Program-made: the position numbers and the translations under genes | Notes under the pieces: generated by a model | What the model was told of the DNA's origin: nothing | Database searches by the model: none | The model's input: only the letters and a program-made list of their open reading frames with translations | In this document: positions 1-64,000 of the stretch, in pieces | How positions within the stretch are numbered: the first letter of the stretch is position 1 | How the letters are laid out: each line of letters begins with the position of its first letter | Assembly (NCBI RefSeq): GCF_030817355.1 | Contig: NZ_JAUSZH010000001.1 | Span: 5,580,501 to 5,644,500 of the forward strand | Direction: 5' to 3' | DNA length: 64,000 nt | DNA from: Streptomyces sp. V1I1 | GTDB lineage: Bacteria > Actinomycetota > Actinomycetes > Streptomycetales > Streptomycetaceae

Positions 1-407
1 TCGATCCCCAGCTCCACCCCGTCCACCGAGGACTTGGCGACGGTGCGGTCCCTGAGACGGATGACGAAGGGGGCATGCCGGTGAACCGCTGCCCGGCCCT
101 GCTTCAGCAGCTTTCGTGCCCTGGAGGCGCTGGTGGGCTGCAGTGGTCGACCGTGTTTGTCGAGAACAAATACGACAGGGTGAGCCTCACGGCTCCGCTC
201 CCCACCCCGAGGGGTGGGGGTGACGCATCCGACGGCAGGTGAACCACCGGATGTCTCCCCTCGACGATGTCCGCTGCCGGGTGCCCTGCGGCGTCCGCGT
301 CCCGTTTCGTCCCTGCTCCCCGGGGTGTCTGCTGACGCGAATTCGAGAGCGAGCTGCTGAGGAAGCACAGCTCGGTCGGTCTGCTGTCCTACAGCGAACG
401 TAGCCAT
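1..407 (-). CDS. iscB: IscB-type RNA-guided nuclease, N-terminal part (runs off the left edge)
   Basis: Reading the minus strand from the ATG at 407 gives 135 residues with no stop before the window edge. From about 181 downwards the product matches the IscB N-terminus: a VFVLD strand, a GRPLQP (PLMP-type) motif, the SRARKLLKQGRA arginine-rich helix, then FVIRLRDRT and ELGID, where the RuvC-I strand begins. This is the RRXRR domain of IscB, the transposon-borne ancestor of Cas9, which uses an omega RNA encoded just upstream. The start is uncertain. The ATG at 407 has a strong GGAGGTGA five bases upstream, but the roughly 75 residues it would add lie inside the putative omega RNA and look like translated RNA rather than a domain. 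No in-frame ATG, GTG or TTG lies between 404 and the conserved domain. The HNH and later RuvC parts are outside the window, so activity cannot be judged. Confidence 0.78.
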   Translation of the reverse strand, partial: MATFAVGQQTDRAVLPQQLALEFASADTPGSRDETGRGRRRAPGSGHRRGETSGGSPAVGCVTPTPRGGERSREAHPVVFVLDKHGRPLQPTSASRARKLLKQGRAAVHRHAPFVIRLRDRTVAKSSVDGVELGI

Positions 408-495
408 CAAGGTCACCTCCCCCGTGCGTGATGGCTTGGTCTGGTCACACGTGGCTGATGAGCCCAGCTTGCGGCCGGGGAGCGTGTGACTACTG
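183..495 (-). ncRNA. Putative omega (HEARO) RNA of the IscB element
   Basis: The segment 5' of the IscB domain is packed with complementary arms, read on the minus strand. A GAGCC-GTGA-GGCTC hairpin with a GNRA loop lies at 182-195. A nine-base arm CCCCACCCC pairs with GGGGTGGGG at 200-219. CATCCG at 248-253 pairs with 226-231, while CTGCCG at 233-238 pairs with 274-279; these two stems cross, which predicts a pseudoknot. Eight-base stems join 402-409 with 429-436 and 444-451 with 483-490. Known HEARO/omega RNAs lie immediately upstream of iscB, contain a pseudoknot and carry the guide at their 5' end. The 3' boundary near 183 fits this; the 5' boundary is a guess and could be as near as about 405 if only a roughly 220-base scaffold is present. 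Confidence 0.62.
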
Positions 496-506
496 GGTTC
501 CCCTCT

Positions 507-522
507 GAACGCTTATGCGTTC
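507..522. repeat. Short perfect palindrome, possible element end
   Basis: GAACGC and GCGTTC are separated by TTAT, giving a six-base perfect hairpin on either strand. It lies just 5' of the putative omega RNA. IS200/IS605-type elements, which carry iscB, have subterminal hairpins at their ends, so this could mark the left end. The other end is outside the window, so this is only a suggestion. Confidence 0.25.
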
Positions 523-623
523 CGAACATCTTGACGGAAGCGGGCGAGCCGTGGGGCGGCGGGGTTCACACCGTTACCAAACATCCAGGCAATTCGTACT
601 GAACTGTGGCGGGACCACTCGGA

Positions 624-1028
624 TCAGCCGGGCAGCCTCAGCACAGCCCAGACCACTTTGCCCGGTCCGTTCCGTTTACTCACAGCCCACTCGTCAGCCA
701 TCGCCTCGACCAGAGTCAGCCCCCGACCGCCCTCCGAATCGGCAGTCTGCGGACACAGAATGGGCTGCTCGTCGGACGCATCGTGCACCTCGATCCGGAC
801 CCCTTTGTTTTCGCGCTCGAAGCGCGTCTCGATCTGCCTCTCCCTGGGAACGCGGGCGTGGACCACGGCATTGGTGACCAGTTCCGAGAGGATCAGCAGT
901 GCTGAGTCCTCGATCACCCCCAGGCCCCATCTGCACAAGGCCTGTTGCAGCTCTGTACGCGCCAGGCCAACACATCTGGGGTGCCGGGTCCATCGCCGCA
1001 CGATGAGCTGCTGGGGCATGTCTTCCAT
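624..1028 (-). CDS. ATP-binding protein, RsbW-like anti-sigma/HATPase_c_2 domain
   Basis: A small GHKL ATPase-fold protein of about 134 residues. The N-box is visible as SELVTNAVVHA, a G1-like segment as VHDASDEQP, and the G2 box as GGRGLTLVEAMADEWAV. That is the pattern of Streptomyces RsbW-like serine kinases/anti-sigma factors, a large family whose partners are usually unknown. The reading frame is open to 1265, but homology begins at MPQQL, so ATG 1028 or ATG 1019 is the likely start; neither has a strong ribosome binding site. It lies 122 bases downstream of the XRE regulator on the same strand and may be co-transcribed with it. The substrate cannot be predicted. Confidence 0.8.
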   Translation of the reverse strand: MEDMPQQLIVRRWTRHPRCVGLARTELQQALCRWGLGVIEDSALLILSELVTNAVVHARVPRERQIETRFERENKGVRIEVHDASDEQPILCPQTADSEGGRGLTLVEAMADEWAVSKRNGPGKVVWAVLRLPG

Positions 1029-1150
1029 GGGTGCCACCGTCCGAAGTCCGTCGGTCGTTTCGTGTAAACAGTGCGACGGGACAGGAGTGAGGCCCAGGGT
1101 CAGGACGTGCGACTGGTGGAATCCAGTAGGACAGTGCGCCCTACTTCCTT

Positions 1151-2356
1151 TCAGTCTTCGAGTTCGAGGCGAATGGCCAGTTCTCTGATAGGGGAGGACC
1201 GGCGCAGTTCTCGTTCCCGCAACTCGGCCACGAGGTGCCGGGAGGAGGAGTGATAGCGCATCCACTCAGGGGCAATCTGCTCGGCGACGAGCAGGGTGCG
1301 GGTGGCTCGGTCGTCGTGGCGCAGCTCGGCGTGCGCCATCGCACGGTCGACGTGGTGGCGGGCGAGCCAAGTGGGAGGCAGCGTCGACAGGTCGGGAATG
1401 CGCCTCGCGTGGCTCAGCGCCTTGTCCGGCTTGCCCATGTCGACGAGGGCATTCACCGCGGCGACCCCCGCATTCGTGGGGCCGAAGGGTGTGGCGTAAT
1501 CGAGACGGTCGCTCCCGACCCTCGCCGCAGCCGCAGCAGCGAGAGACAGCAGCTCTTCAGCGCTGTCGTTGCGTCCGGCGCGTACCGCTGCTGTCGCTCC
1601 GCGCAGAAGCAGAATTCCCCAGACTGAGAGGTCGATGGGGGCGGACCGGAAGCCGGGCTCGATGCGCTCCGCCATCCGCACGGCCACTTGCTCGGCATCG
1701 GAGAGACGGCCCTGCTTGGAGAAGATCCAGGAAAGTGATGAGACTCCGATGATCTCCAACCGTGGGTCATCGGACTGCCGTGCGGCCGTCATCGAGCGCT
1801 CGATGGCCGTGTATGCGGCGTCTTCCTTGCCGAAGGCTGTCAGTGTGGTGGCTGCTACTTGATATGCCTCGGCGAGTACGGCGTAGGCGGCCGCGCGGTC
1901 GTCTCCCGTGTACTGACGCACCGCGGCACGGGCATCCGCGAGGAGCACGGGCAGTAACGCGGTGATCTTTGTCAGTTCCCCGCGCCTACGGATCTGTTCA
2001 GTGCTGCGGATGCTGACGCGGAGCTGAGCCACAGTAGGGGGCGGCGTGTCTTCCTCACTTCCCAAGCCGGGGAAGTCGGACAGGGGCGTCACCGCTTGCC
2101 GGAGTGCGAGGAGGCTCGGCGGCTCGCTTCCGTTGGATGAAGCGAGCACCGCTGGGGCGCCGAGCAGCACTGATGTCTCGACGTCCAACGCACGCGCAAG
2201 GCTGTTCAGAGTGCCCATCCGGGCTGTCAGCCGCTGGTTCTGTTCCAGCTTGCGCACAGTGTCGATGCTGAGCTGGGCCTTCTCAGCCAGGCCTTCTTGG
2301 GTCAGGCCGCGGCGCAGCCGCAGTTCGCCCAGCCGATCACCGATCGTCGCCGCCAT
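1151..2356 (-). CDS. XRE-family helix-turn-helix transcriptional regulator with TPR-like C-terminus
   Basis: About 401 residues from the ATG at 2356. Residues about 4-60 form a Cro/CI-type HTH (IGDRLGELRLRRGLTQEGLA, then LSIDTVRKLEQNQR). The remainder is alpha-helical with TPR-like repeats (AEAYQVAATTLTAFGKEDAA, AEQVAVRMAERIEPG), as in many Streptomyces regulators that sense small peptides or metabolites. The GTG at 2395 would add 13 residues but has no ribosome binding site; the ATG at 2356 follows GGCGGGCAGGGCG and starts exactly at the HTH. The gene is divergent from valS, leaving only about 120 bases for both promoters. Its target may be its own promoter, the ATPase gene, or both. No ligand is evident. 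Confidence 0.82.
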   Translation of the reverse strand: MAATIGDRLGELRLRRGLTQEGLAEKAQLSIDTVRKLEQNQRLTARMGTLNSLARALDVETSVLLGAPAVLASSNGSEPPSLLALRQAVTPLSDFPGLGSEEDTPPPTVAQLRVSIRSTEQIRRRGELTKITALLPVLLADARAAVRQYTGDDRAAAYAVLAEAYQVAATTLTAFGKEDAAYTAIERSMTAARQSDDPRLEIIGVSSLSWIFSKQGRLSDAEQVAVRMAERIEPGFRSAPIDLSVWGILLLRGATAAVRAGRNDSAEELLSLAAAAAARVGSDRLDYATPFGPTNAGVAAVNALVDMGKPDKALSHARRIPDLSTLPPTWLARHHVDRAMAHAELRHDDRATRTLLVAEQIAPEWMRYHSSSRHLVAELRERELRRSSPIRELAIRLELED

Positions 2357-2465
2357 CGCCCTGCCCGCCGGGATAGGGAGTGTGCCGACAATCACGTTAC
2401 GCCGCGTGGTCGCCGGGGTGAGCTGGGTCGCGATATCGGGTTCGAAAGTAGGGTGGCCGCCCCTC

Positions 2466-2471
2466 TAAACT
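2466..2471 (+). promoter_or_regulatory. Putative -10 element of a leaderless valS transcript
   Basis: TAAACT ends six bases before the GTG start codon of valS. Transcription would then begin at or next to the start codon, and no Shine-Dalgarno sequence is visible. The -35 region (TTCGAA at 2441) is poor. Leaderless mRNAs are common in Streptomyces. Confidence 0.4.
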
Positions 2472-2477
2472 GAGCCC

Positions 2478-5099
2478 GTGACCGAGAACGCTCAGCAGCA
2501 GCCAGCCAGCAACCCCGAACTGCCGACCCAGTACGCGCCGGCCGAGGTAGAGGGGAAGCTCTATGAGCGCTGGGTAGAGCGCGGTTACTTCACGGCGGAC
2601 CCCAAGAGCGAGAAGCCGCCGTACACCATCGTCATCCCGCCGCCGAACGTCACCGGCAGCCTGCACCTCGGGCATGCCTTCCAGCACACGCTCATGGACG
2701 CCCTCACCCGCCGTAAGCGGATGCAGGGGTACGAGGCGCTCTGGCTGCCCGGCATGGACCACGCCGGAATCGCCACCCAGAACAAGGTCGAGCAGCAGCT
2801 CGCCGAGGAGGGCAAGTCCCGCCAGGACCTGGGGCGCGAGGAGTTCGTCGAGCGCGTCTGGCAGTGGAAGGAAGAGTACGGCGGCAAGATCCTCGGCCAG
2901 ATGCGCCGTCTCGGCGACGGCGTCGACTGGAGCCGCGAGCGCTTCACCATGGACGAAGGGCTGTCCAGGGCCGTCCAGACCATCTTCAAGAAGCTGTACG
3001 ACGACGAGCTGATCTACCGCGCCGAGCGCATCATCAACTGGTGCCCGCGCTGTCTGACGGCCATCTCCGACATCGAGGTGGACTACCAGGACGACAACGG
3101 CGAGTTGGTCTCGATCAAGTACGGCGAAGGCGACGAGACCCTCGTCGTCGCCACGACCCGCGCCGAGACGATGCTCGGTGACACGGCCGTCGCCGTCCAC
3201 CCCGACGACGAGCGGTACGCGCACCTGATCGGCAAGCGGATCAAGCTGCCGCTGACCGACCGTACGATCCCCGTCGTCGCCGACACGCATGTCGACCCGG
3301 AATTCGGTACCGGCGCCGTCAAGGTGACGCCGGCGCACGACCCGAACGACTTCGCCATCGGGCAGCGGCACGGGCTCGAGTCGATGACCGTCATGGACGA
3401 GCGCGGTGTCATCACGGTCCACGGGCCGTTCCAGGGACTCGACCGGTTCGAGGCGCGCTCCACCATCGTCGAGGCGCTGCGCCAGCAGGGCCGGATCGTC
3501 GCCGAGAAGCGGCCGTACGTCCACTCCGTCGGGCACTGCTCCCGCTGCAAGACCACCATCGAGCCGCGGCTGTCCCTCCAGTGGTGGGTCAAGGTCGGTC
3601 CGCTCGCGCAGGCCGCCGGTGACGCGGTGCGCGACGGCCGGGTCAAGATCCACCCGCAGGACATGTCGAAGCGCTACTTCGACTGGGTCGACAACATGCA
3701 CGACTGGTGCATCTCGCGCCAGCTGTGGTGGGGTCACCGGATCCCGGTCTGGTACGGCCCGAACGGCGAGGTCGTCTGTGTCGGACCCGACGAGCAGCCG
3801 CCCACGGGTGAGGGCTGGACGCAGGACAGCGATGTCCTGGACACCTGGTTCTCGTCCGGCCTGTGGCCGTTCTCCACGCTGGGCTGGCCGGAGAAGACTC
3901 CGGACCTGGAGAAGTTCTACGCGACCGACGTCCTGCTCACCGGGCACGACATCATCTTCTTCTGGGTCGCCCGGATGATGATGTTCGGTCTGTACGCGAT
4001 GGACGGGGAGCCCCCCTTCCACACGATCGCGCTGACCGGTCTCGTCCGTGACGAGTTCGGCAAGAAGATGTCGAAGTCCAACCCCAACTCGGTCGATCCG
4101 CTGGACTGGATGGACGCGTACGGCTCGGACGCCGTCCGCTTCACGCTGGCCAACGGCGCCAACCCCGGTGCGGACGTGCCGATCGGCGAGGACTGGGTCA
4201 AGGCGTCCCGTAACTTCGCCAACAAGATCTGGAACGCGACCCGCTTCGCGCTGATGAACGGCGCGACGGTGGAGGGCGAACTGCCCGACCCGGCGCAGAT
4301 GTCGGCGACTGACCGGTGGATCCTCTCCCGGCTCAACGCGGTGGTCGCCGAGGTCGACGCGTACTACGACGACTACCAGTTCGCGAAGCTCGCCGACTCC
4401 CTCTACCACTTCGCGTGGGACGAGGTCTTCGACTGGTACGTCGAGCTGTCCAAGACGACCTACTTCGCGGGCGGCGAGGCGGCGAAGGTCTCGGCGCGCG
4501 TCCTCGGAGAGGTCCTCGACGTCACGCTGCGGCTGCTGCACCCGATCGTCCCCTTCGTCACCGAGACGCTGTGGACCACGCTCACCGGCAAGGAGTCCGT
4601 CGTCATCGCCGACTGGCCGGCCGACAGCGGCTTCCGGGACAAGGCCGCCGAGCAGGAGATCGAGCTGGTCCAGCGGGTCGTCACCGAGGTCCGCAGGTTC
4701 CGCTCCGACCAGGGCCTGCAGCCCGGCCAGAAGGTCCCGGCCCGGCTCACCCTGGACGGCACCGCGCTGGCGCCGCACGAGGCCGCCATCCGCCAGCTGC
4801 TGCGTCTGCAGCCGGAGGGCGAGGGCTTCAGCGCCACGGCGACGCTCCCGGTCGCGGGGGCCACGGTTGCGCTCGACCTGTCGGGCACTATCGACGTCGC
4901 CGCGGAGCGCAAGCGGCTGGCGAAGGACCTGGCCGCGGCGGAGAAGGAGAAGGCGCAGGCGACGGGCAAGCTCGGCAACGAGGCGTTCCTCGCGAAGGCG
5001 CCGGACAACGTGGTCGAGAAGATCCGCACCCGCCTGGCCAAGGCGGAGGAGGACATCGCGCGGATCACCGCGCAGTTGGACCGGCTGCCGGAGGCGTAG
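2478..5099 (+). CDS. valS: Valyl-tRNA synthetase
   Basis: An 873-residue class I aminoacyl-tRNA synthetase that charges tRNA-Val, of typical length. The HIGH-type motif HLGH is at residues 63-66 and KKMSKS near residue 530. The connective peptide 1 editing domain ([17 protein letters not shown]) follows the first half of the Rossmann fold. The anticodon-binding domain is in the last third. The C-terminus ends in the coiled coil typical of ValRS ([19 protein letters not shown]). The start is GTG, chosen because homology begins there and a -10 element lies just upstream. A strong terminator follows the stop codon. No T-box leader is present in the roughly 80-base upstream gap. Confidence 0.98.
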
Positions 5100-5115
5100 C
5101 CCGTACACGAGTCGT

Positions 5116-5158
5116 CCGCGAGAGGCCCCGGGGTTCCCCCCCCCCGGGCCTCTCGCGG
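5116..5158 (+). terminator. Rho-independent-type terminator after valS
   Basis: A 13-base perfect stem, CCGCGAGAGGCCC pairing with GGGCCTCTCGCGG, with a C-rich loop. It begins 16 bases after the valS stop. There is no T-tract, as is usual in Streptomyces. Confidence 0.8.
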
Positions 5159-5232
5159 CGTAAAACCCCGTTCACGCCCCGTTCCGAACGTCCCGAAAAG
5201 GGCGGGGTGAACGTCCTGTCACTGCTCCTCCG

Positions 5233-5238
5233 TAGACT
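5233..5238 (+). promoter_or_regulatory. Putative -10 element of a leaderless folC transcript
   Basis: TAGACT lies six bases before the GTG start codon of folC, the same geometry as in front of valS and the CYTH-CHAD gene. No ribosome binding site is visible. A near-palindrome (GTTCACGCCCC at 5170, GGCGGGGTGAAC at 5201) lies upstream and may be regulatory. Confidence 0.4.
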
Positions 5239-5244
5239 GGCCCT

Positions 5245-6735
5245 GTGAGTGAGCAGCCCGACCCTTTCGACGAGATCGTCGACGCAGAGACCGACCGTGA
5301 CCCCGACCTGGCGGTGATCGAGGCCGGTAGCCGTACCCTGCGCGCGCAGGCCGGGTCGCCCCAGGGTGACCCCGTGCCCGTCCGGCCCGCCGACCCGGAG
5401 GTGGACAAGGCGCTGCGCGCGGTGGAGCAGGAGCTCGCCGGGCGCTGGGGTGAGACCAAGCTGGAGCCCTCGGTCGCCCGTATCGCGGCGCTGATGGATG
5501 TGCTGGGCGAGCCCCAGCGCGCGTACCCGTCGATCCACATCACCGGTACGAACGGCAAGACCTCCACGGCCCGCATGATCGAGGCCCTGCTTGGCGCCTT
5601 CGATCTGCGCACCGGCCGCTACACCTCGCCGCATGTCCAGTCGGTCACCGAGCGGATCAGCCTGGACGGCGCCGCGATCGAGGCCGAGCGCTTCATCGAG
5701 ACGTACAACGACATCAAGCCGTACATCGAAATGGTCGACGCGGCTCAGGAGTTCCGGCTCTCCTTCTTCGAGGTGCTGACCGGCATGGCGTACGCCGCCT
5801 TCGCCGACGCGCCCGTGGATGTGGCGGTCGTCGAGGTCGGTATGGGCGGCAGTTGGGACGCGACGAACGTCATTGACGCCTCCGTCGCCGTCGTCACGCC
5901 CATCGACCTGGACCACACCGACCGGCTCGGCTCCACCCCCGCCGAGATCGCCGTCGAGAAGGCCGGCGTCATCAAGGAGGGCGCGACGGTCATCATGGCG
6001 CAGCAGCCGGTGGACGCCGCGCAGGTGATGCTGAAGAAGGCCGTCGAGGTCGACGCCACGGTCGCCCGCGAGGGCATGGAGTTCGGCGTTGTCTCCCGCG
6101 AGGTCGCGGTGGGCGGCCAGCTGGTGACGCTGCGCGGACTCGGCGGGGAGTACGAAGAGATCTTCCTCCCGCTGTACGGGGCGCACCAGGCGCACAACGC
6201 CGCGGTGGCGCTTGCCACGGTCGAGGCGTTCTTCGGCATCGGCGCCGAGCAGGCCCGCACGCTGGACATGGACACGATCCGCAAGGCGTTCGCCTCGGTG
6301 GCCTCGCCCGGCCGCCTGGAGGTCGTGCGCCGCAGCCCGACGGTCGTCCTGGACGCCGCGCACAACCCGGCCGGCGCCCGCGCGAGCGCGGCGGGGATCA
6401 CCGAGTCCTTCGGCTTCTCCCGCCTCATCGGGGTGGTCGGTGCGTCCGGCGACAAGGACGTCCGGGGCTTCCTGGAGGCGTTCGAGCCGATCTTCGCTGA
6501 GGTCGTCGTCACTCAGAATTCGAGCCATCGCGCGATGGACGTGGACGAGCTGGCGGCGGTCGCGGTCGAGGTCTTCGGCGACGAGCGGGTGGTCGTGGAG
6601 CCGCGTCTTGACGACGCGCTGGAGACGGCGATCACGCTTGCCGAGGAGGAGTCCGAGTTCGCGGGCGCCGGCGTCCTGGTGACCGGCTCGGTGATCACGG
6701 TCGGCGAGGCCCGGCTGCTCCTGGGGAGGGGCTGA
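5245..6735 (+). CDS. folC: Folylpolyglutamate synthase / dihydrofolate synthase
   Basis: A 496-residue member of the Mur ligase-like FolC family. It adds glutamate to dihydropteroate and to reduced folates, using ATP, in the cytosol. The P-loop ITGTNGKTST is near residues 99-108; VVEVGMGGSWDATN and the HNPAG motif near residue 372 are family signatures. The first 70 residues are a poorly conserved acidic extension common in actinomycete FolC. The start is GTG, six bases after a -10-like element. The next gene begins six bases after the stop, so the two are probably co-transcribed. Confidence 0.96.
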   Translation: MSEQPDPFDEIVDAETDRDPDLAVIEAGSRTLRAQAGSPQGDPVPVRPADPEVDKALRAVEQELAGRWGETKLEPSVARIAALMDVLGEPQRAYPSIHITGTNGKTSTARMIEALLGAFDLRTGRYTSPHVQSVTERISLDGAAIEAERFIETYNDIKPYIEMVDAAQEFRLSFFEVLTGMAYAAFADAPVDVAVVEVGMGGSWDATNVIDASVAVVTPIDLDHTDRLGSTPAEIAVEKAGVIKEGATVIMAQQPVDAAQVMLKKAVEVDATVAREGMEFGVVSREVAVGGQLVTLRGLGGEYEEIFLPLYGAHQAHNAAVALATVEAFFGIGAEQARTLDMDTIRKAFASVASPGRLEVVRRSPTVVLDAAHNPAGARASAAGITESFGFSRLIGVVGASGDKDVRGFLEAFEPIFAEVVVTQNSSHRAMDVDELAAVAVEVFGDERVVVEPRLDDALETAITLAEEESEFAGAGVLVTGSVITVGEARLLLGRG

Positions 6736-6741
6736 CATCTG

Positions 6742-7095
6742 ATGCGTACGCTCTGTGCATCCACCTTGATCGGCGAATTCTTTGTGATCGGTTTCGCCGG
6801 TCTTGTCGCCATGAAGTCCGACGACCTTTCGGCGGCGACGGTCTGGACGGTCTGCGGCGTCGGCATGCTGCTCTCGGTCCTGCTCTGCGGGATGCTCAGC
6901 CGCCCCGGCGGGGTGCAGCTCGGCTGGGCGCTTCAGATCGCGCTGGTCGTGAGCGGTTTCGTGGTGCCGACGATGTTCTTCCTCGGGGCGGTCTTCGCGG
7001 GCCTGTGGTGGGCCTCGGTGCACTTCGGCCGCAAGATCGACGAGGCGAAGGCCCGCTGGGCGGCCCAGGCCTCGTCAGAGCCTGACGCTGCGTAA
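6742..7095 (+). CDS. DUF4233 family membrane protein
   Basis: A 117-residue protein with three to four hydrophobic segments (about residues 7-24, 32-50, 59-88) and a charged, Ala-rich cytoplasmic tail. It belongs to DUF4233, found almost always between folC and ndk in Actinobacteria. Its function is not known. Position and spacing (six bases after folC) indicate translation from the folC transcript. Confidence 0.88.
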   Translation: MRTLCASTLIGEFFVIGFAGLVAMKSDDLSAATVWTVCGVGMLLSVLLCGMLSRPGGVQLGWALQIALVVSGFVVPTMFFLGAVFAGLWWASVHFGRKIDEAKARWAAQASSEPDAA

Positions 7096-7158
7096 TCGGT
7101 GCCCCTTCCGGCCCTGTAGCCTCGAAACTCCTGAATCCGCACTGAAGGAGCCCGTACC

Positions 7159-7572
7159 GTGAGCCAGCGCACGCTCGTCCTGCTCAAGCCCGACGCCGTA
7201 CGCCGCGGCCTGATCGGCGAGATCATCGGCCGGATCGAGGCCAAGGCCGGCTGGACCATCAGCGCGCTGGAGCTGCGCACCCTGGACCAGGAGACCCTGG
7301 AGCAGCACTACGGCGAGCACAAGGGCAAGCCCTTCTACGAGCCGCTGGTCGAGTTCATGGCGTCGGGTCCCGTCGTCGCGCTGGTCGTCGACGGCGAGCG
7401 GGTCATCGAGGGCGTGCGCGCGCTGGCCGGCCCGACCGACCCGATCGCCGCGGCGCCCGGCTCCATCCGCGGCGACTTCGGCACCATCGTCCGGGAGAAC
7501 CTCATCCACGCCTCGGACTCCGAAGAGTCCGCCATTCGGGAACTCAAGATTTTCTTCCCCGGACTTTCCTGA
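7159..7572 (+). CDS. ndk: Nucleoside diphosphate kinase
   Basis: A 137-residue enzyme that transfers the gamma phosphate of ATP to nucleoside diphosphates through a phosphohistidine. The active-site histidine is H117 in the conserved NLIHASDS. The N-terminal RTLVLLKPDAVRRGLIG is canonical. The length is usual for the family. The start is GTG, preceded by AAGGAGCC at a good distance. A clear terminator-like hairpin follows at 7605-7631, so the folC-ndk unit ends here. Confidence 0.98.
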   Translation: MSQRTLVLLKPDAVRRGLIGEIIGRIEAKAGWTISALELRTLDQETLEQHYGEHKGKPFYEPLVEFMASGPVVALVVDGERVIEGVRALAGPTDPIAAAPGSIRGDFGTIVRENLIHASDSEESAIRELKIFFPGLS

Positions 7573-7604
7573 TTGGCCGTCAGCCATACAGCGCTCATGA
7601 CCTG

Positions 7605-7631
7605 GGGCGACCGAAGGAATTTCGGTCGCCC
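7605..7631 (+). terminator. Terminator-like hairpin between ndk and mreB
   Basis: An 11-base perfect stem (GGGCGACCGAA with TTCGGTCGCCC) around a five-base loop, 32 bases after the ndk stop codon. Confidence 0.75.
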
Positions 7632-7655
7632 TTCGGCATACGACCGCGCTTTGCG

Positions 7656-7681
7656 GGAACGCATCGCTTCGACACCTCGTC
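7656..7681 (+). promoter_or_regulatory. Possible SigE-type (ECF) promoter upstream of mreB
   Basis: GGAAC at 7656-7660 and CGTC at 7678-7681 are separated by 17 bases, matching the general ECF pattern (GGAAC, 16-17 bases, CGTC) used by the envelope-stress sigma factor SigE of Streptomyces. It lies about 130 bases before the mreB start, downstream of the ndk terminator. This is a pattern match only. Confidence 0.35.
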
Positions 7682-7813
7682 ACCTATACAGAGGCGGGCC
7701 ACCGCGCCGTGTCCGTGCAGGCGGCACTACGATGAAGCCTCCACGCCACAGCACCCACCTCGCCATCCTAAAAAGCCATCAATGCTCGATTTGGGAAGGC
7801 CAGACGCATCCTC

Positions 7814-8845
7814 ATGGGGAACAACATGTCGTTCATCGGCCGTGACATGGCTGTCGACCTCGGGACCGCCAACACGCTGGTGTACGTCAGGGGCCGGGGG
7901 ATCGTCCTCAACGAGCCGTCCGTCGTCGCCATCAACACCAACACGGGCGGCATTCTCGCGGTCGGCGCCGAGGCGAAGAAGATGATCGGCCGGACACCTG
8001 GCAACATCGTTGCCGTCCGGCCGCTGAAGGACGGCGTCATCGCCGACTTCGAGATCACCGAACGGATGCTCCGCTACTTCATCCTGAAGATCCACAAGCG
8101 CCGGTACCTCGCCCGTCCGCGCGTCGTCGTCTGTGTGCCCTCCGGCATCACGGGAGTCGAGCGCCGCGCGGTCATCGAGGCGTCGACACAGGCGGGCGCC
8201 CGACAGGTGCACATCATCGAGGAGCCGATGGCCGCGGCCATCGGCTCCGGACTCCCGGTCCATGAAGCCACCGGCAATATGGTCGTCGACATCGGTGGTG
8301 GCACCACCGAAGTCGCCGTCATCTCACTCGGCGGAATCGTCACAGCACAGTCCATCCGCGTCGCCGGCGACGAGTTGGACAACGCGATCATCCAGCACAT
8401 CAAGAAGGAGTACTCACTCCTGCTCGGTGAGCGGACTGCCGAGAACATCAAGATCACCATCGGCTCCGCGTACGACATGGACAAGGACGAGCACACCGAG
8501 ATCCGCGGCCGTGACCTCGTCTCCGGTCTGCCGAAGACCGTGGTCATCTCCGCCGCCGAAGTCCGCAAGGCGATCGAGGAACCGGTCAACGCGATCGTCG
8601 ACGCCGTCAAGACCACCCTCGACAAGTGCCCGCCGGAGCTGTCCGGCGACGTGATGGACCGAGGCATCGTCCTCACCGGCGGCGGCGCCCTGCTGCGCGG
8701 CCTCGACGAGCGATTGCGCCGTGAGACCGGCATGCCGATCCATATCGCCGAGGATCCGCTGGACTCGGTGGCCCTCGGATCGGGCAAGTGCGTCGAGGAG
8801 TTCGAGGCGCTCCAGCAGGTCCTGGACGCCCAGCCCCGCCGATAG
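7814..8845 (+). CDS. mreB: Rod-shape-determining actin homologue MreB
   Basis: A 343-residue bacterial actin that polymerises under the membrane; in Streptomyces it acts mainly in spore-wall and aerial hyphal wall synthesis. The actin ATPase elements are present: phosphate-1 DLGTANT near the N-terminus, phosphate-2 [13 protein letters not shown] around residue 160, and the adenosine motif [11 protein letters not shown] near the C-terminus. The ATG at 7814 gives MGNNMSFIG; the ATG at 7826 (MSFIG), preceded by GGGGAAC, is also plausible. It heads mreB-mreC-mreD-mrdA-rodA. Confidence 0.97.
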
Positions 8846-8879
8846 CGGACGGGCATGCGGATTCCTCCCCCTGCGCCCC

Positions 8880-8941
8880 TGGCGGGCGTGGGGGGACCCC
8901 CCGGCGTGGGGGAACCCCCATACGGGTGCCTGCCAACCCGT
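8880..8941. repeat. Cluster of G/C-rich palindromes between mreB and mreC
   Basis: Three small inverted repeats lie side by side: GGGGGG-A-CCCCCC, TGGGGGAACCCCCA, and ACGGGT with ACCCGT. This resembles the G/C palindromic intergenic repeats dispersed in Streptomyces genomes. It may attenuate read-through from mreB into mreC, giving more MreB than MreC/D. Confidence 0.55.
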
Positions 8942-9001
8942 GTGGCGGATCGTTGATATACAGACATCAACATTCCTACGAGGAAGGCACGGCCGTCGCA
9001 C

Positions 9002-9994
9002 GTGAGGGACACACGAGAGAGCCGGCTGCTCCTGGTGCTGCTGATCGCCATCGCGTTCGCTTTGATCACGGTGGACATCCGCGGAGGCGAGGAGTCACCG
9101 GTTGACGGCGCCCGGCAGGCCGCCGCCACGGTCTTCGGACCCGTCGAGAACGGCGTCGCGGCAGCGGTCGACCCGATAGGCAATGCCATCGGAGCCGTCC
9201 GCGACTCGGGCCGGCGTCACGACCGAATCGGCGAACTGGAGCGCGAGAACGCGCTGCTGAAGGCGAAGCTCGGCAGCAACGACCGCAACCGCAGCCGGGT
9301 GCGCGAGCTGGACAACATGCTCAAGAAGGCAGGCGCGGGACAGTACGGCATCAAGGGCGCCGAGGTCATCGCCATCGGAGCGGCCCAGGGCTTCTCCTGG
9401 ACGGTGACCATCGACGTCGGCTCCAACGACGGCATCGAGCGCGATATGACCGTCCTCAACGGCGACGGACTCGTCGGCCGGATCACCACGGTCGGCCCGA
9501 ACACCGCGACCGTACTGCTCGCCAGCGACCCGGACTTCACGGTCGGCACCCGGATGGAGAAGACCGACGAACTGGGCTTCGCCACCGGTCAGGGCGACCG
9601 TCCGCTCTCCGTACAGCTGCTCAACGGCAAGGCCAAGGTCAAGAAGGGCGACCGGCTCGTCACCTTCGGCTCGCAGGCCGACAAGCCGTTCGTGCCCGGC
9701 GTCCCGGTCGGTGAGGTCATCCGCGTCGATCCCTCCGGCGGCGACCTCACCCGGACCATCTACGTCCGCCCGTTCGTCGGCTTCACCAAGCTCGACATCG
9801 TCGGCGTCGTCGTCGTGGCGCCCAGGTCCGATCCGCGCGACACGGTCCTGCCGCCCAAGCCCGCGGCTCCCAAGCCCACGCCCACGGTCACGGTGACGGT
9901 CACCCCGTCCGCGGACGGCGAGGGCGGCGAGCAGGTCCAGGGCGACGGCCTGGATCCGGCCGACGCGAACGCCGACGACCAGAACGACGAGTAG
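9002..9994 (+). CDS. mreC: Rod-shape-determining protein MreC
   Basis: A 330-residue bitopic membrane protein of the elongasome. A single transmembrane helix lies at about residues 8-25. A coiled coil follows (RIGELERENALLKAKL, around residues 77-110), then the periplasmic-side double beta-barrel (GFSWTVTIDVGSNDGIERDM, VGEVIRVDPSGGDLTRTIYV). The C-terminal roughly 60 residues are a Pro/Thr- and acid-rich tail typical of actinomycete MreC. It bridges MreB/MreD and PBP2/RodA. The start is GTG with a GAGGAAGG upstream, and mreD follows 13 bases later. Confidence 0.95.
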   Translation: MRDTRESRLLLVLLIAIAFALITVDIRGGEESPVDGARQAAATVFGPVENGVAAAVDPIGNAIGAVRDSGRRHDRIGELERENALLKAKLGSNDRNRSRVRELDNMLKKAGAGQYGIKGAEVIAIGAAQGFSWTVTIDVGSNDGIERDMTVLNGDGLVGRITTVGPNTATVLLASDPDFTVGTRMEKTDELGFATGQGDRPLSVQLLNGKAKVKKGDRLVTFGSQADKPFVPGVPVGEVIRVDPSGGDLTRTIYVRPFVGFTKLDIVGVVVVAPRSDPRDTVLPPKPAAPKPTPTVTVTVTPSADGEGGEQVQGDGLDPADANADDQNDE

Positions 9995-10007
9995 GAGCTG
10001 ATCCGTC

Positions 10008-10685
10008 ATGCGCTTCAACCGGATGCTGCTCTCCACGACACTCGTCGTGGTCGCCCTCGTCATCCAGGTCTCCGTACTCGCCCGCCTCCAACTCCCCGGC
10101 GCCGTCCCCGACCTGCTGCTGCTCGTCGTCCTCGGACTCGCCCTCGTATACGGGCACATGGCCGGCGCCTTCATCGGCTTCGGCGCGGGCCTGCTCGCCG
10201 ACCTCGCCCCGCCCGCCGACCACGCCGCCGGGCGCTACGCACTCGTGCTCTGCGTGATCGGCTACCTCGCGGGCCTGGTGCGCCCCGACAACGGCCAGCT
10301 CAAGTCGGCCACCGGACCGATGGTCGTTGTCGTCGCGGCCGCCATCGGCTCGACGCTGCTGTACGCGGGTGTGGGCGCGCTCGTCGGCGACACCGCCGCC
10401 CGCCATGTGGGCCTGGGCAGCCTGCTGTTCACGGCCGCCGTGTACGACCTGCTCCTCGCGCCCTTCACGGTGCCGCTGATCATGGCGCTCGCCAGACGCG
10501 CCGAGAGCAATCCGCTCTCCGAGAGCCAGAGCAGCGGCGGCCCGGGCGGAAGCGACGCCGCCTCCCGCTGGCTCTCCTCCGGCACCGGCCTGCGCATCGG
10601 CAAGCAGCGCAGCGGAATGCGGGTCAAGGCGGCCAGGTCGCGGGCAGCGCGGGCCGTCCGCATAAAGGGAGTCAAGCGACTGTGA
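10008..10685 (+). CDS. mreD: Rod-shape-determining membrane protein MreD
   Basis: A 225-residue integral membrane protein with about five hydrophobic helices in the first 160 residues, beginning with LLSTTLVVVALVIQVSVLA. The motif PDLLLLVVLGLALVYGHMAG and the FGAGLLADLAPP segment are typical of MreD. The C-terminal 60 residues are basic and cytoplasmic (RIGKQRSGMRVKAARSRAA). It links MreC to the peptidoglycan synthases. It is in operon with mreC and mrdA (13- and 16-base gaps). Confidence 0.93.
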   Translation: MRFNRMLLSTTLVVVALVIQVSVLARLQLPGAVPDLLLLVVLGLALVYGHMAGAFIGFGAGLLADLAPPADHAAGRYALVLCVIGYLAGLVRPDNGQLKSATGPMVVVVAAAIGSTLLYAGVGALVGDTAARHVGLGSLLFTAAVYDLLLAPFTVPLIMALARRAESNPLSESQSSGGPGGSDAASRWLSSGTGLRIGKQRSGMRVKAARSRAARAVRIKGVKRL

Positions 10686-10701
10686 TCGAGGGGGCAGCAC
10701 C

Positions 10702-12870
10702 GTGAGCAACATTCCGGAGACCGGGCGGACCCCCCGGGTCCAGATCCGGCTCGTCGTCATCCAGGTACTTGTCTTCTCCCTCCTGCTCACCCTCGGCGGA
10801 CGCCTCTGGTACCTCCAGATCCGCAACGGGCAGGAGTACACCGACGAGGCGAAGAACAACCACGTCCAGCAGGTCGTCCAGCCCGCCGTCCGCGGCTCGA
10901 TCCTCGACGCCCGTGGCATCGCGCTCGCCGACAACGAGACCCGCCTCGTCGTCTCCGCGTCCCGCACCGAGCTGATGAAGATGAAGGACGACGGCAAAGG
11001 CGTCCTCACCCGCCTCGCGGGCGTCCTCGGCATGAAGCCGAAGGACGTCATGGACAAGGTCAGGCTCTGCGACGCCAAGACCCCGCAGCCCTGCTGGAAC
11101 GGCTCGCCGTACCAGCCGATCCCGGTCACCGACGAAGCCACCACCCAGCAGGCCCTGCAGATCCGCGAGCGCGCCGAAGACTTCCCGGGCATCACCGCCG
11201 AGCCCACCGCCGTACGCCGCTACACCGCGCCCGGCAAGGCCAACACCGCGCAGGTCCTCGGCTATCTCTCGCCCGTCACCGACGAGGAGATCACCAAGGC
11301 CAAGGACACCGACTCGCCGTTCCTCCGCTCCGACCAGGTGGGCCGCTCGGGCATCGAGCGCACCTACGACAAGGAGCTGCGCGGCAAGGCCGGAGTCACC
11401 CGCTACGAGGTCGACAACCTCGGCCGCGTCATCGGCCAGGCAGCCAAGGACGAGGCCCAGCCCGGCGCGAACCTCGTCACCTCCATCGACGCACGCGTCC
11501 AGGCGGTCGCGGAGTACGAGCTCAACGGGGCGATGAAGACCGCCCGCCTGGAGACCGACAGGAACACCGGCGAGAAGTACAAGGCGGATGCCGGCGCCGT
11601 CGTGGTGATGGAGAACAAGACCGGCCGGATCGTCTCGATGGCCTCGCAGCCGACGTACGACCCCAACTCCTGGGTCGGCGGCATCTCCGGCAAGGACTAC
11701 GCCAAGCTCACCGGCAAGGACTCCAACTACCCGCTGCTGAACCGCGCGATCCAGGGCCAGGCCGCGCCCGGCTCGATCTTCAAGGTCATCTCCTCGACCG
11801 CGGCGGTCAACGCCGGCTACCCGTTCGACGGCGACTACCCCTGCCCAAGCTCGTACTCCGTCGGCGGCCAGGTCTTCAAGAACTTCGAGTCCAAGGGCTA
11901 CGGCAGCATCAGCCTCGGCAGGGCCCTTGAGGTCTCCTGCGACACCGTCTTCTACGGCCTCGCCCACCGGGAGTGGCAGAAGGACGGCGGCATCAAGCCC
12001 AAGAAGCGCACCAACGACTGGTTCTACAAGACCGCCCACCAGTTCGGTCTCGGCAAGGAGACCGGCATCGACCTCCCCAACGAGGTCAGGGGCCGTGTAC
12101 CCGACCGCCAGTGGAAGCAGAGCTTCTGGGAGGCCAACAAGGACGGCTGGTGCAAGCAGGGCAAGAAGGACGGCGACTACGTCGAGAAGATCGCGTACGA
12201 GAACTGCCTCGAAGGCAACCGGATGCGTGCCGGTGACTCCGTCAACTACTCCATCGGTCAGGGCGACACCCTCGTCACCCCGATCCAGATGGCCACGATC
12301 TACGCGGCGATCGCCAACGGCGGCACCCTGTACAACCCCACCATCGGCAAGGCCGTGATCAGCGCGGACGGCAAGACGGTCCAGGCGATCAAGCCGAAGT
12401 CCCACGGCAAGCTGCCCATGGACGCCGACACCCGGTCGCAGATAGACAAAGCCCTCGCGGGAGTCACGACCCGCGGATCGGCCGCCTGGCGCTTCGGCGG
12501 CTGGCCGCAGGACAAGATCCCGATGCACGCCAAGACGGGTACCGCCGAGGTCTACGGCAAGCAGACGACCTCCTGGTTCGTCTCGTACACCGAGGACTAC
12601 ACGATCATCATGACGATCGCCCAGGGTGGTACCGGATCCGGTGCCTCGGGACCGGCCGTGCGCAAGATCTACGAGGCGATGTACGGACTCGACGAGGAGG
12701 GCGGCCAGGACCTGAAGAAGGCCCTGCTGCCCAAGCCGCAGACGGCGCTGCCGAAGATCGAGCCCGACGGCTCCATCGAAGCCCCCAAGATCGAGCCGTA
12801 CGCGCCTGAGGAAGAGGAGCCTCCGGCCGAGGAACAGCAGCTCGCGGGCGCACCCGCGCGGAGGGACTGA
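10702..12870 (+). CDS. mrdA: Penicillin-binding protein 2 (class B transpeptidase)
   Basis: A 722-residue class B PBP that cross-links peptidoglycan during lateral or spore-wall growth, acting outside the membrane. The N-terminal anchor is at about residues 17-37. The dimerisation/pedestal domain spans about residues 50-300. The transpeptidase domain has all three motifs: SIFK at S358-K361, SVN at S513-N515 and KTG at K611-G613. The C-terminal 70 residues are a Pro/Glu-rich tail. The start is GTG, and rodA begins four bases after the stop, so this PBP and its SEDS partner are translationally coupled. Confidence 0.96.
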   Translation: MSNIPETGRTPRVQIRLVVIQVLVFSLLLTLGGRLWYLQIRNGQEYTDEAKNNHVQQVVQPAVRGSILDARGIALADNETRLVVSASRTELMKMKDDGKGVLTRLAGVLGMKPKDVMDKVRLCDAKTPQPCWNGSPYQPIPVTDEATTQQALQIRERAEDFPGITAEPTAVRRYTAPGKANTAQVLGYLSPVTDEEITKAKDTDSPFLRSDQVGRSGIERTYDKELRGKAGVTRYEVDNLGRVIGQAAKDEAQPGANLVTSIDARVQAVAEYELNGAMKTARLETDRNTGEKYKADAGAVVVMENKTGRIVSMASQPTYDPNSWVGGISGKDYAKLTGKDSNYPLLNRAIQGQAAPGSIFKVISSTAAVNAGYPFDGDYPCPSSYSVGGQVFKNFESKGYGSISLGRALEVSCDTVFYGLAHREWQKDGGIKPKKRTNDWFYKTAHQFGLGKETGIDLPNEVRGRVPDRQWKQSFWEANKDGWCKQGKKDGDYVEKIAYENCLEGNRMRAGDSVNYSIGQGDTLVTPIQMATIYAAIANGGTLYNPTIGKAVISADGKTVQAIKPKSHGKLPMDADTRSQIDKALAGVTTRGSAAWRFGGWPQDKIPMHAKTGTAEVYGKQTTSWFVSYTEDYTIIMTIAQGGTGSGASGPAVRKIYEAMYGLDEEGGQDLKKALLPKPQTALPKIEPDGSIEAPKIEPYAPEEEEPPAEEQQLAGAPARRD

Positions 12871-12873
12871 GCC

Positions 12874-14076
12874 ATGGCCGGCACGAATGGCTTCTCCGTC
12901 TCCGGATACGGGCCCAAGCGAGGTGGCCTGTGGTCGCGGCTGTCCGCCCGCGACTCCGTGGTGCGCAAGCTCGACTGGCCGCTGCTGCTGTCCGCGATCG
13001 CGCTGTCCTTGGTGGGCACGCTGCTGGTGTGGTCGGCGACCCGCAACCGCACCGAGCTCAACCAGGGCGACCCGTACTACTTCTTCTTCCGCCACGCCCT
13101 CAACACCGGGATCGGCCTCGCGCTGATGATCGGCACGATCTGGCTCGGGCACCGCACCCTGCGCGGCGCGGTCCCGGTGCTGTACGGGCTCTCCGTGGTG
13201 CTCGTTCTGCTGGTGCTCACGCCGCTCGGCGCGACCATCAACGGCGCGCACGCGTGGATCGTGATCGGCGGCGGCTTCTCCCTCCAGCCCTCGGAGTTCG
13301 TGAAGATCACGATCATTCTGGCGATGGCGATGCTGCTGGCCGCGCGCGTGGACGCGGGCGACCAACTGCACCCCGACCACCGGACGGTCGCCAAGTCCCT
13401 GGGCTTCGCGGTCCTGCCGATGGTGATCGTCATGCTGATGCCGGACCTCGGTTCGGTGATGGTGATGGCGGTGATCGTGCTCGGCGTGCTGCTCGCCTCC
13501 GGCGCCTCCAACCGCTGGATCCTCGGGTTGATCGGCGCCGGCGTCATCGGTGGCGTGATGGTCACCGCGCTCGGGCTGCTGGACGAGTACCAGATCAACC
13601 GCTTCGCGGCGTTCGCCAACCCGGAACTCGACCCGGCCGGCGTCGGCTACAACACCAACCAGGCGCGGATCGCGATCGGATCGGGCGGACTGACCGGCAC
13701 CGGCCTGTTCAAGGGCTCCCAGACGACCGGCCAGTTCGTCCCCGAACAGCAGACGGACTTCGTATTCACCGTCGCGGGCGAGGAACTGGGCTTCCTGGGG
13801 GCGGGCCTGATCCTGCTGCTGCTCGGCGTCATCCTGTGGCGCGCCTGCCGCATCGCACGTGAGACGACCGAGCTGTACGGCACGATCGTGGCCGCCGGGA
13901 TCATCGCCTGGTTCGCCTTCCAGTCCTTCGAGAACATCGGAATGACGCTCGGGATCATGCCGGTGGCGGGCCTGCCGCTGCCGTTCGTGTCGTACGGAGG
14001 CACCTCGATGTTCGCGGTCTGGATCGCGATCGGGCTGCTCCAGTCGATCCGGGTGCAGCGGCCGATAACTGCCTAG
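12874..14076 (+). CDS. rodA: SEDS peptidoglycan glycosyltransferase RodA
   Basis: A 400-residue polytopic protein of the SEDS family (about 10 transmembrane helices) that polymerises lipid II glycan strands with PBP2. Family features are GGGFSLQPSEFVKI, the MPDLGSVMV segment, and the C-terminal GIMPVAGLPLPFVSYGGTSM, close to the SEDS signature. About 35 cytoplasmic residues precede the first helix. It is the last gene of the mre cluster; the following gene has its own promoter-like element. Confidence 0.95.
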   Translation: MAGTNGFSVSGYGPKRGGLWSRLSARDSVVRKLDWPLLLSAIALSLVGTLLVWSATRNRTELNQGDPYYFFFRHALNTGIGLALMIGTIWLGHRTLRGAVPVLYGLSVVLVLLVLTPLGATINGAHAWIVIGGGFSLQPSEFVKITIILAMAMLLAARVDAGDQLHPDHRTVAKSLGFAVLPMVIVMLMPDLGSVMVMAVIVLGVLLASGASNRWILGLIGAGVIGGVMVTALGLLDEYQINRFAAFANPELDPAGVGYNTNQARIAIGSGGLTGTGLFKGSQTTGQFVPEQQTDFVFTVAGEELGFLGAGLILLLLGVILWRACRIARETTELYGTIVAAGIIAWFAFQSFENIGMTLGIMPVAGLPLPFVSYGGTSMFAVWIAIGLLQSIRVQRPITA

Positions 14077-14113
14077 GTGAACACATGGGATGCCACGGAG
14101 GCCCTCCGGGAAC

Positions 14114-14119
14114 TAGATT
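14114..14119 (+). promoter_or_regulatory. Putative -10 element of a leaderless CYTH-CHAD transcript
   Basis: TAGATT ends six bases before the ATG of the CYTH-CHAD gene. No ribosome binding site is present between them, consistent with transcription starting at the start codon. Confidence 0.4.
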
Positions 14120-14125
14120 CGGTTC

Positions 14126-15652
14126 ATGGCGGATACGAAGCGTGAGATCGAGCGGAAGTACGAAGCCAATCCCGAGACCCGACTGCCGGACCTGACCGGA
14201 GTCGCAGGGGTGTCGGCCGTCCACGACAAAGGCGTCGTCGAGCTCGACGCCGTCTACTACGACACCGCCGACCTGCGCCTCGCCGCCGCCTCCATCACCC
14301 TGCGCCGCAGGACGGGCGGCACGGACGCGGGCTGGCACCTCAAGCTCCCGGTCGCCCCGGGCGTACGGGACGAGATCAGCGCACCCCCGTCCGATACGGT
14401 CCCGCACAGCCTTGAGGGCCTGGTCCGCGCCCGCACCCGGGACGCCGAACTCACGCCCGTGGTACGCCTGCGGTCCTCCAGAGACGTCCGCCACCTGGTC
14501 GACGCGGACGGCGCGCTGCTGGCCGAGCTGAGCAGGGACGCGGTCCACGCGGAACGCCTCATCGACGGCGGCCGCACGGCGCAGTGGGACGAGATCGAGG
14601 TCGAGCTCGCCGACGACGCGGATCCGTCCATCCTCGACGCGGTCGAGAAGAAGCTTCGCAAGGCAGGCGTGCGCCCGGCGAAGGCGCCGTCGAAGCTGGC
14701 CAGGGCGCTGGCGGAGACCGCCCCCAAGGGGGACAAGCGGGCGGCACCACCCTCCTCGGAACCCCCGCAGACCGCCGGCGAACACATCCTCGCCTACCTG
14801 CGGGAACAGGCCGACGCACTGCTCGCGTACGACCCCGGCGTGCGCCGTGACCTGCCCGACTCGGTGCACCAGATGCGGGTCGCCACGCGACGGATGCGCA
14901 GCGCGTTCAAGACGTACCGGAAGGTCATCGACCGGACCGTCACCGATCCGATCGGCGACGAGCTCAAGTGGCTCGCGGGCGAGCTGGGCGTCGCACGCGA
15001 CCAGGAGGTGCTCGCCGAGCGGCTGCGGTCGCGGATCGACGCCGTGCCCAGGACCCTGCTGCTCGGCCCGGTGCGCGGACGGCTGCGTATCTGGACCGCG
15101 GCCCATGGCTCCGGCGCCCGCCGCAAGGCCGTCGCCGTGCTCGACACCAAGCGCTATCTCTCGCTCCTGGAGTCGCTGGACGCGCTGCTCAGCGACCCGC
15201 CGCTGCTGAAGGCGGCGGGCGGCGCGGCCGCCAGGGTGATCCCCAAGGCGGTCCTGAAGGACTACGACCGGCTGGCCGCCCGGGTCGACCATGCCCTGGA
15301 GCTGCCTCCCGGTGAGGAGCGGGACCTGGCCATGCACGACGCCCGCAAGGCCGCCAAGCGCGCCCGGTACGCGGGCGAGGCGGCGACGCCCGCGCTCGGC
15401 AAGGCGGCCAAGAAGTTCGCCAAGCGGATGAAGGCCGTGCAGTCGGTGCTCGGTGACCACCAGGACAGCGTCGTGGCCCGCGAAGTCCTGCGGAACCTCG
15501 CGATCCAGGCGCATGCGGCGGGGGAGTCCGCCTTCACCTGGGGACTGCTGTACGGGCGGGAGGAGGCACAGGCCGCGCAGCGGGAGGCGGAGCTGCCGGG
15601 GGTGTGGAAGGAGGCGTCCGCCCCCAAACTGCGAGCGGATCTGACCGGCTGA
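14126..15652 (+). CDS. CYTH and CHAD domain protein
   Basis: A 508-residue two-domain protein. The N-terminal CYTH domain (about residues 1-205) has the ExExK motif as E7, E9 and K11 and a tunnel rich in Arg/Lys/Glu. This fold binds triphosphates or polyphosphate, as in inorganic triphosphatases and class IV adenylate cyclases. The CHAD domain (about residues 215-500) is helical with conserved histidines (SVHQMRVATRRMRSAFK, MHDARKAAKRARYAGE) and binds inorganic polyphosphate. The likely role is polyphosphate binding or hydrolysis of triphosphate; an adenylate cyclase role is less likely. Confidence 0.93.
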   Translation: MADTKREIERKYEANPETRLPDLTGVAGVSAVHDKGVVELDAVYYDTADLRLAAASITLRRRTGGTDAGWHLKLPVAPGVRDEISAPPSDTVPHSLEGLVRARTRDAELTPVVRLRSSRDVRHLVDADGALLAELSRDAVHAERLIDGGRTAQWDEIEVELADDADPSILDAVEKKLRKAGVRPAKAPSKLARALAETAPKGDKRAAPPSSEPPQTAGEHILAYLREQADALLAYDPGVRRDLPDSVHQMRVATRRMRSAFKTYRKVIDRTVTDPIGDELKWLAGELGVARDQEVLAERLRSRIDAVPRTLLLGPVRGRLRIWTAAHGSGARRKAVAVLDTKRYLSLLESLDALLSDPPLLKAAGGAAARVIPKAVLKDYDRLAARVDHALELPPGEERDLAMHDARKAAKRARYAGEAATPALGKAAKKFAKRMKAVQSVLGDHQDSVVAREVLRNLAIQAHAAGESAFTWGLLYGREEAQAAQREAELPGVWKEASAPKLRADLTG

Positions 15653-15704
15653 GCGTCAAGGTACGCTTGATGGTCACCCTTGCCCGCTCACGAGAGACAC
15701 CAAG

Positions 15705-17639
<1,935 letters not shown>

Positions 17640-17822
17640 AGGGACCTGAACGGCGTCCGGTCCCAATGCCGGAGGCTCGGGCTGCCAAGGGCCGAGCACC
17701 GTCCCTCAGTGTTCGCGCCCAAGGGCGTACCGAGGCCGCCCCGTTACCTCGCCGGGAGGACGCCGCCAAGCGGCTGATCTCCGTGGCGGGTCGAGGATCC
17801 GCCCGCCGGGGGCGCTGGGACG

Positions 17823-19445
17823 ATGCGCCCCATGACATCCAAGGCGGGCACGGAGGGTTCGACCAAGGGGGGACTCGTCCTGCTGACACTCGCGGCCGGG
17901 CAGTTCCTGATGGCGCTCGACAGCTCTGTCATGAACGTTTCGATCGCGACGGTGGCCGACGATGTCGGCACAACGGTGACAGGCATCCAGGGGGCGATCA
18001 CGGCCTACACGCTCGTGATGGCGATGTTCATGATCCCTGGCGGCAAGGTCGGCGCGATCATCGGCCGCAAGCGTGCGTTCATGATCGGCTGCGGCATCTA
18101 CGGCTGCGGATCCCTGACGACGGCGCTTGCCCCGAACCTGCCTGTGCTCCTGTTCGGCTGGTCGTTCCTCGAAGGCGTCGGGGCGGCGCTCATCCTGCCC
18201 GCGATCGTGGCGCTCGTCGCCGGCAACTTCGCCGTGGCACGCCGCCCCGCCGCCTACGGACTCGTCGCGGCCGCAGGAGCCGTGGCGATCGCGGTCGGGC
18301 CGATCATCGGGGGTGTCGCGACGACGTACTTCTCGTGGCGCTGGGTCTTCGTCGGTGAGGTCGTAATCGTGCTCGCCATCCTGGTGCTCGCCCGCCGCGT
18401 CGCCGACGCGCAACCCGACCAACGCCACCGCCTCGATCTCGTCGGCGCCGCGCTCTCCGCTCTCGGGCTCGGGAGCTTCGTCTACGGCGTACTCCGCTCG
18501 GACGAATGGGGCTGGTTCCAGCCGAAGCCCGACGCGCCCTCCTGGCTCGGGATCTCGCTGGTCGTGTGGCTGATGCTGGCGGGTCTGCTCCTGATCTGGC
18601 TCTTCCTGCGCTGGGAGGCGCGCCTGGTGGAGCAGCGCAAGGAGCCCCTCGTGGACCCGGCGCTTCTGCGGAACAAGCAGCTCACCGGCGGCCTGACGAT
18701 GTTTTTCTTCCAGTACCTCGTACAGATGGGCGTGTTTTTCGTCGTACCGCTCTACCTGTCGGTCGCCCTCGGCCTGTCCGCGCTCAAGACAGGCGCACGC
18801 ATCCTGCCGCTCTCGCTGACACTGCTGGCCGCCGCGATCCTGATCCCGCGTCTCTTCCCGCACGTCTCGCCGCGGCGCGTGGTGCGGCTCGGGATCCTTG
18901 CGTTGCTCGCGGGTGCGGTGGTCCTGATGGCCGCGCTCGACGCGGACGCCGGTGCGGAAATCGTCACCATCCCTCTCCTGTTGATCGGGCTCGGCATGGG
19001 CGCGCTGGCGTCTCAGCTCGGATCGGTCACTGTGTCCGCAGTGCCGGACAAGCAGAGCGCGGAGGTCGGCGGCATCCAGAACGCCGTCACCAACCTCGGC
19101 GCCTCGATCGGTACGGCACTCGCCGGGTCGATCCTGATCGCCGCGCTGACGGCTTCGTTCCTTACCAGCGTCGAGCAGAATGAGGCGATCCCGGCCGACG
19201 TCAAGAGCCAGGCGACCGTCGAACTCCAAAGCGGCGTGCCCTTCCTGTCGGATGCCCAGCTCAAGGACGCCCTCGACGAGGCGGGCACGAGCACGGAGGT
19301 GACTCAGGCCGCGCTCGACGCGAACGAGGCAGCGAGGCTCGACGGCCTGCGCGCCGCACTCGCCATCCTCGCTCTCACCGCTCTCCTCGCGATGTTCTTC
19401 ACCCAACGGATCCCGACCACCCAGCCCGGCGCGACGGAAGCGTAG
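17823..19445 (+). CDS. MFS transporter, DHA2 family (14 TM drug/H+ antiporter type)
   Basis: A 540-residue exporter with about 14 hydrophobic helices. Motif A-like GGKVGAIIGRKRAF follows the second helix, and LDSSVMNVSIATVADDVG in helix 1 matches motif D1 of DHA2 drug exporters (LDxTVVNVALP type). The family couples proton import to export of drugs or metabolites across the cytoplasmic membrane. The substrate cannot be assigned. The start may be the ATG at 17823 or at 17835; neither has a clear ribosome binding site. It separates the TIGR03960 gene from its usual neighbours, suggesting later insertion. Confidence 0.9.
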   Translation: MRPMTSKAGTEGSTKGGLVLLTLAAGQFLMALDSSVMNVSIATVADDVGTTVTGIQGAITAYTLVMAMFMIPGGKVGAIIGRKRAFMIGCGIYGCGSLTTALAPNLPVLLFGWSFLEGVGAALILPAIVALVAGNFAVARRPAAYGLVAAAGAVAIAVGPIIGGVATTYFSWRWVFVGEVVIVLAILVLARRVADAQPDQRHRLDLVGAALSALGLGSFVYGVLRSDEWGWFQPKPDAPSWLGISLVVWLMLAGLLLIWLFLRWEARLVEQRKEPLVDPALLRNKQLTGGLTMFFFQYLVQMGVFFVVPLYLSVALGLSALKTGARILPLSLTLLAAAILIPRLFPHVSPRRVVRLGILALLAGAVVLMAALDADAGAEIVTIPLLLIGLGMGALASQLGSVTVSAVPDKQSAEVGGIQNAVTNLGASIGTALAGSILIAALTASFLTSVEQNEAIPADVKSQATVELQSGVPFLSDAQLKDALDEAGTSTEVTQAALDANEAARLDGLRAALAILALTALLAMFFTQRIPTTQPGATEA

Positions 19446-19547
19446 CGATGGGCAATCGCCGTCCTGTTCGGTTCGGTCTCTGCCTACGGACGTGCCCTCA
19501 AGTGACCCAGGGCGCCGGGCGTTCGCGCTCCCCGGCACAATGGGCCG

Positions 19548-20081
19548 ATGCCGCAGCTCATCGTGCCGGACGTCCGTTTCCGTCTCTCCTTCCTCGAGTC
19601 GGTGGAAGAGTCCGTCGCCGAGGCCGAGTACTTCGGTGACACGCTGGCCCGCGAACTCGCCGAGCACGGCGGCAGCTGGCACGAGCCGGAGGGCTTCGCG
19701 CGGTACGTCGCCGCGATCCGCCAGGAGGAACTGGAGGAGGGCCGCCGGCCCGCGGGCTTCGTGCCCGGCACCTGGTACTGGTATGTCGACGGCGACACCT
19801 ACCTCGGCCGCATCCAGATCCGGCACCGGCTCACTCCTCATCTGCGCGACTTCGGCGGCCACATCGGCTACGGAGTGCGGCCGAGCGCCCGCCGCCGCGG
19901 CCATGCCACCGCGATGCTGCGCGATGTCCTCCCCTATGCATCCGCACTCGGCCTCGACCGGGTCCTGGTCACCTGCGACACCTCCAACACCGGCTCGCGC
20001 AAGGTGATTGAGAACAACGGGGGCGTCTTCGAGGACGAGCGCGGCGGAAACCGCAGGTACTGGATCCGGACGGGCCTGTGA
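19548..20081 (+). CDS. GNAT family N-acetyltransferase
   Basis: A 177-residue acetyl-CoA-dependent acetyltransferase. Motif A is visible as GHIGYGVRPSARRRGHATAML, with the R/QxxGxG/A loop as RRRGHA. The C-terminal segment VTCDTSNTGSRKVIENNGG is typical of the RimJ/RimL-like branch that modifies amino or hydroxyl groups. The acceptor is unknown. A CACAAT element six bases before the ATG may serve as the -10 of a leaderless transcript. The next gene starts six bases after its stop. Confidence 0.9.
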   Translation: MPQLIVPDVRFRLSFLESVEESVAEAEYFGDTLARELAEHGGSWHEPEGFARYVAAIRQEELEEGRRPAGFVPGTWYWYVDGDTYLGRIQIRHRLTPHLRDFGGHIGYGVRPSARRRGHATAMLRDVLPYASALGLDRVLVTCDTSNTGSRKVIENNGGVFEDERGGNRRYWIRTGL

Positions 20082-20087
20082 CGCGTC

Positions 20088-21284
20088 ATGTCTGACATGG
20101 AGTTCGAGAAGTCGCCTCAGACGTACGGGAATCATCAGGCACCCGCGCACTACGAGCCCGGCGAGGGCTGTCTCACCACGGTCATCCGGATACCGGTGCG
20201 GATCGTGGTGCTGCTCGTTGTCGTGCCCGTACGGATGGTCTGGGACCTCCTCGTCGTCTGCGGCCGGGCCGTGGAGCGGATGCTGCTGCGGCCGCTGGGC
20301 AGGGCGATGGCCTGGGTGTACGAGGCGGTGCTGACACCGCTCGGGCACGGTCTTGTGTGGCTTGGGGTCTTCATCGGCAAGGCGTTCTTCGTCTGGCCGT
20401 GGGTTGCGCTGTGGCGGTATTTGGTGGTGCCGGTGGTGATGTACGGGCTCGTGGTGCCGGTGGTGTGGATATACCGGCAGCTGCTGACTCCGTTGGGGCA
20501 CGGGCTCGCCTGGCTCGTGGAGCATCTGCTGGTCGCGCCCGTGCGCTGGATCTACCGCCGGCTGCTCACCCCCGTCGGGCACGGTCTTGTCTGGCTTGGG
20601 GTCTTCATCGGCAAGGCGTTGTTCGTCTGGCCGTGGGTTGCGCTGTGGCGGTATTTGGTGGTGCCGGTGGTGATGTACGGGCTCGTGGTGCCGGTGGTGT
20701 GGATATACCGACAGCTGCTCACCCCGCTCGGCCACGGGCTCGCCTGGCTGCTCACCGCGATCGGGCACGGCATCGCCGCCGTCTGCCGCGGGGTGTGGAC
20801 GGCGGTCGTCTGGCTGGTCGTGGTCCTGCTCGTCACGCCCGTCGGCTGGGTCTACCGCCACATCCTCGCGCCCATCGGCCGCGAGATCGCCGCCGCCGTG
20901 GGCGTCGCCTGGCGCATCGCCGGATACATCTCGCGAGCCGTCGGCCGGGGGATCAAGTGGCTTGCCTGGAACCTCGTCGGACGGCCGGTGCGCTGGTGCT
21001 ACCAGAACGTCTGCACCCCCGTCGGGCACGCGCTGCGCGACGGCATCTGGCGTCCGGCCAAGAAGGCCGCCGTCGAGGCGGGCCGGGCCGCCCGGGCCGC
21101 GCTCCAGTCGGCCCGGGAGACGGTACGGCAGGCCAGGCGGGATACCTGGCGCGCGCTCGTCGGCGGGCCCCGGGTGCCCGAGGCCGGGGAACCGTTGGTG
21201 CCTCAGGCGCGTACTCTGGGTAGTACAACGACTGTTCCCGGCGTGGTGGCCGCACCCGAGATCTCCTTGCGAAAGCAGGGGTGA
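20088..21284 (+). CDS. Repeat-containing membrane protein of unknown function
   Basis: A 398-residue protein that I cannot assign to a family. After about 35 polar residues it is built from repeated units in which a hydrophobic helix is followed by a Trp/Tyr/Arg junction and an LTP(L/V)GHGL turn (LTPLGHGLVWLGVFIGKAF, WIYRQLLTPLGHGLAWL). At least five such units can be recognised, two of them almost identical and 78 residues apart. The last 90 residues are Ala/Arg-rich, helical and soluble. It could be a scaffold or membrane-shaping protein. Codon use in the repeats (many TTG, GTT and TTT codons) departs from its surroundings. It follows the GNAT gene by six bases. Confidence 0.85.
   Translation: MSDMEFEKSPQTYGNHQAPAHYEPGEGCLTTVIRIPVRIVVLLVVVPVRMVWDLLVVCGRAVERMLLRPLGRAMAWVYEAVLTPLGHGLVWLGVFIGKAFFVWPWVALWRYLVVPVVMYGLVVPVVWIYRQLLTPLGHGLAWLVEHLLVAPVRWIYRRLLTPVGHGLVWLGVFIGKALFVWPWVALWRYLVVPVVMYGLVVPVVWIYRQLLTPLGHGLAWLLTAIGHGIAAVCRGVWTAVVWLVVVLLVTPVGWVYRHILAPIGREIAAAVGVAWRIAGYISRAVGRGIKWLAWNLVGRPVRWCYQNVCTPVGHALRDGIWRPAKKAAVEAGRAARAALQSARETVRQARRDTWRALVGGPRVPEAGEPLVPQARTLGSTTTVPGVVAAPEISLRKQG
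20341..20710 (+). repeat. Direct repeat within the membrane-protein gene (2 x 136 bp, offset 234 bp)
   Basis: Bases 20341-20476 and 20575-20710 differ at only two positions that I can see (TGTGTGG/TGTCTGG and GTTCTTCG/GTTGTTCG). The offset is 234 bases, exactly 78 codons, so the frame is kept. Such identity implies a recent duplication or ongoing gene conversion, and a hotspot for unit gain or loss. Confidence 0.9.
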
Positions 21285-21323
21285 GCCGGGCGGGCCCCCA
21301 GGGAACACCCCGCACGTCCGAGG

Positions 21324-22232
21324 GTGGCGCGCCCCGCGCCCGCCCCGCACCGAGGAGAAGAACCACTGGGCAAGCGACAGCCCGAAGGCCCGCCGCCCGC
21401 ACCGGCAGTGCAGCGCATTCGACTGCGCTACACCAAGCGCGGCCGCCTCCGGTTCACCAGCCACCGTGACTTCCAGCGTGCCTTCGAGCGGGCGCTGCGG
21501 CGTGCCGAGGTGCCCATGGCGTACTCGGCGGGCTTCACCCCGCACCCGAAGGTGTCGTACGCCAATGCCGCACCCACCGGCACGGGCAGCGAGGCCGAGT
21601 ATCTGGAGATCGCACTCACCGAGCACCGCGACCCCGACGAGCTGCGTGAGCTGCTCGACGAGTCGCTGCCGGGCGGGCTCGACATCACCGACGCCGTCGA
21701 GGCCCGTACGTCAGGCCTCGCCGACCGGCTCACCGCATCCGTGTGGGAGCTGCGGCTCGACGGGGTCGACGTCGAGGACGCCTCGAAGGCCGTGTCCGTC
21801 TTTCTCGCCGCCGAGACCGTCGAGGTCCAGCGGAAGACGAAAAACGGCATGCGGACCTTCGACGCCCGTGCTGCCGTGGCGGACCTGCAGGCGCTCCATC
21901 CACAGTCCGACGCAGGCGTCGGCTCCACTGGAGCGGCTACCGCCGCGCTCATCAATAGGCCCGGGGACGGCCCCTGTGCGATACTGCGGCTGGTTGTTCG
22001 GCACGTGACACCTGCCGTGCGACCCGACGACGTCCTGTCCGGTCTCCGAGCTGTGGCCGACCTGGCGCCGCCGGTCCCCGCAGCGGTGACCAGGCTGGCG
22101 CAGGGGCTCTTCGACGAGGAGTCCGGCACGGTGACCGACCCGCTCGCGCCCGACCGCGAGGCAGTTCCGGCCGCTCTACCCACGGCCGCCGGAGCCGCCG
22201 TCGCGACGGCATCGGAAGGTCCCGCCGCGTAA
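21324..22232 (+). CDS. TIGR03936 family radical SAM-associated protein
   Basis: About 302 residues from the GTG at 21324. The DUF2344/TIGR03936 core starts at VQRIRLRYTKRGRLRFTSHR and includes FERALRRAEVPMAYSAGFTPHPKVSYA. This family nearly always accompanies the TIGR03960 radical SAM protein and is thought to act with it; the reaction is unknown. The first 15 residues look like translated leader. A GAGGAG at 21353 stands nine bases before an in-frame CTG at 21365 (would read MGKRQPEG), which is a credible alternative non-ATG start. The C-terminal 45 residues are Ala-rich and disordered. Confidence 0.88.
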   Translation: MARPAPAPHRGEEPLGKRQPEGPPPAPAVQRIRLRYTKRGRLRFTSHRDFQRAFERALRRAEVPMAYSAGFTPHPKVSYANAAPTGTGSEAEYLEIALTEHRDPDELRELLDESLPGGLDITDAVEARTSGLADRLTASVWELRLDGVDVEDASKAVSVFLAAETVEVQRKTKNGMRTFDARAAVADLQALHPQSDAGVGSTGAATAALINRPGDGPCAILRLVVRHVTPAVRPDDVLSGLRAVADLAPPVPAAVTRLAQGLFDEESGTVTDPLAPDREAVPAALPTAAGAAVATASEGPAA

Positions 22233-22464
22233 GGACAGTCGTTGTAGCGCAGTCCTGGTACTCGGGAGCCACCTGGGTCGGGCCGCGCACCGAACAGAAG
22301 ACTTTCGCCAGGCCGTACGTACATCGCGTACGGAACCGGCGAGCCATACATCAGCTCCCGTGCGGCGCCCGCGCCCCGGACGGCGGCACCGCGCACATCA
22401 CGCGGGCCGTGGCCGGACCGGAATCAGGCGTGGCGCCCGGGAGCGTGACGGGAGAACCGCCCGC
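22233..22464 (+). promoter_or_regulatory. Upstream region of the RNase E/G gene
   Basis: A 232-base gap with no convincing gene. It contains the near-palindrome GTACGTACATCGCGTAC at 22315-22331. RNase E mRNAs of other bacteria are autoregulated through their 5' leader; a long structured leader here would fit, but no defined element can be named. Confidence 0.3.
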
Positions 22465-25400
22465 ATGCTCGAGCCGAACGAATCCGGCACTGCCGGAGAG
22501 ACCGAGAACAATTCACCCAGCGATACGCTGCCGCCGCGCCGCAGGCGCCGCGCCGCATCGCGCCCCGCGGGACCGCCGACGGCGGCCGCGGGAGCAACGG
22601 ACGCCGTGGAAGACACGGACGTCACCGAGACCGTCGCCGCTGCGCCCGAGCCGGAGGCCCCCGCAGAGGAGGCCGCAGCGCCGCGTACGCGGCGCCGTGC
22701 GACTCGTAAGGCGACCGCGCCCGCCGGTGCGCCGCAGGCCGCTGAGGCTGCCGAGCCGGAGGCCGCCGCGGAGGAGGCCGCAGCGCCGCGTACGCGTCGC
22801 CGTGCAACCCGTAAGGTCACCGCGCCCGCCGAGACGGTTGAGACCGCGGAAGCCGCAGAGACCGCTGAGCCTGCTGAGCCCGAGGCCGAGGTGGCCGCGC
22901 CGCGTACGCGCCGTCGTGCCACCCGCCAGGTGACCGCCCCCGAGCCGGTCGTCGAGCCCGCTGCCGTCGAGCCCGCTGCCGTCGAGGCCGTCGCCGAAGA
23001 GCCTGCCGCCGCAGACGAGGCCCCCGCGCCGCGTGGCCGTGCCCGTCGCAGGGCGTCCGCGCCCGCCGGTGCGCCGCAGGCCGTGGAGACGGCCGAGGCC
23101 ACCGAGCCGGAGGCCGCCGCCGAGGAGGCCGCCCCGACCGGCCGCACCCGTCGTCGGGCCGGCCGCAAGGCCACCGCGCCCGTCGGCGCCCCGCAGGCCG
23201 CCGAGGCCAACGGCGACGAGGCCGCCACCGAGGAGGGCGAGAGCCTGCCCGCCGACGCGGTCGCGCAGATCGCCTCCGACGAGGCCGAGGTCGCGGCCGC
23301 CGAGAAGGCGGCGACCCGGGGCCGTACGCGCCGCCGTGCCGCATCCCCCGAGTTCACCGCCCGCCCGGAGAAGGCCGAGAAGGCCGAGAAGGCCGAGAAG
23401 AGTGAAGCGGCCGAGGCGCCCGCGCGCGGCCGTCGTGCCGCCCGGCCCGCCGTGGCCGTCTTCCAGGCCCCGGTCTTCACCGAGCCGATGTTCCAGACCC
23501 CGGAGACGGCCGCCGCGGCCGCCGCCGCTGCCGTGGACACCGAGCCGGAGGAGGACGAGGACGTCGTCGAGCCGGTCGCCGAGACCGCCGCCCCGGAGCC
23601 CGCCGGCCGTCGCCGTCGTCGCCGCCGCGGTGAGCCCGCCGAGCCCGTCGAGACCCCCGCGCACGCCGCCCAGCAGGCCGAGCCCGAGGCGGAGACCGAG
23701 ACCGAGCTGGAGCAGGCCGCCGAGGGTGAGGAGTCGGACGAGTTCGAGGACCGCCCCTCGCGCCGTCGCCGCCGTGGTGGCCGCCGCCGTCGCCGTGGCG
23801 AGCCCGCCGACGCCGACGAGACCTCGGAGGAGCAGGCCGATGAGGCCGCCGCCGAGGACATCCAGGAAGAGGAGGACGAGGAGGACGGCGAGACCGAGAC
23901 CCCTTCCGCCGCCGGTACCTCCAGCAGCCGTCGCCGTCGTCGCCGTCGCCGTCGCAGCGGTGACTCCGCCGCCGAGGAGGAGACGGGTACGACCGACCCG
24001 GAGCGCACGGTGGTCAAGGTCCGCGAGCCCCGCCCCGCGCGCCAGAAGAGCGACGAGCCGTCCGACGAGGTGCAGTCCATCAAGGGCTCGACCCGTCTGG
24101 AGGCGAAGAAGCAGCGCCGCCGCGAGGGCCGCGAGCAGGGCCGCCGCCGCGTGCCGATCATCACCGAGGCCGAGTTCCTGGCCCGCCGTGAGGCGGTCGA
24201 GCGAGTGATGGTCGTCCGGCAGAACGGCGAGCGCACCCAGATCGGCGTCCTCGAGGACAACGTGCTCGTCGAGCACTACGTCAACAAGGAGCAGGCGACC
24301 TCGTACGTCGGCAACGTCTACCTGGGCAAGGTGCAGAACGTACTGCCGTCCATGGAGGCCGCGTTCGTCGACATCGGCAAGGGACGCAACGCCGTCCTGT
24401 ACGCCGGTGAGGTCAACTTCGAGGCGCTGGGCATGGCGAACGGCCCGCGCCGTATCGAGGTCGCGCTCAAGTCCGGCCAGTCGGTCCTCGTCCAGGTGAC
24501 CAAGGACCCGATCGGCCACAAGGGCGCCCGCCTGACCAGCCAGGTCTCGCTGCCCGGCCGCTACCTGGTCTACGTGCCCGAGGGCTCGATGACCGGCATC
24601 AGCCGCAAGCTGCCCGACACCGAGCGCGCGCGTCTGAAGACCATCCTCAAGAAGATCGTCCCCGAGGACGCGGGCGTCATCGTCCGTACCGCCGCGGAGG
24701 GCGCGAGCGAGGACGAGCTGCGCCGTGACGTCGAGCGGCTGCAGGCGCAGTGGGAGGAGATCCAGAAGAAGTCCAAGAGCGGCAACGCCCCGACGCTGCT
24801 CTACGGCGAGCCGGACATGACGGTCCGTGTCGTCCGCGACATCTTCAACGAGGACTTCTCCAAGGTCATCGTCAGCGGCGACGAGGCCTGGGACACCATC
24901 CACGGCTACGTCTCGCACGTCGCGCCGGACCTGGTCGACCGTCTGCAGCGGTGGACGAGCGAGACCGACGTCTTCGCGACGAACCGGATCGACGAGCAGC
25001 TGATGAAGGCGCTGGACCGCAAGGTCTGGCTGCCGAGCGGCGGTTCGCTGGTGATCGACAAGACCGAGGCCATGGTCGTGGTCGACGTCAACACCGGCAA
25101 GTTCACCGGTCAGGGCGGCAACCTCGAGGAGACCGTCACCAGGAACAACCTGGAGGCGGCCGAGGAGATCGTGCGCCAGCTGCGGCTGCGCGACCTGGGC
25201 GGCATCGTCGTCGTCGACTTCATCGACATGGTGCTCGAGTCCAACCGCGACCTGGTCATGCGGCGCCTGCTCGAGTGCCTGGGCCGGGACCGTACGAAGC
25301 ACCAGGTGGCCGAGGTCACCTCGCTGGGCCTGGTCCAGATGACCCGTAAGCGGGTGGGCCAGGGCCTGCTGGAGTCCTTCTCCGAGACCTGCGTCCACTG

Positions 25401-26313
25401 CAACGGCCGTGGCGTGATCGTGCACATGGAGCAGCCGACCGCCGCCGGTGGCGGTGGCGGTGGCAAGCGCTCCAAGAAGCGCGGCCGCGGCGGTGCGGAG
25501 CATGTCCACGAGCACGAGATCGCTGCCGAGGCCGAGGCCGAGACCGAGACCGAGGCGGAGGTCGCCGCCGAGGTGGCTGCCCCGGTGACGCTGGCGGACA
25601 CTTTCGTACCGGACGAGGAGCTGTACAGCAGCGCCGCGGAGGCCGAGGCTGCCGCTTCGCGCGGCCGTGGCCGCCGCCGGGCGACCCGTAAGGCGACCGC
25701 TCCGGCGGGTGCGCCGAAGGCCGCTGAGGCCGAGGTGGTCATCGAGGCCAAGACCGAGGCTCCGGTCGCCGAGCCGGAGGCCCCTGCGGCCCCCGTGGCT
25801 CCCGTGGAGGAGGCGGCCCCGACGGGCCGCGGCCGCCGCCGGGCCACCCGCAAGGCGACCGCTCCGGCCGGTGCGCCGAAGGCCGCCGAGGCGCAGGCCG
25901 CCGAGGCGGAGGTCGTCATCGAGGCCAAGGCTGAGACGTCCGTCGAGGCTCCCGGGGCCCCCGTCGCCGAGGAGGTTCCCGTCGCGGCCCCGCCGCGTGC
26001 CCGCCGCCGAGTGACCCGCAAGGTCACCGCCCCCGCCGGCTCGCCCTCGGGCGCGGAGGAGGCCGCGGTCGTCGTGGTGAGCAGCACCACGGCAGCCGAG
26101 ACCGAGGCGGCGACGGCCGAAGAGGCCGCCCCGGCCAAGAAGGCGGCTCGCAAGACCGCGAAGAAGGCCACCGCGAAGAAGGCAGCCACCAAGAAGACGG
26201 CGGCCAAGAAGACCGCGGCGAAGAAGACGACCGCCAAGAAGGCCGGTGCGAAGAAGACCGCCGCGGCCGAGCAGCAGGCGCTGCCGTCTGTGACGGCGGC
26301 CACTGATAGCTGA
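22465..26313 (+). CDS. rne: Ribonuclease E/G family endoribonuclease (RNase ES type)
   Basis: A 1282-residue enzyme that cleaves single-stranded RNA in mRNA decay and rRNA/tRNA processing. The catalytic core is central (about residues 570-1000): a 5'-sensor/S1 region (YVGNVYLGKVQNVLPSMEAAFVDIG near 610-640), the DNase I-like domain with metal-binding aspartates in VVVDVNTGKF (near 875) and IVVVDFIDM (near 915), and the Zn-link Cys pair CVHCNGRG near 975. The core is flanked on both sides by long low-complexity arms, as in Streptomyces RNase ES. They contain repeated basic units (RRRATRKATAPAGAP) separated by Ala/Glu-rich spacers, R-rich blocks, and a histone H1-like Lys/Ala tail. The start is the ATG at 22465 (MLEPNESG) with GGGAG 13 bases before it; the frame is open further upstream but is not protein-like. 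Confidence 0.95.
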   Translation: MLEPNESGTAGETENNSPSDTLPPRRRRRAASRPAGPPTAAAGATDAVEDTDVTETVAAAPEPEAPAEEAAAPRTRRRATRKATAPAGAPQAAEAAEPEAAAEEAAAPRTRRRATRKVTAPAETVETAEAAETAEPAEPEAEVAAPRTRRRATRQVTAPEPVVEPAAVEPAAVEAVAEEPAAADEAPAPRGRARRRASAPAGAPQAVETAEATEPEAAAEEAAPTGRTRRRAGRKATAPVGAPQAAEANGDEAATEEGESLPADAVAQIASDEAEVAAAEKAATRGRTRRRAASPEFTARPEKAEKAEKAEKSEAAEAPARGRRAARPAVAVFQAPVFTEPMFQTPETAAAAAAAAVDTEPEEDEDVVEPVAETAAPEPAGRRRRRRRGEPAEPVETPAHAAQQAEPEAETETELEQAAEGEESDEFEDRPSRRRRRGGRRRRRGEPADADETSEEQADEAAAEDIQEEEDEEDGETETPSAAGTSSSRRRRRRRRRSGDSAAEEETGTTDPERTVVKVREPRPARQKSDEPSDEVQSIKGSTRLEAKKQRRREGREQGRRRVPIITEAEFLARREAVERVMVVRQNGERTQIGVLEDNVLVEHYVNKEQATSYVGNVYLGKVQNVLPSMEAAFVDIGKGRNAVLYAGEVNFEALGMANGPRRIEVALKSGQSVLVQVTKDPIGHKGARLTSQVSLPGRYLVYVPEGSMTGISRKLPDTERARLKTILKKIVPEDAGVIVRTAAEGASEDELRRDVERLQAQWEEIQKKSKSGNAPTLLYGEPDMTVRVVRDIFNEDFSKVIVSGDEAWDTIHGYVSHVAPDLVDRLQRWTSETDVFATNRIDEQLMKALDRKVWLPSGGSLVIDKTEAMVVVDVNTGKFTGQGGNLEETVTRNNLEAAEEIVRQLRLRDLGGIVVVDFIDMVLESNRDLVMRRLLECLGRDRTKHQVAEVTSLGLVQMTRKRVGQGLLESFSETCVHCNGRGVIVHMEQPTAAGGGGGGKRSKKRGRGGAEHVHEHEIAAEAEAETETEAEVAAEVAAPVTLADTFVPDEELYSSAAEAEAAASRGRGRRRATRKATAPAGAPKAAEAEVVIEAKTEAPVAEPEAPAAPVAPVEEAAPTGRGRRRATRKATAPAGAPKAAEAQAAEAEVVIEAKAETSVEAPGAPVAEEVPVAAPPRARRRVTRKVTAPAGSPSGAEEAAVVVVSSTTAAETEAATAEEAAPAKKAARKTAKKATAKKAATKKTAAKKTAAKKTTAKKAGAKKTAAAEQQALPSVTAATDS

Positions 26314-26344
26314 ACAGTTGATGAGCCCTCAGTGAACGGAACGT

Positions 26345-26373
26345 GTCCCACCTCGCCGGTCGCGGGGTGGGAC
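26345..26373 (+). terminator. Terminator after the RNase E/G gene
   Basis: GTCCCACC pairs with GGTGGGAC around a 13-base loop, followed by the pyrimidine-rich GCGCTCTTTGTCT, 32 bases after the stop. Confidence 0.75.
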
Positions 26374-26643
26374 GCGCTCTTTGTCTCCGAATTGATGCAG
26401 TGCTCTGTTAACAGCCCCGAAATTGACTAGGAAATCCCTGATAATGTGACGGCGGTCGCTGCCGGGTGAGGCCCCGTTCCGGAGACTACGGTGGGTGACC
26501 GGCCCGGTTCGGGACAAGACCGGTCCCAGATCCTCGGTAGGGCGTTGGCTTGCGCCGGAGGGGTGTGCGCGGCCTCGCGAGACGTCCGCTCCGCCCCTGA
26601 CCTCTGCCACAAAGAGCTCTTGCGGTGTTCAAGGAGGACGTCC
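26374..26643 (+). promoter_or_regulatory. Intergenic region upstream of the glycopolymer operon
   Basis: The first 80 bases are AT-rich for this genome and contain TTGACT at 26423 and TAATGT 13 bases after it; the spacing is too short for a classical promoter but a TAATGT -10 is plausible. The remainder is GC-rich with no gene. A strong AAGGAGG ribosome binding site ends the region. Confidence 0.35.
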
Positions 26644-27762
26644 ATGACGAGCAGCAATCAGCAGCCCATCCCCGCTGCCCGCCCGGTGATCGGTGAGGAA
26701 GAAATCGAGGCCGCGGTACGCGTATTGCGCAGCGGCAGGGTCGTACAGGGCCCTGAGGTCGCCGCGTTCGAGGAGGGCTTCTCGGAGCTCGTCGAGGGGC
26801 GCCACTGTGTGGCCGTCAACTCGGGTACCTCCGCGCTGCACCTCCTTCTGCTGGCTTTGGGCATCGGCCCGGGTGACGAAGTAATCGTTCCTTCATTCTC
26901 GTTCGCCGCATCGGCGAACGCGGTCCGCCTGGTCGGCGCCGATGTCGTCTTCGCCGACATCGAGCCCGGCTCCTTCGGCCTGGACCCGGCGGCTGTCGAG
27001 GCCGCCATCACGCCGCGCACCGCCGCGATCATGCCGGTGCACCTGTACGGCCACCCGGCCGCGATGGACAAGATCATGCCCATCGCCGCCAAGCACAAAC
27101 TGGCCGTCGTCGAGGACGCCTGTCAGGCGCACGCGGCGGCGCTGAACGGCACCCCCGTCGGCGCGTTCGGCTCCGGCGGCACCTTCAGCTTCTACCCGAC
27201 CAAGAACATGCACTCCCTCGAGGGCGGCATGATCTCCACGGGTGACGCCGAGATCGCCCGCACCCTGCGCCTGCTGCGCAACCAGGGCATGGAGCAGCGG
27301 TACGCCAACGAGATCGTCGGCGCCAACATGCGTATGACGGACGTCGCCGCCGCCGTCGGCCGCGTACAGCTCTCGAAGCTGGGCGGCTGGACCGAGCAGC
27401 GCATCGCCAACGCCGCGTACCTCACCGAGCACATCACCGCGCCGAACGTGCAGACCCCGACGGTCGCCGAGGGTGCGCGCCACATCTACCACCAGTACAC
27501 GGTCCGGATCAGCGGGGACCGCGACGCCGCGATGGCGAAGCTCACCGAGGCGGGTGTCGGCAACGCCGTCTACTACCCGACCCCGATCCACCGGCTGAAG
27601 CCGTACTGGGAGCCGGACCAGAAGGCCGGCCGCAACTGGGACCTGCCCGAGACCGAGCGTGCGGCCGCCGAGGTCGTCTCGCTTCCGGTGCACCCTTCGC
27701 TGTCCGCGGAGGACCTCGAGCGCATCGTCGCCGCCGTGAACGAGCTTGGAGAGAACCTGTGA
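26644..27762 (+). CDS. wbpE: DegT/DnrJ/EryC1 aminotransferase, WbpE-like (UDP-3-oxo-GlcNAcA 3-aminotransferase)
   Basis: A 372-residue PLP enzyme of the sugar aminotransferase family. The PLP lysine is K187 in FYPTKNMHSLEGGM. Other signatures are NSGTSALHLLLLALGIGPGDEVI and VVEDACQAHAA. With the neighbouring dehydrogenases and acetyltransferase it best fits WbpE, which installs the 3-amino group of UDP-2-acetamido-3-amino-2,3-dideoxy-glucuronate. The start is the ATG at 26644, seven bases after AGGAGG. Its stop overlaps the GTG of the next gene. Other 3- or 4-aminotransferases of this family cannot be excluded on sequence alone. Confidence 0.85.
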   Translation: MTSSNQQPIPAARPVIGEEEIEAAVRVLRSGRVVQGPEVAAFEEGFSELVEGRHCVAVNSGTSALHLLLLALGIGPGDEVIVPSFSFAASANAVRLVGADVVFADIEPGSFGLDPAAVEAAITPRTAAIMPVHLYGHPAAMDKIMPIAAKHKLAVVEDACQAHAAALNGTPVGAFGSGGTFSFYPTKNMHSLEGGMISTGDAEIARTLRLLRNQGMEQRYANEIVGANMRMTDVAAAVGRVQLSKLGGWTEQRIANAAYLTEHITAPNVQTPTVAEGARHIYHQYTVRISGDRDAAMAKLTEAGVGNAVYYPTPIHRLKPYWEPDQKAGRNWDLPETERAAAEVVSLPVHPSLSAEDLERIVAAVNELGENL

Positions 27763-28775
27763 CCACCGCCCAGGGACTGCGGGCCGGCCTGATCGGCCTC
27801 GGCTCGATGGGCCGCCACCACGCCCGCGTACTCGCCGGCCTGGAAGGCGTCGAACTCGTCGCCGTCGTCGACCCGATGGGTGACAAGAACGGCTGGGCGC
27901 AGGGCGTCCCCGTGCTGTCGACCGTCGAGGAGCTGATCTCGCTCGGTGTCGACTACGCCGTCGTGGCCTGCCCGACCGCGCTGCACGAGGAAGTCGGCCT
28001 CAAGCTCGCCGAGGCCGGGGTCGGCGCGCTGGTCGAGAAGCCCGTCGCGGACACCGTGGAGGGCGCCAGCAGGCTCGTCGAGGCCTTCGAGTCGCGCGGC
28101 CTGGTGGCCGGCGTCGGCCACATCGAGCGGTGCAACCCGGCGCTGCGCTCGCTGCGCCAGCGCCTGGAGGCCGGCGAGCTCGGCGACGTCTACCAGGTCG
28201 TCACCCGCCGCCAGGGCCCCTTCCCGCACCGCATCGCCGATGTCGGCGTGGTCAAGGACCTCGCCACCCACGACATCGACCTCACCGGGTGGGTGACCGG
28301 ACAGACGTACACCTCGATCGCGGCGCGCACGGTCTCCAAGTCGGGCCGCCCGCATGAGGACATGGTCTCCGCCGTCGGCCAGCTCTCCGACGGCACGATG
28401 GTCAACCACCTGGTCAACTGGCTGAGCCCGCTCAAGGAGCGGTTCACCTCGGTCACCGGTGAGAAGGGCTGCTTCATCGCGGACACCCTCACCGCCGACC
28501 TGACCTTCTATTCGAACGCCGCCCAGGCCACCGAGTGGGAGGCACTGCAGGCGTTCCGCGGTGTCGCCGAGGGCGACATGATTCGTTACGCCATCCCGAA
28601 GCGCGAGCCGCTGCTGGTCGAGCACGAGCTCTTCCGCGACGCTGTCCTTGGCAAGTCCAACGACATCTGCACGCTGCGCCAGGGCCTTCGTACGGTAGAG
28701 GTGGCAGCAGCCGTGCTGCACTCAGCCGCCACCGGTACCACAGTCGATCTCTCCGCGCACGCCGCGGCCCAGTAG
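27759..28775 (+). CDS. wbpB: Gfo/Idh/MocA oxidoreductase, WbpB-like (UDP-GlcNAcA 3-dehydrogenase)
   Basis: A 338-residue NAD(P)-dependent sugar dehydrogenase. The N-terminal Rossmann fold has GLIGLGSMGRHHARVL. The family catalytic motif EKP is at residues 93-95. The region GHIERCNPALRSLRQRLEAG and the DIDLTGW segment are typical of the branch acting on UDP-N-acetylglucosaminuronate. In the Wbp pathway this enzyme oxidises C3 so that the aminotransferase can act. Its GTG start overlaps the stop of the aminotransferase gene by four bases, indicating coupled translation. Confidence 0.86.
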   Translation: MTTAQGLRAGLIGLGSMGRHHARVLAGLEGVELVAVVDPMGDKNGWAQGVPVLSTVEELISLGVDYAVVACPTALHEEVGLKLAEAGVGALVEKPVADTVEGASRLVEAFESRGLVAGVGHIERCNPALRSLRQRLEAGELGDVYQVVTRRQGPFPHRIADVGVVKDLATHDIDLTGWVTGQTYTSIAARTVSKSGRPHEDMVSAVGQLSDGTMVNHLVNWLSPLKERFTSVTGEKGCFIADTLTADLTFYSNAAQATEWEALQAFRGVAEGDMIRYAIPKREPLLVEHELFRDAVLGKSNDICTLRQGLRTVEVAAAVLHSAATGTTVDLSAHAAAQ

Positions 28776-28786
28776 GGCGAGGAGCC

Positions 28787-30415
28787 TTGACCAGTCCTGA
28801 TGTCACCGTCGTCGTCGCCGTGTACAACACGATGCCGTATCTGACGGAATGCCTTAACTCCCTTGTCGGGCAGAGCATTGGCCTGGACAGGCTTGAGATC
28901 GTGGCCGTCGACGACGGTTCCACGGACGACAGCGGGGCGGAGCTCGACCGCTTCGCCAAGAAGTACCCGGACACCGTCAAAGTGATCCACCAGGCGAACT
29001 CCGGTGGCCCGGCCGCGCCCAGCAACAGGGCGCTGGACGTGGCCACCGGACGTTACGTCTATTTCATCGGCTCCGACGACCACCTCGGCAAAGAGGCGTT
29101 GGCGCGGATGGTGGCCTGCGCCGACAAGCACGACTCGGACGTCGTGGTCGGCAAGATGGTCGGCACCAACGGCCGCTATGTGCACCAGGCGCTCTTCAAG
29201 AAGAGCAACCCGGACGTCAGCCTGTACGACTCGGCGCTGCCGTTCACGCTGGCCAACACCAAGCTGTTCCGCCGCGAGCTGGTGGAGCAGTACAAGCTGC
29301 GCTTCCCCGAGGACCTGCCGGTCGGCAGCGACCAGCCGTTCACCATCGAGGCGTGCGTGCGGGCCCGGAAGATCTCGGTGCTCGCGGACTACACGTACTA
29401 CTACGCGGTGAAGCGCGGGGACGCGAGCAACATCACCTACCGCGCCGATCATCTGGCGCGGCTGCGCTGCACCGAGAAGATCATGAAGCACGCGGCCGGA
29501 CTCATCGAGGCCGGGCCGCAGCGCGACACCGTCTTGGAGCGCCACTTCACCTGGGAGCTCTCCAAGCTCGTCAAGGCCGACTTCCTGGTGCTCGACCCGC
29601 AGACCAGGCGCGAGGTGTGCGGCGGCATCGCCGATCTGGCCGACGAGTACCTCACGGACCCACTGCGCGATTCCCTGCCGGTCACGCGGCGGGTCAGGCT
29701 CGCCCTGGCCCAGCGCGTCGCGGTGGACGAGCTCGTCGCGGCGATCGAGGACGAGGAGGCGAACGGCGCACCGCCGTTCCACCTGGAGGACGACAGGGCC
29801 TTCGCCCGCTACCCGGGCTTCAGGGACCCCGCGCTGAACATCCCCGACCGGGCCTTCGAGCTGATCGGGGAATCGGTGCCCGGCCGGCTGTCGGCCGGGA
29901 CCGAGCTGGTCTCGGCCGAGTGGGAGCAAAGCGGCGACAATCTGTCCCTGGCCATCGCGGTACGCACCGGGCTGACCGGCGACACCGAGTCGGCCGTCAT
30001 CCGCCTCGTCCAGGGCTCGATGCCCAAGAGCGCGGACAAGGCCGGCGCCCGCAGGCTGCCCGCCGGTCATGAACTCCCCGCCCCTGTGGGCGAGTTCACC
30101 CAGGAAGTCACTGCCGATTCAGCGGGCACGGTGATCCGTGCGCGCATCCCGATAGAGTCCCGCCAGGCCCAGCTGGGCGTGCGCCTCTATGTGGATGTCG
30201 CAGGCTGGACGTACGAGATCCCGGTGCGCGGCACGGACAAGCCGATGCCGCTTGCCCGGCGCTGGCGCAGTGGCACCCCGTATCGAGTGGCGGCGCGCGT
30301 GAACACCAAGGGCCGGATGGTCGTCCTGACCGGCCTGCTGTTCCCGCCCGAGAATAGATGGTGGTCGCGCGTGCGACCCCTGCTGGTCCGGTTGAAGAGG
30401 AAAGTAACCCGATGA
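28787..30415 (+). CDS. Family 2 glycosyltransferase with C-terminal beta-rich domain
   Basis: About 542 residues from a TTG start preceded by GAGGAG. The GT-A domain occupies residues 1-220 (VTVVVAVYNTMPYLTECLNS, VDDGSTDDSG, FIGSDDHLG, the last carrying the DxD-like metal site). A helical middle part follows (about 230-390). The C-terminal 150 residues resemble the beta-sandwich domain of teichoic-acid glycosyltransferases such as TarS. It probably transfers a sugar onto a cell-wall glycopolymer at the cytoplasmic face. Its stop overlaps the ATG of the downstream dehydrogenase, so it belongs to the same operon. Confidence 0.88.
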   Translation: MTSPDVTVVVAVYNTMPYLTECLNSLVGQSIGLDRLEIVAVDDGSTDDSGAELDRFAKKYPDTVKVIHQANSGGPAAPSNRALDVATGRYVYFIGSDDHLGKEALARMVACADKHDSDVVVGKMVGTNGRYVHQALFKKSNPDVSLYDSALPFTLANTKLFRRELVEQYKLRFPEDLPVGSDQPFTIEACVRARKISVLADYTYYYAVKRGDASNITYRADHLARLRCTEKIMKHAAGLIEAGPQRDTVLERHFTWELSKLVKADFLVLDPQTRREVCGGIADLADEYLTDPLRDSLPVTRRVRLALAQRVAVDELVAAIEDEEANGAPPFHLEDDRAFARYPGFRDPALNIPDRAFELIGESVPGRLSAGTELVSAEWEQSGDNLSLAIAVRTGLTGDTESAVIRLVQGSMPKSADKAGARRLPAGHELPAPVGEFTQEVTADSAGTVIRARIPIESRQAQLGVRLYVDVAGWTYEIPVRGTDKPMPLARRWRSGTPYRVAARVNTKGRMVVLTGLLFPPENRWWSRVRPLLVRLKRKVTR

Positions 30416-31695
30416 ATATCTGTGTAGTCGCGCTCGGCAAGATCGGGCTTCCGCTCGCCGTGCAGTTCGCCGCCAAGGGCCACCGGGTGATCGGCGCCGA
30501 CGTCAACGAGAAGGTCGTCGAGCTGGTCAACGCCGGCACCGAGCCCTTCCCCGGTGAGCACGACCTCGACCGTCTGCTCAAGGAGACCGTCGGCGCCGGG
30601 CTGCTGACCGCGACCACCGACACCGCGGCCGCCGTCGCCGAGTCCGACGCCGTCGTGGTCGTCGTCCCGCTGTTCGTGGACGCCGACGGCGTGCCGGACT
30701 TCGGCTGGATGGACTCCGCGACCAAGGCGATCGCCGCGGGTCTCAAGCCCGGCACCCTCGTCTCGTACGAGACCACCCTGCCGGTCGGCACCACCCGCAC
30801 CCGCTGGGCCCCGATGCTGGAGCAGGGCTCCGGCCTCACCGCGGGCGAGGACTTCCACCTGGTCTTCTCGCCGGAGCGGGTGCTCACCGGCCGCGTCTTC
30901 GCCGACCTTCGCCGCTACCCCAAGCTCGTCGGCGGCATCGACGAGGCCTCGACGAAGCACGGCGTGGAGTTCTACGAGCAGGTGCTGGACTTCGACGAGC
31001 GTGCCGACCTGGCACAGCCGAACGGAGTCTGGGACCTGGGCACCGCCGAGGCCTCCGAGCTGGCGAAGCTCGCCGAGACCACATACCGCGATGTCAACAT
31101 CGGCCTGGCGAACCAGTTCGCCCGGTTTGCCGACAAGAACGACATCGACGTCAAGAAGGTCATCGAGGCCTGCAACTCCCAGCCCTACAGCCACATCCAC
31201 CAGCCCGGCATCGCGGTCGGCGGCCACTGCATCCCGATCTACCCGCGGATGTACCTGTGGAACGACCCGGAGGCCACCGTTGTGCGCTCGGCGCGCGAGG
31301 CGAACGCCGCCATGCCCGAGTACGCCGTGGACCTGCTGGCCGCCGCCTACGGCGACCTGGACGGCGCGGGCGTGCTGGTGCTCGGCGCCGCCTACCGCGG
31401 CGGCGTGAAGGAGACGGCCTTCTCCGGCGTCTTCCCGACCGTCGAGGCGCTCAAGGCGCGCGGGGCCGTCCCCTTCGTGTCGGACCCGATGTACACGGCC
31501 GAGGAGCTCACCGCGCACGGTCTGACCCCGCACGAGGGCCAGACCGTCACCGCCGCGATCCTGCAGGCCGACCACGCCGAGTACCGCGAGCTGGCGGCCT
31601 CCGACCTGCCGGACGTCCGCGTCCTGGTCGACGGGCGGCGCACCACCGACCCGAAGCGCTGGGAAGGCGTACGCCGCGTCGTCATCGGCGGCTGA
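30412..31695 (+). CDS. wbpA: UDP-N-acetylhexosamine 6-dehydrogenase (WbpA/WecC-like)
   Basis: A 427-residue UDP-sugar dehydrogenase that oxidises C6 of a UDP-HexNAc to the uronic acid with two NAD+. The Rossmann motif GKIGLPLAVQFAAKGHRVIG is at the N-terminus and the catalytic cysteine is C273 in GGHCIPIYPRM. The C-terminal UDP-binding domain includes VLGAAYRGGVKETAFSG. With WbpB and WbpE homologues next to it, UDP-GlcNAc is the likely substrate; UDP-ManNAc (WecC) is the alternative. It ends the four-gene operon. The ATG at 30412 overlaps the preceding stop. Confidence 0.9.
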   Translation: MNICVVALGKIGLPLAVQFAAKGHRVIGADVNEKVVELVNAGTEPFPGEHDLDRLLKETVGAGLLTATTDTAAAVAESDAVVVVVPLFVDADGVPDFGWMDSATKAIAAGLKPGTLVSYETTLPVGTTRTRWAPMLEQGSGLTAGEDFHLVFSPERVLTGRVFADLRRYPKLVGGIDEASTKHGVEFYEQVLDFDERADLAQPNGVWDLGTAEASELAKLAETTYRDVNIGLANQFARFADKNDIDVKKVIEACNSQPYSHIHQPGIAVGGHCIPIYPRMYLWNDPEATVVRSAREANAAMPEYAVDLLAAAYGDLDGAGVLVLGAAYRGGVKETAFSGVFPTVEALKARGAVPFVSDPMYTAEELTAHGLTPHEGQTVTAAILQADHAEYRELAASDLPDVRVLVDGRRTTDPKRWEGVRRVVIGG

Positions 31696-31785
31696 GGTAC
31701 CCCTTTGCGCCTGAACCGGCGCGGCTCTCGCGGAGGTGGTTGCTCTTCGTGGGGGTTGCTCAATTGATGGCTGATGTGCCAGCAC

Positions 31786-31826
31786 AAAGGGCCCCGGCCG
31801 CCTCAGTGAGGCGTCCGGGGCCCTTT
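31786..31826. terminator. Bidirectional terminator between convergent genes
   Basis: AAAGGGCCCCGG pairs with CCGGGGCCCTTT, and the interior holds a second perfect stem, CGCCTC-AGT-GAGGCG. The outer arms supply A and T tracts on the two strands, so it can stop transcription from both the dehydrogenase and the epimerase genes. Confidence 0.85.
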
Positions 31827-31836
31827 GCCGTGCGTG

Positions 31837-32925
31837 CTAGCGCTTGTGCTGCTCCAGGAACTGCACCACGCGGTGGGCGGCCCTGCCGTCGCCGTAGGGA
31901 AGGCCGCGCTCGGCCGTGGGGGCCGGACGGGTGGCGATCTTGGCCCAGTCGGTGGCGTCCAGCTCGTGCGGGTTCGGGACCAGTTGGTTCCAGCCGCCCT
32001 CCAGCGTCTCGACCCACTCGGTCTCCGGGCGGATCGTGGTGCAGACGCGGTCCAGCAGGAACGCCTCCTTCTGCAGACCGCCCGAGTCCGTGACCACACC
32101 GGCCGAGCCGAGGACAGCGGCGACAAGACCGGCGTACGGCAGGGGCCTGCCCGAGTGCAGCGAGCCCTGGTTCAGCTTGATGCCGTGCTCCTCGGCGCGC
32201 ACGACGAGGCGGGGGTGCGCCAGCAGGGCCACCGGCACCGGCAGGTTCGCGAGGGAGTCGATGATCGCCGCCAGGCGCTTCGGGTCGTCGGTGTTGTCCG
32301 GACGGTGCAGCGTCGCGAGCAGGTACGGCGCCTGGGGGTCGATGCCCTCGGGCAGCACCGGACTGGGGTGCTCGCCGGCCAGCACCGCGTCCCTGATCCG
32401 CAGGCACACGTCGACCATGACGTCACCGGCGAGCACGGAGCGCTTGCTGAGCCCCTCGGCCGCCAGGTGGCGCATGGCCTCCTCGGTCGGCGCGAGCAGC
32501 AGGTCGGCGGCGTGGTCGGTGAGGATGCGGTTGTGCTCCTCGGGCATCCGGCGGTTGAAGGACCGCAGCCCGGCCTCCAGGTGCGCCACTGGCAGGTGCA
32601 TCTTCACCGCGGACAGCGCGCCGGCCAGCGTCGAGTTCGTGTCGCCGTACACGAGCACCCAGTCGGGCTGCTCGGCGTCGAGGACCGGGTCCATCGCCGT
32701 GAGCACACCGCCGGTCTGGGCGCCGTGGCTGCCCGAGCCGATGCCGAGGTGGACATCGGGGTCCGGAATGCCGAGGCCGGAAAAGAAGACGTCGGACAGG
32801 TCGGCGTCGTAGTGCTGCCCTGTGTGAACAATCACGTGCTGATGGTCGGTTTCCGCGAACGCAGCGGCGATCGGTGCGAGTTTGACCAATTGGGGGCGAG
32901 CGCCGACGACGCTGATGACCTTCAC
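31837..32925 (-). CDS. wbpI: UDP-N-acetylhexosamine 2-epimerase (WecB/WbpI-like)
   Basis: A 362-residue GT-B-fold epimerase that inverts C2 of a UDP-GlcNAc derivative. Family signatures are VVGARPQLVKLAPI at the N-terminus, VYGDTNSTLAGALSA, HLEAGLRSFNRRMPEE, SGGLQKEAFLL and IRPETEWVETLEGG. In this context it may act on UDP-GlcNAc3NAcA to give UDP-ManNAc3NAcA (WbpI) rather than on UDP-GlcNAc (WecB); sequence inspection cannot separate these. The start is the GTG at 32925 with GAGGAG nine bases upstream. It is transcribed divergently from the next glycosyltransferase gene. Confidence 0.88.
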   Translation of the reverse strand: MKVISVVGARPQLVKLAPIAAAFAETDHQHVIVHTGQHYDADLSDVFFSGLGIPDPDVHLGIGSGSHGAQTGGVLTAMDPVLDAEQPDWVLVYGDTNSTLAGALSAVKMHLPVAHLEAGLRSFNRRMPEEHNRILTDHAADLLLAPTEEAMRHLAAEGLSKRSVLAGDVMVDVCLRIRDAVLAGEHPSPVLPEGIDPQAPYLLATLHRPDNTDDPKRLAAIIDSLANLPVPVALLAHPRLVVRAEEHGIKLNQGSLHSGRPLPYAGLVAAVLGSAGVVTDSGGLQKEAFLLDRVCTTIRPETEWVETLEGGWNQLVPNPHELDATDWAKIATRPAPTAERGLPYGDGRAAHRVVQFLEQHKR

Positions 32926-33037
32926 GGTGAACTGCTCCTCGATACCTTGGGATACGGGCCGTCGGCGGTGCCGAAGACCGAATTCCGTCCGATGATAAAG
33001 TGACGCCTCGACGTGTGCTCCGGGGAGGAAGTCGGTC

Positions 33038-34244
33038 ATGAATCAGGCAGCATCCAGGGATGCGGCCGTAGTCACGCCGTGGTACCCCACACGTGAGCTG
33101 CCTTTCCGAGGATCTTTCGTCCAGGCAATGGTCGGTGCGACGGCCCCCGGCTGTGACAGCTTCGTGGTTTATCACTGCGACCCGTGGGTCGCGCCGATGG
33201 ACGCCGCCACCACTCAAGCGGTGGAAGCGGCCGGTGGCAAACTGGTGATCCGCGCCGCGCACCGCGTGCCCACCGCCGGCGGTGCCGATCTGGTGCACTT
33301 CCCGGTCACCACCCCGCGCGGTCAGGACTACGGCGCCCAGTCCCGCAGCCATGAACGGCAGCTGCGCGCGGCCCTCGGCAACAAGCCCATCGACGCCCCC
33401 GTCGTGCACGCCCATGTCGGCCTGCCGAGCGGCTGGGCGGCCGTGCAGAACGCCCGTCCTGACGCGAGGGTCTTCGTCACCGAGCACGCCTCGTTCCTCG
33501 AGCGGGTCTTCCAGGGACCCCGAGGCCGTCGAGCTCTACGACGAGCTGCTGGCCCGGGTCACCGGCTTCTTCGCCGTCGGCGACAAGGTCACCGAGGTGC
33601 TGAGCAAGCAGTTCCCGCACCACGCGCACAAGATCCTTCGCATCCCCAACCCGATCTCCTTCGACGTGAGCCGCCCTGCCCCGGTCACCGAGCTGCGCAA
33701 GTGGCTGTACCTGGGCAGCATGGTCGAGCTCAAGGGCGTCAACTGGCTGGTCGAGGCCTTCGCCCAGTGCCACGCCCAGGATCCGACGCTGAAGCTGACG
33801 ATGGTCGGCGAGGGCCCGCTGCGTAAGCCGCTGACCGCGCGGGTGGCCGAGCTCGGGCTGAGCGACGCCGTGGACCTGCCCGGTTCGATCCCGCACGAGC
33901 AGGCGCTCGACCTGATGCGCGAGCACGACCTGCTGGTCCACCCGAGCCGGTACGAGACCTTCGGGATGACCATCGTGGAGGGCATCGCCGCCGGAATGCC
34001 GGTGCTGGTGACCCGCTGCGGTGGCCCCGAGAAGACGCTGGCCGGTATCGAGGACGCGGCCGGCGAGCTCATTGATGTGGAAGAGAACGCCGAGTCGATC
34101 AGTGACGGCTACCGGCGCCTGCGCGACCGCTTCGACAGCGGCGGTCTGGATCTGAAGCGTGCCCAGGAGCAGCTGGCCGCGCAGTACGGCTACGAGGCCG
34201 TCGCCCAGGCGCACTACCGTCTCTGGTTCCCCGACTCCCCGTGA
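33038..34244 (+). pseudogene. Family 4 glycosyltransferase, interrupted by a +1 frameshift
   Basis: Two overlapping frames together encode one GT-B glycosyltransferase of about 401 residues. The N-terminal part (AAVVTPWYPTRELPFRGSFV to TEHASFLERVFQ) is in the frame of the ATG at 33038. After base 33515 the match continues in another frame (DPEAVELYDELLARV to the stop at 34244) through the donor-binding domain (YETFGMTIVEGIAAGMPVLV). Removing one G from the GGG at 33514-33516 restores a gap-free alignment with the paralogue at 36381-38660, which has FLDKVFAQPAALELY at this point. Either the gene is newly inactivated or the base is an error. The start has GGAGGAAG seven bases upstream. Confidence 0.85.
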
Positions 34245-34253
34245 TGGAGTGAC

Positions 34254-34817
34254 ATGCAGGTCCTGTTCCTGGCTCTCGGCGCCTCCCGCAAGCGGGCCGT
34301 GGTCGAAGAGTCGGCGGAAGTTGTGGCGCGCGGCGGCCGCGCCGTCGTCCTGGTCGGCGCGCGCAAGCCATGGCTCGACCAGGGCTTCGAGCCCGGCGTG
34401 GAGCTGGTGACGGCCGACGAGCTCGAGGCCCGCCATCTGCCGCGGAGGCTGGAGCGCCTGGTGCTCTACCGTGTGCCGAGGCTCGTCGTACGGGTCGCCG
34501 GCCGCGGGCCGCTGGCCGGCAAGGCGAAGCGAGCCCTCAAGGCGTACGAGCGCCGAGTGGCGGCCCGTGTCCACCGGCGGGTGTTCGTCCCGCTGCACCG
34601 CCGGGTGTGGCCGAAGATCTCCGACCGGCTGGTCTGGCGCCACTTCGGCCCGCGCAAGGGCCCGGAGCTGCTCGTCGTTGCCGATGCGCTTTCGGTGCCC
34701 CGCGCCGTACAACTGATTCAGGCGTGGGAGTCCGACGGCCTGGCAGTCCCCAAGGTCTGTTACGGCATCGACTCCGACGTGTCCCCGCAGACCCCGCAGA
34801 CCTCAGCCGCTCGCTGA
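34254..34817 (+). CDS. Protein homologous to the C-terminal domain of the large glycosyltransferase nearby
   Basis: A 187-residue protein with a short Rossmann-like start (VLFLALGASRKRAVVEESAE) and a strongly basic middle (RRVAARVHRRVFVPLHRRVW). It corresponds to the last 180 residues of the 759-residue glycosyltransferase encoded at 36381-38660 (compare VYRAPRAVLRKARRVAARNR). I do not recognise the domain as a named family. It starts nine bases after the frameshifted glycosyltransferase, so the pair together mirrors the domain order of the fused protein. It may be an accessory or membrane-association module of these transferases. Confidence 0.75.
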   Translation: MQVLFLALGASRKRAVVEESAEVVARGGRAVVLVGARKPWLDQGFEPGVELVTADELEARHLPRRLERLVLYRVPRLVVRVAGRGPLAGKAKRALKAYERRVAARVHRRVFVPLHRRVWPKISDRLVWRHFGPRKGPELLVVADALSVPRAVQLIQAWESDGLAVPKVCYGIDSDVSPQTPQTSAAR

Positions 34818-34838
34818 TCTCAACACCGAGGAAGATCC

Positions 34839-36311
34839 ATGAAGAACCGCAGCGACCGGCGCCCACGCGTGCTCTATCTGGCGTTCTACTTCCCGCCCTC
34901 CCGGGCGAGTGGCGTGTACCGAGCCAGGGCGACGGCCAACCACCTCGTAGAGAAGGGCTGGGACGTCACGGTCTGCGCGTCTCCGCTGGACTTCCTCTAC
35001 AAGAGGATCGGCTCGGTGGACGAGGGTCTCTCGGAGACGGTCGACCCGCGTATCAAGGTCGAGCGGCCGTCGCTCAACCAGTACACCTGGCAGCAGGACC
35101 TGCGTGAGTTCAGCTGGCTGCGCCGCAGCTTCCCGCTGATGGCGAAGCGCGTGTACCAGTTCAGCCAGACGAAGCTGTTCCCGGAGCGCTACTCCTCGTG
35201 GGCCTGGGCCTCCGTCGTACGCGCGCTGAAGCTGCACTCCAAGAAGCGCTTCGACGTCGTCGTCGCCACCGGCAACCCGTTCGCGTCCTTCGGCGCGGCC
35301 TGGCTGTTCAACCGGCTGACGGGTGTTCCGTACGTCATGGACTACCGCGACTCGTGGACGCTGGACCTGTTCCACGACGAGCCGGCCTTCCCCAAGGGGC
35401 ATATCGCCTGGGCCTGGGAGAAGCGGATGCTGAACAAGGCGGCCGCGTCGGTGTTCGTGAACGAGGCGCTGCGGGGCTGGCACGCGGAGCGGTACCCGGA
35501 GGTCGCGGACCGCATGATGGTGGTCCCGAACGGCTGGGACGCGGACGTCATTCCGGCGGCCCCCGAGCCGGCCGAGAAGCCGGAGCCCGCGGCGGCTGCC
35601 GGGACCGAGGCCGCTGCCGAGACCGAGGCGACTGCCGAGACCGAGGCGCCCGCCTTCGAGCAGCCTTCTGCCGAGGGACAGCGGCCGCTGAGGTTCGCGT
35701 ACCTCGGCACGCTCACCGTCAAGCAGCCCGTCGAGGAGATGGCCGAGGCGTTCAAGATCGCCCGCCGTCATCCCGATCTGACGGACGCCGAGCTGCAGAT
35801 CCACGGCCACCTGGGCTTCTTCAAGAACAGCCCGGCGACGCTGAAGAAGAAGCTCGGCCTGGACGACGAGGCTCCCGAGAACGGCGCCGAGGACACCGGA
35901 CTGCGCTACTGCGGGCCGGTCTCCAAGACCGAGGTCGGCAAGGTCTACGAGGACGCGGACGTGCTGGTCTTCCTGGCCGGCGGCGGCAAGTACGTGACCT
36001 CGGGCAAGATCTTCGAGTACATGGCCTTCGGGCATCCGATCGTCTCGGTGCACGCGCCGGGCATCGCCGCCCAGGACGTGCTCGAGGGCTATCCGCTGTG
36101 GTTCAACGCCAACAGCCTGGACGTGGACGAGCTGGCGGCCTCGATGGTCGCGGCGGGCAAGGCCGCGCGTGATCTGACGCCGGAGCAGCGCGAGATCGCG
36201 CGCAGGCACGCGGACAGGTACCAGCGCGACGCTGTGCTCAAGCCCTTCGAGGAGCGGCTGCGGACCATCGTCGGCCGCGAGGACTCGTCCGAGGACCGAA
36301 TCGAGGACTGA
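34839..36311 (+). CDS. Family 4 glycosyltransferase (WbuB-like)
   Basis: A 490-residue GT-B transferase. The acceptor domain opens with VLYLAFYFPPSRASGVYRA and includes YVMDYRDSWTLDLF; the donor domain contains FAYLGTLTVKQPVEEMAEAF and TSGKIFEYMAFGHPIVSVHA. Between the domains (about residues 245-280) is an Ala/Glu/Thr-rich linker with repeated AAETEA units, which the family normally lacks. It resembles WbuB-type transferases of aminosugar polymers. The ATG is preceded by GAGGAAG. A very strong bidirectional terminator follows. Confidence 0.87.
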   Translation: MKNRSDRRPRVLYLAFYFPPSRASGVYRARATANHLVEKGWDVTVCASPLDFLYKRIGSVDEGLSETVDPRIKVERPSLNQYTWQQDLREFSWLRRSFPLMAKRVYQFSQTKLFPERYSSWAWASVVRALKLHSKKRFDVVVATGNPFASFGAAWLFNRLTGVPYVMDYRDSWTLDLFHDEPAFPKGHIAWAWEKRMLNKAAASVFVNEALRGWHAERYPEVADRMMVVPNGWDADVIPAAPEPAEKPEPAAAAGTEAAAETEATAETEAPAFEQPSAEGQRPLRFAYLGTLTVKQPVEEMAEAFKIARRHPDLTDAELQIHGHLGFFKNSPATLKKKLGLDDEAPENGAEDTGLRYCGPVSKTEVGKVYEDADVLVFLAGGGKYVTSGKIFEYMAFGHPIVSVHAPGIAAQDVLEGYPLWFNANSLDVDELAASMVAAGKAARDLTPEQREIARRHADRYQRDAVLKPFEERLRTIVGREDSSEDRIED

Positions 36312-36320
36312 TTCGGATCC

Positions 36321-36372
36321 GCCGACGGCGAAGGCCCCGACCGGAACTCCGGTCGGGGCCTTCGCCGTCGGC
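36321..36372. terminator. Bidirectional terminator with a 24-base perfect stem
   Basis: Bases 36321-36344 and 36349-36372 are exactly complementary around the loop AACT. The hairpin lies between two convergent genes, ten bases after one stop and nine before the other. Confidence 0.92.
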
Positions 36373-36380
36373 ATCGGCGC

Positions 36381-38660
36381 CTACTCGTCCTTCTCGTCCT
36401 TCGGGGCGTAGATCTCCCGGTCCATGTGCATCGTGACGGTGAGGTGCGGGTGGGCCTTGGCCCACTTCCAGCCCGTCACCGTGGAGTTGATGTCGCTCAC
36501 GAACACATGGTCGGCGAGGTCGAGCCGCAGCTCCGGAAGGGCGGCGCGTTTGGCCACACGGGACAGCAGCTGCGGCCGGATCTCCCGGTATCCACGGTTG
36601 AAGATCTTCTTGTGGAAGGCGTTGGCGGCCCTGGTGTGCGCCCGCTGGACGGACGCGACGGCGAGCTCGGGAGTGATCGACTTGCGGTTACGGGCGGCCA
36701 CCCTGCGGGCCTTGCGCAGCACCGCGCGCGGGGCGCGGTAGACGAGGAAGCGCTCGCCGCGTGGGATGCGCAGCTTCTTCTCGGCGGCCTCGATGCTCAC
36801 TACGGGGACGCGGGAGTCCAGCTGCGCGCGCTGCCAGAACTGGCCCGCCCTGCCCGAGACCAGGGTGACCTCGACGCCCACCTCGGTCAGGTAGTTGGCG
36901 AAGTCGACGATGCGGCGCGGCTTGCCGGGCGGCGTCAGCGCGAGGATGACCGCGCGGCCGACCGGCTCGGTGCTCTCAGGGGCTTTCTCGTCCTGCTTCT
37001 GAGTGACCGTCGGGGCGCTCTCGGCGGGCTGCTCGGGCTGCTCGGGCTGCTCGGGCTGCTCGGCCAGGGCCGGGAGGGGCACCTGTGCGGCGGGGAGCGG
37101 GGTGCCCTCGTAGACCGAGAGGAGCTGCTTGGCCACCGCCTCCGTGCCGAACCGGCTCTCCAGCACCTCACGGGCCGCCGGCAGGTCGATCCCGGCCGCG
37201 TCCTTCCTGAGCTGCCAGTAGGCGTCGGCGATGACCCTGGGGTCCTTGCTGACGTCCATGAACGCGCCGGCCTTGGACTCGATGCCGGCCAGGCTCTCCT
37301 GCGGGCCGCCGCTGCGTGTGGCGAGGACGGGCAGGCCGGCGGCGACGGCCTCCACGACCGTCATACCGAACGTCTCGCCCTTGCTCGCGTGCACGAGCAG
37401 ATCGTGCTTGTGCATCAGCGCGTTGACGTCCTCGGGGGACACGGGCGGCAGGATGCTGACGCGGTCGCCGAGGCCGAGCTGCTCGGCGCGGGCGACGAGG
37501 TCATCCTCGCGGGGGCCGTGGCCGACCAGGGTGAGCTTCGCCCGCGGCTCCTTCTTCGCCACCAGAGCGAAGGCTTCGAGCAGTTCGTCGACGCCCTTCG
37601 GCTTGATCAGCCGGCCGACGTACAGCCAGCTGAGCAGCTCGGCCGAGCGCTCCGGGCCAGGCGTGAAGCGACCGAAGTCGATCATGTTCGGTACGACGCT
37701 GAGCTTGTGCGCGTACGCCGGGAACTCCGCGGCGATCTGCTCCCGCAGCCGGGAGCTGACGCACAGGAACGCGTCCGCCCGCTCCAGCACCTCGCCGTAC
37801 AGCTCCAGGGCGGCGGGCTGCGCGAATACCTTGTCGAGGAACGAGGAGTGCTCGGTGACGACCACGCGCGCGTCGGGCCTGGCCAGGTGCAGAGCCAGCA
37901 CGCCGCCGTAGATGCCGGTGTGGGCGTGGACGAGTGGGGCCTCGATCTTGCCCGTGGGCAGCGCGGGGAGCAGGGCCTTCTCCTGGGCGGCGACCCAGGG
38001 GCTGTAGTTCTTGCGGTGGGTGAGCGGCACGGGGATCCGGACGACGGTGCCCTCTGCGGACTCCACGACGGGGATGAGGTCCGAGCGCTCCTGGAGGCGG
38101 TCCACGGTGACCTTGATCGCGTCATTGAGCGCGGGGTGCGCCCGGCCCGACCAGTCCTCGGTGTGCAGGACGGTGACCCGGTCGAACTGGCCGGCCACCG
38201 CTGCCGTCATCGCCTGGACGAACGATCCGGCGTACGGGTTGTTCGGCGAGGGGTACCAGGGGGTGATCACGGCGAGGTCCGAAGGCTCCGCGGTGTGACC
38301 GTCCGTGTTGGCGGGCTCCAGCTCGAGCGTGAGCTCCGGCCGCCGCCGGATGGCCGCCCAGGCCGTCGGCAGTGCGTGTGCGTCACCGGCGATCAGCCGC
38401 TCGGCCGTGGCGAAGGGCCCCGACTTGTCGCCGACCAGCTTCTTCGCGGCGGGCCATGCCGAGCCGTGCTTGTCGAGGGAGAGCCGTACGACTTCCACGC
38501 CGTCCAGGCGCGAGAGGTCGTCGGCGGTCTCCGCCCACTCCTCACAGTCCGCGACGACCAGCACGACCTGCGAGCCGGAGGACGCAAGTTCCTTGACATG
38601 CTCGCGTGCTGCCCGTACCCGGTACGTTCCGAGCGCGAGATAGAGCACGTGGCTTTTCAT
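36381..38660 (-). CDS. Large fused glycosyltransferase (family 4 core with extra N- and C-terminal domains)
   Basis: A 759-residue protein from the ATG at 38660 (GAAGGGAA upstream; the ATG at 38681 would add seven residues). It has three parts: an N-terminal segment of about 115 residues beginning VLYLALGTYRVRAAREHVKE; a GT-4 core (about 125-540) with LAVITPWYPSPNNPYAGSFV, TEHSSFLDKVF and ETFGMTVVEAVAAGLPVLAT; and a basic C-terminal domain (about 580-755). A linker with four EQP repeats joins the last two. The core and C-terminal domain are paralogous to the separate genes at 33038-34244 and 34254-34817. It is co-oriented with the acetyltransferase gene 108 bases upstream. Confidence 0.86.
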   Translation of the reverse strand: MKSHVLYLALGTYRVRAAREHVKELASSGSQVVLVVADCEEWAETADDLSRLDGVEVVRLSLDKHGSAWPAAKKLVGDKSGPFATAERLIAGDAHALPTAWAAIRRRPELTLELEPANTDGHTAEPSDLAVITPWYPSPNNPYAGSFVQAMTAAVAGQFDRVTVLHTEDWSGRAHPALNDAIKVTVDRLQERSDLIPVVESAEGTVVRIPVPLTHRKNYSPWVAAQEKALLPALPTGKIEAPLVHAHTGIYGGVLALHLARPDARVVVTEHSSFLDKVFAQPAALELYGEVLERADAFLCVSSRLREQIAAEFPAYAHKLSVVPNMIDFGRFTPGPERSAELLSWLYVGRLIKPKGVDELLEAFALVAKKEPRAKLTLVGHGPREDDLVARAEQLGLGDRVSILPPVSPEDVNALMHKHDLLVHASKGETFGMTVVEAVAAGLPVLATRSGGPQESLAGIESKAGAFMDVSKDPRVIADAYWQLRKDAAGIDLPAAREVLESRFGTEAVAKQLLSVYEGTPLPAAQVPLPALAEQPEQPEQPEQPAESAPTVTQKQDEKAPESTEPVGRAVILALTPPGKPRRIVDFANYLTEVGVEVTLVSGRAGQFWQRAQLDSRVPVVSIEAAEKKLRIPRGERFLVYRAPRAVLRKARRVAARNRKSITPELAVASVQRAHTRAANAFHKKIFNRGYREIRPQLLSRVAKRAALPELRLDLADHVFVSDINSTVTGWKWAKAHPHLTVTMHMDREIYAPKDEKDE

Positions 38661-38771
38661 CTGGTTCCCTTCGCACAACATGACGCAGGGCCCCAGGGTA
38701 TCGAAGCCCGGGGCGGGCTCTGCGGCGAGGAGAGGGTGGGAGGAGGGAGGTGGTGGCGAGCCGGACGGGTG

Positions 38772-39371
38772 TCAGCTCCGGTCGTCGAGGACGCCGTCCT
38801 TCTCCACATACACCGCGCCGGTCTGCGGGCACTCCCACACGCCGGACTCGTCCGCACGCTCCATCAGACGGACGCCGGCCTTGCCGACCCAGCCGATCTG
38901 CCGGGCGGGCACGCCGACGACCAGCGCGAAATCCGGTACGTCCTTGGTGACGACCGCGCCCGCCGCGACCATGGACCAGCGCCCGATCCGCACCGGGGCG
39001 ACACACACCGAACGTGCGCCGATCGAGGCACCGTCGGCGATCTTCACGCCCACGGCCTCCCAGTCGCCACCGCGCTTCTGCTTGCCCTCGGGGTCGACGG
39101 AACGCGGGTTGTGGTCGTTGGTGAGCACCACGGCGGGACCGATGAAGACACCGTCGCCGAGCTCGGCGGGCTCATAGACCAGCGCGTAGTTCTGCAGCTT
39201 GCAGTTGTCGCCCATCGTGACGCCGGTGCCGACGTAGGCACCCCGCCCCACCACACAGCCCTCGCCGAGCCGCGCGCCCTCACGGATCTGGGCGAGCTCC
39301 CAGACGCTGCTCCCGGCGCCGATCTCGGCGGTCTCGTCGACCTGGGCGGTGGGCTGGACCCTGTAGCTCAC
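38772..39371 (-). CDS. wbpD: Left-handed beta-helix acetyltransferase, WbpD-like
   Basis: A 199-residue hexapeptide-repeat acyltransferase. Successive turns are visible (ETAEIGAGSSVWELAQIREG, GEGCVVGRGAYVGTGVTMGD), followed by LTNDHNPR with the catalytic-type histidine and AAGAVVTKDVPDFALVVGVPA. The C-terminal 25 residues contain WECPQTG, a feature common in WbpD-type enzymes. It should acetylate the 3-amino group made by the WbpE homologue, using acetyl-CoA. The start is the GTG at 39371 after AAAGG; an in-frame GTG at 39386 is possible. Confidence 0.86.
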   Translation of the reverse strand: MSYRVQPTAQVDETAEIGAGSSVWELAQIREGARLGEGCVVGRGAYVGTGVTMGDNCKLQNYALVYEPAELGDGVFIGPAVVLTNDHNPRSVDPEGKQKRGGDWEAVGVKIADGASIGARSVCVAPVRIGRWSMVAAGAVVTKDVPDFALVVGVPARQIGWVGKAGVRLMERADESGVWECPQTGAVYVEKDGVLDDRS

Positions 39372-39781
39372 TGTGCTGCCTTTCACGCGGGGCTTGGCGG
39401 GCTGAGCATACGTGGCCCGCCGAGTGAGGAACCAATGATGTCTGCGAAGGCAATGTGACCAATCTGTGATCACGTGGAGACGATCATGTCCGACATGTGT
39501 TCTTGTGCAGGTCCATGACACATGGAAAAGTCCTCCTCCGCTTCTACGGGCTGGTTGGGGTTGGGGAACGTCAGGTCCGGGGTGGGGAAGCGCAACTGGG
39601 GTGCTTCGGCGCGGTGTGCGCCGACCGTGTCGTCGGCCTGCGCGGCACCCACACCTTCTCCTCACAACCGCCCGGAGGCGGGGGGTTCTCCGGACGACGC
39701 GGTCCGGTGACGCCTCCATCGGTCATTTGAGGTTCCCGCCGGCTTCTCACAGTCCGGCGCGGACGGAGTGTGGGGGAAACG
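39372..39781. promoter_or_regulatory. Divergent intergenic region between the acetyltransferase and the FG-GAP genes
   Basis: A 410-base region without a convincing gene that must hold promoters for both directions. Two small inverted repeats stand near the middle: CATGTC-C-GACATG at 39486-39498 and TCCATG-ACA-CATGGA at 39511-39525. They are 12 bases apart and could be binding sites for one regulator. The part nearer 39781 is GC-rich; a GGGGGAAA ribosome binding site ends it. Confidence 0.4.
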
Positions 39782-41339
39782 ATGCCGCGGGTCGGTAAAC
39801 GTACGGGCCGGGGGGTGATGGCCGTCGCTCTGGCGGCCGTCCTCTCCGTGCTGGGGCAGGGAGCGGCAGTGACGCCGCAGGCGGTGGCGGCCACGGCCTG
39901 TGCCGGGGCACAGTCCGACTTCAACGGCGACGGAATCCGCGACGTCGCCATCGCCGACCCGGAGGCCACCGTCTCCGGGAAGGAGCGGGCAGGGCTCATC
40001 CGCATTGTGTACGGCGGCGGCAAGGGCACCTTCGAACTGTCGCAGGACTCGCCCGAGGTCTCCGACGGAGCGGAGACGGGCGACCAGTTCGGCTTCTCGT
40101 TCGCCGTGTACGACGCCAATCTCGACGGCTGCAGCGACATCGCCGTGGGCATCCCGTACGAGGACATCAACCTGGTCGGCAACACCATCAAGGACGCCGG
40201 CCTGGTCCACCTCATCTACGGCTCGCCGGCCGGCATCGCCTCGGGCGGCCAGGGGAGCTACGGCTTCCGGCAGGGCTCCGACGGCAAGCTCGGCGGCGGC
40301 TACGAGGCCGAGGACTGGGTCGGATACGCCGTCGCCGCGGGCAAGTCCGCGACCGGTTTCCCCTTCCTGGTGATCGGGGTCCCCGGCGAGGACGGCGCGG
40401 GCGGCGCCGACATGGGGATGATCCACTATGTCTACGGCACCGCGTACGACGTGGCGAGCGTCTCCCAGGACACCACCGGTGTCTGGGAGGAGGCCGAGGC
40501 GTACGACCGGTTCGGGGCGTCCATCTCCGCCACCGACCGGCACTTCGTGGTCGGGGCCCCCGGCGAGTCGATCGGAGCCGTGGAGTCCGCGGGCGGCGTC
40601 ATCGCCTTCCGCCCGTCCATCAACTCCCTCGGAGTCCCCGACCCGCTGTTCGGCATGGGGCAGGGACGCACTCCTGGGCCCGACACCGCCGCCCAGGTCG
40701 ACGACCGCTACGGCACATCGCTGGCGACGGCGCCGTACCGGCCCGCCAGCGCGGCCACCACGACCGACTCGCTGCTCGCCGTGGGCGTACCCGGCGAGGA
40801 CCTGTCGACCACGGTCGACGCCGGTGCGGTGCACCTCTACCACATCAAGGCCGACGGCACCGTCACGCTGCTCAAGTGGATCGACCAGAACCAGCCCGGT
40901 GTCGAGGGCGACACTGAGGCCGGCGACTTCTTCGGGCAGCGACTCGCGGCCGTCAACACCGCCACCAACGTGGTCAGTACCGCCACGACCATGCGCCTCG
41001 CCGTCGGAGTACCGGGCCGAGGAGTCCACCGAGGAGTTCCCGGAGGAGGGCGGCGTACAGCTGTTCTCGATGCTCGGCGAGCCCGGCGCCGCCGACAGCT
41101 GGATCGCACCCGGCGACGGCATTCCGTCCCCCCGGGCTCCCCGCACGCTCGTCGGCATGGGCCTCGGCGCGAGCCCGGCCTCGCTCTACGTAGGCATTCC
41201 CTACGGGCCCGCCGAGGGAAGGGCCGTCCACGCCTTCGCGTGGAACACGCCGAACGGCGGTGCGCCCACCCAGACCTGGAAGCCGGGCGAAGGCGGAATC
41301 CCGGCGGAGAACGTTGCGTTCGGCGCGCTCGTGCGCTGA
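39782..41339 (+). pseudogene. Secreted FG-GAP (integrin-like beta-propeller) protein, frameshifted near its end
   Basis: The ATG at 39782 starts a protein with a signal peptide (GVMAVALAAVLSVLGQGAAV, cleavage near AVAATA) and six or seven FG-GAP-type repeats, each with a calcium-loop-like start (DFNGDGIRDVAIADP) and a VGVPGED-type core. After VGVPG at 41017 the frame breaks. The homologous sequence (EESTEEFPEEGGVQLFSM to the stop at 41339) continues one base later, so one extra C is present at 41017/41018. The tandem paralogue downstream reads VGVPGEESSEEHPEKGGVQI without a break. About 518 residues would result if corrected. The family's beta-propellers bind proteins or glycans outside the cell. 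Confidence 0.85.
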
Positions 41340-41373
41340 CAGCGCAGGTAAAAGTGAGAGGGGAAACATCTCA

Positions 41374-42945
41374 GTGACCAGTCCAACGCGCCCGCTACCG
41401 GGCGCGATTCGACGGCGTACCGCCGGCGGCGCGAGTGCTGTCGTCCTGACAGCCTTCGCGCTCTGCTTCGGGCCCGGAACGCCCCTGACACCGCCCGCGG
41501 CGGCCATCGCCGCCGGCTGCTCGGGCGTGGAGTCGGACTTCAACGGTGACGGTGTGCGCGACACCGCGATCGCGGACCCCGAGGCGACCGTCGCGGGCGT
41601 ACAGCGGGCCGGACTCGTCCGCGTCGTGTACGGCGGTGGCAAGGGCACCCTGGAGCTCTCGCAGGAGACGGCCTCAGTGCCCGGCGCCGCCGAGGCGGGC
41701 GACCAGTACGGGTACGCGCTCGCCGTCTACGACGCCGACGCGGACGGCTGCAGCGATCTCGCCGTCGGAATGCCCTATGAGGACATCTCGACCAACGCCG
41801 ACGCGGGCGGGGTGCAGATCGTCTACGGCTCCCCGACCGGCATCGGCGGCGGCAAGGCCGTCAAGGAGCACATCCAGGGCGAGACCGCGACGCTCGGTGG
41901 TGCCGCCGAGGCGGGAGACTGGACCGGCTACGCGCTGGCCGCGGGCAAGTCGTCCGCCGGCACGCCGTATCTGCTGATCGGCTCTCCGGGCGAGTCGATC
42001 GGCACGGTCGAGGACGCCGGGGCGTTCTTCTACGTCTCCGGCACCGCGCAGACCGTCGTCGGGATCCACCAGGACACCGAGGCCGGCGGAGCGGTGCCGG
42101 GTGTGGCGGAAATCGACGACCGGTTCGGTGCGTCACTCGCCGCGACGCCCACCCACTTCGCCGTCGGTACGCCGGGCGAGGCGCTCGGCACGACGACCTT
42201 CGCCGGAGGCGTCGCGGTCTTCAGCCACACCCTCGTGTCCGGCTATCCGAAGCCGCTGGTCGGACTGGGCCAGGACCAGGACGCCGTCCAGGGCGCCGAG
42301 GAGGTCGGCGACGGCTTCGGTACGTCGCTCGCGATGGTTCCGTACCGCCCTTCCGGCGCCACCTCGACCACGGAGTCCCTGCTCGCGGTCGGCGTTCCGG
42401 GCGAGGACCTGTCCACCACCGTCGACGCGGGCGCCGTCCAGGTGTTCCGGGTCACGGCCTCGGGGAGCTTCACGCAGACCGCGTGGATCGACCAGAACGC
42501 CGAGGGTGTGGACGAGGAGGCCGAGGCCGGCGACTTCTTCGGACAGCGGGTGGCCGCGGCCAACTCGTCGCCGAACACGGTCGCTTCCGCCACCACGACG
42601 CGGCTTGCGGTCGGCGTGCCCGGCGAGGAGTCCTCGGAGGAGCACCCGGAAAAGGGCGGGGTACAGATCTTCCCGCTGGTCGGCGCAGTCGGCGCGTCCG
42701 ACAACTGGATCGACCCGGGCTACGGGATTCCGTCCCAGCCCGCCCCCCGGCAGCTCGCCGGGATGAGCCTGGCGAGCAGCCCGTCATTGCTGTACGTGGG
42801 CATGCCCTACGGCCCCGCCGACGGCCACGCGGTCTACGGATTCCCGTGGAACGTGGCGTCCGGTGGTGCCCCCACACAGACCTGGAAGCCCGGCGAGGCC
42901 GGAATCCCCGCGGGTGACGTCGCGTTCGGAGCGGCGGTCCGTTGA
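41374..42945 (+). CDS. Secreted FG-GAP repeat beta-propeller protein
   Basis: A 523-residue intact paralogue of the preceding gene. A signal peptide (SAVVLTAFALCFGPGTPLTP) is followed by six to seven FG-GAP repeats, for instance DFNGDGVRDTAIADPEAT, GDQYGYALAVYDADADGCSD and DDRFGASLAATPTHFAVGTP. The C-terminus (TQTWKPGEAGIPAGDVAFG) is shared with its neighbour. The start is the GTG at 41374 after GAGGGGAAA. The next gene starts on the last base of its stop codon, indicating translational coupling. It probably acts as an extracellular binding protein. Confidence 0.88.
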   Translation: MTSPTRPLPGAIRRRTAGGASAVVLTAFALCFGPGTPLTPPAAAIAAGCSGVESDFNGDGVRDTAIADPEATVAGVQRAGLVRVVYGGGKGTLELSQETASVPGAAEAGDQYGYALAVYDADADGCSDLAVGMPYEDISTNADAGGVQIVYGSPTGIGGGKAVKEHIQGETATLGGAAEAGDWTGYALAAGKSSAGTPYLLIGSPGESIGTVEDAGAFFYVSGTAQTVVGIHQDTEAGGAVPGVAEIDDRFGASLAATPTHFAVGTPGEALGTTTFAGGVAVFSHTLVSGYPKPLVGLGQDQDAVQGAEEVGDGFGTSLAMVPYRPSGATSTTESLLAVGVPGEDLSTTVDAGAVQVFRVTASGSFTQTAWIDQNAEGVDEEAEAGDFFGQRVAAANSSPNTVASATTTRLAVGVPGEESSEEHPEKGGVQIFPLVGAVGASDNWIDPGYGIPSQPAPRQLAGMSLASSPSLLYVGMPYGPADGHAVYGFPWNVASGGAPTQTWKPGEAGIPAGDVAFGAAVR

Positions 42946-45900
42946 TGAGCGACATGGAGAGTGGACGCGTGTCCAGACGAATAAGGCGCAGCCTCGTGCT
43001 GCGTGGCGCGGTGGCCGCTGTGGCAGCGGGCGCTGTATTGACCGGTGGCTTCACGGCCCTGCCGGGCAACTCCGAGGCCAAGGAGCCCGGGCAGACATCG
43101 GTCGCTTCCGGCAAGCCGGTGCAGACGGAGAACCAGGCACTCGCGGCGGCGAAGAAGAGCGGTAAGAAGGTCGAAGTCCTCGGGATGCGCACCGCGCGCC
43201 GGGAGATCTTCGCCGAGCCCAACGGCACCTTCACGGCCCGTGAGTACACAGATCCCATCCGCACCGTGCAGAGCGGCAAGTGGGTCGACATCGACAAGAC
43301 CCTGGTGAAGCGGTCGGACGGCAGCGTGGGGCCGAAGGCGGCCGCCGTGGCCCTGTCGTTCTCCGGGGGCCAGGCGGGCAAGCCGTTCGTCACCATGAAC
43401 CAGGCGGGCCGCGAGCTGTCCCTGACCTGGCCGTACGGCAAGCTGTCGGCTCCGGTGATCAAGGGGGAGACGGCCACCTATGTGGACGCGCTGCCCGGAG
43501 TCGACCTGACGGTCCGGGCCGAGGCGGACGGGTTCGGCCACCTGCTGGTCGTCAAGACCCCAGAAGCCGCGGCCAACCCGAAGCTGGCCAGGCTTGACCT
43601 GGGGCTGAAGGCCGACGGCCTCAAGATCAAGGAAGACGCCTCCGGCGCCCTGAAGGCCGAGGACGCCGCGGTGGGCGGCACCGTCTTCGAGGCCGGCAAG
43701 CCGGCCATGTGGGACTCGGCCGCCGTCAAGGAGGCCGCGGCCAAGCCCCAGGGCCCCAAGGCGGTCGCCAAGGCGCTTTCCGCGTCCGCCGCCGCTGCCG
43801 AGCCGGCTCCCTCGGTCGCGCCGGCACCCGCCCTGGCCGGTCCGGGCGGTGGCGGCAAGACCGCGTCGCTGGGCATCGAACTGGGCAAGGGCAAGCTGTC
43901 GCTCGTCCCCGACCAGAAGCTGCTCAAGGCGAAGGACACCGTCTTCCCGGTCGTCATCGACCCCATCCAGCGCACCACTTCGCGTACGGCCTGGACCGGC
44001 GTGATGTCCGGCATGCCGAGTGAGCAGGACTGGAAGTACTCCGACAGCGCCGGCGTCGGCAAGTGCCCGACCGACTACAACCCGGTCTCCTGCAACGGTG
44101 TCGGCGTACGGCGTCTGCTCTTCACCATGCCGGTGTCGTTCTACAAGGGGAAGCAGATCCTGGGCGCGAGCTTCTCCGCCCGCGTCGCGCACATCTACAG
44201 CGCGTCCCCGACCGCCGAGCCCATCCGGCTGTACCGGATCGGCGGCAAGAACTACACCATCACCTCCTCCAGCAACTGGTCCAACACCCAGGACGACTGG
44301 ACGGACCACATCGGGACCGTCGACAAGGCCATCTCGCCGACGTCCTGCTCCAGCCAGGCGAACCTGCACTTCGAGAGCGGCTCCACCGGTGAGCTCACCA
44401 GCGAGGTGCGGACCGCGGCGAACGAAGGCTGGTCGTCGATGACGCTGGGTCTGCGCGCCGCCGACGAGAGCCGGTTCGCGGAGTGGAAGCGGATCTGCGG
44501 CAACGCGTACCTGTCGATCAGCTACAACAACCTGCCGCGGAAGATCACCACGCTGTCCAGCGACCCGGGCGGTATCTGCGACACGGGCGCCGGCCGGCCG
44601 TACGCCGAGGTGCCGCCGAAGCTGCAGGCCGTGGCGAGCGACCCCGACCACGCGAACGGCCAGACCGACAAGGTCAAGGTCGAGTTCAAGGTGGAGTGGA
44701 CGGACCCGGTCTCCAAGGAGGCGAAGAGCTACACGTATCTCACTCCCTCCTGGCTGGCGCCGACCCCCAACACCAAGTTCACCCACACGGTGAAGTCGAC
44801 GATCCCGCAGAACACGGTCATCTACTGGAGCGCGCGGGCGTACGACGGTGACGGCTACGGTCCATGGAGCTATGACGGCGACACCACTCGCTGCGAGTTC
44901 ATGTACGACAGGACGCTCCCCGGCAAGCCGAATGTGCTCTCCAAGCAGTACCCGTCCGACACCGTCTACCACGACGGTGTGGGTACCTACGGCACTTTCA
45001 CCTTCTCGCCGAACCCCAATGACTCGGTGCCGGACACCGATGTCGTGAAGTACCGGTACGCGTTCGACAGCACGGCCAGCCCGGCCACCACCATCAACGC
45101 CGCGACGGCCGGCGGCCCCGCCTCGGTGAACTGGATGCCGACGCGCTCCGGCCGCCACTGGGTGGATGTCATCGCGGTCGACAAGGCCGAGAACCCCAGC
45201 ACCAAGGCGCACTACGAGTTCCTGGTGACCGAGGGCACGCCGGTCGCCGGCCAGTGGAACTTCGCCGACGGTGCGGGCAGCACCGAAGCCCACGACGAGA
45301 CAGGTGAGTTCTCGGCGGACGCCGGCACCGGCATCAGCTTCGGCGTCGAAGGCCCCGGCGGAAAGGCCGACTCGGCCGCTCGCTTCGACGGCTCCGGCAA
45401 CGCCTTCGCCGACGCCAACGAGACGGTGCTCGACTCCTCGAAGAGCTTCAGCGTCAGCGCCTGGGTCCGTCCGACGGCCCTCGACCGCGACATGACGATC
45501 GTGAGCCAGGACGGCACCGGTGAGCCCGGCTTCACCCTCGGCTACGACCACACGGTCGGCACCTGGTCGTTCTCCGTACCGGTCACCGACGTCGACTCGC
45601 TCGGCAAGTGGAAGGCCGTGTCCACCGGAGTCTCCGTGGTCAAGGACCAGTGGGTCCTGCTGACCGGCGTGTACGACGCGCAGAAGAGCGAGCTGCGGCT
45701 GTACATCAACAAGGACTCAAAGGGCGTCGCCCAGCGGCGCTCGGTGTGGAAGTCGTACGGTCCGCTCCAGATCGGCCGCTCCACGGCCAAGAGCGGCTAC
45801 CGGGACAACTTCGTCGGTGACCTCGCCGAGGTCCGGGTCTTCGACCGGGTGCTGCCCGCGGCGCAGGTCGCGGAGCTCATGACGGTCAAGCCGGACCGCA

Positions 45901-46607
45901 AGGGCTACTGGCAGCTTGACGCGGAGACCAACCGGACCTCCGCGGAGACCGGCAACGGGCCGGTCCTCGGTCTGGCGGGCGACGCGAAGATCCACACCGC
46001 GCCGACCGATCCGCTGTCGGAGGATCCGTTCCCCATGGTCGGAGCCGGCCACCTGCTGCTGGACGGCGCCGGGGACTACGCGTCCACCGCCACCGCCCCG
46101 GTCACCGGAGCCGCCAGCTTCACCGTGACCGCGCGCGCCCAGCTCACCTCGCTCGACCCGGTCAAGGCACAGACGGTGCTCTCGCTGCCCGGCACGGCCG
46201 CGAACCGCCTCGCGGTCCGCTACCGGCCCGCGCCGGACGCCGAGACCCCGTCGATGTGGGAGCTGGCCGTCGCCACCTCCGACTCGGCCACCTCCAGTGC
46301 GGCGGTCTTCCACGACGACCAGGAACTCCCGGACACCGACGTGGCCGGCCAGCACCTGGCCGTGGTCTACGACGCCTTCGCCAACGAGATCCGGCTGTAC
46401 GTCAACGGAATGCTCGCCGCCACCGCGCACGGCACCGAGGACACCCTCTGGGGTGCCACCGGCGGCCTGCAGGTGGGTCGTTCGGCACTCGGCGGCGGCA
46501 GCGAGTACTTCGCCGGCGCGATCGACGAGGTCCGTGTCTACAGCGGAGCGGCCGACAGGACAGCGATCCTGCAGATGGCCAACCCGATGGCACTGCCGGA
46601 CATGTAA
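42945..46607 (+). CDS. Large secreted protein with two C-terminal LamG domains
   Basis: About 1220 residues. The N-terminus is an export signal with a twin-arginine-like SRRIRRSLVLRG before a hydrophobic stretch (AVAAVAAGAVLTGGF). A DNRLRE/RHS-associated N-terminal region follows (residues about 100-560, including VEVLGMRTARREIFAEPNGT and TVFPVVIDPIQRT), then fibronectin-like beta domains (about 560-760) and two LamG/concanavalin-like domains (about 764-982 and 985-1218; IDEVRVYSGAADR closes the second). The ATG at 42945 overlaps the previous stop; the GTG at 42969, seven bases after GGAGAG, is an equally good start. Such proteins usually accompany RHS proteins in Streptomyces. Confidence 0.87.
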   Translation: MSDMESGRVSRRIRRSLVLRGAVAAVAAGAVLTGGFTALPGNSEAKEPGQTSVASGKPVQTENQALAAAKKSGKKVEVLGMRTARREIFAEPNGTFTAREYTDPIRTVQSGKWVDIDKTLVKRSDGSVGPKAAAVALSFSGGQAGKPFVTMNQAGRELSLTWPYGKLSAPVIKGETATYVDALPGVDLTVRAEADGFGHLLVVKTPEAAANPKLARLDLGLKADGLKIKEDASGALKAEDAAVGGTVFEAGKPAMWDSAAVKEAAAKPQGPKAVAKALSASAAAAEPAPSVAPAPALAGPGGGGKTASLGIELGKGKLSLVPDQKLLKAKDTVFPVVIDPIQRTTSRTAWTGVMSGMPSEQDWKYSDSAGVGKCPTDYNPVSCNGVGVRRLLFTMPVSFYKGKQILGASFSARVAHIYSASPTAEPIRLYRIGGKNYTITSSSNWSNTQDDWTDHIGTVDKAISPTSCSSQANLHFESGSTGELTSEVRTAANEGWSSMTLGLRAADESRFAEWKRICGNAYLSISYNNLPRKITTLSSDPGGICDTGAGRPYAEVPPKLQAVASDPDHANGQTDKVKVEFKVEWTDPVSKEAKSYTYLTPSWLAPTPNTKFTHTVKSTIPQNTVIYWSARAYDGDGYGPWSYDGDTTRCEFMYDRTLPGKPNVLSKQYPSDTVYHDGVGTYGTFTFSPNPNDSVPDTDVVKYRYAFDSTASPATTINAATAGGPASVNWMPTRSGRHWVDVIAVDKAENPSTKAHYEFLVTEGTPVAGQWNFADGAGSTEAHDETGEFSADAGTGISFGVEGPGGKADSAARFDGSGNAFADANETVLDSSKSFSVSAWVRPTALDRDMTIVSQDGTGEPGFTLGYDHTVGTWSFSVPVTDVDSLGKWKAVSTGVSVVKDQWVLLTGVYDAQKSELRLYINKDSKGVAQRRSVWKSYGPLQIGRSTAKSGYRDNFVGDLAEVRVFDRVLPAAQVAELMTVKPDRKGYWQLDAETNRTSAETGNGPVLGLAGDAKIHTAPTDPLSEDPFPMVGAGHLLLDGAGDYASTATAPVTGAASFTVTARAQLTSLDPVKAQTVLSLPGTAANRLAVRYRPAPDAETPSMWELAVATSDSATSSAAVFHDDQELPDTDVAGQHLAVVYDAFANEIRLYVNGMLAATAHGTEDTLWGATGGLQVGRSALGGGSEYFAGAIDEVRVYSGAADRTAILQMANPMALPDM

Positions 46608-46616
46608 GCCGCATTA

Positions 46617-46654
46617 CGGGTGTGCCGGCCCCCGCGCGGGGGCCGGCACACCCG
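46617..46654 (+). terminator. Strong terminator between the LamG and RHS genes
   Basis: A perfect 38-base palindrome centred at 46635/46636 (CGGGTGTGCCGG at one end, CCGGCACACCCG at the other), followed by CCTCTCTTTTT. It begins ten bases after the LamG stop. The RHS gene, 49 bases on, must rely on read-through or a promoter in the short remaining gap. Confidence 0.9.
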
Positions 46655-46702
46655 CCTCTCTTTTTCGGTTTTCATTGCCCACTTCGAGTGCGGAGTCACG
46701 TG

Positions 46703-49700
46703 ATGTCCTATCGGGGCCGGTTGTTGAACCGGTGCATACCCAGACGTTTGCTCAGTTCGGCCGTGATGGTCCTGTCGTTGGCCCTGACCGGGTCCTCGGT
46801 CCAGGCTGTCGCGTACGCCGATGAAAAGGGCCGGGGAAGGCCTGGTGTCCAGGACTTCGGCGACCCTGCGAAGGGCAAGAACGCCAAGGCCAAGGCGCGC
46901 CCGGCCGACCGGGCCAAGAAGGCCGCGGTCAAGCGACTCGACAAGGCGACCTGGCCCAAGGGCGCCAGCGCGGAACTTCCCGTCGCCGCCGTCAAGGCCC
47001 CGCCCGAGGTGAAGGTCGGCGGACTGCCCGTCACGGTCACCGCCGTCAAGGCGCCGGCCGCGAAGAACCGGGCGGCGGCCAAGGGCGCGGCTCCGCTGCC
47101 CGACAAGGTCAAGGTCGACGTCCTGGACCCCAAGCGCGCCGCCGCACTGGGCGCGGGGGCACTGCTGCGCGTGGAGCGGGCCGACGACAAGGCACAGGCC
47201 GCCAAGGTCCGCCTGAACGTCGGCTACTCCGCCTTCGCCGAGGGCTTCGGCGGCGACTACGGCGCGCGCCTGCACCTCGTCCAGCTGCCCGCGTGCGCGG
47301 CTGTCGCGCAGCCCGGCAGCAAGGCCTGCCCCGAGCTGCCGAAGCCGCTGGCCACGGTGAACAACGCGGAGGACCGTACGGTCTCGGCCGAGGTCACCGC
47401 GGCGCCGGTGCCCTCAGGGCCCTCGACCATGGCGGTTCAGAGCACCTCGCTCGTCGCGCTGGCCGCAGGTCCGTCCTCCGCCCAGGGCACCTACAAGGCG
47501 ACGGCCCTGTCCCCGTCGGCGAGCTGGAGTGTCGCCAACTCCTCGGGCGGCTTCAGCTGGAGCTATCCGCTGCGCTCCGTCCCCACGCCGGGCGGTCTGA
47601 CGCCCAGCGTCGGGCTCGGCTACTCGTCCCAGTCCGCCGACGGCCGCACCTCCGCGACCAACAACCAGGGCTCCTGGATCGGTGAGGGCTTCTCGTACGA
47701 CCCCGGCTACATCGAGCGCCGCTACAAGCCGTGCTCGGACGACGGCCACTCCGGGTCCGGTGAGCAGTGCTGGGCGTTCGACAACGCCACCATTCTGCTC
47801 AACGGAACCTCGAGTGAGCTCATCAAGGATGACGCCACCGGCCAGTGGAAATTCTCGTCCGACGACGGCACCAAGGTCGACAAGCTGACCGGTGCGACGA
47901 ATGGCGACAACGACGGCGAGCACTGGCGCGTCACCACGTCGGACGGCACCGAGTACTACTTCGGTCTGAACCGCCTGCCGGGCTGGGCCTCCGGAAACGA
48001 GGTGACCGACTCCACCTGGACGGCCCCCGTCTTCGGTGACGACTCGGGCGAGCCCTGCTACAACGCCACGTTCACCAGCGCCCACTGCAAGCAGGCCTGG
48101 CGCTGGAGCCTCGACTACGTCAAGGACACGCACGGCAACGTGATGTCCTACTACTACGCCCCCGAGACGAACTACTACGCGCTCAACGGCAAGACGGACG
48201 TCAACGGCACCGCGTACCACCGCGGCGGCTATCTGAAGCGGGTCGACTACGGTCAGCGCGACGGCCAGGTCTACGCGGCCAAGGCCCCGGCGCGCGTGGT
48301 GTTCAACACCGACGAGCGCTGCCTGCCCACCGCGGACTTCGACTGCGCGGAGAGCAAGCGGACCAAGGCCAACGCCGCCTATTGGCCGGACACCCCGGTC
48401 GACCAGGAGTGCAAGGCCGCCACCAAGTGCACCGTGGGGCAGACCTTCTGGACGACCAAGCGGCTGACCGGCATCACCACGCAGATGCGCAAGGACGCCA
48501 CCAACTACCAGGACGTGGACGCGTGGACCTTCACCCATCTGTTCACCGACAACGGTGACGACTCCAAGACGCTGTGGCTGTCGAAGATCGACCACGAGGG
48601 CCGGGTCGGCACGGCGGCGAAGCTCCCGACGCTGGAGCTGTACGGCCAGCAGCTCGTCAACCGCGTCGACGCGATCGGCGACAACATCGCCCCGTTCCAC
48701 CGCTTCCGGCTGGCGGCGGTGCTGAGCGAGACGGGCGCCCAGCTGGACGTCAACTACGCCCCGGTGGACTGCACCAAGAGCGCACTGCCCAAGCCGGGCG
48801 AGTCGACGAAGCGCTGCTACCCGGTCAAGTGGGCGCCGCCCGGCAACATCGAGCCCATCACGGACTGGTTCCACAAGTACGTGGTCGCGGAAATCGTCGA
48901 GACGGACCGTACGGGCGGCGGCGACAGCCTCGTCACCCGCTACGACTACCAGGGCAACGCGGCCTGGCGTAAGGCGAAGCCGGACGGCATCACGGAGGAC
49001 AAGTACCTCACGTGGGGTGGCTGGCAGGGCTACGGCAAGGTCAAGGTCACCAGCGGAAGTGCCGACAACCAGACGTCGCGGGTCGACTACACGTACCTGC
49101 AGGGCATGGACGGCGACAAGGACCCGGACGGCGGCACGCGTTCGGTGAAGGTCGCCGACTCCACCGGCACCGAGTACACCGACGCCGAGGAGTTCACCGG
49201 TCACCAGCTGGAGGCGGCCACCTACGACGGTTCCAAGCTGGTCGCCAAGACGATCAGCACGCCGTGGAAGCACTACACCGGCACCCAGACCAAGAGCTGG
49301 GGGACCACGCGTTCGGCGATCGTCAGGTCCGAGACGGAGCGCGGGTTCAGCCTGCTGTCCAACGGCAGCTGGCGGGAGGCCAAGACCACCACGAAGTACG
49401 ACACGGCGAACGGCACCGGCCGCGTCACCGAGGTCGACGACCAGGGCGACGTCTCGACTCCGAACGACGACACCTGCACCCGCACCTGGTACGCGGACAA
49501 CGTCGGCGAGAACATCCTCTCCCTGCTCTCGCGCAGTGAGTCTGTCGGCGTGAAGTGCTCGGCGACACCGGACCGCAAGACGCAGGTCCACGCCGACGAG
49601 CGCACCTCGTACGACGGCAAGGCGTTCGGCGAGGCACCGACCAAGGGCGACGCGACCACGACGGAGCGCCTGACCTCGCACAACGGCACCACGGGCACGT

Positions 49701-52700
49701 ACCAGGTCACGGGCACCACGACCTACGACGCCTACGGCCGTCCGCTCTCGCAGAAGGACGCGTCCGCCACGGAGACCAAGACGGCCTACACGGACGTCAA
49801 CGGTCTGATCTCGCAGGCGAAGAACACCAACGCGCTGGGGCATGTCACCACGACCGACTACGCCCCGGCCTGGGGCATGTCGGCCGGCCAGACGGACCCG
49901 AACGGCAAGCGCACCGACCTGGCGTACGACGGCCTCGGCCGGCTCACCTCGGTCTGGCTGCCGGACCGGGCGAAGACGCAGACGCCGAGTATCAAGTACT
50001 CGTACAACGTCCGCCGCGACAAGGTCGTCGCGATCAAGACGGAGAAGATCGAGAACGACGGCTCGTACGGTTCGGAGTACCAGCTCTACGACGGTCTGCT
50101 GCGGCCGCGCCAGCTCCAGACGGAGGGCGCCGGCGGGACCCGTATGGTCGCCGACTCGTTCTACGACGGCACCGGCAAGATCAAGAAGACCAACGCGACG
50201 TACAACGCGGCTGGGGCTCCTTCCGACGAGCTGCTGATCGTCCACAACGGTGAGGTGGGCGCGCAGAGCCTCATGGAGTACGACGGTCTGGGCCGGCCCA
50301 AGGCGCAGATCATGGCGGTCTCCGGCGTCGAGCAGTGGCGCACGACCACCACGTACGACGGCGAGCGGACCACGGTCGACCCGCCGACCGGCGGCGTGCC
50401 GACGACGACGATCGCCGATGCCGCGGGCAACACCAAGGAGATCTGGCACTACCGGGGAGCGTCGCCGAACCCGCTGTCCGGTTACGACGTCACCAAGTAC
50501 ACGTTCACGCCCAGGAACAAACTGGAGACGGTCACCGACGCCAAGGGCAACGAGTGGCGGTACGAGTACGACCAGCTCGGCCGCAAGACCAAGAGCATCG
50601 ACCCGGACGAGGGAACGTCGACCACCGCGTACGACGCTCTCGACCGTCCCGTCGCGGCCACGGACAGCCGGGGCAAGAAGACCTCTACGGTCTACGACAA
50701 GCTCGGCCGCCCCGTCACGACCTGGCAGGGCGAGCCCACCACGGGCACCAAGCTCACCGAGATCCGGTACGACAAGGCCGGCTGGCTCGGGCAGGTTTAC
50801 GCCACCCTCAGCTACGTCTCACCGACCGAGTACTTCGGCTCCGTCGTCCAGGCGGTGGACGACCTCTACCGTCCGCTCAAGACGGCCTATGTGGTGCCCG
50901 CGTCGCAGGGCGGACTCGCCGGCACGTACACCTTCACATCGGCCTACAACCGTGACGGCACACTGCAGTCGAGCGGCCTTCCGGCAGTGGGTGACCTGCC
51001 TGCCGAGGTTCTTGCCTACGGCTACGACGAGCTTCAGCGTCCGACATCGATGACGGGGTCCACCTCGTACGTCACCAACACCGTCTACTCCAAGAACAGC
51101 CAGCTCCAGCAGCTCGAACTGTCGACCGGCAGTGGCAAGAAGGTCTGGCAGACCTTCGACTACGAGACGGGTACGGACCGGCTGACCCGCTCCGTCGTCG
51201 ATGTCTACGGAGCGTCCGCTCCCGCGAAGGAGTCGAACTTCTCCTACGACCAGGCGGGCAACGTCCTGTCCATCTCGGACACGGCGAACGCATCCGCTCC
51301 GGACGTTCAGTGCTTCGGCTACGACAGCCGGCAGCGGCTTGAGCAGGCCTGGAGCCCGGCGTCCACTTCGGCCGACGCGGCCGGAAACGGCACCCTCGGT
51401 TCGACCGCGCCGGTCGAGGGCAAGGGCCCGAAGGCCTGTGAGGCGGCCCCTGGGGCCACTCCACTCGGCGGACCTGCGCCGTACTGGAAGTCGTACGTCA
51501 CCGACGCCATCGGCAACCGGACCTCGGAGACGGTGCCCGACACCGGGCTCAACCCGGTCAACAACGTCACCCGCACGTACACCTACGGCGCGGCGGGCGC
51601 GGCCGGTGACGGCCCGCACCAGCTCACCAAGGTCGTGGAGAACACGCCGACCGGTGACCGGCAGTCGACGTACGAGTACGACGACTCGGGCAACACCACC
51701 AAGCGCATCATCGGTGGTGACGCCCAGACGCTCGAATGGGACCACGCCGGCAAGCTCGCCAAGGCGAAGGAGGCCGACGGTTCCGAAACCACCTACCTCT
51801 ACGACGGGGGCGGCAACCGGATCCAGCGCAAGGAGTCTTCGGGCACGACGGTGTACCTGCCCGACATGGAGCTCAAGCTCTCGGCCGACGGCACCAGGAA
51901 GGAAGCCACCCGCTACTACTCGCACGCCGGCCAGACGGTCGCCGTCCGCAGCAACGACGGCAAGGTCTCCTTCATCGCTTCCGACCATCACGGCACGGGC
52001 GAGCTGGCCATCGACGCGGCCACGGGTGCGATCTCGCAGCGCCGCTTCGACCCGTTCGGAGTCGAGCGCGGTGAGGCGACCGGCAACTGGCCGGGCGAGA
52101 AGGGCTTCGTCGGCGGCACGATCGACAAGTCGACCGGCTTGACCCACTTGGGGGCCAGGGAGTACGACGCGGTCATCGGCAAGTTCATCTCCGTCGACCC
52201 GCTGATCGACTACACCCAACCGCAGCAGATCAACGGCTACGCCTACGCCAACAACAGCCCCGTCACCCATGCCGACCCGAGCGGCATGGCCATCCCGGAG
52301 TGCATGCAGGGCCTCATCGAGTGCCGGGGTGGCTTGCCCGTCACCGGCGGCAAGTCCGACCCCGTCAAGGGTGCCCAGAAGAACGCCGACGAGGCCGCCG
52401 GCGCGGTCGCGGGCGCGGAGCAGCAGCAGTCCGCGGCCAAGCAGCGCATCAAGTCGGCGGGCAAGGCGCTTGTCAAAATCGTCCGGGACATCCTCGGTAT
52501 CGACGCCGCGCTGGACTGTTTCTCCAGTGGCGACATGGGCGCCTGCGGCGAGACGGTGCTGAACATCGCGGGCAGCTTCGCCGGTGGTCTCGCCGGGAAG
52601 ATCCTCGCCAAGTACGGCGCTCCGTGGAACTGGGCGAAGGGCGCCAAGCTCGCGAAGCGAGTGGTCGGCCTCGTGGGCGACCTCATCGGTGGCGCCAAGG

Positions 52701-53641
52701 ATCTGTACAAGGCCAACAAGGCCGTCTCCAAGGCGAAGGACGGGCTGGCCAAGGCGAAGGACGCATTGTCCGCAGCCAAGAAGAAGGCTGCGGAAGCCCT
52801 CAAGAAACGCAAGAAGGAGTGTCACTCCTTCCTGCCCGCCACGAGGGTGCTCCTGGCCGACGGCACAAGCAAACCGATCGAGGACGTCAGGCTCGGTGAC
52901 AAGGTCACGGTGACCGACCCCGAGACCGGTGTGACGACCGTCCGCGAGGTTGCCGGCACCATCGTCACCGAGGACGACAAGGCATTCGTCGACCTCACCA
53001 TCGAGGGCAAGTCGGGCAAGTCCGCGGCGCTCATCGCCACGGCGACGCACCCGTTCTGGGTGGAGTCCGAGGGCGAGTGGATCAAGGCGGGCGATCTCGA
53101 GCCCGGTATGACGCTGCGAACCCCGGACGGCGACACGCTCACGCTCGAAGGCATCCGCTACTTCGAGAAGCGCCAGCGCACGCACGACCTCACGGTCACG
53201 GGTATCCACTCGTACTTCGTACTGGCGGCGGCAACTCCGGTCCTGGTGCACAACTGTGACGAGTCGGTCGACTTCGCCCACGGCACCACCACGGAGCACG
53301 CAAACAACATCGATGCCAATGGGCTGGACACTGACGCGGCGAGAGCTTCCTCCAACGGCGGTGGCGTCGCACAGCCAGGCAACCTGTTCACCTACAAGGT
53401 GTCGGGCCCTGCTGACCCGAACTTCAGCACGGCGGCCCAGTGGGGCGTCACCCGTAATGGAGGTTCGAAGAGTGGTGCTTCTGTCATGGTCTTCAGGATG
53501 TGTAAGTGCACCTATAATCGGCTCGTGAAGGAGGGGCATATCACTACGAGGGTGACTGGTGAAGGAATGCCGGAGGAAGTCATTTTCGGTCCCGAAGCGA
53601 TGAGCCATCTGCGGCGAATAGCCAGTATCCCTCTAGGCTGA
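46703..53641 (+). CDS. RHS/YD-repeat polymorphic toxin with Hint domain and C-terminal toxin tip
   Basis: A 2312-residue secreted protein. The signal peptide is within residues 1-38 (LLSSAVMVLSLALTGSSVQA). A SpvB-like region follows (about 250-500; GFSWSYPLRSVPTPGGLTPS), then YD repeats (about 1000-1780; YDGLGRLTSVW, YDQLGRKTKSIDPD). The RHS core closes with TGLTHLGAREYDAVIGKFIS, SVDPL and HADPSG near 1860. A helical linker precedes a Hint (intein-like) domain at about 2040-2184, from CHSFLPATRVLLADG to TPVLVHNC, likely to release the tip by self-cleavage. The last 128 residues are the toxin (see findings). The start is the ATG at 46703 with GGAG eight bases upstream. A candidate immunity gene follows 30 bases after the stop. 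Confidence 0.9.
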   Translation: MSYRGRLLNRCIPRRLLSSAVMVLSLALTGSSVQAVAYADEKGRGRPGVQDFGDPAKGKNAKAKARPADRAKKAAVKRLDKATWPKGASAELPVAAVKAPPEVKVGGLPVTVTAVKAPAAKNRAAAKGAAPLPDKVKVDVLDPKRAAALGAGALLRVERADDKAQAAKVRLNVGYSAFAEGFGGDYGARLHLVQLPACAAVAQPGSKACPELPKPLATVNNAEDRTVSAEVTAAPVPSGPSTMAVQSTSLVALAAGPSSAQGTYKATALSPSASWSVANSSGGFSWSYPLRSVPTPGGLTPSVGLGYSSQSADGRTSATNNQGSWIGEGFSYDPGYIERRYKPCSDDGHSGSGEQCWAFDNATILLNGTSSELIKDDATGQWKFSSDDGTKVDKLTGATNGDNDGEHWRVTTSDGTEYYFGLNRLPGWASGNEVTDSTWTAPVFGDDSGEPCYNATFTSAHCKQAWRWSLDYVKDTHGNVMSYYYAPETNYYALNGKTDVNGTAYHRGGYLKRVDYGQRDGQVYAAKAPARVVFNTDERCLPTADFDCAESKRTKANAAYWPDTPVDQECKAATKCTVGQTFWTTKRLTGITTQMRKDATNYQDVDAWTFTHLFTDNGDDSKTLWLSKIDHEGRVGTAAKLPTLELYGQQLVNRVDAIGDNIAPFHRFRLAAVLSETGAQLDVNYAPVDCTKSALPKPGESTKRCYPVKWAPPGNIEPITDWFHKYVVAEIVETDRTGGGDSLVTRYDYQGNAAWRKAKPDGITEDKYLTWGGWQGYGKVKVTSGSADNQTSRVDYTYLQGMDGDKDPDGGTRSVKVADSTGTEYTDAEEFTGHQLEAATYDGSKLVAKTISTPWKHYTGTQTKSWGTTRSAIVRSETERGFSLLSNGSWREAKTTTKYDTANGTGRVTEVDDQGDVSTPNDDTCTRTWYADNVGENILSLLSRSESVGVKCSATPDRKTQVHADERTSYDGKAFGEAPTKGDATTTERLTSHNGTTGTYQVTGTTTYDAYGRPLSQKDASATETKTAYTDVNGLISQAKNTNALGHVTTTDYAPAWGMSAGQTDPNGKRTDLAYDGLGRLTSVWLPDRAKTQTPSIKYSYNVRRDKVVAIKTEKIENDGSYGSEYQLYDGLLRPRQLQTEGAGGTRMVADSFYDGTGKIKKTNATYNAAGAPSDELLIVHNGEVGAQSLMEYDGLGRPKAQIMAVSGVEQWRTTTTYDGERTTVDPPTGGVPTTTIADAAGNTKEIWHYRGASPNPLSGYDVTKYTFTPRNKLETVTDAKGNEWRYEYDQLGRKTKSIDPDEGTSTTAYDALDRPVAATDSRGKKTSTVYDKLGRPVTTWQGEPTTGTKLTEIRYDKAGWLGQVYATLSYVSPTEYFGSVVQAVDDLYRPLKTAYVVPASQGGLAGTYTFTSAYNRDGTLQSSGLPAVGDLPAEVLAYGYDELQRPTSMTGSTSYVTNTVYSKNSQLQQLELSTGSGKKVWQTFDYETGTDRLTRSVVDVYGASAPAKESNFSYDQAGNVLSISDTANASAPDVQCFGYDSRQRLEQAWSPASTSADAAGNGTLGSTAPVEGKGPKACEAAPGATPLGGPAPYWKSYVTDAIGNRTSETVPDTGLNPVNNVTRTYTYGAAGAAGDGPHQLTKVVENTPTGDRQSTYEYDDSGNTTKRIIGGDAQTLEWDHAGKLAKAKEADGSETTYLYDGGGNRIQRKESSGTTVYLPDMELKLSADGTRKEATRYYSHAGQTVAVRSNDGKVSFIASDHHGTGELAIDAATGAISQRRFDPFGVERGEATGNWPGEKGFVGGTIDKSTGLTHLGAREYDAVIGKFISVDPLIDYTQPQQINGYAYANNSPVTHADPSGMAIPECMQGLIECRGGLPVTGGKSDPVKGAQKNADEAAGAVAGAEQQQSAAKQRIKSAGKALVKIVRDILGIDAALDCFSSGDMGACGETVLNIAGSFAGGLAGKILAKYGAPWNWAKGAKLAKRVVGLVGDLIGGAKDLYKANKAVSKAKDGLAKAKDALSAAKKKAAEALKKRKKECHSFLPATRVLLADGTSKPIEDVRLGDKVTVTDPETGVTTVREVAGTIVTEDDKAFVDLTIEGKSGKSAALIATATHPFWVESEGEWIKAGDLEPGMTLRTPDGDTLTLEGIRYFEKRQRTHDLTVTGIHSYFVLAAATPVLVHNCDESVDFAHGTTTEHANNIDANGLDTDAARASSNGGGVAQPGNLFTYKVSGPADPNFSTAAQWGVTRNGGSKSGASVMVFRMCKCTYNRLVKEGHITTRVTGEGMPEEVIFGPEAMSHLRRIASIPLG

Positions 53642-53671
53642 TCAAAAACACCGAGCGGTCAGGATGTAACC

Positions 53672-54589
53672 ATGGGTTTCGACTGGGACAGCTTTGACGC
53701 TGTGCAAATCGGCGTTGCATCCTGGCCGCCGGACGAGGTTGTCGAAGACGGGCGGGCTCGGACGGAATGGCTGCTCCATACGCTCCGAGACGTGTCCAGT
53801 GAGGGGCTGCGTGCGCTGAGCACGCAGGACCTCAGTCAGTTGGCCAGTGGCATGTCGTTCGAAGTCGGCGTTCTGGGGCCCAGGACGCTGGCGGTGACAT
53901 CCTTCTGCGCTGCGGACATGCCCGGGCCTGTCAGGCTGGGAGCAGCTGCGCGGTTCTGGACGTTCATCGACGAGCACGTTTCGCGGATCTCGATGATCGG
54001 CGAGCAACACAGGGTTGTGTTCCCTGAGTTCATGAGGCAAAGGCGGCAGCTCGTCGAGAATATTCCCCGTCCGGCCAGGAACGCATGGCTGTGGCTCGCG
54101 CTCATCCGCTCCGAGCCCTTGCTCGCGGCACTGAGAGGCAAGCAGAGTCGATCGGATCGTTTGCTGTCGGCCCTGCGTGAGTCGGATCATGATGCGAAGA
54201 TGGCCGACTACTTCGCCCATGTGCTCCCTCCCGCTCGTGGAGCCGGAGAAAAGCCGCCGTTCGGTCAGGGCCACGAAATCCGGCGGCTCATGGATATGGC
54301 CATCGAGTTCGGAATCCGCGGTACGCGCAACGGGTCTGTGGACTCGATGGCGTACTCCACGGAGAGAGCCTTTGACGCACTCTGTGTTCTTGATCGGATT
54401 GCAGGGAGTGGTGCCGGTGGCGAATTCTCGACGCAAGAGGATATTGCTTGGTTCGACGATGCCGTACAGCTCGCGGAGTCGGGAATCGTGACCTCTGCGA
54501 TGAACGACCGCAGCCTCGAATTCTGTGTACAGCTGGCCAAGGTCTGCTCTCGGAAAGACGTGAGTGCGGCTCTCCGAGGTGAAGAGTGA
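53672..54589 (+). CDS. Candidate immunity protein for the RHS toxin
   Basis: A 305-residue, mainly helical, soluble protein without signal peptide; I do not recognise the family. Its only functional clue is position: it starts 30 bases after a polymorphic toxin, on the same strand, where immunity genes always lie, and it is followed by a terminator. Its base composition is clearly less GC-rich than the surrounding genes, as is the toxin tip, which suggests that toxin and immunity were acquired together. The ATG at 53672 is preceded only by a weak AGGATG. Confidence 0.72.
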   Translation: MGFDWDSFDAVQIGVASWPPDEVVEDGRARTEWLLHTLRDVSSEGLRALSTQDLSQLASGMSFEVGVLGPRTLAVTSFCAADMPGPVRLGAAARFWTFIDEHVSRISMIGEQHRVVFPEFMRQRRQLVENIPRPARNAWLWLALIRSEPLLAALRGKQSRSDRLLSALRESDHDAKMADYFAHVLPPARGAGEKPPFGQGHEIRRLMDMAIEFGIRGTRNGSVDSMAYSTERAFDALCVLDRIAGSGAGGEFSTQEDIAWFDDAVQLAESGIVTSAMNDRSLEFCVQLAKVCSRKDVSAALRGEE

Positions 54590-54659
54590 GCCAGTTGACG
54601 CGCTGCGTTACTGCCGAGCGATTCCGGACGTCCTGAGCCAAACGCAGTTGCACCATTAC

Positions 54660-54696
54660 GGAGGACCGTCGCCCGAGTTCCGGGCGGCGGTCCTCC
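54660..54696. terminator. Terminator between the immunity gene and the convergent gene
   Basis: GGAGGACCGTCGCCCG pairs with CGGGCGGCGGTCCTCC, 16 bases with one G-T pair, around a five-base loop, 70 bases after the immunity-gene stop. Confidence 0.75.
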
Positions 54697-54742
54697 TCGT
54701 TGTCCACATCCATCACGATCGCCTTGAAGGCCAACCGCCCGC

Positions 54743-56602
54743 TCAGCGCCGCTGCGCCCAGGCCTTCCTCAGCTGGAGCGCGTAGAAGAGTGACGCCGCC
54801 GTCGGCACCAGCGTCCGGTACCAGCTCACCTCCGGCGACAGCCAGCCGTACACACCCGCCGGGACCAGGATCGCCAGCGCCACGATCCGCAGCACCCACC
54901 ACCGCCGCGGCCGAGGGATCGGCAGGGCCGGAGTGCCCAGGTCCGTCGACATGGTGTCGCGGATGCCCTTGAACACCCCGCGCCGGGCCAGGAGTTGGGC
55001 ACCGTCCAGCCCGGCCAGGATCTCGTCGCGCTCGCCGAAGCCGTCCGGGAGCGGGGGCAGTCTGAGCACGGTCACCAGCTCGGACTGGCGGCGGGCCGGG
55101 TCGTTCGTGCCGCGCAGCAGCGTGACGAGCGGGCGCGGGTCCGGCACCGGGAAGACGGCGGCGAGGGCCTGCGCGGTGGCTGTGGCCTCCGCGTGGTCGG
55201 TGACCGGGGCTGCCGGGTCCCACAGATGGGAGGCGACCGGCTTGCCCTTGTGGAAGAGGGTGAAGCCGTGGCGGTCGGCGGTGCGGCGCAGCACCAGGGC
55301 GGGCCACTTCTCTCCGGTGGTGAAGTTGTCCGCGGCGGCCGTCAGCAGCTCCTCACCGGCCGCGAGGGTCGCCCGTCTTCCGGGGGACGGGTCGGGGACG
55401 AGCTCGACGTAGCTCATCCGGTACGGCGAGGGGGTGGGCGCGATCCGCAGCGAGACGCCGCACATCAGCGCCGCCTCGGCGACCTCGTGCGGCGGGGCAG
55501 CGGCTATCGCGAGCGAGCGCGGCGCCGGGACGGAGGGGACGGCGGCCGCAGGCGTCGCGGGCTGTGGCGGGCGGCCGAAGAACGGGGTCTGCGACGCGAC
55601 CTGCATCCGTACGCCCAGGCGGAACTCAAGGAATTCCTTGCGGGCCTCGCCGACGTACCCCCACGGGAAGCTGCGCGCGTGCACGCCGATCGCCCGGAAG
55701 ACCTCCAGTGCCTCGGTCCAGCGCTCGGCGAAGATCAGCATCAGTGCCAGGTGATTGCGGAAGCCCGCGGCGTCGGGGTCGCCCGGCTCGTACCAGCTGG
55801 AGAGCTCCAGCGCGCGGGCGACTGCCGCCTCGATGCGGGCGCGGTCGATCGGGCCGTCCGCGGTGGAGTCGGCGGAGACGACCTCGTACTCCACTGCGGC
55901 CATCAGCGGCAGTGCGTGCAGCTTCGAGCCGGGCAGCGCCCCTTCGGCGGCCTGCTCGGCGAAGGCGAACATCTCCTCGTGCGAGCCGTACCACTTGTCG
56001 CACAGGTACTGCAGCGCGGTGGCATGGCAGCCGTAGTGGTGCGGGGCCCTGGCCACGGCCTCCGCCCAGTACGCGTCGAATACATCCCGGGGCGCCTGGA
56101 TGCCGCGTGCGTGCGTGAGCGCGACCTCCCACGGCACCGGGTCGGTCGGGTTGAGCCGGGCCGCGGCGGAGATCACCGGAACCGAATCATCGAGGAGCGT
56201 GAAGAAGGCCCGGAACTGGTCCTCGGACACATGTCTGGCGCGGTAGCCGGTACGTATCTCCCAGGCCTGCTGGATACAGAGATCCGCCTTCACCAGCACC
56301 GCGTCCGGGTCCTCGGGCGAAGCGGCCAGCCAGCCCTCCAGCCAGCCCGGGCTATGCAGCGCGCACTCGGCGAGTTCGGAGACGCACACACTGCGGCGCT
56401 CCCACTGGGCGCCGAGCCGGGTCTCGGCCAGCAGCTCGCGGGCCGGAGCGGCGTCGCCGGCCGCGGCGGCACTCAGTGCGGCCCGCAGGGCGGGGTCGGC
56501 GACGGCATCGACGGTTACGGCCTCGTCGGGCGGCAGATCAGCGCCCACGGCCGAGCCGTGGCGGAGCATGCGAGGCATGGTGATCAGGGAGCGCAGGGGC
56601 AC
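54743..56602 (-). CDS. Uncharacterised protein with TPR-like region and C-terminal transmembrane helices
   Basis: A 619-residue protein I cannot name. Residues about 30-310 are helical and TPR-like (PGWLEGWLAASPEDPDAVLV, AVARAPHHYGCHATALQYLC). A Pro/Ala-rich spacer (about 345-375) leads to a mixed alpha/beta region. Two hydrophobic helices near the C-terminus (VLRIVALAILVPAGVYGWLS and TLVPTAASLFYALQL) anchor it, leaving the bulk cytoplasmic. The start may be the GTG at 56602 or the ATGs at 56578 or 56569; none has a good ribosome binding site. It lies head-to-head with the rplU promoter. Confidence 0.82.
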   Translation of the reverse strand: MPLRSLITMPRMLRHGSAVGADLPPDEAVTVDAVADPALRAALSAAAAGDAAPARELLAETRLGAQWERRSVCVSELAECALHSPGWLEGWLAASPEDPDAVLVKADLCIQQAWEIRTGYRARHVSEDQFRAFFTLLDDSVPVISAAARLNPTDPVPWEVALTHARGIQAPRDVFDAYWAEAVARAPHHYGCHATALQYLCDKWYGSHEEMFAFAEQAAEGALPGSKLHALPLMAAVEYEVVSADSTADGPIDRARIEAAVARALELSSWYEPGDPDAAGFRNHLALMLIFAERWTEALEVFRAIGVHARSFPWGYVGEARKEFLEFRLGVRMQVASQTPFFGRPPQPATPAAAVPSVPAPRSLAIAAAPPHEVAEAALMCGVSLRIAPTPSPYRMSYVELVPDPSPGRRATLAAGEELLTAAADNFTTGEKWPALVLRRTADRHGFTLFHKGKPVASHLWDPAAPVTDHAEATATAQALAAVFPVPDPRPLVTLLRGTNDPARRQSELVTVLRLPPLPDGFGERDEILAGLDGAQLLARRGVFKGIRDTMSTDLGTPALPIPRPRRWWVLRIVALAILVPAGVYGWLSPEVSWYRTLVPTAASLFYALQLRKAWAQRR

Positions 56603-56662
56603 GAGCGCACATTCAACAGGCCACGGCGGACATCCACCAGGGATTCATGGCGCCTACCCGGT

Positions 56663-56691
56663 TTGACCCCTCAAGCCGGGCCCCGTAACCT
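56663..56691 (+). promoter_or_regulatory. Promoter of rplU-rpmA
   Basis: TTGACC (56663-56668) and TAACCT (56686-56691) are separated by exactly 17 bases, a good match to the housekeeping HrdB-type consensus. Transcription would start near 56698. Confidence 0.7.
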
Positions 56692-56697
56692 TGACCC

Positions 56698-56852
56698 TCG
56701 GTGTGTTTCCATGCACGCCCACCCCTGAGCAACTCCCTCCCGATGGTTCTGCCGGTCGGGAGAGGCCGCTCATCCTTCCGGATCGTCGCAGGCTTCGGCC
56801 TGTGCGAGCGGCTGGCATCAGGGGATCCGTTCCGAGCGAGAGTGAGATCCGC
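56698..56852 (+). promoter_or_regulatory. Structured leader of rplU, possible L21 autoregulatory element
   Basis: About 155 bases of untranslated leader are predicted between the promoter and the rplU GTG. It folds into clear hairpins: CTCCCGA with TCGGGAG near 56734-56760, and GCCGCTC with GAGCGGC enclosing GCAGGC-TTCG-GCCTGTGC near 56765-56812. L21 operon leaders that bind a ribosomal protein are known in several phyla; homology to those was not testable here. Confidence 0.45.
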
Positions 56853-57173
56853 GTGTACGCCATCGTGCGCAGCGGTGGTCGTCAGCACAAGGTTGCTGTT
56901 GACGACATCGTTGAGGTTGACAAGATTCCCACTGCCAAGGTTGGCGACACGGTCGAGCTCTCGACCCTGCTCGTTGTCGACGGCGACGCCGTGACCAGCG
57001 ACCCGTGGGTGCTGGCCGGTATCAAGGTCACGGCCGAGGTCGTGGACCACCACAAGGGCGCGAAGATCGACATCCTTCGCTACAAGAACAAGACCGGCTA
57101 CCGCCGTCGCCAGGGTCACCGCCAGCAGTACACGGCGATCAAGGTCACCGGTATCCCCACGGCTGCGAAGTAA
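56853..57173 (+). CDS. rplU: 50S ribosomal protein L21
   Basis: A 106-residue ribosomal protein that binds 23S rRNA near L20. The whole chain matches L21: [20 protein letters not shown] at the N-terminus and the family signature in [20 protein letters not shown]. The GTG at 56853 gives the usual length; the frame is open upstream but is occupied by the structured leader. rpmA follows after 14 bases. Confidence 0.97.
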
Positions 57174-57187
57174 GGGACTGAGGAGAC

Positions 57188-57442
57188 ATGGCACACAAGA
57201 AGGGCGCATCGTCCACTCGGAACGGTCGCGACTCCAATGCTCAGCGGCTCGGCGTGAAGCGCTTCGGCGGTCAGGTCGTTCTCGCCGGTGAGATCCTGGT
57301 CCGCCAGCGCGGCACCCACTTCCACCCGGGTGCGGGCGTCGGTCGCGGTGGCGACGACACCCTGTTCGCGCTGCAGCCCGGTGCGGTGCAGTTCGGCACG
57401 CACCGTGGCCGCAAGGTCGTGAACATCGTTCCGGTCGCCTGA
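57188..57442 (+). CDS. rpmA: 50S ribosomal protein L27
   Basis: An 84-residue ribosomal protein reaching the peptidyl transferase centre. It begins [17 protein letters not shown] with the conserved short N-terminal tail and includes the signature [20 protein letters not shown]. There is no Firmicute-type N-terminal extension needing cleavage. The ATG has GAGGAGAC upstream. Confidence 0.98.
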
Positions 57443-57457
57443 TCGGATCTTTGCGAG

Positions 57458-57494
57458 GGCGGACCTCACTTCCCGTTGGGGAAGTGGGTCCGCC
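57458..57494 (+). terminator. Terminator or attenuator between rpmA and obgE
   Basis: GGCGGACC...CTTCCC pairs with GGGAAG...GGTCCGCC with one bulge around GTTG, followed by TTTCGCG. It begins 15 bases after the rpmA stop and may reduce, rather than abolish, read-through into obgE. Confidence 0.75.
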
Positions 57495-57574
57495 TTTCGC
57501 GTGTTGAAGCTAAGACATTTCGTACGTACTTCCCCAGCCTCCGGCCGGGGAGACCCCAATCTGGAGGCACACCC

Positions 57575-59011
57575 ATGACCACCTTCGTGGACCGCGTCGA
57601 GCTGCACGTCGCCGCGGGTAGCGGAGGCCACGGCTGCGCCTCCGTTCACCGGGAGAAGTTCAAGCCGCTGGGCGGCCCCGACGGCGGCAACGGCGGCCGT
57701 GGCGGTGACGTCATCCTGGTCGTCGACCAGTCGGTGACCACGCTGCTCGACTACCACCACAGCCCGCACCGCAAGGCGACCAACGGTCAGCCCGGCGCCG
57801 GTGACAACCGCTCCGGCAAGGACGGCCAGGACCTGGTCCTGCCGGTGCCCGACGGCACCGTCGTCCTCGACAAGCAGGGCAATGTGCTCGCCGACCTGGT
57901 CGGCCAGGGCACCACCTTCATCGCCGGCCAGGGCGGCCGCGGCGGCCTCGGCAACGCCGCGCTGGCCTCCGCCCGCCGCAAGGCGCCCGGCTTCGCGCTG
58001 CTCGGCGAGCCGGGCGAGGCGCGTGACGTCGTCATGGAGCTCAAGACCGTCGCCGACGTGGCGCTGGTCGGGTACCCGAGCGCCGGCAAGTCCTCGCTGA
58101 TCTCGGTGCTCAGCGCGGCCAAGCCGAAGATCGCGGACTACCCGTTCACCACGCTCGTGCCGAACCTGGGCGTGGTCACCACCGGGTCGACCGTGTACAC
58201 CATCGCCGACGTCCCCGGTCTGATCCCGGGCGCCAGCCAGGGCAGGGGCCTCGGCCTGGAGTTCCTGCGCCATGTCGAGCGCTGCTCGGTGCTCGTGCAC
58301 ATCCTGGACACCGCGACGCTGGAGTCCGACCGCGACCCGGTCTCCGACCTCGATGTGATCGAGGAGGAGCTGCGGCAGTACGGCGGCCTGGACGACCGCC
58401 CGCGCATCGTCGTCCTCAACAAGATCGACATCCCGGACGGCCAGGACCTCGCGGACATGATCCGCCCGGATCTCGAGGCACGCGGCTACCGCGTCTTCGA
58501 GGCGTCCGCCATCGCTCGTACGGGCCTGAAGGAGCTCTCCTTCGCGCTGGCCGAGATCATCGCAGCGGCGCGCGCGGCCAAGCCGGTCGAGGAGGCGACC
58601 CGAATCGTCATCCGCCCGAAGGCGGTCGACGACGCGGGCTACACGGTCGTGCAGGAGGAGGACGGGCTGTTCCGGGTGCGCGGCGAGAAGCCGGAGCGCT
58701 GGGTCCGCCAGACCGACTTCAACAACGACGAGGCCGTCGGCTACCTCGCCGACCGCCTCAACCGCCTCGGGGTCGAGGATGCGCTGACGAAGGCCGGCGC
58801 CCGCGCGGGCGACGGCGTGGCCATCGGTCCCGAGGACAACGCGGTCGTCTTCGACTGGGAGCCGACGATGATGGCGGGCGCGGAGATGCTCGGCCGCCGC
58901 GGTGAGGACCACCGCCTGGAGGCCCCGCGTCCGGCGGCGCAGCGGCGCAAGGACCGCGACGCGGAGCGGGACGAGGCGCAGCGGGAGTACGACGAGTTCG
59001 ACCCGTTCTAG
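57575..59011 (+). CDS. obgE: GTPase Obg (CgtA)
   Basis: A 478-residue GTPase linked to 50S ribosome assembly; in Streptomyces it also affects the onset of aerial growth. The Gly-rich Obg fold is at residues 1-160 ([19 protein letters not shown]). The G domain (about 160-330) has the P-loop [10 protein letters not shown], the switch II motif DVPGLI and NKID. The C-terminal OCT domain follows (about 350-430). The ATG at 57575 lies behind a GGAGG; homology starts there, although the frame is open to 57476. Confidence 0.97.
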
Positions 59012-59114
59012 GACGGTGCCCGGCCGCGGGGTGGTGTCCGTGGCCGGCGCTGGTGTGCCGTAGGCCTCGGGACGAGGCACATTGTGATTATGGCGATTTT
59101 GTCCCGTTCTGTGT

Positions 59115-59146
59115 CCCCTGATCCGGCTAAATACATGGATCAGGGG
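59115..59146. promoter_or_regulatory. Nine-base inverted repeat upstream of the teichoic-acid glycosyltransferase
   Basis: CCCCTGATC and GATCAGGGG are separated by the AT-rich CGGCTAAATACATG. The repeat stands about 100 bases before the glycosyltransferase start in a 233-base gap, and could be an operator or the terminator of obgE. The bases just before it (ATTGTGATTATGGCGATTTT) are unusually AT-rich and may hold the promoter. Confidence 0.4.
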
Positions 59147-59244
59147 CAACCTCCGGGCTCCCGGACTCGTCTGACTGGCGTGTGGCGTTACGGGGACTAC
59201 CCGTTCGCCTCCCGAGTCTCAGTTGAACGGAGCACCGAGGGCCG

Positions 59245-61266
59245 ATGAAGATCTCCTTCCTCATCCATACCGTTTACGGTATTGGCGGGACGATCCGCAC
59301 CACGCTCAACCTCGCCGAAGAGCTTGTGAACCGCCACGAGGTTGAGATCGTCTCGGTCTTCCGGCACCGCGACGTCCCGCTCTTCTCCATCGACCCGCGC
59401 ATCACCGTCGTACCTCTCGTCGACACCCGGGTGAACTCGCCGACGAACGAGAAGGAGCACCCCTTCCAGCTCCAGCCCGCGACGTTCTTCCCGCAGAACG
59501 AGGCGCGTTACAAGGAGTACAGCCGGCTCACCGACGACCGCGTCCGCGAGCACTACGCAGCCTCGGACGCGGACGTCGTCGTCGGCACCCGGCCCGGACT
59601 CGTCGCGTACGTCGCGCAGTTCGCCCCGGCCGGCGCGGTCCGCATCGGCCAGGAACACATGACGCACAACCACCACAAGGCGGCGCTGCGTGCCGAGATG
59701 TACGAGCATCTCGCCGCGATCGACGCCTTTGTGGCGGTCTCCGAGGGTGACGCCAAGGTGTGGCGGGAGAAGATGCCGCTGCCCAGCACCCGGGTGCTGG
59801 CCATCCCCAACAGTGTTCCCGAGCCGCAGGTCGCCCCCTGTGACGGGACGGGCAACACCGTCGTCGCGGCCGGCCGGCTGGCGACGGAGAAGCAGTACAA
59901 CGTCCTGATCGACGCCTTCGCCAAGGTCACGGCCGTACGCCCGGACTGGGTGCTGCGCATCTACGGCGGCGGCGACCGACGCCCCGGGCTCCGCGACCAG
60001 ATCCTGAAGATGGGCCTCTACAACAAGGTCCACCTCATGGGGCCGCATTCACCCATCGAACCCGAGTGGGCCAAGGGCGCCATCGCCGTCTCCACCTCGC
60101 GCCACGAGTCGTTCGGCATGACGCTCGTCGAGGCCATGCGCTGCGGTCTGCCGGTGATCTCCACCGACTGCGACTACGGGCCGCGCGAGATCATCAACAA
60201 CGGCGAGGACGGCGTCCTCGTCCCGGTCGGCGATGTGAAAGCGATCGTCGACGCGCTGCTCAAGCTGATCGACGACGAGGCGCTGCGGCGCCAGCTGGGT
60301 GCGGCCGCGCGGGAGAGCGCCCGCCGCTTCGACCCCTCCCAGGTCGTCAAGGAGTACGAGAACCTCTTCGAGGAACTGGCTGCCGGCACGTCACCGCGCG
60401 GCTCCGTGCCGGAGTTCGCGCCGGTGGCCGACTGTGTGGTGGCCGCGGACGGCGCGCTGGTCCTCACCCTGGTCAGCCCGCGCCCGTCGGCCGACGAGGC
60501 CGGGCTGCGGCTGATGTGTGTACGTACGGAGGGCAGCACCGAGGTCCGTACGTTCGCGTTCGGGCCGGACGGATCCGTCACGATCCCGGCCGGTGAGCAG
60601 CTCGGCGAGGGTGTCTGGGAGCTCTTCGCCGAGATGGCGGCCACCGGTGCGCGTTCACGGCTCGGCAGCCGCAATGTCGACCAGCGCGGCGCCATGCACG
60701 CCGCGGAGCGGCTGGTGGCGGGCGAGGCCGTCCGTAACCTCGTGCCGTACGCCGACAAGACCAAGGGCACGCTCGTCCTGCGGTCCTGGGTCCGGCCGGT
60801 GCACGCGGAGGCCGCGGATGTGCGGCTCGCAGGCAAGAAGGTCACGCTGTCGGGCCGCCTGATCGGCGCCGCCCCGACCGGTGACCCCGTGCTCGTGCTG
60901 CGCCGTCGCGGCAGGCCGGCGCGTGAACTGACCATCACCGGGCGGTGGGAGGATGCGCATGTCTTCCACTTCACCGTCCCCTGTGCTCAGCCGGCCGCGC
61001 ACCAGGCCACCGCGCACGATGTGTGGGACGCCCTGCTCCGTTACGCGCCGGATGCTCAACCGGCGAAGATCGGGCGGGTGCTGGACGACGTCGTCATGAA
61101 GAAGGACATCTACAACTATCCGTTGACTATTCTGCCCAAGAAGAGGAAGGAGAGCCTCGCCCGCTCTGTCGCCAAGAAGGTCCTCAGAAGGCCCAAGAAG
61201 AGAGTCCGAGTGCGTTTCTTCTACACGGACTCCAACGATCTCGCTCTCAACGTGGTTGATCTGTAG
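59245..61266 (+). CDS. Family 4 glycosyltransferase with C-terminal domain (teichoic-acid type)
   Basis: A 673-residue protein. The GT-B catalytic part is residues about 1-385: FLIHTVYGIGGTIRTTLNLA at the N-terminus, and SRHESFGMTLVEAMRCGLPV with the donor-binding E-x7-E arrangement. The last 290 residues form beta-rich domains (ADGALVLTLVSPRPSADEAG, VTLSGRLIGAAPTGDPVLVL) and a very basic C-terminus (KKVLRRPKKRVRVRFFY) that should hold it at the membrane. It resembles the large Streptomyces glycosyltransferases beside obg implicated in wall teichoic-acid synthesis. The ATG follows CGGAGCACCGAGGGCCG. Confidence 0.87.
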   Translation: MKISFLIHTVYGIGGTIRTTLNLAEELVNRHEVEIVSVFRHRDVPLFSIDPRITVVPLVDTRVNSPTNEKEHPFQLQPATFFPQNEARYKEYSRLTDDRVREHYAASDADVVVGTRPGLVAYVAQFAPAGAVRIGQEHMTHNHHKAALRAEMYEHLAAIDAFVAVSEGDAKVWREKMPLPSTRVLAIPNSVPEPQVAPCDGTGNTVVAAGRLATEKQYNVLIDAFAKVTAVRPDWVLRIYGGGDRRPGLRDQILKMGLYNKVHLMGPHSPIEPEWAKGAIAVSTSRHESFGMTLVEAMRCGLPVISTDCDYGPREIINNGEDGVLVPVGDVKAIVDALLKLIDDEALRRQLGAAARESARRFDPSQVVKEYENLFEELAAGTSPRGSVPEFAPVADCVVAADGALVLTLVSPRPSADEAGLRLMCVRTEGSTEVRTFAFGPDGSVTIPAGEQLGEGVWELFAEMAATGARSRLGSRNVDQRGAMHAAERLVAGEAVRNLVPYADKTKGTLVLRSWVRPVHAEAADVRLAGKKVTLSGRLIGAAPTGDPVLVLRRRGRPARELTITGRWEDAHVFHFTVPCAQPAAHQATAHDVWDALLRYAPDAQPAKIGRVLDDVVMKKDIYNYPLTILPKKRKESLARSVAKKVLRRPKKRVRVRFFYTDSNDLALNVVDL

Positions 61267-61511
61267 AGATTTCCCGCACGTGAATTCCGTGGGTCAACTC
61301 CTGTCGGCCTTTGCCTGGAGGAGTGGTTGCTTCCGCTTGTTCGTGTGGTCTCGGTCACTTGGTCAATCGTTGTGTGCGACCGGATTGGCCTGATGACAAG
61401 GCAAACGGCAGGTTGCGCCGTGGTGTGGAGTGGAAGACACCCGCCTTGCGAGACGGTAACTGAGAGTGCAACCATCGGAATGTTCCCCCGCCCCCGCAAG
61501 GTAGGTCGTCT
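61267..61511 (+). promoter_or_regulatory. Intergenic region before the CDP-ribitol synthase gene
   Basis: A 245-base gap with lower GC than the flanking genes. It holds a small hairpin (CACG-TGAATTC-CGTG at 61278-61292) soon after the glycosyltransferase stop. A promoter for the following gene is expected, but no convincing -35/-10 pair could be fixed. Confidence 0.3.
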
Positions 61512-63011
61512 GTGTCTGTGCAGCACATAGTCAAGCCCCGAACCACAGCAGTCGTGCTCGCCGGTGGCACCGGCCAGCGCGTGGGTCTGTCGATCCCCAA
61601 GCAGCTGCTGAAGATCGCCGGCAAGGCTGTCATCGAGCACACGCTGACGATCTTCGAGCAGGCCGAGTCCATCGACGACGTGATCGTGCTGATGGCGCCG
61701 GGTTTTGTGCCCGACGTGGAGAAGATCATCGCAAAGGCCGGACTGACCAAGGTCACCAAGGTCATAGAGGGCGGCTCCACGCGCAACGAGACCACCGAGC
61801 GGGCCATCGCCGCGCTCGGTGAGGGACTCGCCGAGGGGGAGGACCGCAATGTCCTCTTCCATGACGCCGTCCGTCCGCTTTTGTCACAGCGTGTGATCCA
61901 GGGGTGTGTTGACGCCCTTGAGCGCTATCAGGCCGTCGACGTCGCCATCCCGTCCGCGGACACGATCATCGTGACCCGCACCCACGGCGAGGACGGCGAG
62001 TTCATCACCGACGTCCCGGACCGCTCGCGGCTGCGCCGCGGCCAGACGCCGCAGGCGTTCAAGCTCTCCACCATCCGCAGGGCGTACGAGATCGCGGCCG
62101 GCGACCCGAACTTCCAGGCCACGGACGACTGTTCCGTGGTGCTGAAGTATCTGCCGGACGTGCCGATCTATGTCGTCGCGGGCGACGAGTACAACATGAA
62201 GGTGACCCAGCCGGTCGACGTCTTCATCGCCGACAAGCTCTTCCAGCTGGCCACCACCGCGTCTCCGCGCCAGGCGGACGAGGCGGCTTACCGCGAGCTG
62301 CTGGCGGGCCGGACGCTGGTCGTCTTCGGCGGCTCGTACGGCATCGGCGCGGACATCGCCGCGCTGGCGAAGGAGTACGGCGCGAACGTCTACGCGCTGG
62401 GCCGCTCCACCACGGGCACGCATGTGGAGAACCCGGAGCACGTCGACGACGCGCTCTCCAAGGCGTACTCCGAGACCGGCCGGATCGACTACGTCATCAA
62501 CACCGCGGGTGTGCTGCGCATCGGCAAGCTCGCGGAGACGGACAACACGACGATCCAGGAGGCGTTGAACGTCAATTACCTGGCGCCCGTCCAGATCGCC
62601 CGCGCCTCGTACAAGTACCTGGCGGAGACCAAGGGGCAGCTGCTGCTCTACACCTCCTCCAGCTACACCCGCGGGCGCGCCGAGTACAGCCTCTATTCGT
62701 CGACCAAGGCGGCCATGGTCAACCTCACCCAGGCCCTCTCCGACGAATGGGCGGCCGACGGAATTCGCGTCAACTGCGTGAATCCCGAGCGCACGGCGAC
62801 CCCCATGCGCACTAAGGCCTTCGGCCAGGAGCCCACCGGCTCGCTGCTCTCCTCCGAGGCTGTGGCCAGGACCTCTCTGGACGTTCTGCTCTCCGAGCTG
62901 ACCGGTCATGTCATCGACGTACGACAGCAGGATCCGACCCGCGAGGCGACCGAAGCATCGGGGTTCGAGCAGGCACTGGCATCCGTCCTGGACCGCCAGG
63001 AAGACGTGTAA
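61512..63011 (+). CDS. Bifunctional cytidylyltransferase / SDR reductase (Bcs1-like, CDP-ribitol synthesis)
   Basis: A 499-residue fusion. Residues about 8-240 are an IspD/TarI-type cytidylyltransferase (VLAGGTGQRVGLSIPKQLLK, FHDAVRPLLS, RRGQTPQAFKLSTIRRAY). Residues about 255-495 are a short-chain dehydrogenase (VVFGGSYGIGADIAALAKEY, NTAGVLRIGKL, catalytic YSLYSSTK). The same order is found in H. influenzae Bcs1, where the reductase converts ribulose 5-phosphate to ribitol 5-phosphate and the transferase makes CDP-ribitol. This fits supply of ribitol phosphate for teichoic acid. The start is GTG, with no clear ribosome binding site. Confidence 0.88.
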   Translation: MSVQHIVKPRTTAVVLAGGTGQRVGLSIPKQLLKIAGKAVIEHTLTIFEQAESIDDVIVLMAPGFVPDVEKIIAKAGLTKVTKVIEGGSTRNETTERAIAALGEGLAEGEDRNVLFHDAVRPLLSQRVIQGCVDALERYQAVDVAIPSADTIIVTRTHGEDGEFITDVPDRSRLRRGQTPQAFKLSTIRRAYEIAAGDPNFQATDDCSVVLKYLPDVPIYVVAGDEYNMKVTQPVDVFIADKLFQLATTASPRQADEAAYRELLAGRTLVVFGGSYGIGADIAALAKEYGANVYALGRSTTGTHVENPEHVDDALSKAYSETGRIDYVINTAGVLRIGKLAETDNTTIQEALNVNYLAPVQIARASYKYLAETKGQLLLYTSSSYTRGRAEYSLYSSTKAAMVNLTQALSDEWAADGIRVNCVNPERTATPMRTKAFGQEPTGSLLSSEAVARTSLDVLLSELTGHVIDVRQQDPTREATEASGFEQALASVLDRQEDV

Positions 63012-63018
63012 TATTCGG

Positions 63019-63092
63019 CAACAATTAAATTGTTGGGCCTCTGTGGTCGCCATAACGCGAGCACGGAGGCCTCAATTCGTGAAGCTTATACT
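63019..63092 (+). promoter_or_regulatory. AT-rich regulatory gap before the glycerophosphotransferase-family gene
   Basis: The 133-base gap is much richer in AT than its surroundings. It contains the perfect inverted repeat CAACAATT-A-AATTGTTG at about 63020-63036 and TATACT at 63087-63092, a good -10 hexamer without a matching -35. A regulated promoter is likely. Confidence 0.45.
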
Positions 63093-63144
63093 TCGCGTTT
63101 GCATCTTAAAGTGGTAAACCGGCACCCCTTGGAGCAGGTTCTTC

Positions 63145-64000
63145 GTGATTTCGACCGCCATTCGCCTGGCCCGCGTGGGCAGTGGATCAGAATTGGTCGC
63201 CGCAGTCCTTCTGGGACTGGGCTTTCCGTGCGCGCTGCTCGCCGCGCTGATTCCGAGTTTCTGGGGCTTCGTCGCGGCCGCCGTCGTGACCTATGCCGCG
63301 GACTGGTACCTGCATCGGCGTGGCAGTTATCTCGTCAACAGGCTGAACAAGATCAAGTTCGCTCTGCCGATGCGCTTCCTGGTGCGTCAGCTGCTGCTGG
63401 TCCTGCTGCTGGCCCGACTGAACCTGGCTGAGCAGACCCTCTTCTATGTGGCGGTCGGCGGCTTCCTGTTCCTCTTCGGCCTCCAGGCCCCGAACGGAGC
63501 CCTCGCCACCCTGATCAAGCTGCGCCGCACCATGCCGGTGGTCACGCGAAACGTCGATCTTCAAGGCCTCAAGATCCCGGACGCCCCGCCCAGGGCCCTG
63601 CTGCGCCGGTCCGCGGAGAAGCTGCTCCACCTGGACATCCCGGCCGTGGCGGGTGTGCTGATCGCCGCCCGGACGCACCAGAACGTCTTCGCGTACGTCG
63701 GTATCGGCGTCGCCGTCGGCCTGGCGGTCCTCTACACCGGCGCCCTCTTCCGGTACATCCGGCGGAACAGGCGCGTACCGACCGCGCCCCAGGTACTCAA
63801 GGGCGTCGACCGCTGGCTGCGCGAGTACCGGCCGACCGTGGCCATGTACTTCTCCGGCTCCAAGGAGTCGGCGTACCAGGTGAAGATGTGGATGGAGACG
63901 CTGGAGCAGTTGGATGCCCGGGCGGTGATCATCCTCCGCGAGCGCTACATCGTGCCGCAGCTGGAGGCGACTTCGGTGCCGGTCATCTGTGTGCCCGGCG
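63145..64000 (+). CDS. CDP-glycerol glycerophosphotransferase family protein, N-terminal part (cut by the window end)
   Basis: From the GTG at 63145 (GGAGCAGG seven to eight bases upstream) 285 residues are readable. They contain four or so transmembrane helices (for example VAAVLLGLGFPCALLAALIP, LLLVLLLARL and VAGVLIAARTH regions up to about residue 205). A soluble domain then begins (GVDRWLREYRPTVAMYFSGS, ESAYQVKMWMETLEQLDARA), which matches the start of TagF-like glycerophosphotransferases of Streptomyces. The catalytic histidines lie beyond the window. With the CDP-ribitol synthase upstream it may polymerise a polyol-phosphate chain; whether glycerol or ribitol phosphate is used cannot be decided. 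Confidence 0.82.
   Translation, partial: MISTAIRLARVGSGSELVAAVLLGLGFPCALLAALIPSFWGFVAAAVVTYAADWYLHRRGSYLVNRLNKIKFALPMRFLVRQLLLVLLLARLNLAEQTLFYVAVGGFLFLFGLQAPNGALATLIKLRRTMPVVTRNVDLQGLKIPDAPPRALLRRSAEKLLHLDIPAVAGVLIAARTHQNVFAYVGIGVAVGLAVLYTGALFRYIRRNRRVPTAPQVLKGVDRWLREYRPTVAMYFSGSKESAYQVKMWMETLEQLDARAVIILRERYIVPQLEATSVPVICVPG

Follow-up and report, generated by a model that had tools for sequence, protein, structure and literature searches.

The DNA analysed here (the window) is a stretch of 64,000 nucleotides, G000:C1:5580501-5644500, in the 8.3-Mb genome of Streptomyces sp. V1I1. Reading the translations by eye, we recognized two clpP-like genes, a clpX-like gene, a lipoprotein-like gene, an IscB gene and an ATPase-domain regulator at the locus, with an HTH/TPR regulator, a valS-like gene and a folC-like gene as further neighbours. 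The IscB body begins on the minus strand at the edge of the window (1..176, PLMP/RRXRR domain, matched by PF14239 and NF040563), and the gene continues beyond the window to L002:8857; its 439 codons run without interruption across the edge. The NCBIfam IscB equivalog NF040563 matched residues 79-401 with 413.8 bits against a cut-off of 175 (E = 4e-124). Scores were 221.7 bits for RRXRR (cut-off 25), 47.4 bits for HNH PF01844 (cut-off 21.4) and 17.3 bits for RuvC PF02075, the last under its cut-off of 22.2; the protein was counted as carrying both RuvC and HNH domains, and its catalytic residues were assessed by eye only. The whole genome contained one HEARO match at the E-value threshold and one RRXRR gene over the cut-off, indicating a single copy. 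No Y1 transposase was found within the element, and the only over-cut-off match in the genome was located at C1:8163594, ~2.6 Mb away. The element is a stand-alone IscB without an IS200/IS605-type Y1 transposase of its own. Streptomyces sp. NBC_01481 carries an orthologous copy, 93% identical, at the same site. Between the element and valS, the minus strand carries a HATPase-domain regulator beside an HTH/TPR regulator (624-1265 and 1151-2395); the latter showed a weak, under-cut-off match to the NsdA family. Regulator pairs of this kind are common in Streptomyces.

A preliminary description had proposed that the DNA at 183-495, 5' of the IscB domain, encodes a HEARO/omega RNA with a pseudoknot. 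Rfam at the gathering threshold returned nothing across the 64-kb window. At an E-value threshold, the HEARO model (RF02033) matched the minus strand at 490-249 with 62.5 bits (E = 5.7e-12 in 1.2 kb); the alignment spanned the whole model, positions 1-211, and its stems covary. The score is under the Rfam gathering cut-off of 83 bits, and we therefore call the RNA HEARO-type and not a curated member; L070, a relative from the same lineage, scored 83.6 bits with the same model. HEARO matches at E <= 0.001 were found in 31 of 295 genomes at genus level, in 11 of 394 at class level and in 10 of 296 at phylum level, with the genome of the window included each time. The RNA adjoins IscB on its 5' side in the same orientation and also overlaps the coding frame. 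In kind, the proposal was borne out by the covariance-model match, the downstream IscB recognized by NF040563, the covarying stems and a guide backed by empty sites, and we regard the locus as a genuine IscB omega RNA, encoded on the minus strand and diverging from the Rfam model. Its limits needed adjustment: the scaffold (177..490) starts at 490, the guide occupies 491-506, and covarying hairpins reach down to 182. The putative 3' end of the scaffold was placed at 177, as the last covarying hairpin ends at 182 and the PLMP codon begins at 176.

The predicted guide (491..506, minus strand) immediately precedes the scaffold on its 5' side; its length of 16 nt is our assumption, taken from the usual length of IscB guides. 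It is identical to the native flank, and its sole exact match in the genome is its own site, with one further place at two mismatches. A match to the 5' flank was obtained in 27 of the 61 genomes searched and a match to the lipoprotein-like gene in 36 of 51, and 19 distinct empty sites in relatives were compared, the window's own site being excluded. In all 19, the native leader abuts ATGAG, for example ...AACGCATAAGCATCTGGAGGGGAACCCAGAA then ATGAGCTACAACCAG, and GGGGAACCCA is present in 11 of them. In the genome of the window, the element comes after the homologous ...AACGCATAAGCGTTCAGAGGGGAACCCAGTA, and ATGAGTTACAACCAG lies beyond it. In the last three registers, the 16-nt guide showed at most 2 mismatches to 7 of the 19 sites and 3 to 11 mismatches to the others. 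This flank identity with empty sites matches the 5' guide to the insertion site. Because the empty sites show the leader directly before ATGAG, the predicted guide once served as the ribosome-binding region of the following gene, which is the lipoprotein-like gene next to clpX, and the empty sites place the insertion exactly between this region and the ATGA start of that gene. HEARO elements are known to sit before ATGA or GTGA. Each of the 19 distinct empty sites, all representing one orthologous site, has ATGA directly after the target, on the 3' side, where a TAM would be expected. Of the seven copies aligned from Streptomyces sp. AP-93 and APSN-46.1, five terminate in (A/G)TCCG with ATGA next to it; L036 and L037 diverge at this point.

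Several further features of the element ends and flanks were observed. The right end of the element, just left of the window (L002:8776-8857), brings a new Shine-Dalgarno, AAGGAGATCTTGA, before the ATG of the downstream gene, which apparently replaces the one that became the guide. In L040, L046, L047 and L052, coupled translation of IscB and the following gene is suggested: the stop TGA of the former seems to share bases with, or lie right against, the ATGA start of the latter. A GAAGGGAG-like ending is common to many Streptomyces guides in the 5' flanks of L015-L034, suggesting that one kind of ribosome-binding site was targeted repeatedly or that the copies share descent at it. Five HEARO matches were found in G257 and five IscB loci in AP-93 (L008, L036-L039, L042), probably one assembly, and the IscB family has multiplied in this strain.

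For comparison, we collected 79 loci (L002, L006-L083), of which 71 were counted. The eight left out were L011 and L073 (without an IscB match), L007 (match beginning at residue 22), L061 (contig edge), L068 and L078 (partial matches), and L064 and L066 (not actinobacterial). The start motif described below was present in 66 of the 71 loci, or 62 unique relatives after four identical ones were dropped; L059 and L063 have an open frame with the motif absent, and L021, L023 and L028 have a broken frame. Alignment A1 contains 43 of the 62 unique relatives. The folding energy of the RNA was unremarkable (z = -1.5; 7 of 100 shuffles folded equally well), and since energy alone does not set the region apart, only comparison can exclude chance. 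Pairing in A1 was compared with shuffles, from which relatedness is not removed, and with slid controls, which retain relatedness and scored far lower for the supported helices.

RNAalifold predicted 70 pairs on A1, 47 of which had at least one pair-keeping change on both sides. The 5', nexus-type and central stems were paired in 96.9% of cells, with 130 cells changed on both sides and 0 of 500 shuffles as high. The 5' stem (444..490) pairs 483-490 with 444-451 around an enclosed hairpin, in agreement with the HEARO alignment, and its six outer pairs were 95.0% paired. The central stem (269..399) pairs 392-399 with 269-276 and encloses further hairpins; its six counted pairs were 98.1% paired, and all six had changed on both sides. 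Towards the 3' end, the hairpin at 200..219 (83.7% of cells paired, both-side changes in 5 of 6 pairs) and the GNRA-capped hairpin at 182..195, GAGCC-GTGA-GGCTC on the minus strand (95.8%, 3 of 5 pairs), jointly showed 89.2% pairing and 71 cells changed on both sides, again with 0 of 500 shuffles as high. The hairpin at 226..253 also covaries: the 226-231/248-253 pairing was present in 81.0% of cells, with both-side changes in 6 of 6 pairs, and forms the outer part of a single 10-bp hairpin, 226-235/244-253. Thus, most of the stems first proposed that were tested show compensatory changes, including this one and the GNRA hairpin. The exception was the proposed crossing pairing 233-238/274-279. 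Like 226-231/248-253, its strands are exact complements in the window, but it was paired in 64.0% of cells against 63.5% in shuffles, 193 of 500 shuffles were as high, and it competes with the central stem, whose core is supported. A version slid by three columns paired better (70.9% at +3), and the proposed pairing was dropped. The square-bracket stem in the Rfam structure line was also considered as a pseudoknot and rejected, being a nested, nexus-type stem. Another crossing interaction, between the Shine-Dalgarno at 413-418 and the loop 237-242, does receive support. An automatic hairpin search misplaced a few hairpins (e.g., in L048, L050, L053, L058, L062 and L077), and L030 is missing from it.

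That the window copy is an inactive remnant appears unlikely to us. It is a single copy with a HEARO score under the cut-off, the only over-cut-off Y1 transposase is remote, and the near-PLMP GTG of many relatives is absent here. Against this stand the uninterrupted 439-codon body, RRXRR and HNH matches over their cut-offs (with the RuvC match under its own), the 93% identical same-site ortholog in Streptomyces sp. NBC_01481 and the kept scaffold fold.

The preliminary description had placed the RNA wholly 5' of the coding region, a view that we revise, because the coding frame appears to begin within the RNA. A hairpin at 402..436 on the minus strand pairs 429-436 with 402-409, carries a Shine-Dalgarno, GGAGGTGA (413..420), in its loop, and holds an ATG in frame with IscB (405..407) in its 3' arm, which we propose as the IscB start. 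All 300 of 300 cells of the arms were paired in A1, with 28 cells changed on both sides and 0 of 500 shuffles as high. GAGG or GGGG was found within 16 nt before the start in 61 of the 62 unique relatives, the one without it being L025. The start codon was ATG in 39 of these relatives, TTG in 21 and GTG in 2. The pair between its first base and the hairpin partner (partner-start) was U-A in 22, A-U in 19, G-U in 1 and U-G in 1 of 43 sequences, and a tree built from the first 150 IscB codons required at least eight joint changes of start codon and partner. In the window copy, this ATG stands at codon -77 after GGGGGAGGTGACCTTG, and ATG, GTG or TTG occurs before PLMP only at codons -80, -78, -77 and -64, all within the HEARO match; no in-frame ATG, GTG, TTG, CTG, ATT, ATC or ATA was found from codon -63 to +4. 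In 11 of the 62 relatives, there is likewise no start codon between the scaffold core and PLMP. A further start codon was present within codons -12 to +1 of PLMP in 42 of the 62, so two starts are possible in many relatives. The IscB start appears to lie within the omega RNA both here and in most of the actinobacterial relatives examined.

The Shine-Dalgarno is also predicted to pair at a distance. AGGTGA (413-418) is complementary to TCACCT (237-242), the loop of hairpin 226-253. This pairing was present in 94.2% of cells of A1; shuffles gave 88.3%, none of 500 being as high, and slid controls gave 46.9% at most. The base after GGTG and its loop partner were A/T in 32 and C/G in 25 of the 62 loci, the exceptions being L009, L031, L048, L056 and L082. 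At least three switches between A/T and C/G were needed on the tree by joint-state counts, which we used in place of a branch-by-branch mapping of co-changes (0 coincident Shine-Dalgarno/loop changes there), in which the breaking of ties was arbitrary. L017 shows a double change, with an altered Shine-Dalgarno, GGCGC, meeting GCGCC. A second complement further 3', GTCACC, was unchanged where the Shine-Dalgarno varies. We regard the support for this predicted interaction as real and as coming mainly from one variable pair.

From the internal start, an open frame runs through the scaffold into IscB (177..407, minus strand), encoding a putative N-terminal extension of 77 codons. The frame was open from this start or its equivalent to IscB in 68 of the 71 countable loci. 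The four segments between landmarks from the start codon to PLMP were each a multiple of three in 61 of 61 relatives (L081 was short of one landmark in this count), and 18 different total lengths occurred; the open frame and the total length had in part been entry conditions for the 62, failed by 3 of the 71 loci, and the individual segments were not. From the RNA 5' end to the start codon, lengths were distributed 20/22/20 modulo three in 62 RNAs, with 5' ends taken from the covariance-model match or a 5'-stem search (that of L033 looks wrong). Pairwise-alignment gap lengths showed no excess of multiples of three (54/60/39 modulo three), which we read as small compensating gaps within segments. 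Stop codons in the IscB frame numbered 0 against an expected 11.3 in the scaffold and 0 against 10.1 in the linker, column independence being assumed. The other two frames were near expectation in the scaffold (60 vs 59.4 and 23 vs 24.6); in the linker, one was also short of stops (1 vs 5.8) and the other had 60 vs 64.4. In two Streptomyces loci, L021 and L023, the open frame is lost, and L021 also lacks the ATG; IscB may start there from an ATG 24 codons before PLMP.

The extension differs from the body in its pattern of change. Changes by codon position were 222/285/265 in the scaffold and 233/262/264 in the linker, compared with 711/528/1638 in the IscB body, and third-position GC was.643 and.735 in scaffold and linker, compared with.82 in the body. 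AlphaFold2 assigned the extension a pLDDT of 24-38 within a model of low confidence overall (mean 50.7, 28 sequences). With no third-position excess and no confident fold, the extension therefore looks unselected as a peptide. These comparisons indicate that the frame is kept while the predicted amino acids of the extension follow from the RNA.

The arrangement in the window was also found in two viral contigs (L162 and L163) and a Streptomyces canus plasmid (L166). The search of the phylum gave three loci with a Shine-Dalgarno and an ATG in the hairpin in frame with IscB (L088, L095 and L106), three with an in-frame ATG in the hairpin (L089, L090 and L105) and three with a hairpin ATG but a separate IscB start (L086, L087 and L103); several other loci had no IscB match within the locus. 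The last three are canonical HEARO RNAs from another class. Their nexus position holds AGGAGG or a comparable G-rich strand, and the hairpin ATG after it opens a short frame closed before the separate IscB start. As an outgroup, we used nine loci (L164, L167-L174) from Pseudomonadota, Thermodesulfobacteriota, Cyanobacteriota or an unassigned viral contig; L165, which matches only part of IscB, was left out. None of the nine had GGAGG, AGGAG or GAGGT in this hairpin (seven of nine checked by script, L168 and L174 by eye). In seven of the nine, a stop lay within 40 codons upstream of PLMP, and L168 and L172 were open for 71 and 73 codons.

These data bear on the possibility that the locus is an ordinary HEARO locus, with IscB starting at or near PLMP and the open frame being a by-product of RNA conservation in GC-rich DNA. 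Consistent with it are the PLMP-proximal start codons of 42 of 62 relatives, the lack of codon-level constraint on the extension and the outgroup loci, which begin there. The RefSeq annotation of the S. canus plasmid copy also begins near PLMP, despite the internal Shine-Dalgarno, start and open frame, and curators trim extensions, as described in PMC13180657. However, the window copy and 11 of 62 relatives have no such codon to start from, multiples of three hold exactly from the internal start onward and are absent before it, 61 of 62 relatives have the Shine-Dalgarno, and stops are avoided in the IscB frame. We consider a PLMP start quite improbable. The proposal that the extension works as a protein domain and overlaps the RNA by coincidence would fit the kept frame and several invariant residues, but we dropped it as highly improbable, since the codon-position changes give no sign of codon-level constraint, the extension has no confident fold, and the invariant residues coincide with conserved RNA.

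The explanation we favour is that a stand-alone IscB with its omega RNA inserted before ATGA, that the captured ribosome-binding region became the guide, and that IscB translation most likely starts inside the RNA. The element's identity, its guide and empty site, the covarying fold, the start-site motif and the preserved frame are documented by sequence comparison, and we infer initiation at 405-407 from them. Because 42 of 62 relatives have a possible downstream start, we hold to the internal start with good, not full, confidence. Ribosomes would start in the hairpin beside the nexus stem and then read the remaining scaffold into IscB. In a folded transcript, a stem would sequester the start codon and the distant loop 237-242 would pair with the Shine-Dalgarno, giving a guide with translation off; an unfolded transcript would serve as message, and translation would open the same scaffold. 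Once bound by IscB, the folded transcript would thus be a guide and silent as a message. We extend this guide-or-message switch tentatively, as a plausible model, to actinobacterial IscB RNAs in general: each would be either guide or message, the kissing loop and start-codon stem would hide the start, IscB binding would lock it (autoregulation), and the ribosome would unfold the guide and write the scaffold into a disordered N-terminal tail.

If this is true, a structured guide-RNA scaffold doubles as coding sequence under frame selection, and the arrangement offers a direct handle on the guide/protein balance in a one-gene RNA-guided nuclease. It also carries a warning that IscB starts and omega RNA ends may be lost to curation of the kind described in PMC13180657, and that annotation may trim IscB starts likewise, the RefSeq record of the S. 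canus plasmid being an example. Among the matches listed in our literature searches, with subscription papers mostly beyond reach, no paper placed an IscB start inside the omega RNA. As far as these searches reach, a start deep in the scaffold and a frame preserved through it are unreported.

Compared with HEARO RF02033, the window RNA shares the full-length minus-strand match directly before IscB, the covarying 5', nexus-type and central stems and the flank-derived 5' guide. However, it scores 62.5 bits against the cut-off of 83, has an extra insert with the Shine-Dalgarno and start codon in a hairpin after the nexus strand, and has covarying 3' hairpins past the model end. IscB structures have been solved for OgeuIscB and others. 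The window protein resembles this family in its over-cut-off NF040563 match, and solved IscB chains were among the 16 PDB sequences matched; it would differ in ~77 extra N-terminal residues encoded by the omega RNA, and most matches to solved chains start at or after PLMP. The same protein family was curated in PMC13180657, which reports N-terminal insertions, the removal of those of 10 or more residues via a downstream start where present, and an omega RNA end set ~2 bp before the protein start. Such curation would hide an internal-start arrangement. For the IsrB omega RNA, Hirano et al. 2022 (PMC9581776) places a Shine-Dalgarno in SL7, the terminal hairpin that directly precedes the coding region, and suggests that RNA binding could contribute to expression regulation. 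Regulation through the omega RNA is therefore no new idea. The two systems share a Shine-Dalgarno within the omega RNA, whereas that of the window sits, with its putative start, deep within the scaffold, ~230 nt before PLMP, and what remains of the scaffold would be read in frame. TnpB, according to PMC10278001, processes its own mRNA into omega RNA, so a single transcript likewise yields message and guide RNA. TnpB belongs to another nuclease family and obtains its guide by 5' processing of the mRNA, whereas in the window IscB the guide comes first and the start would lie inside the scaffold.
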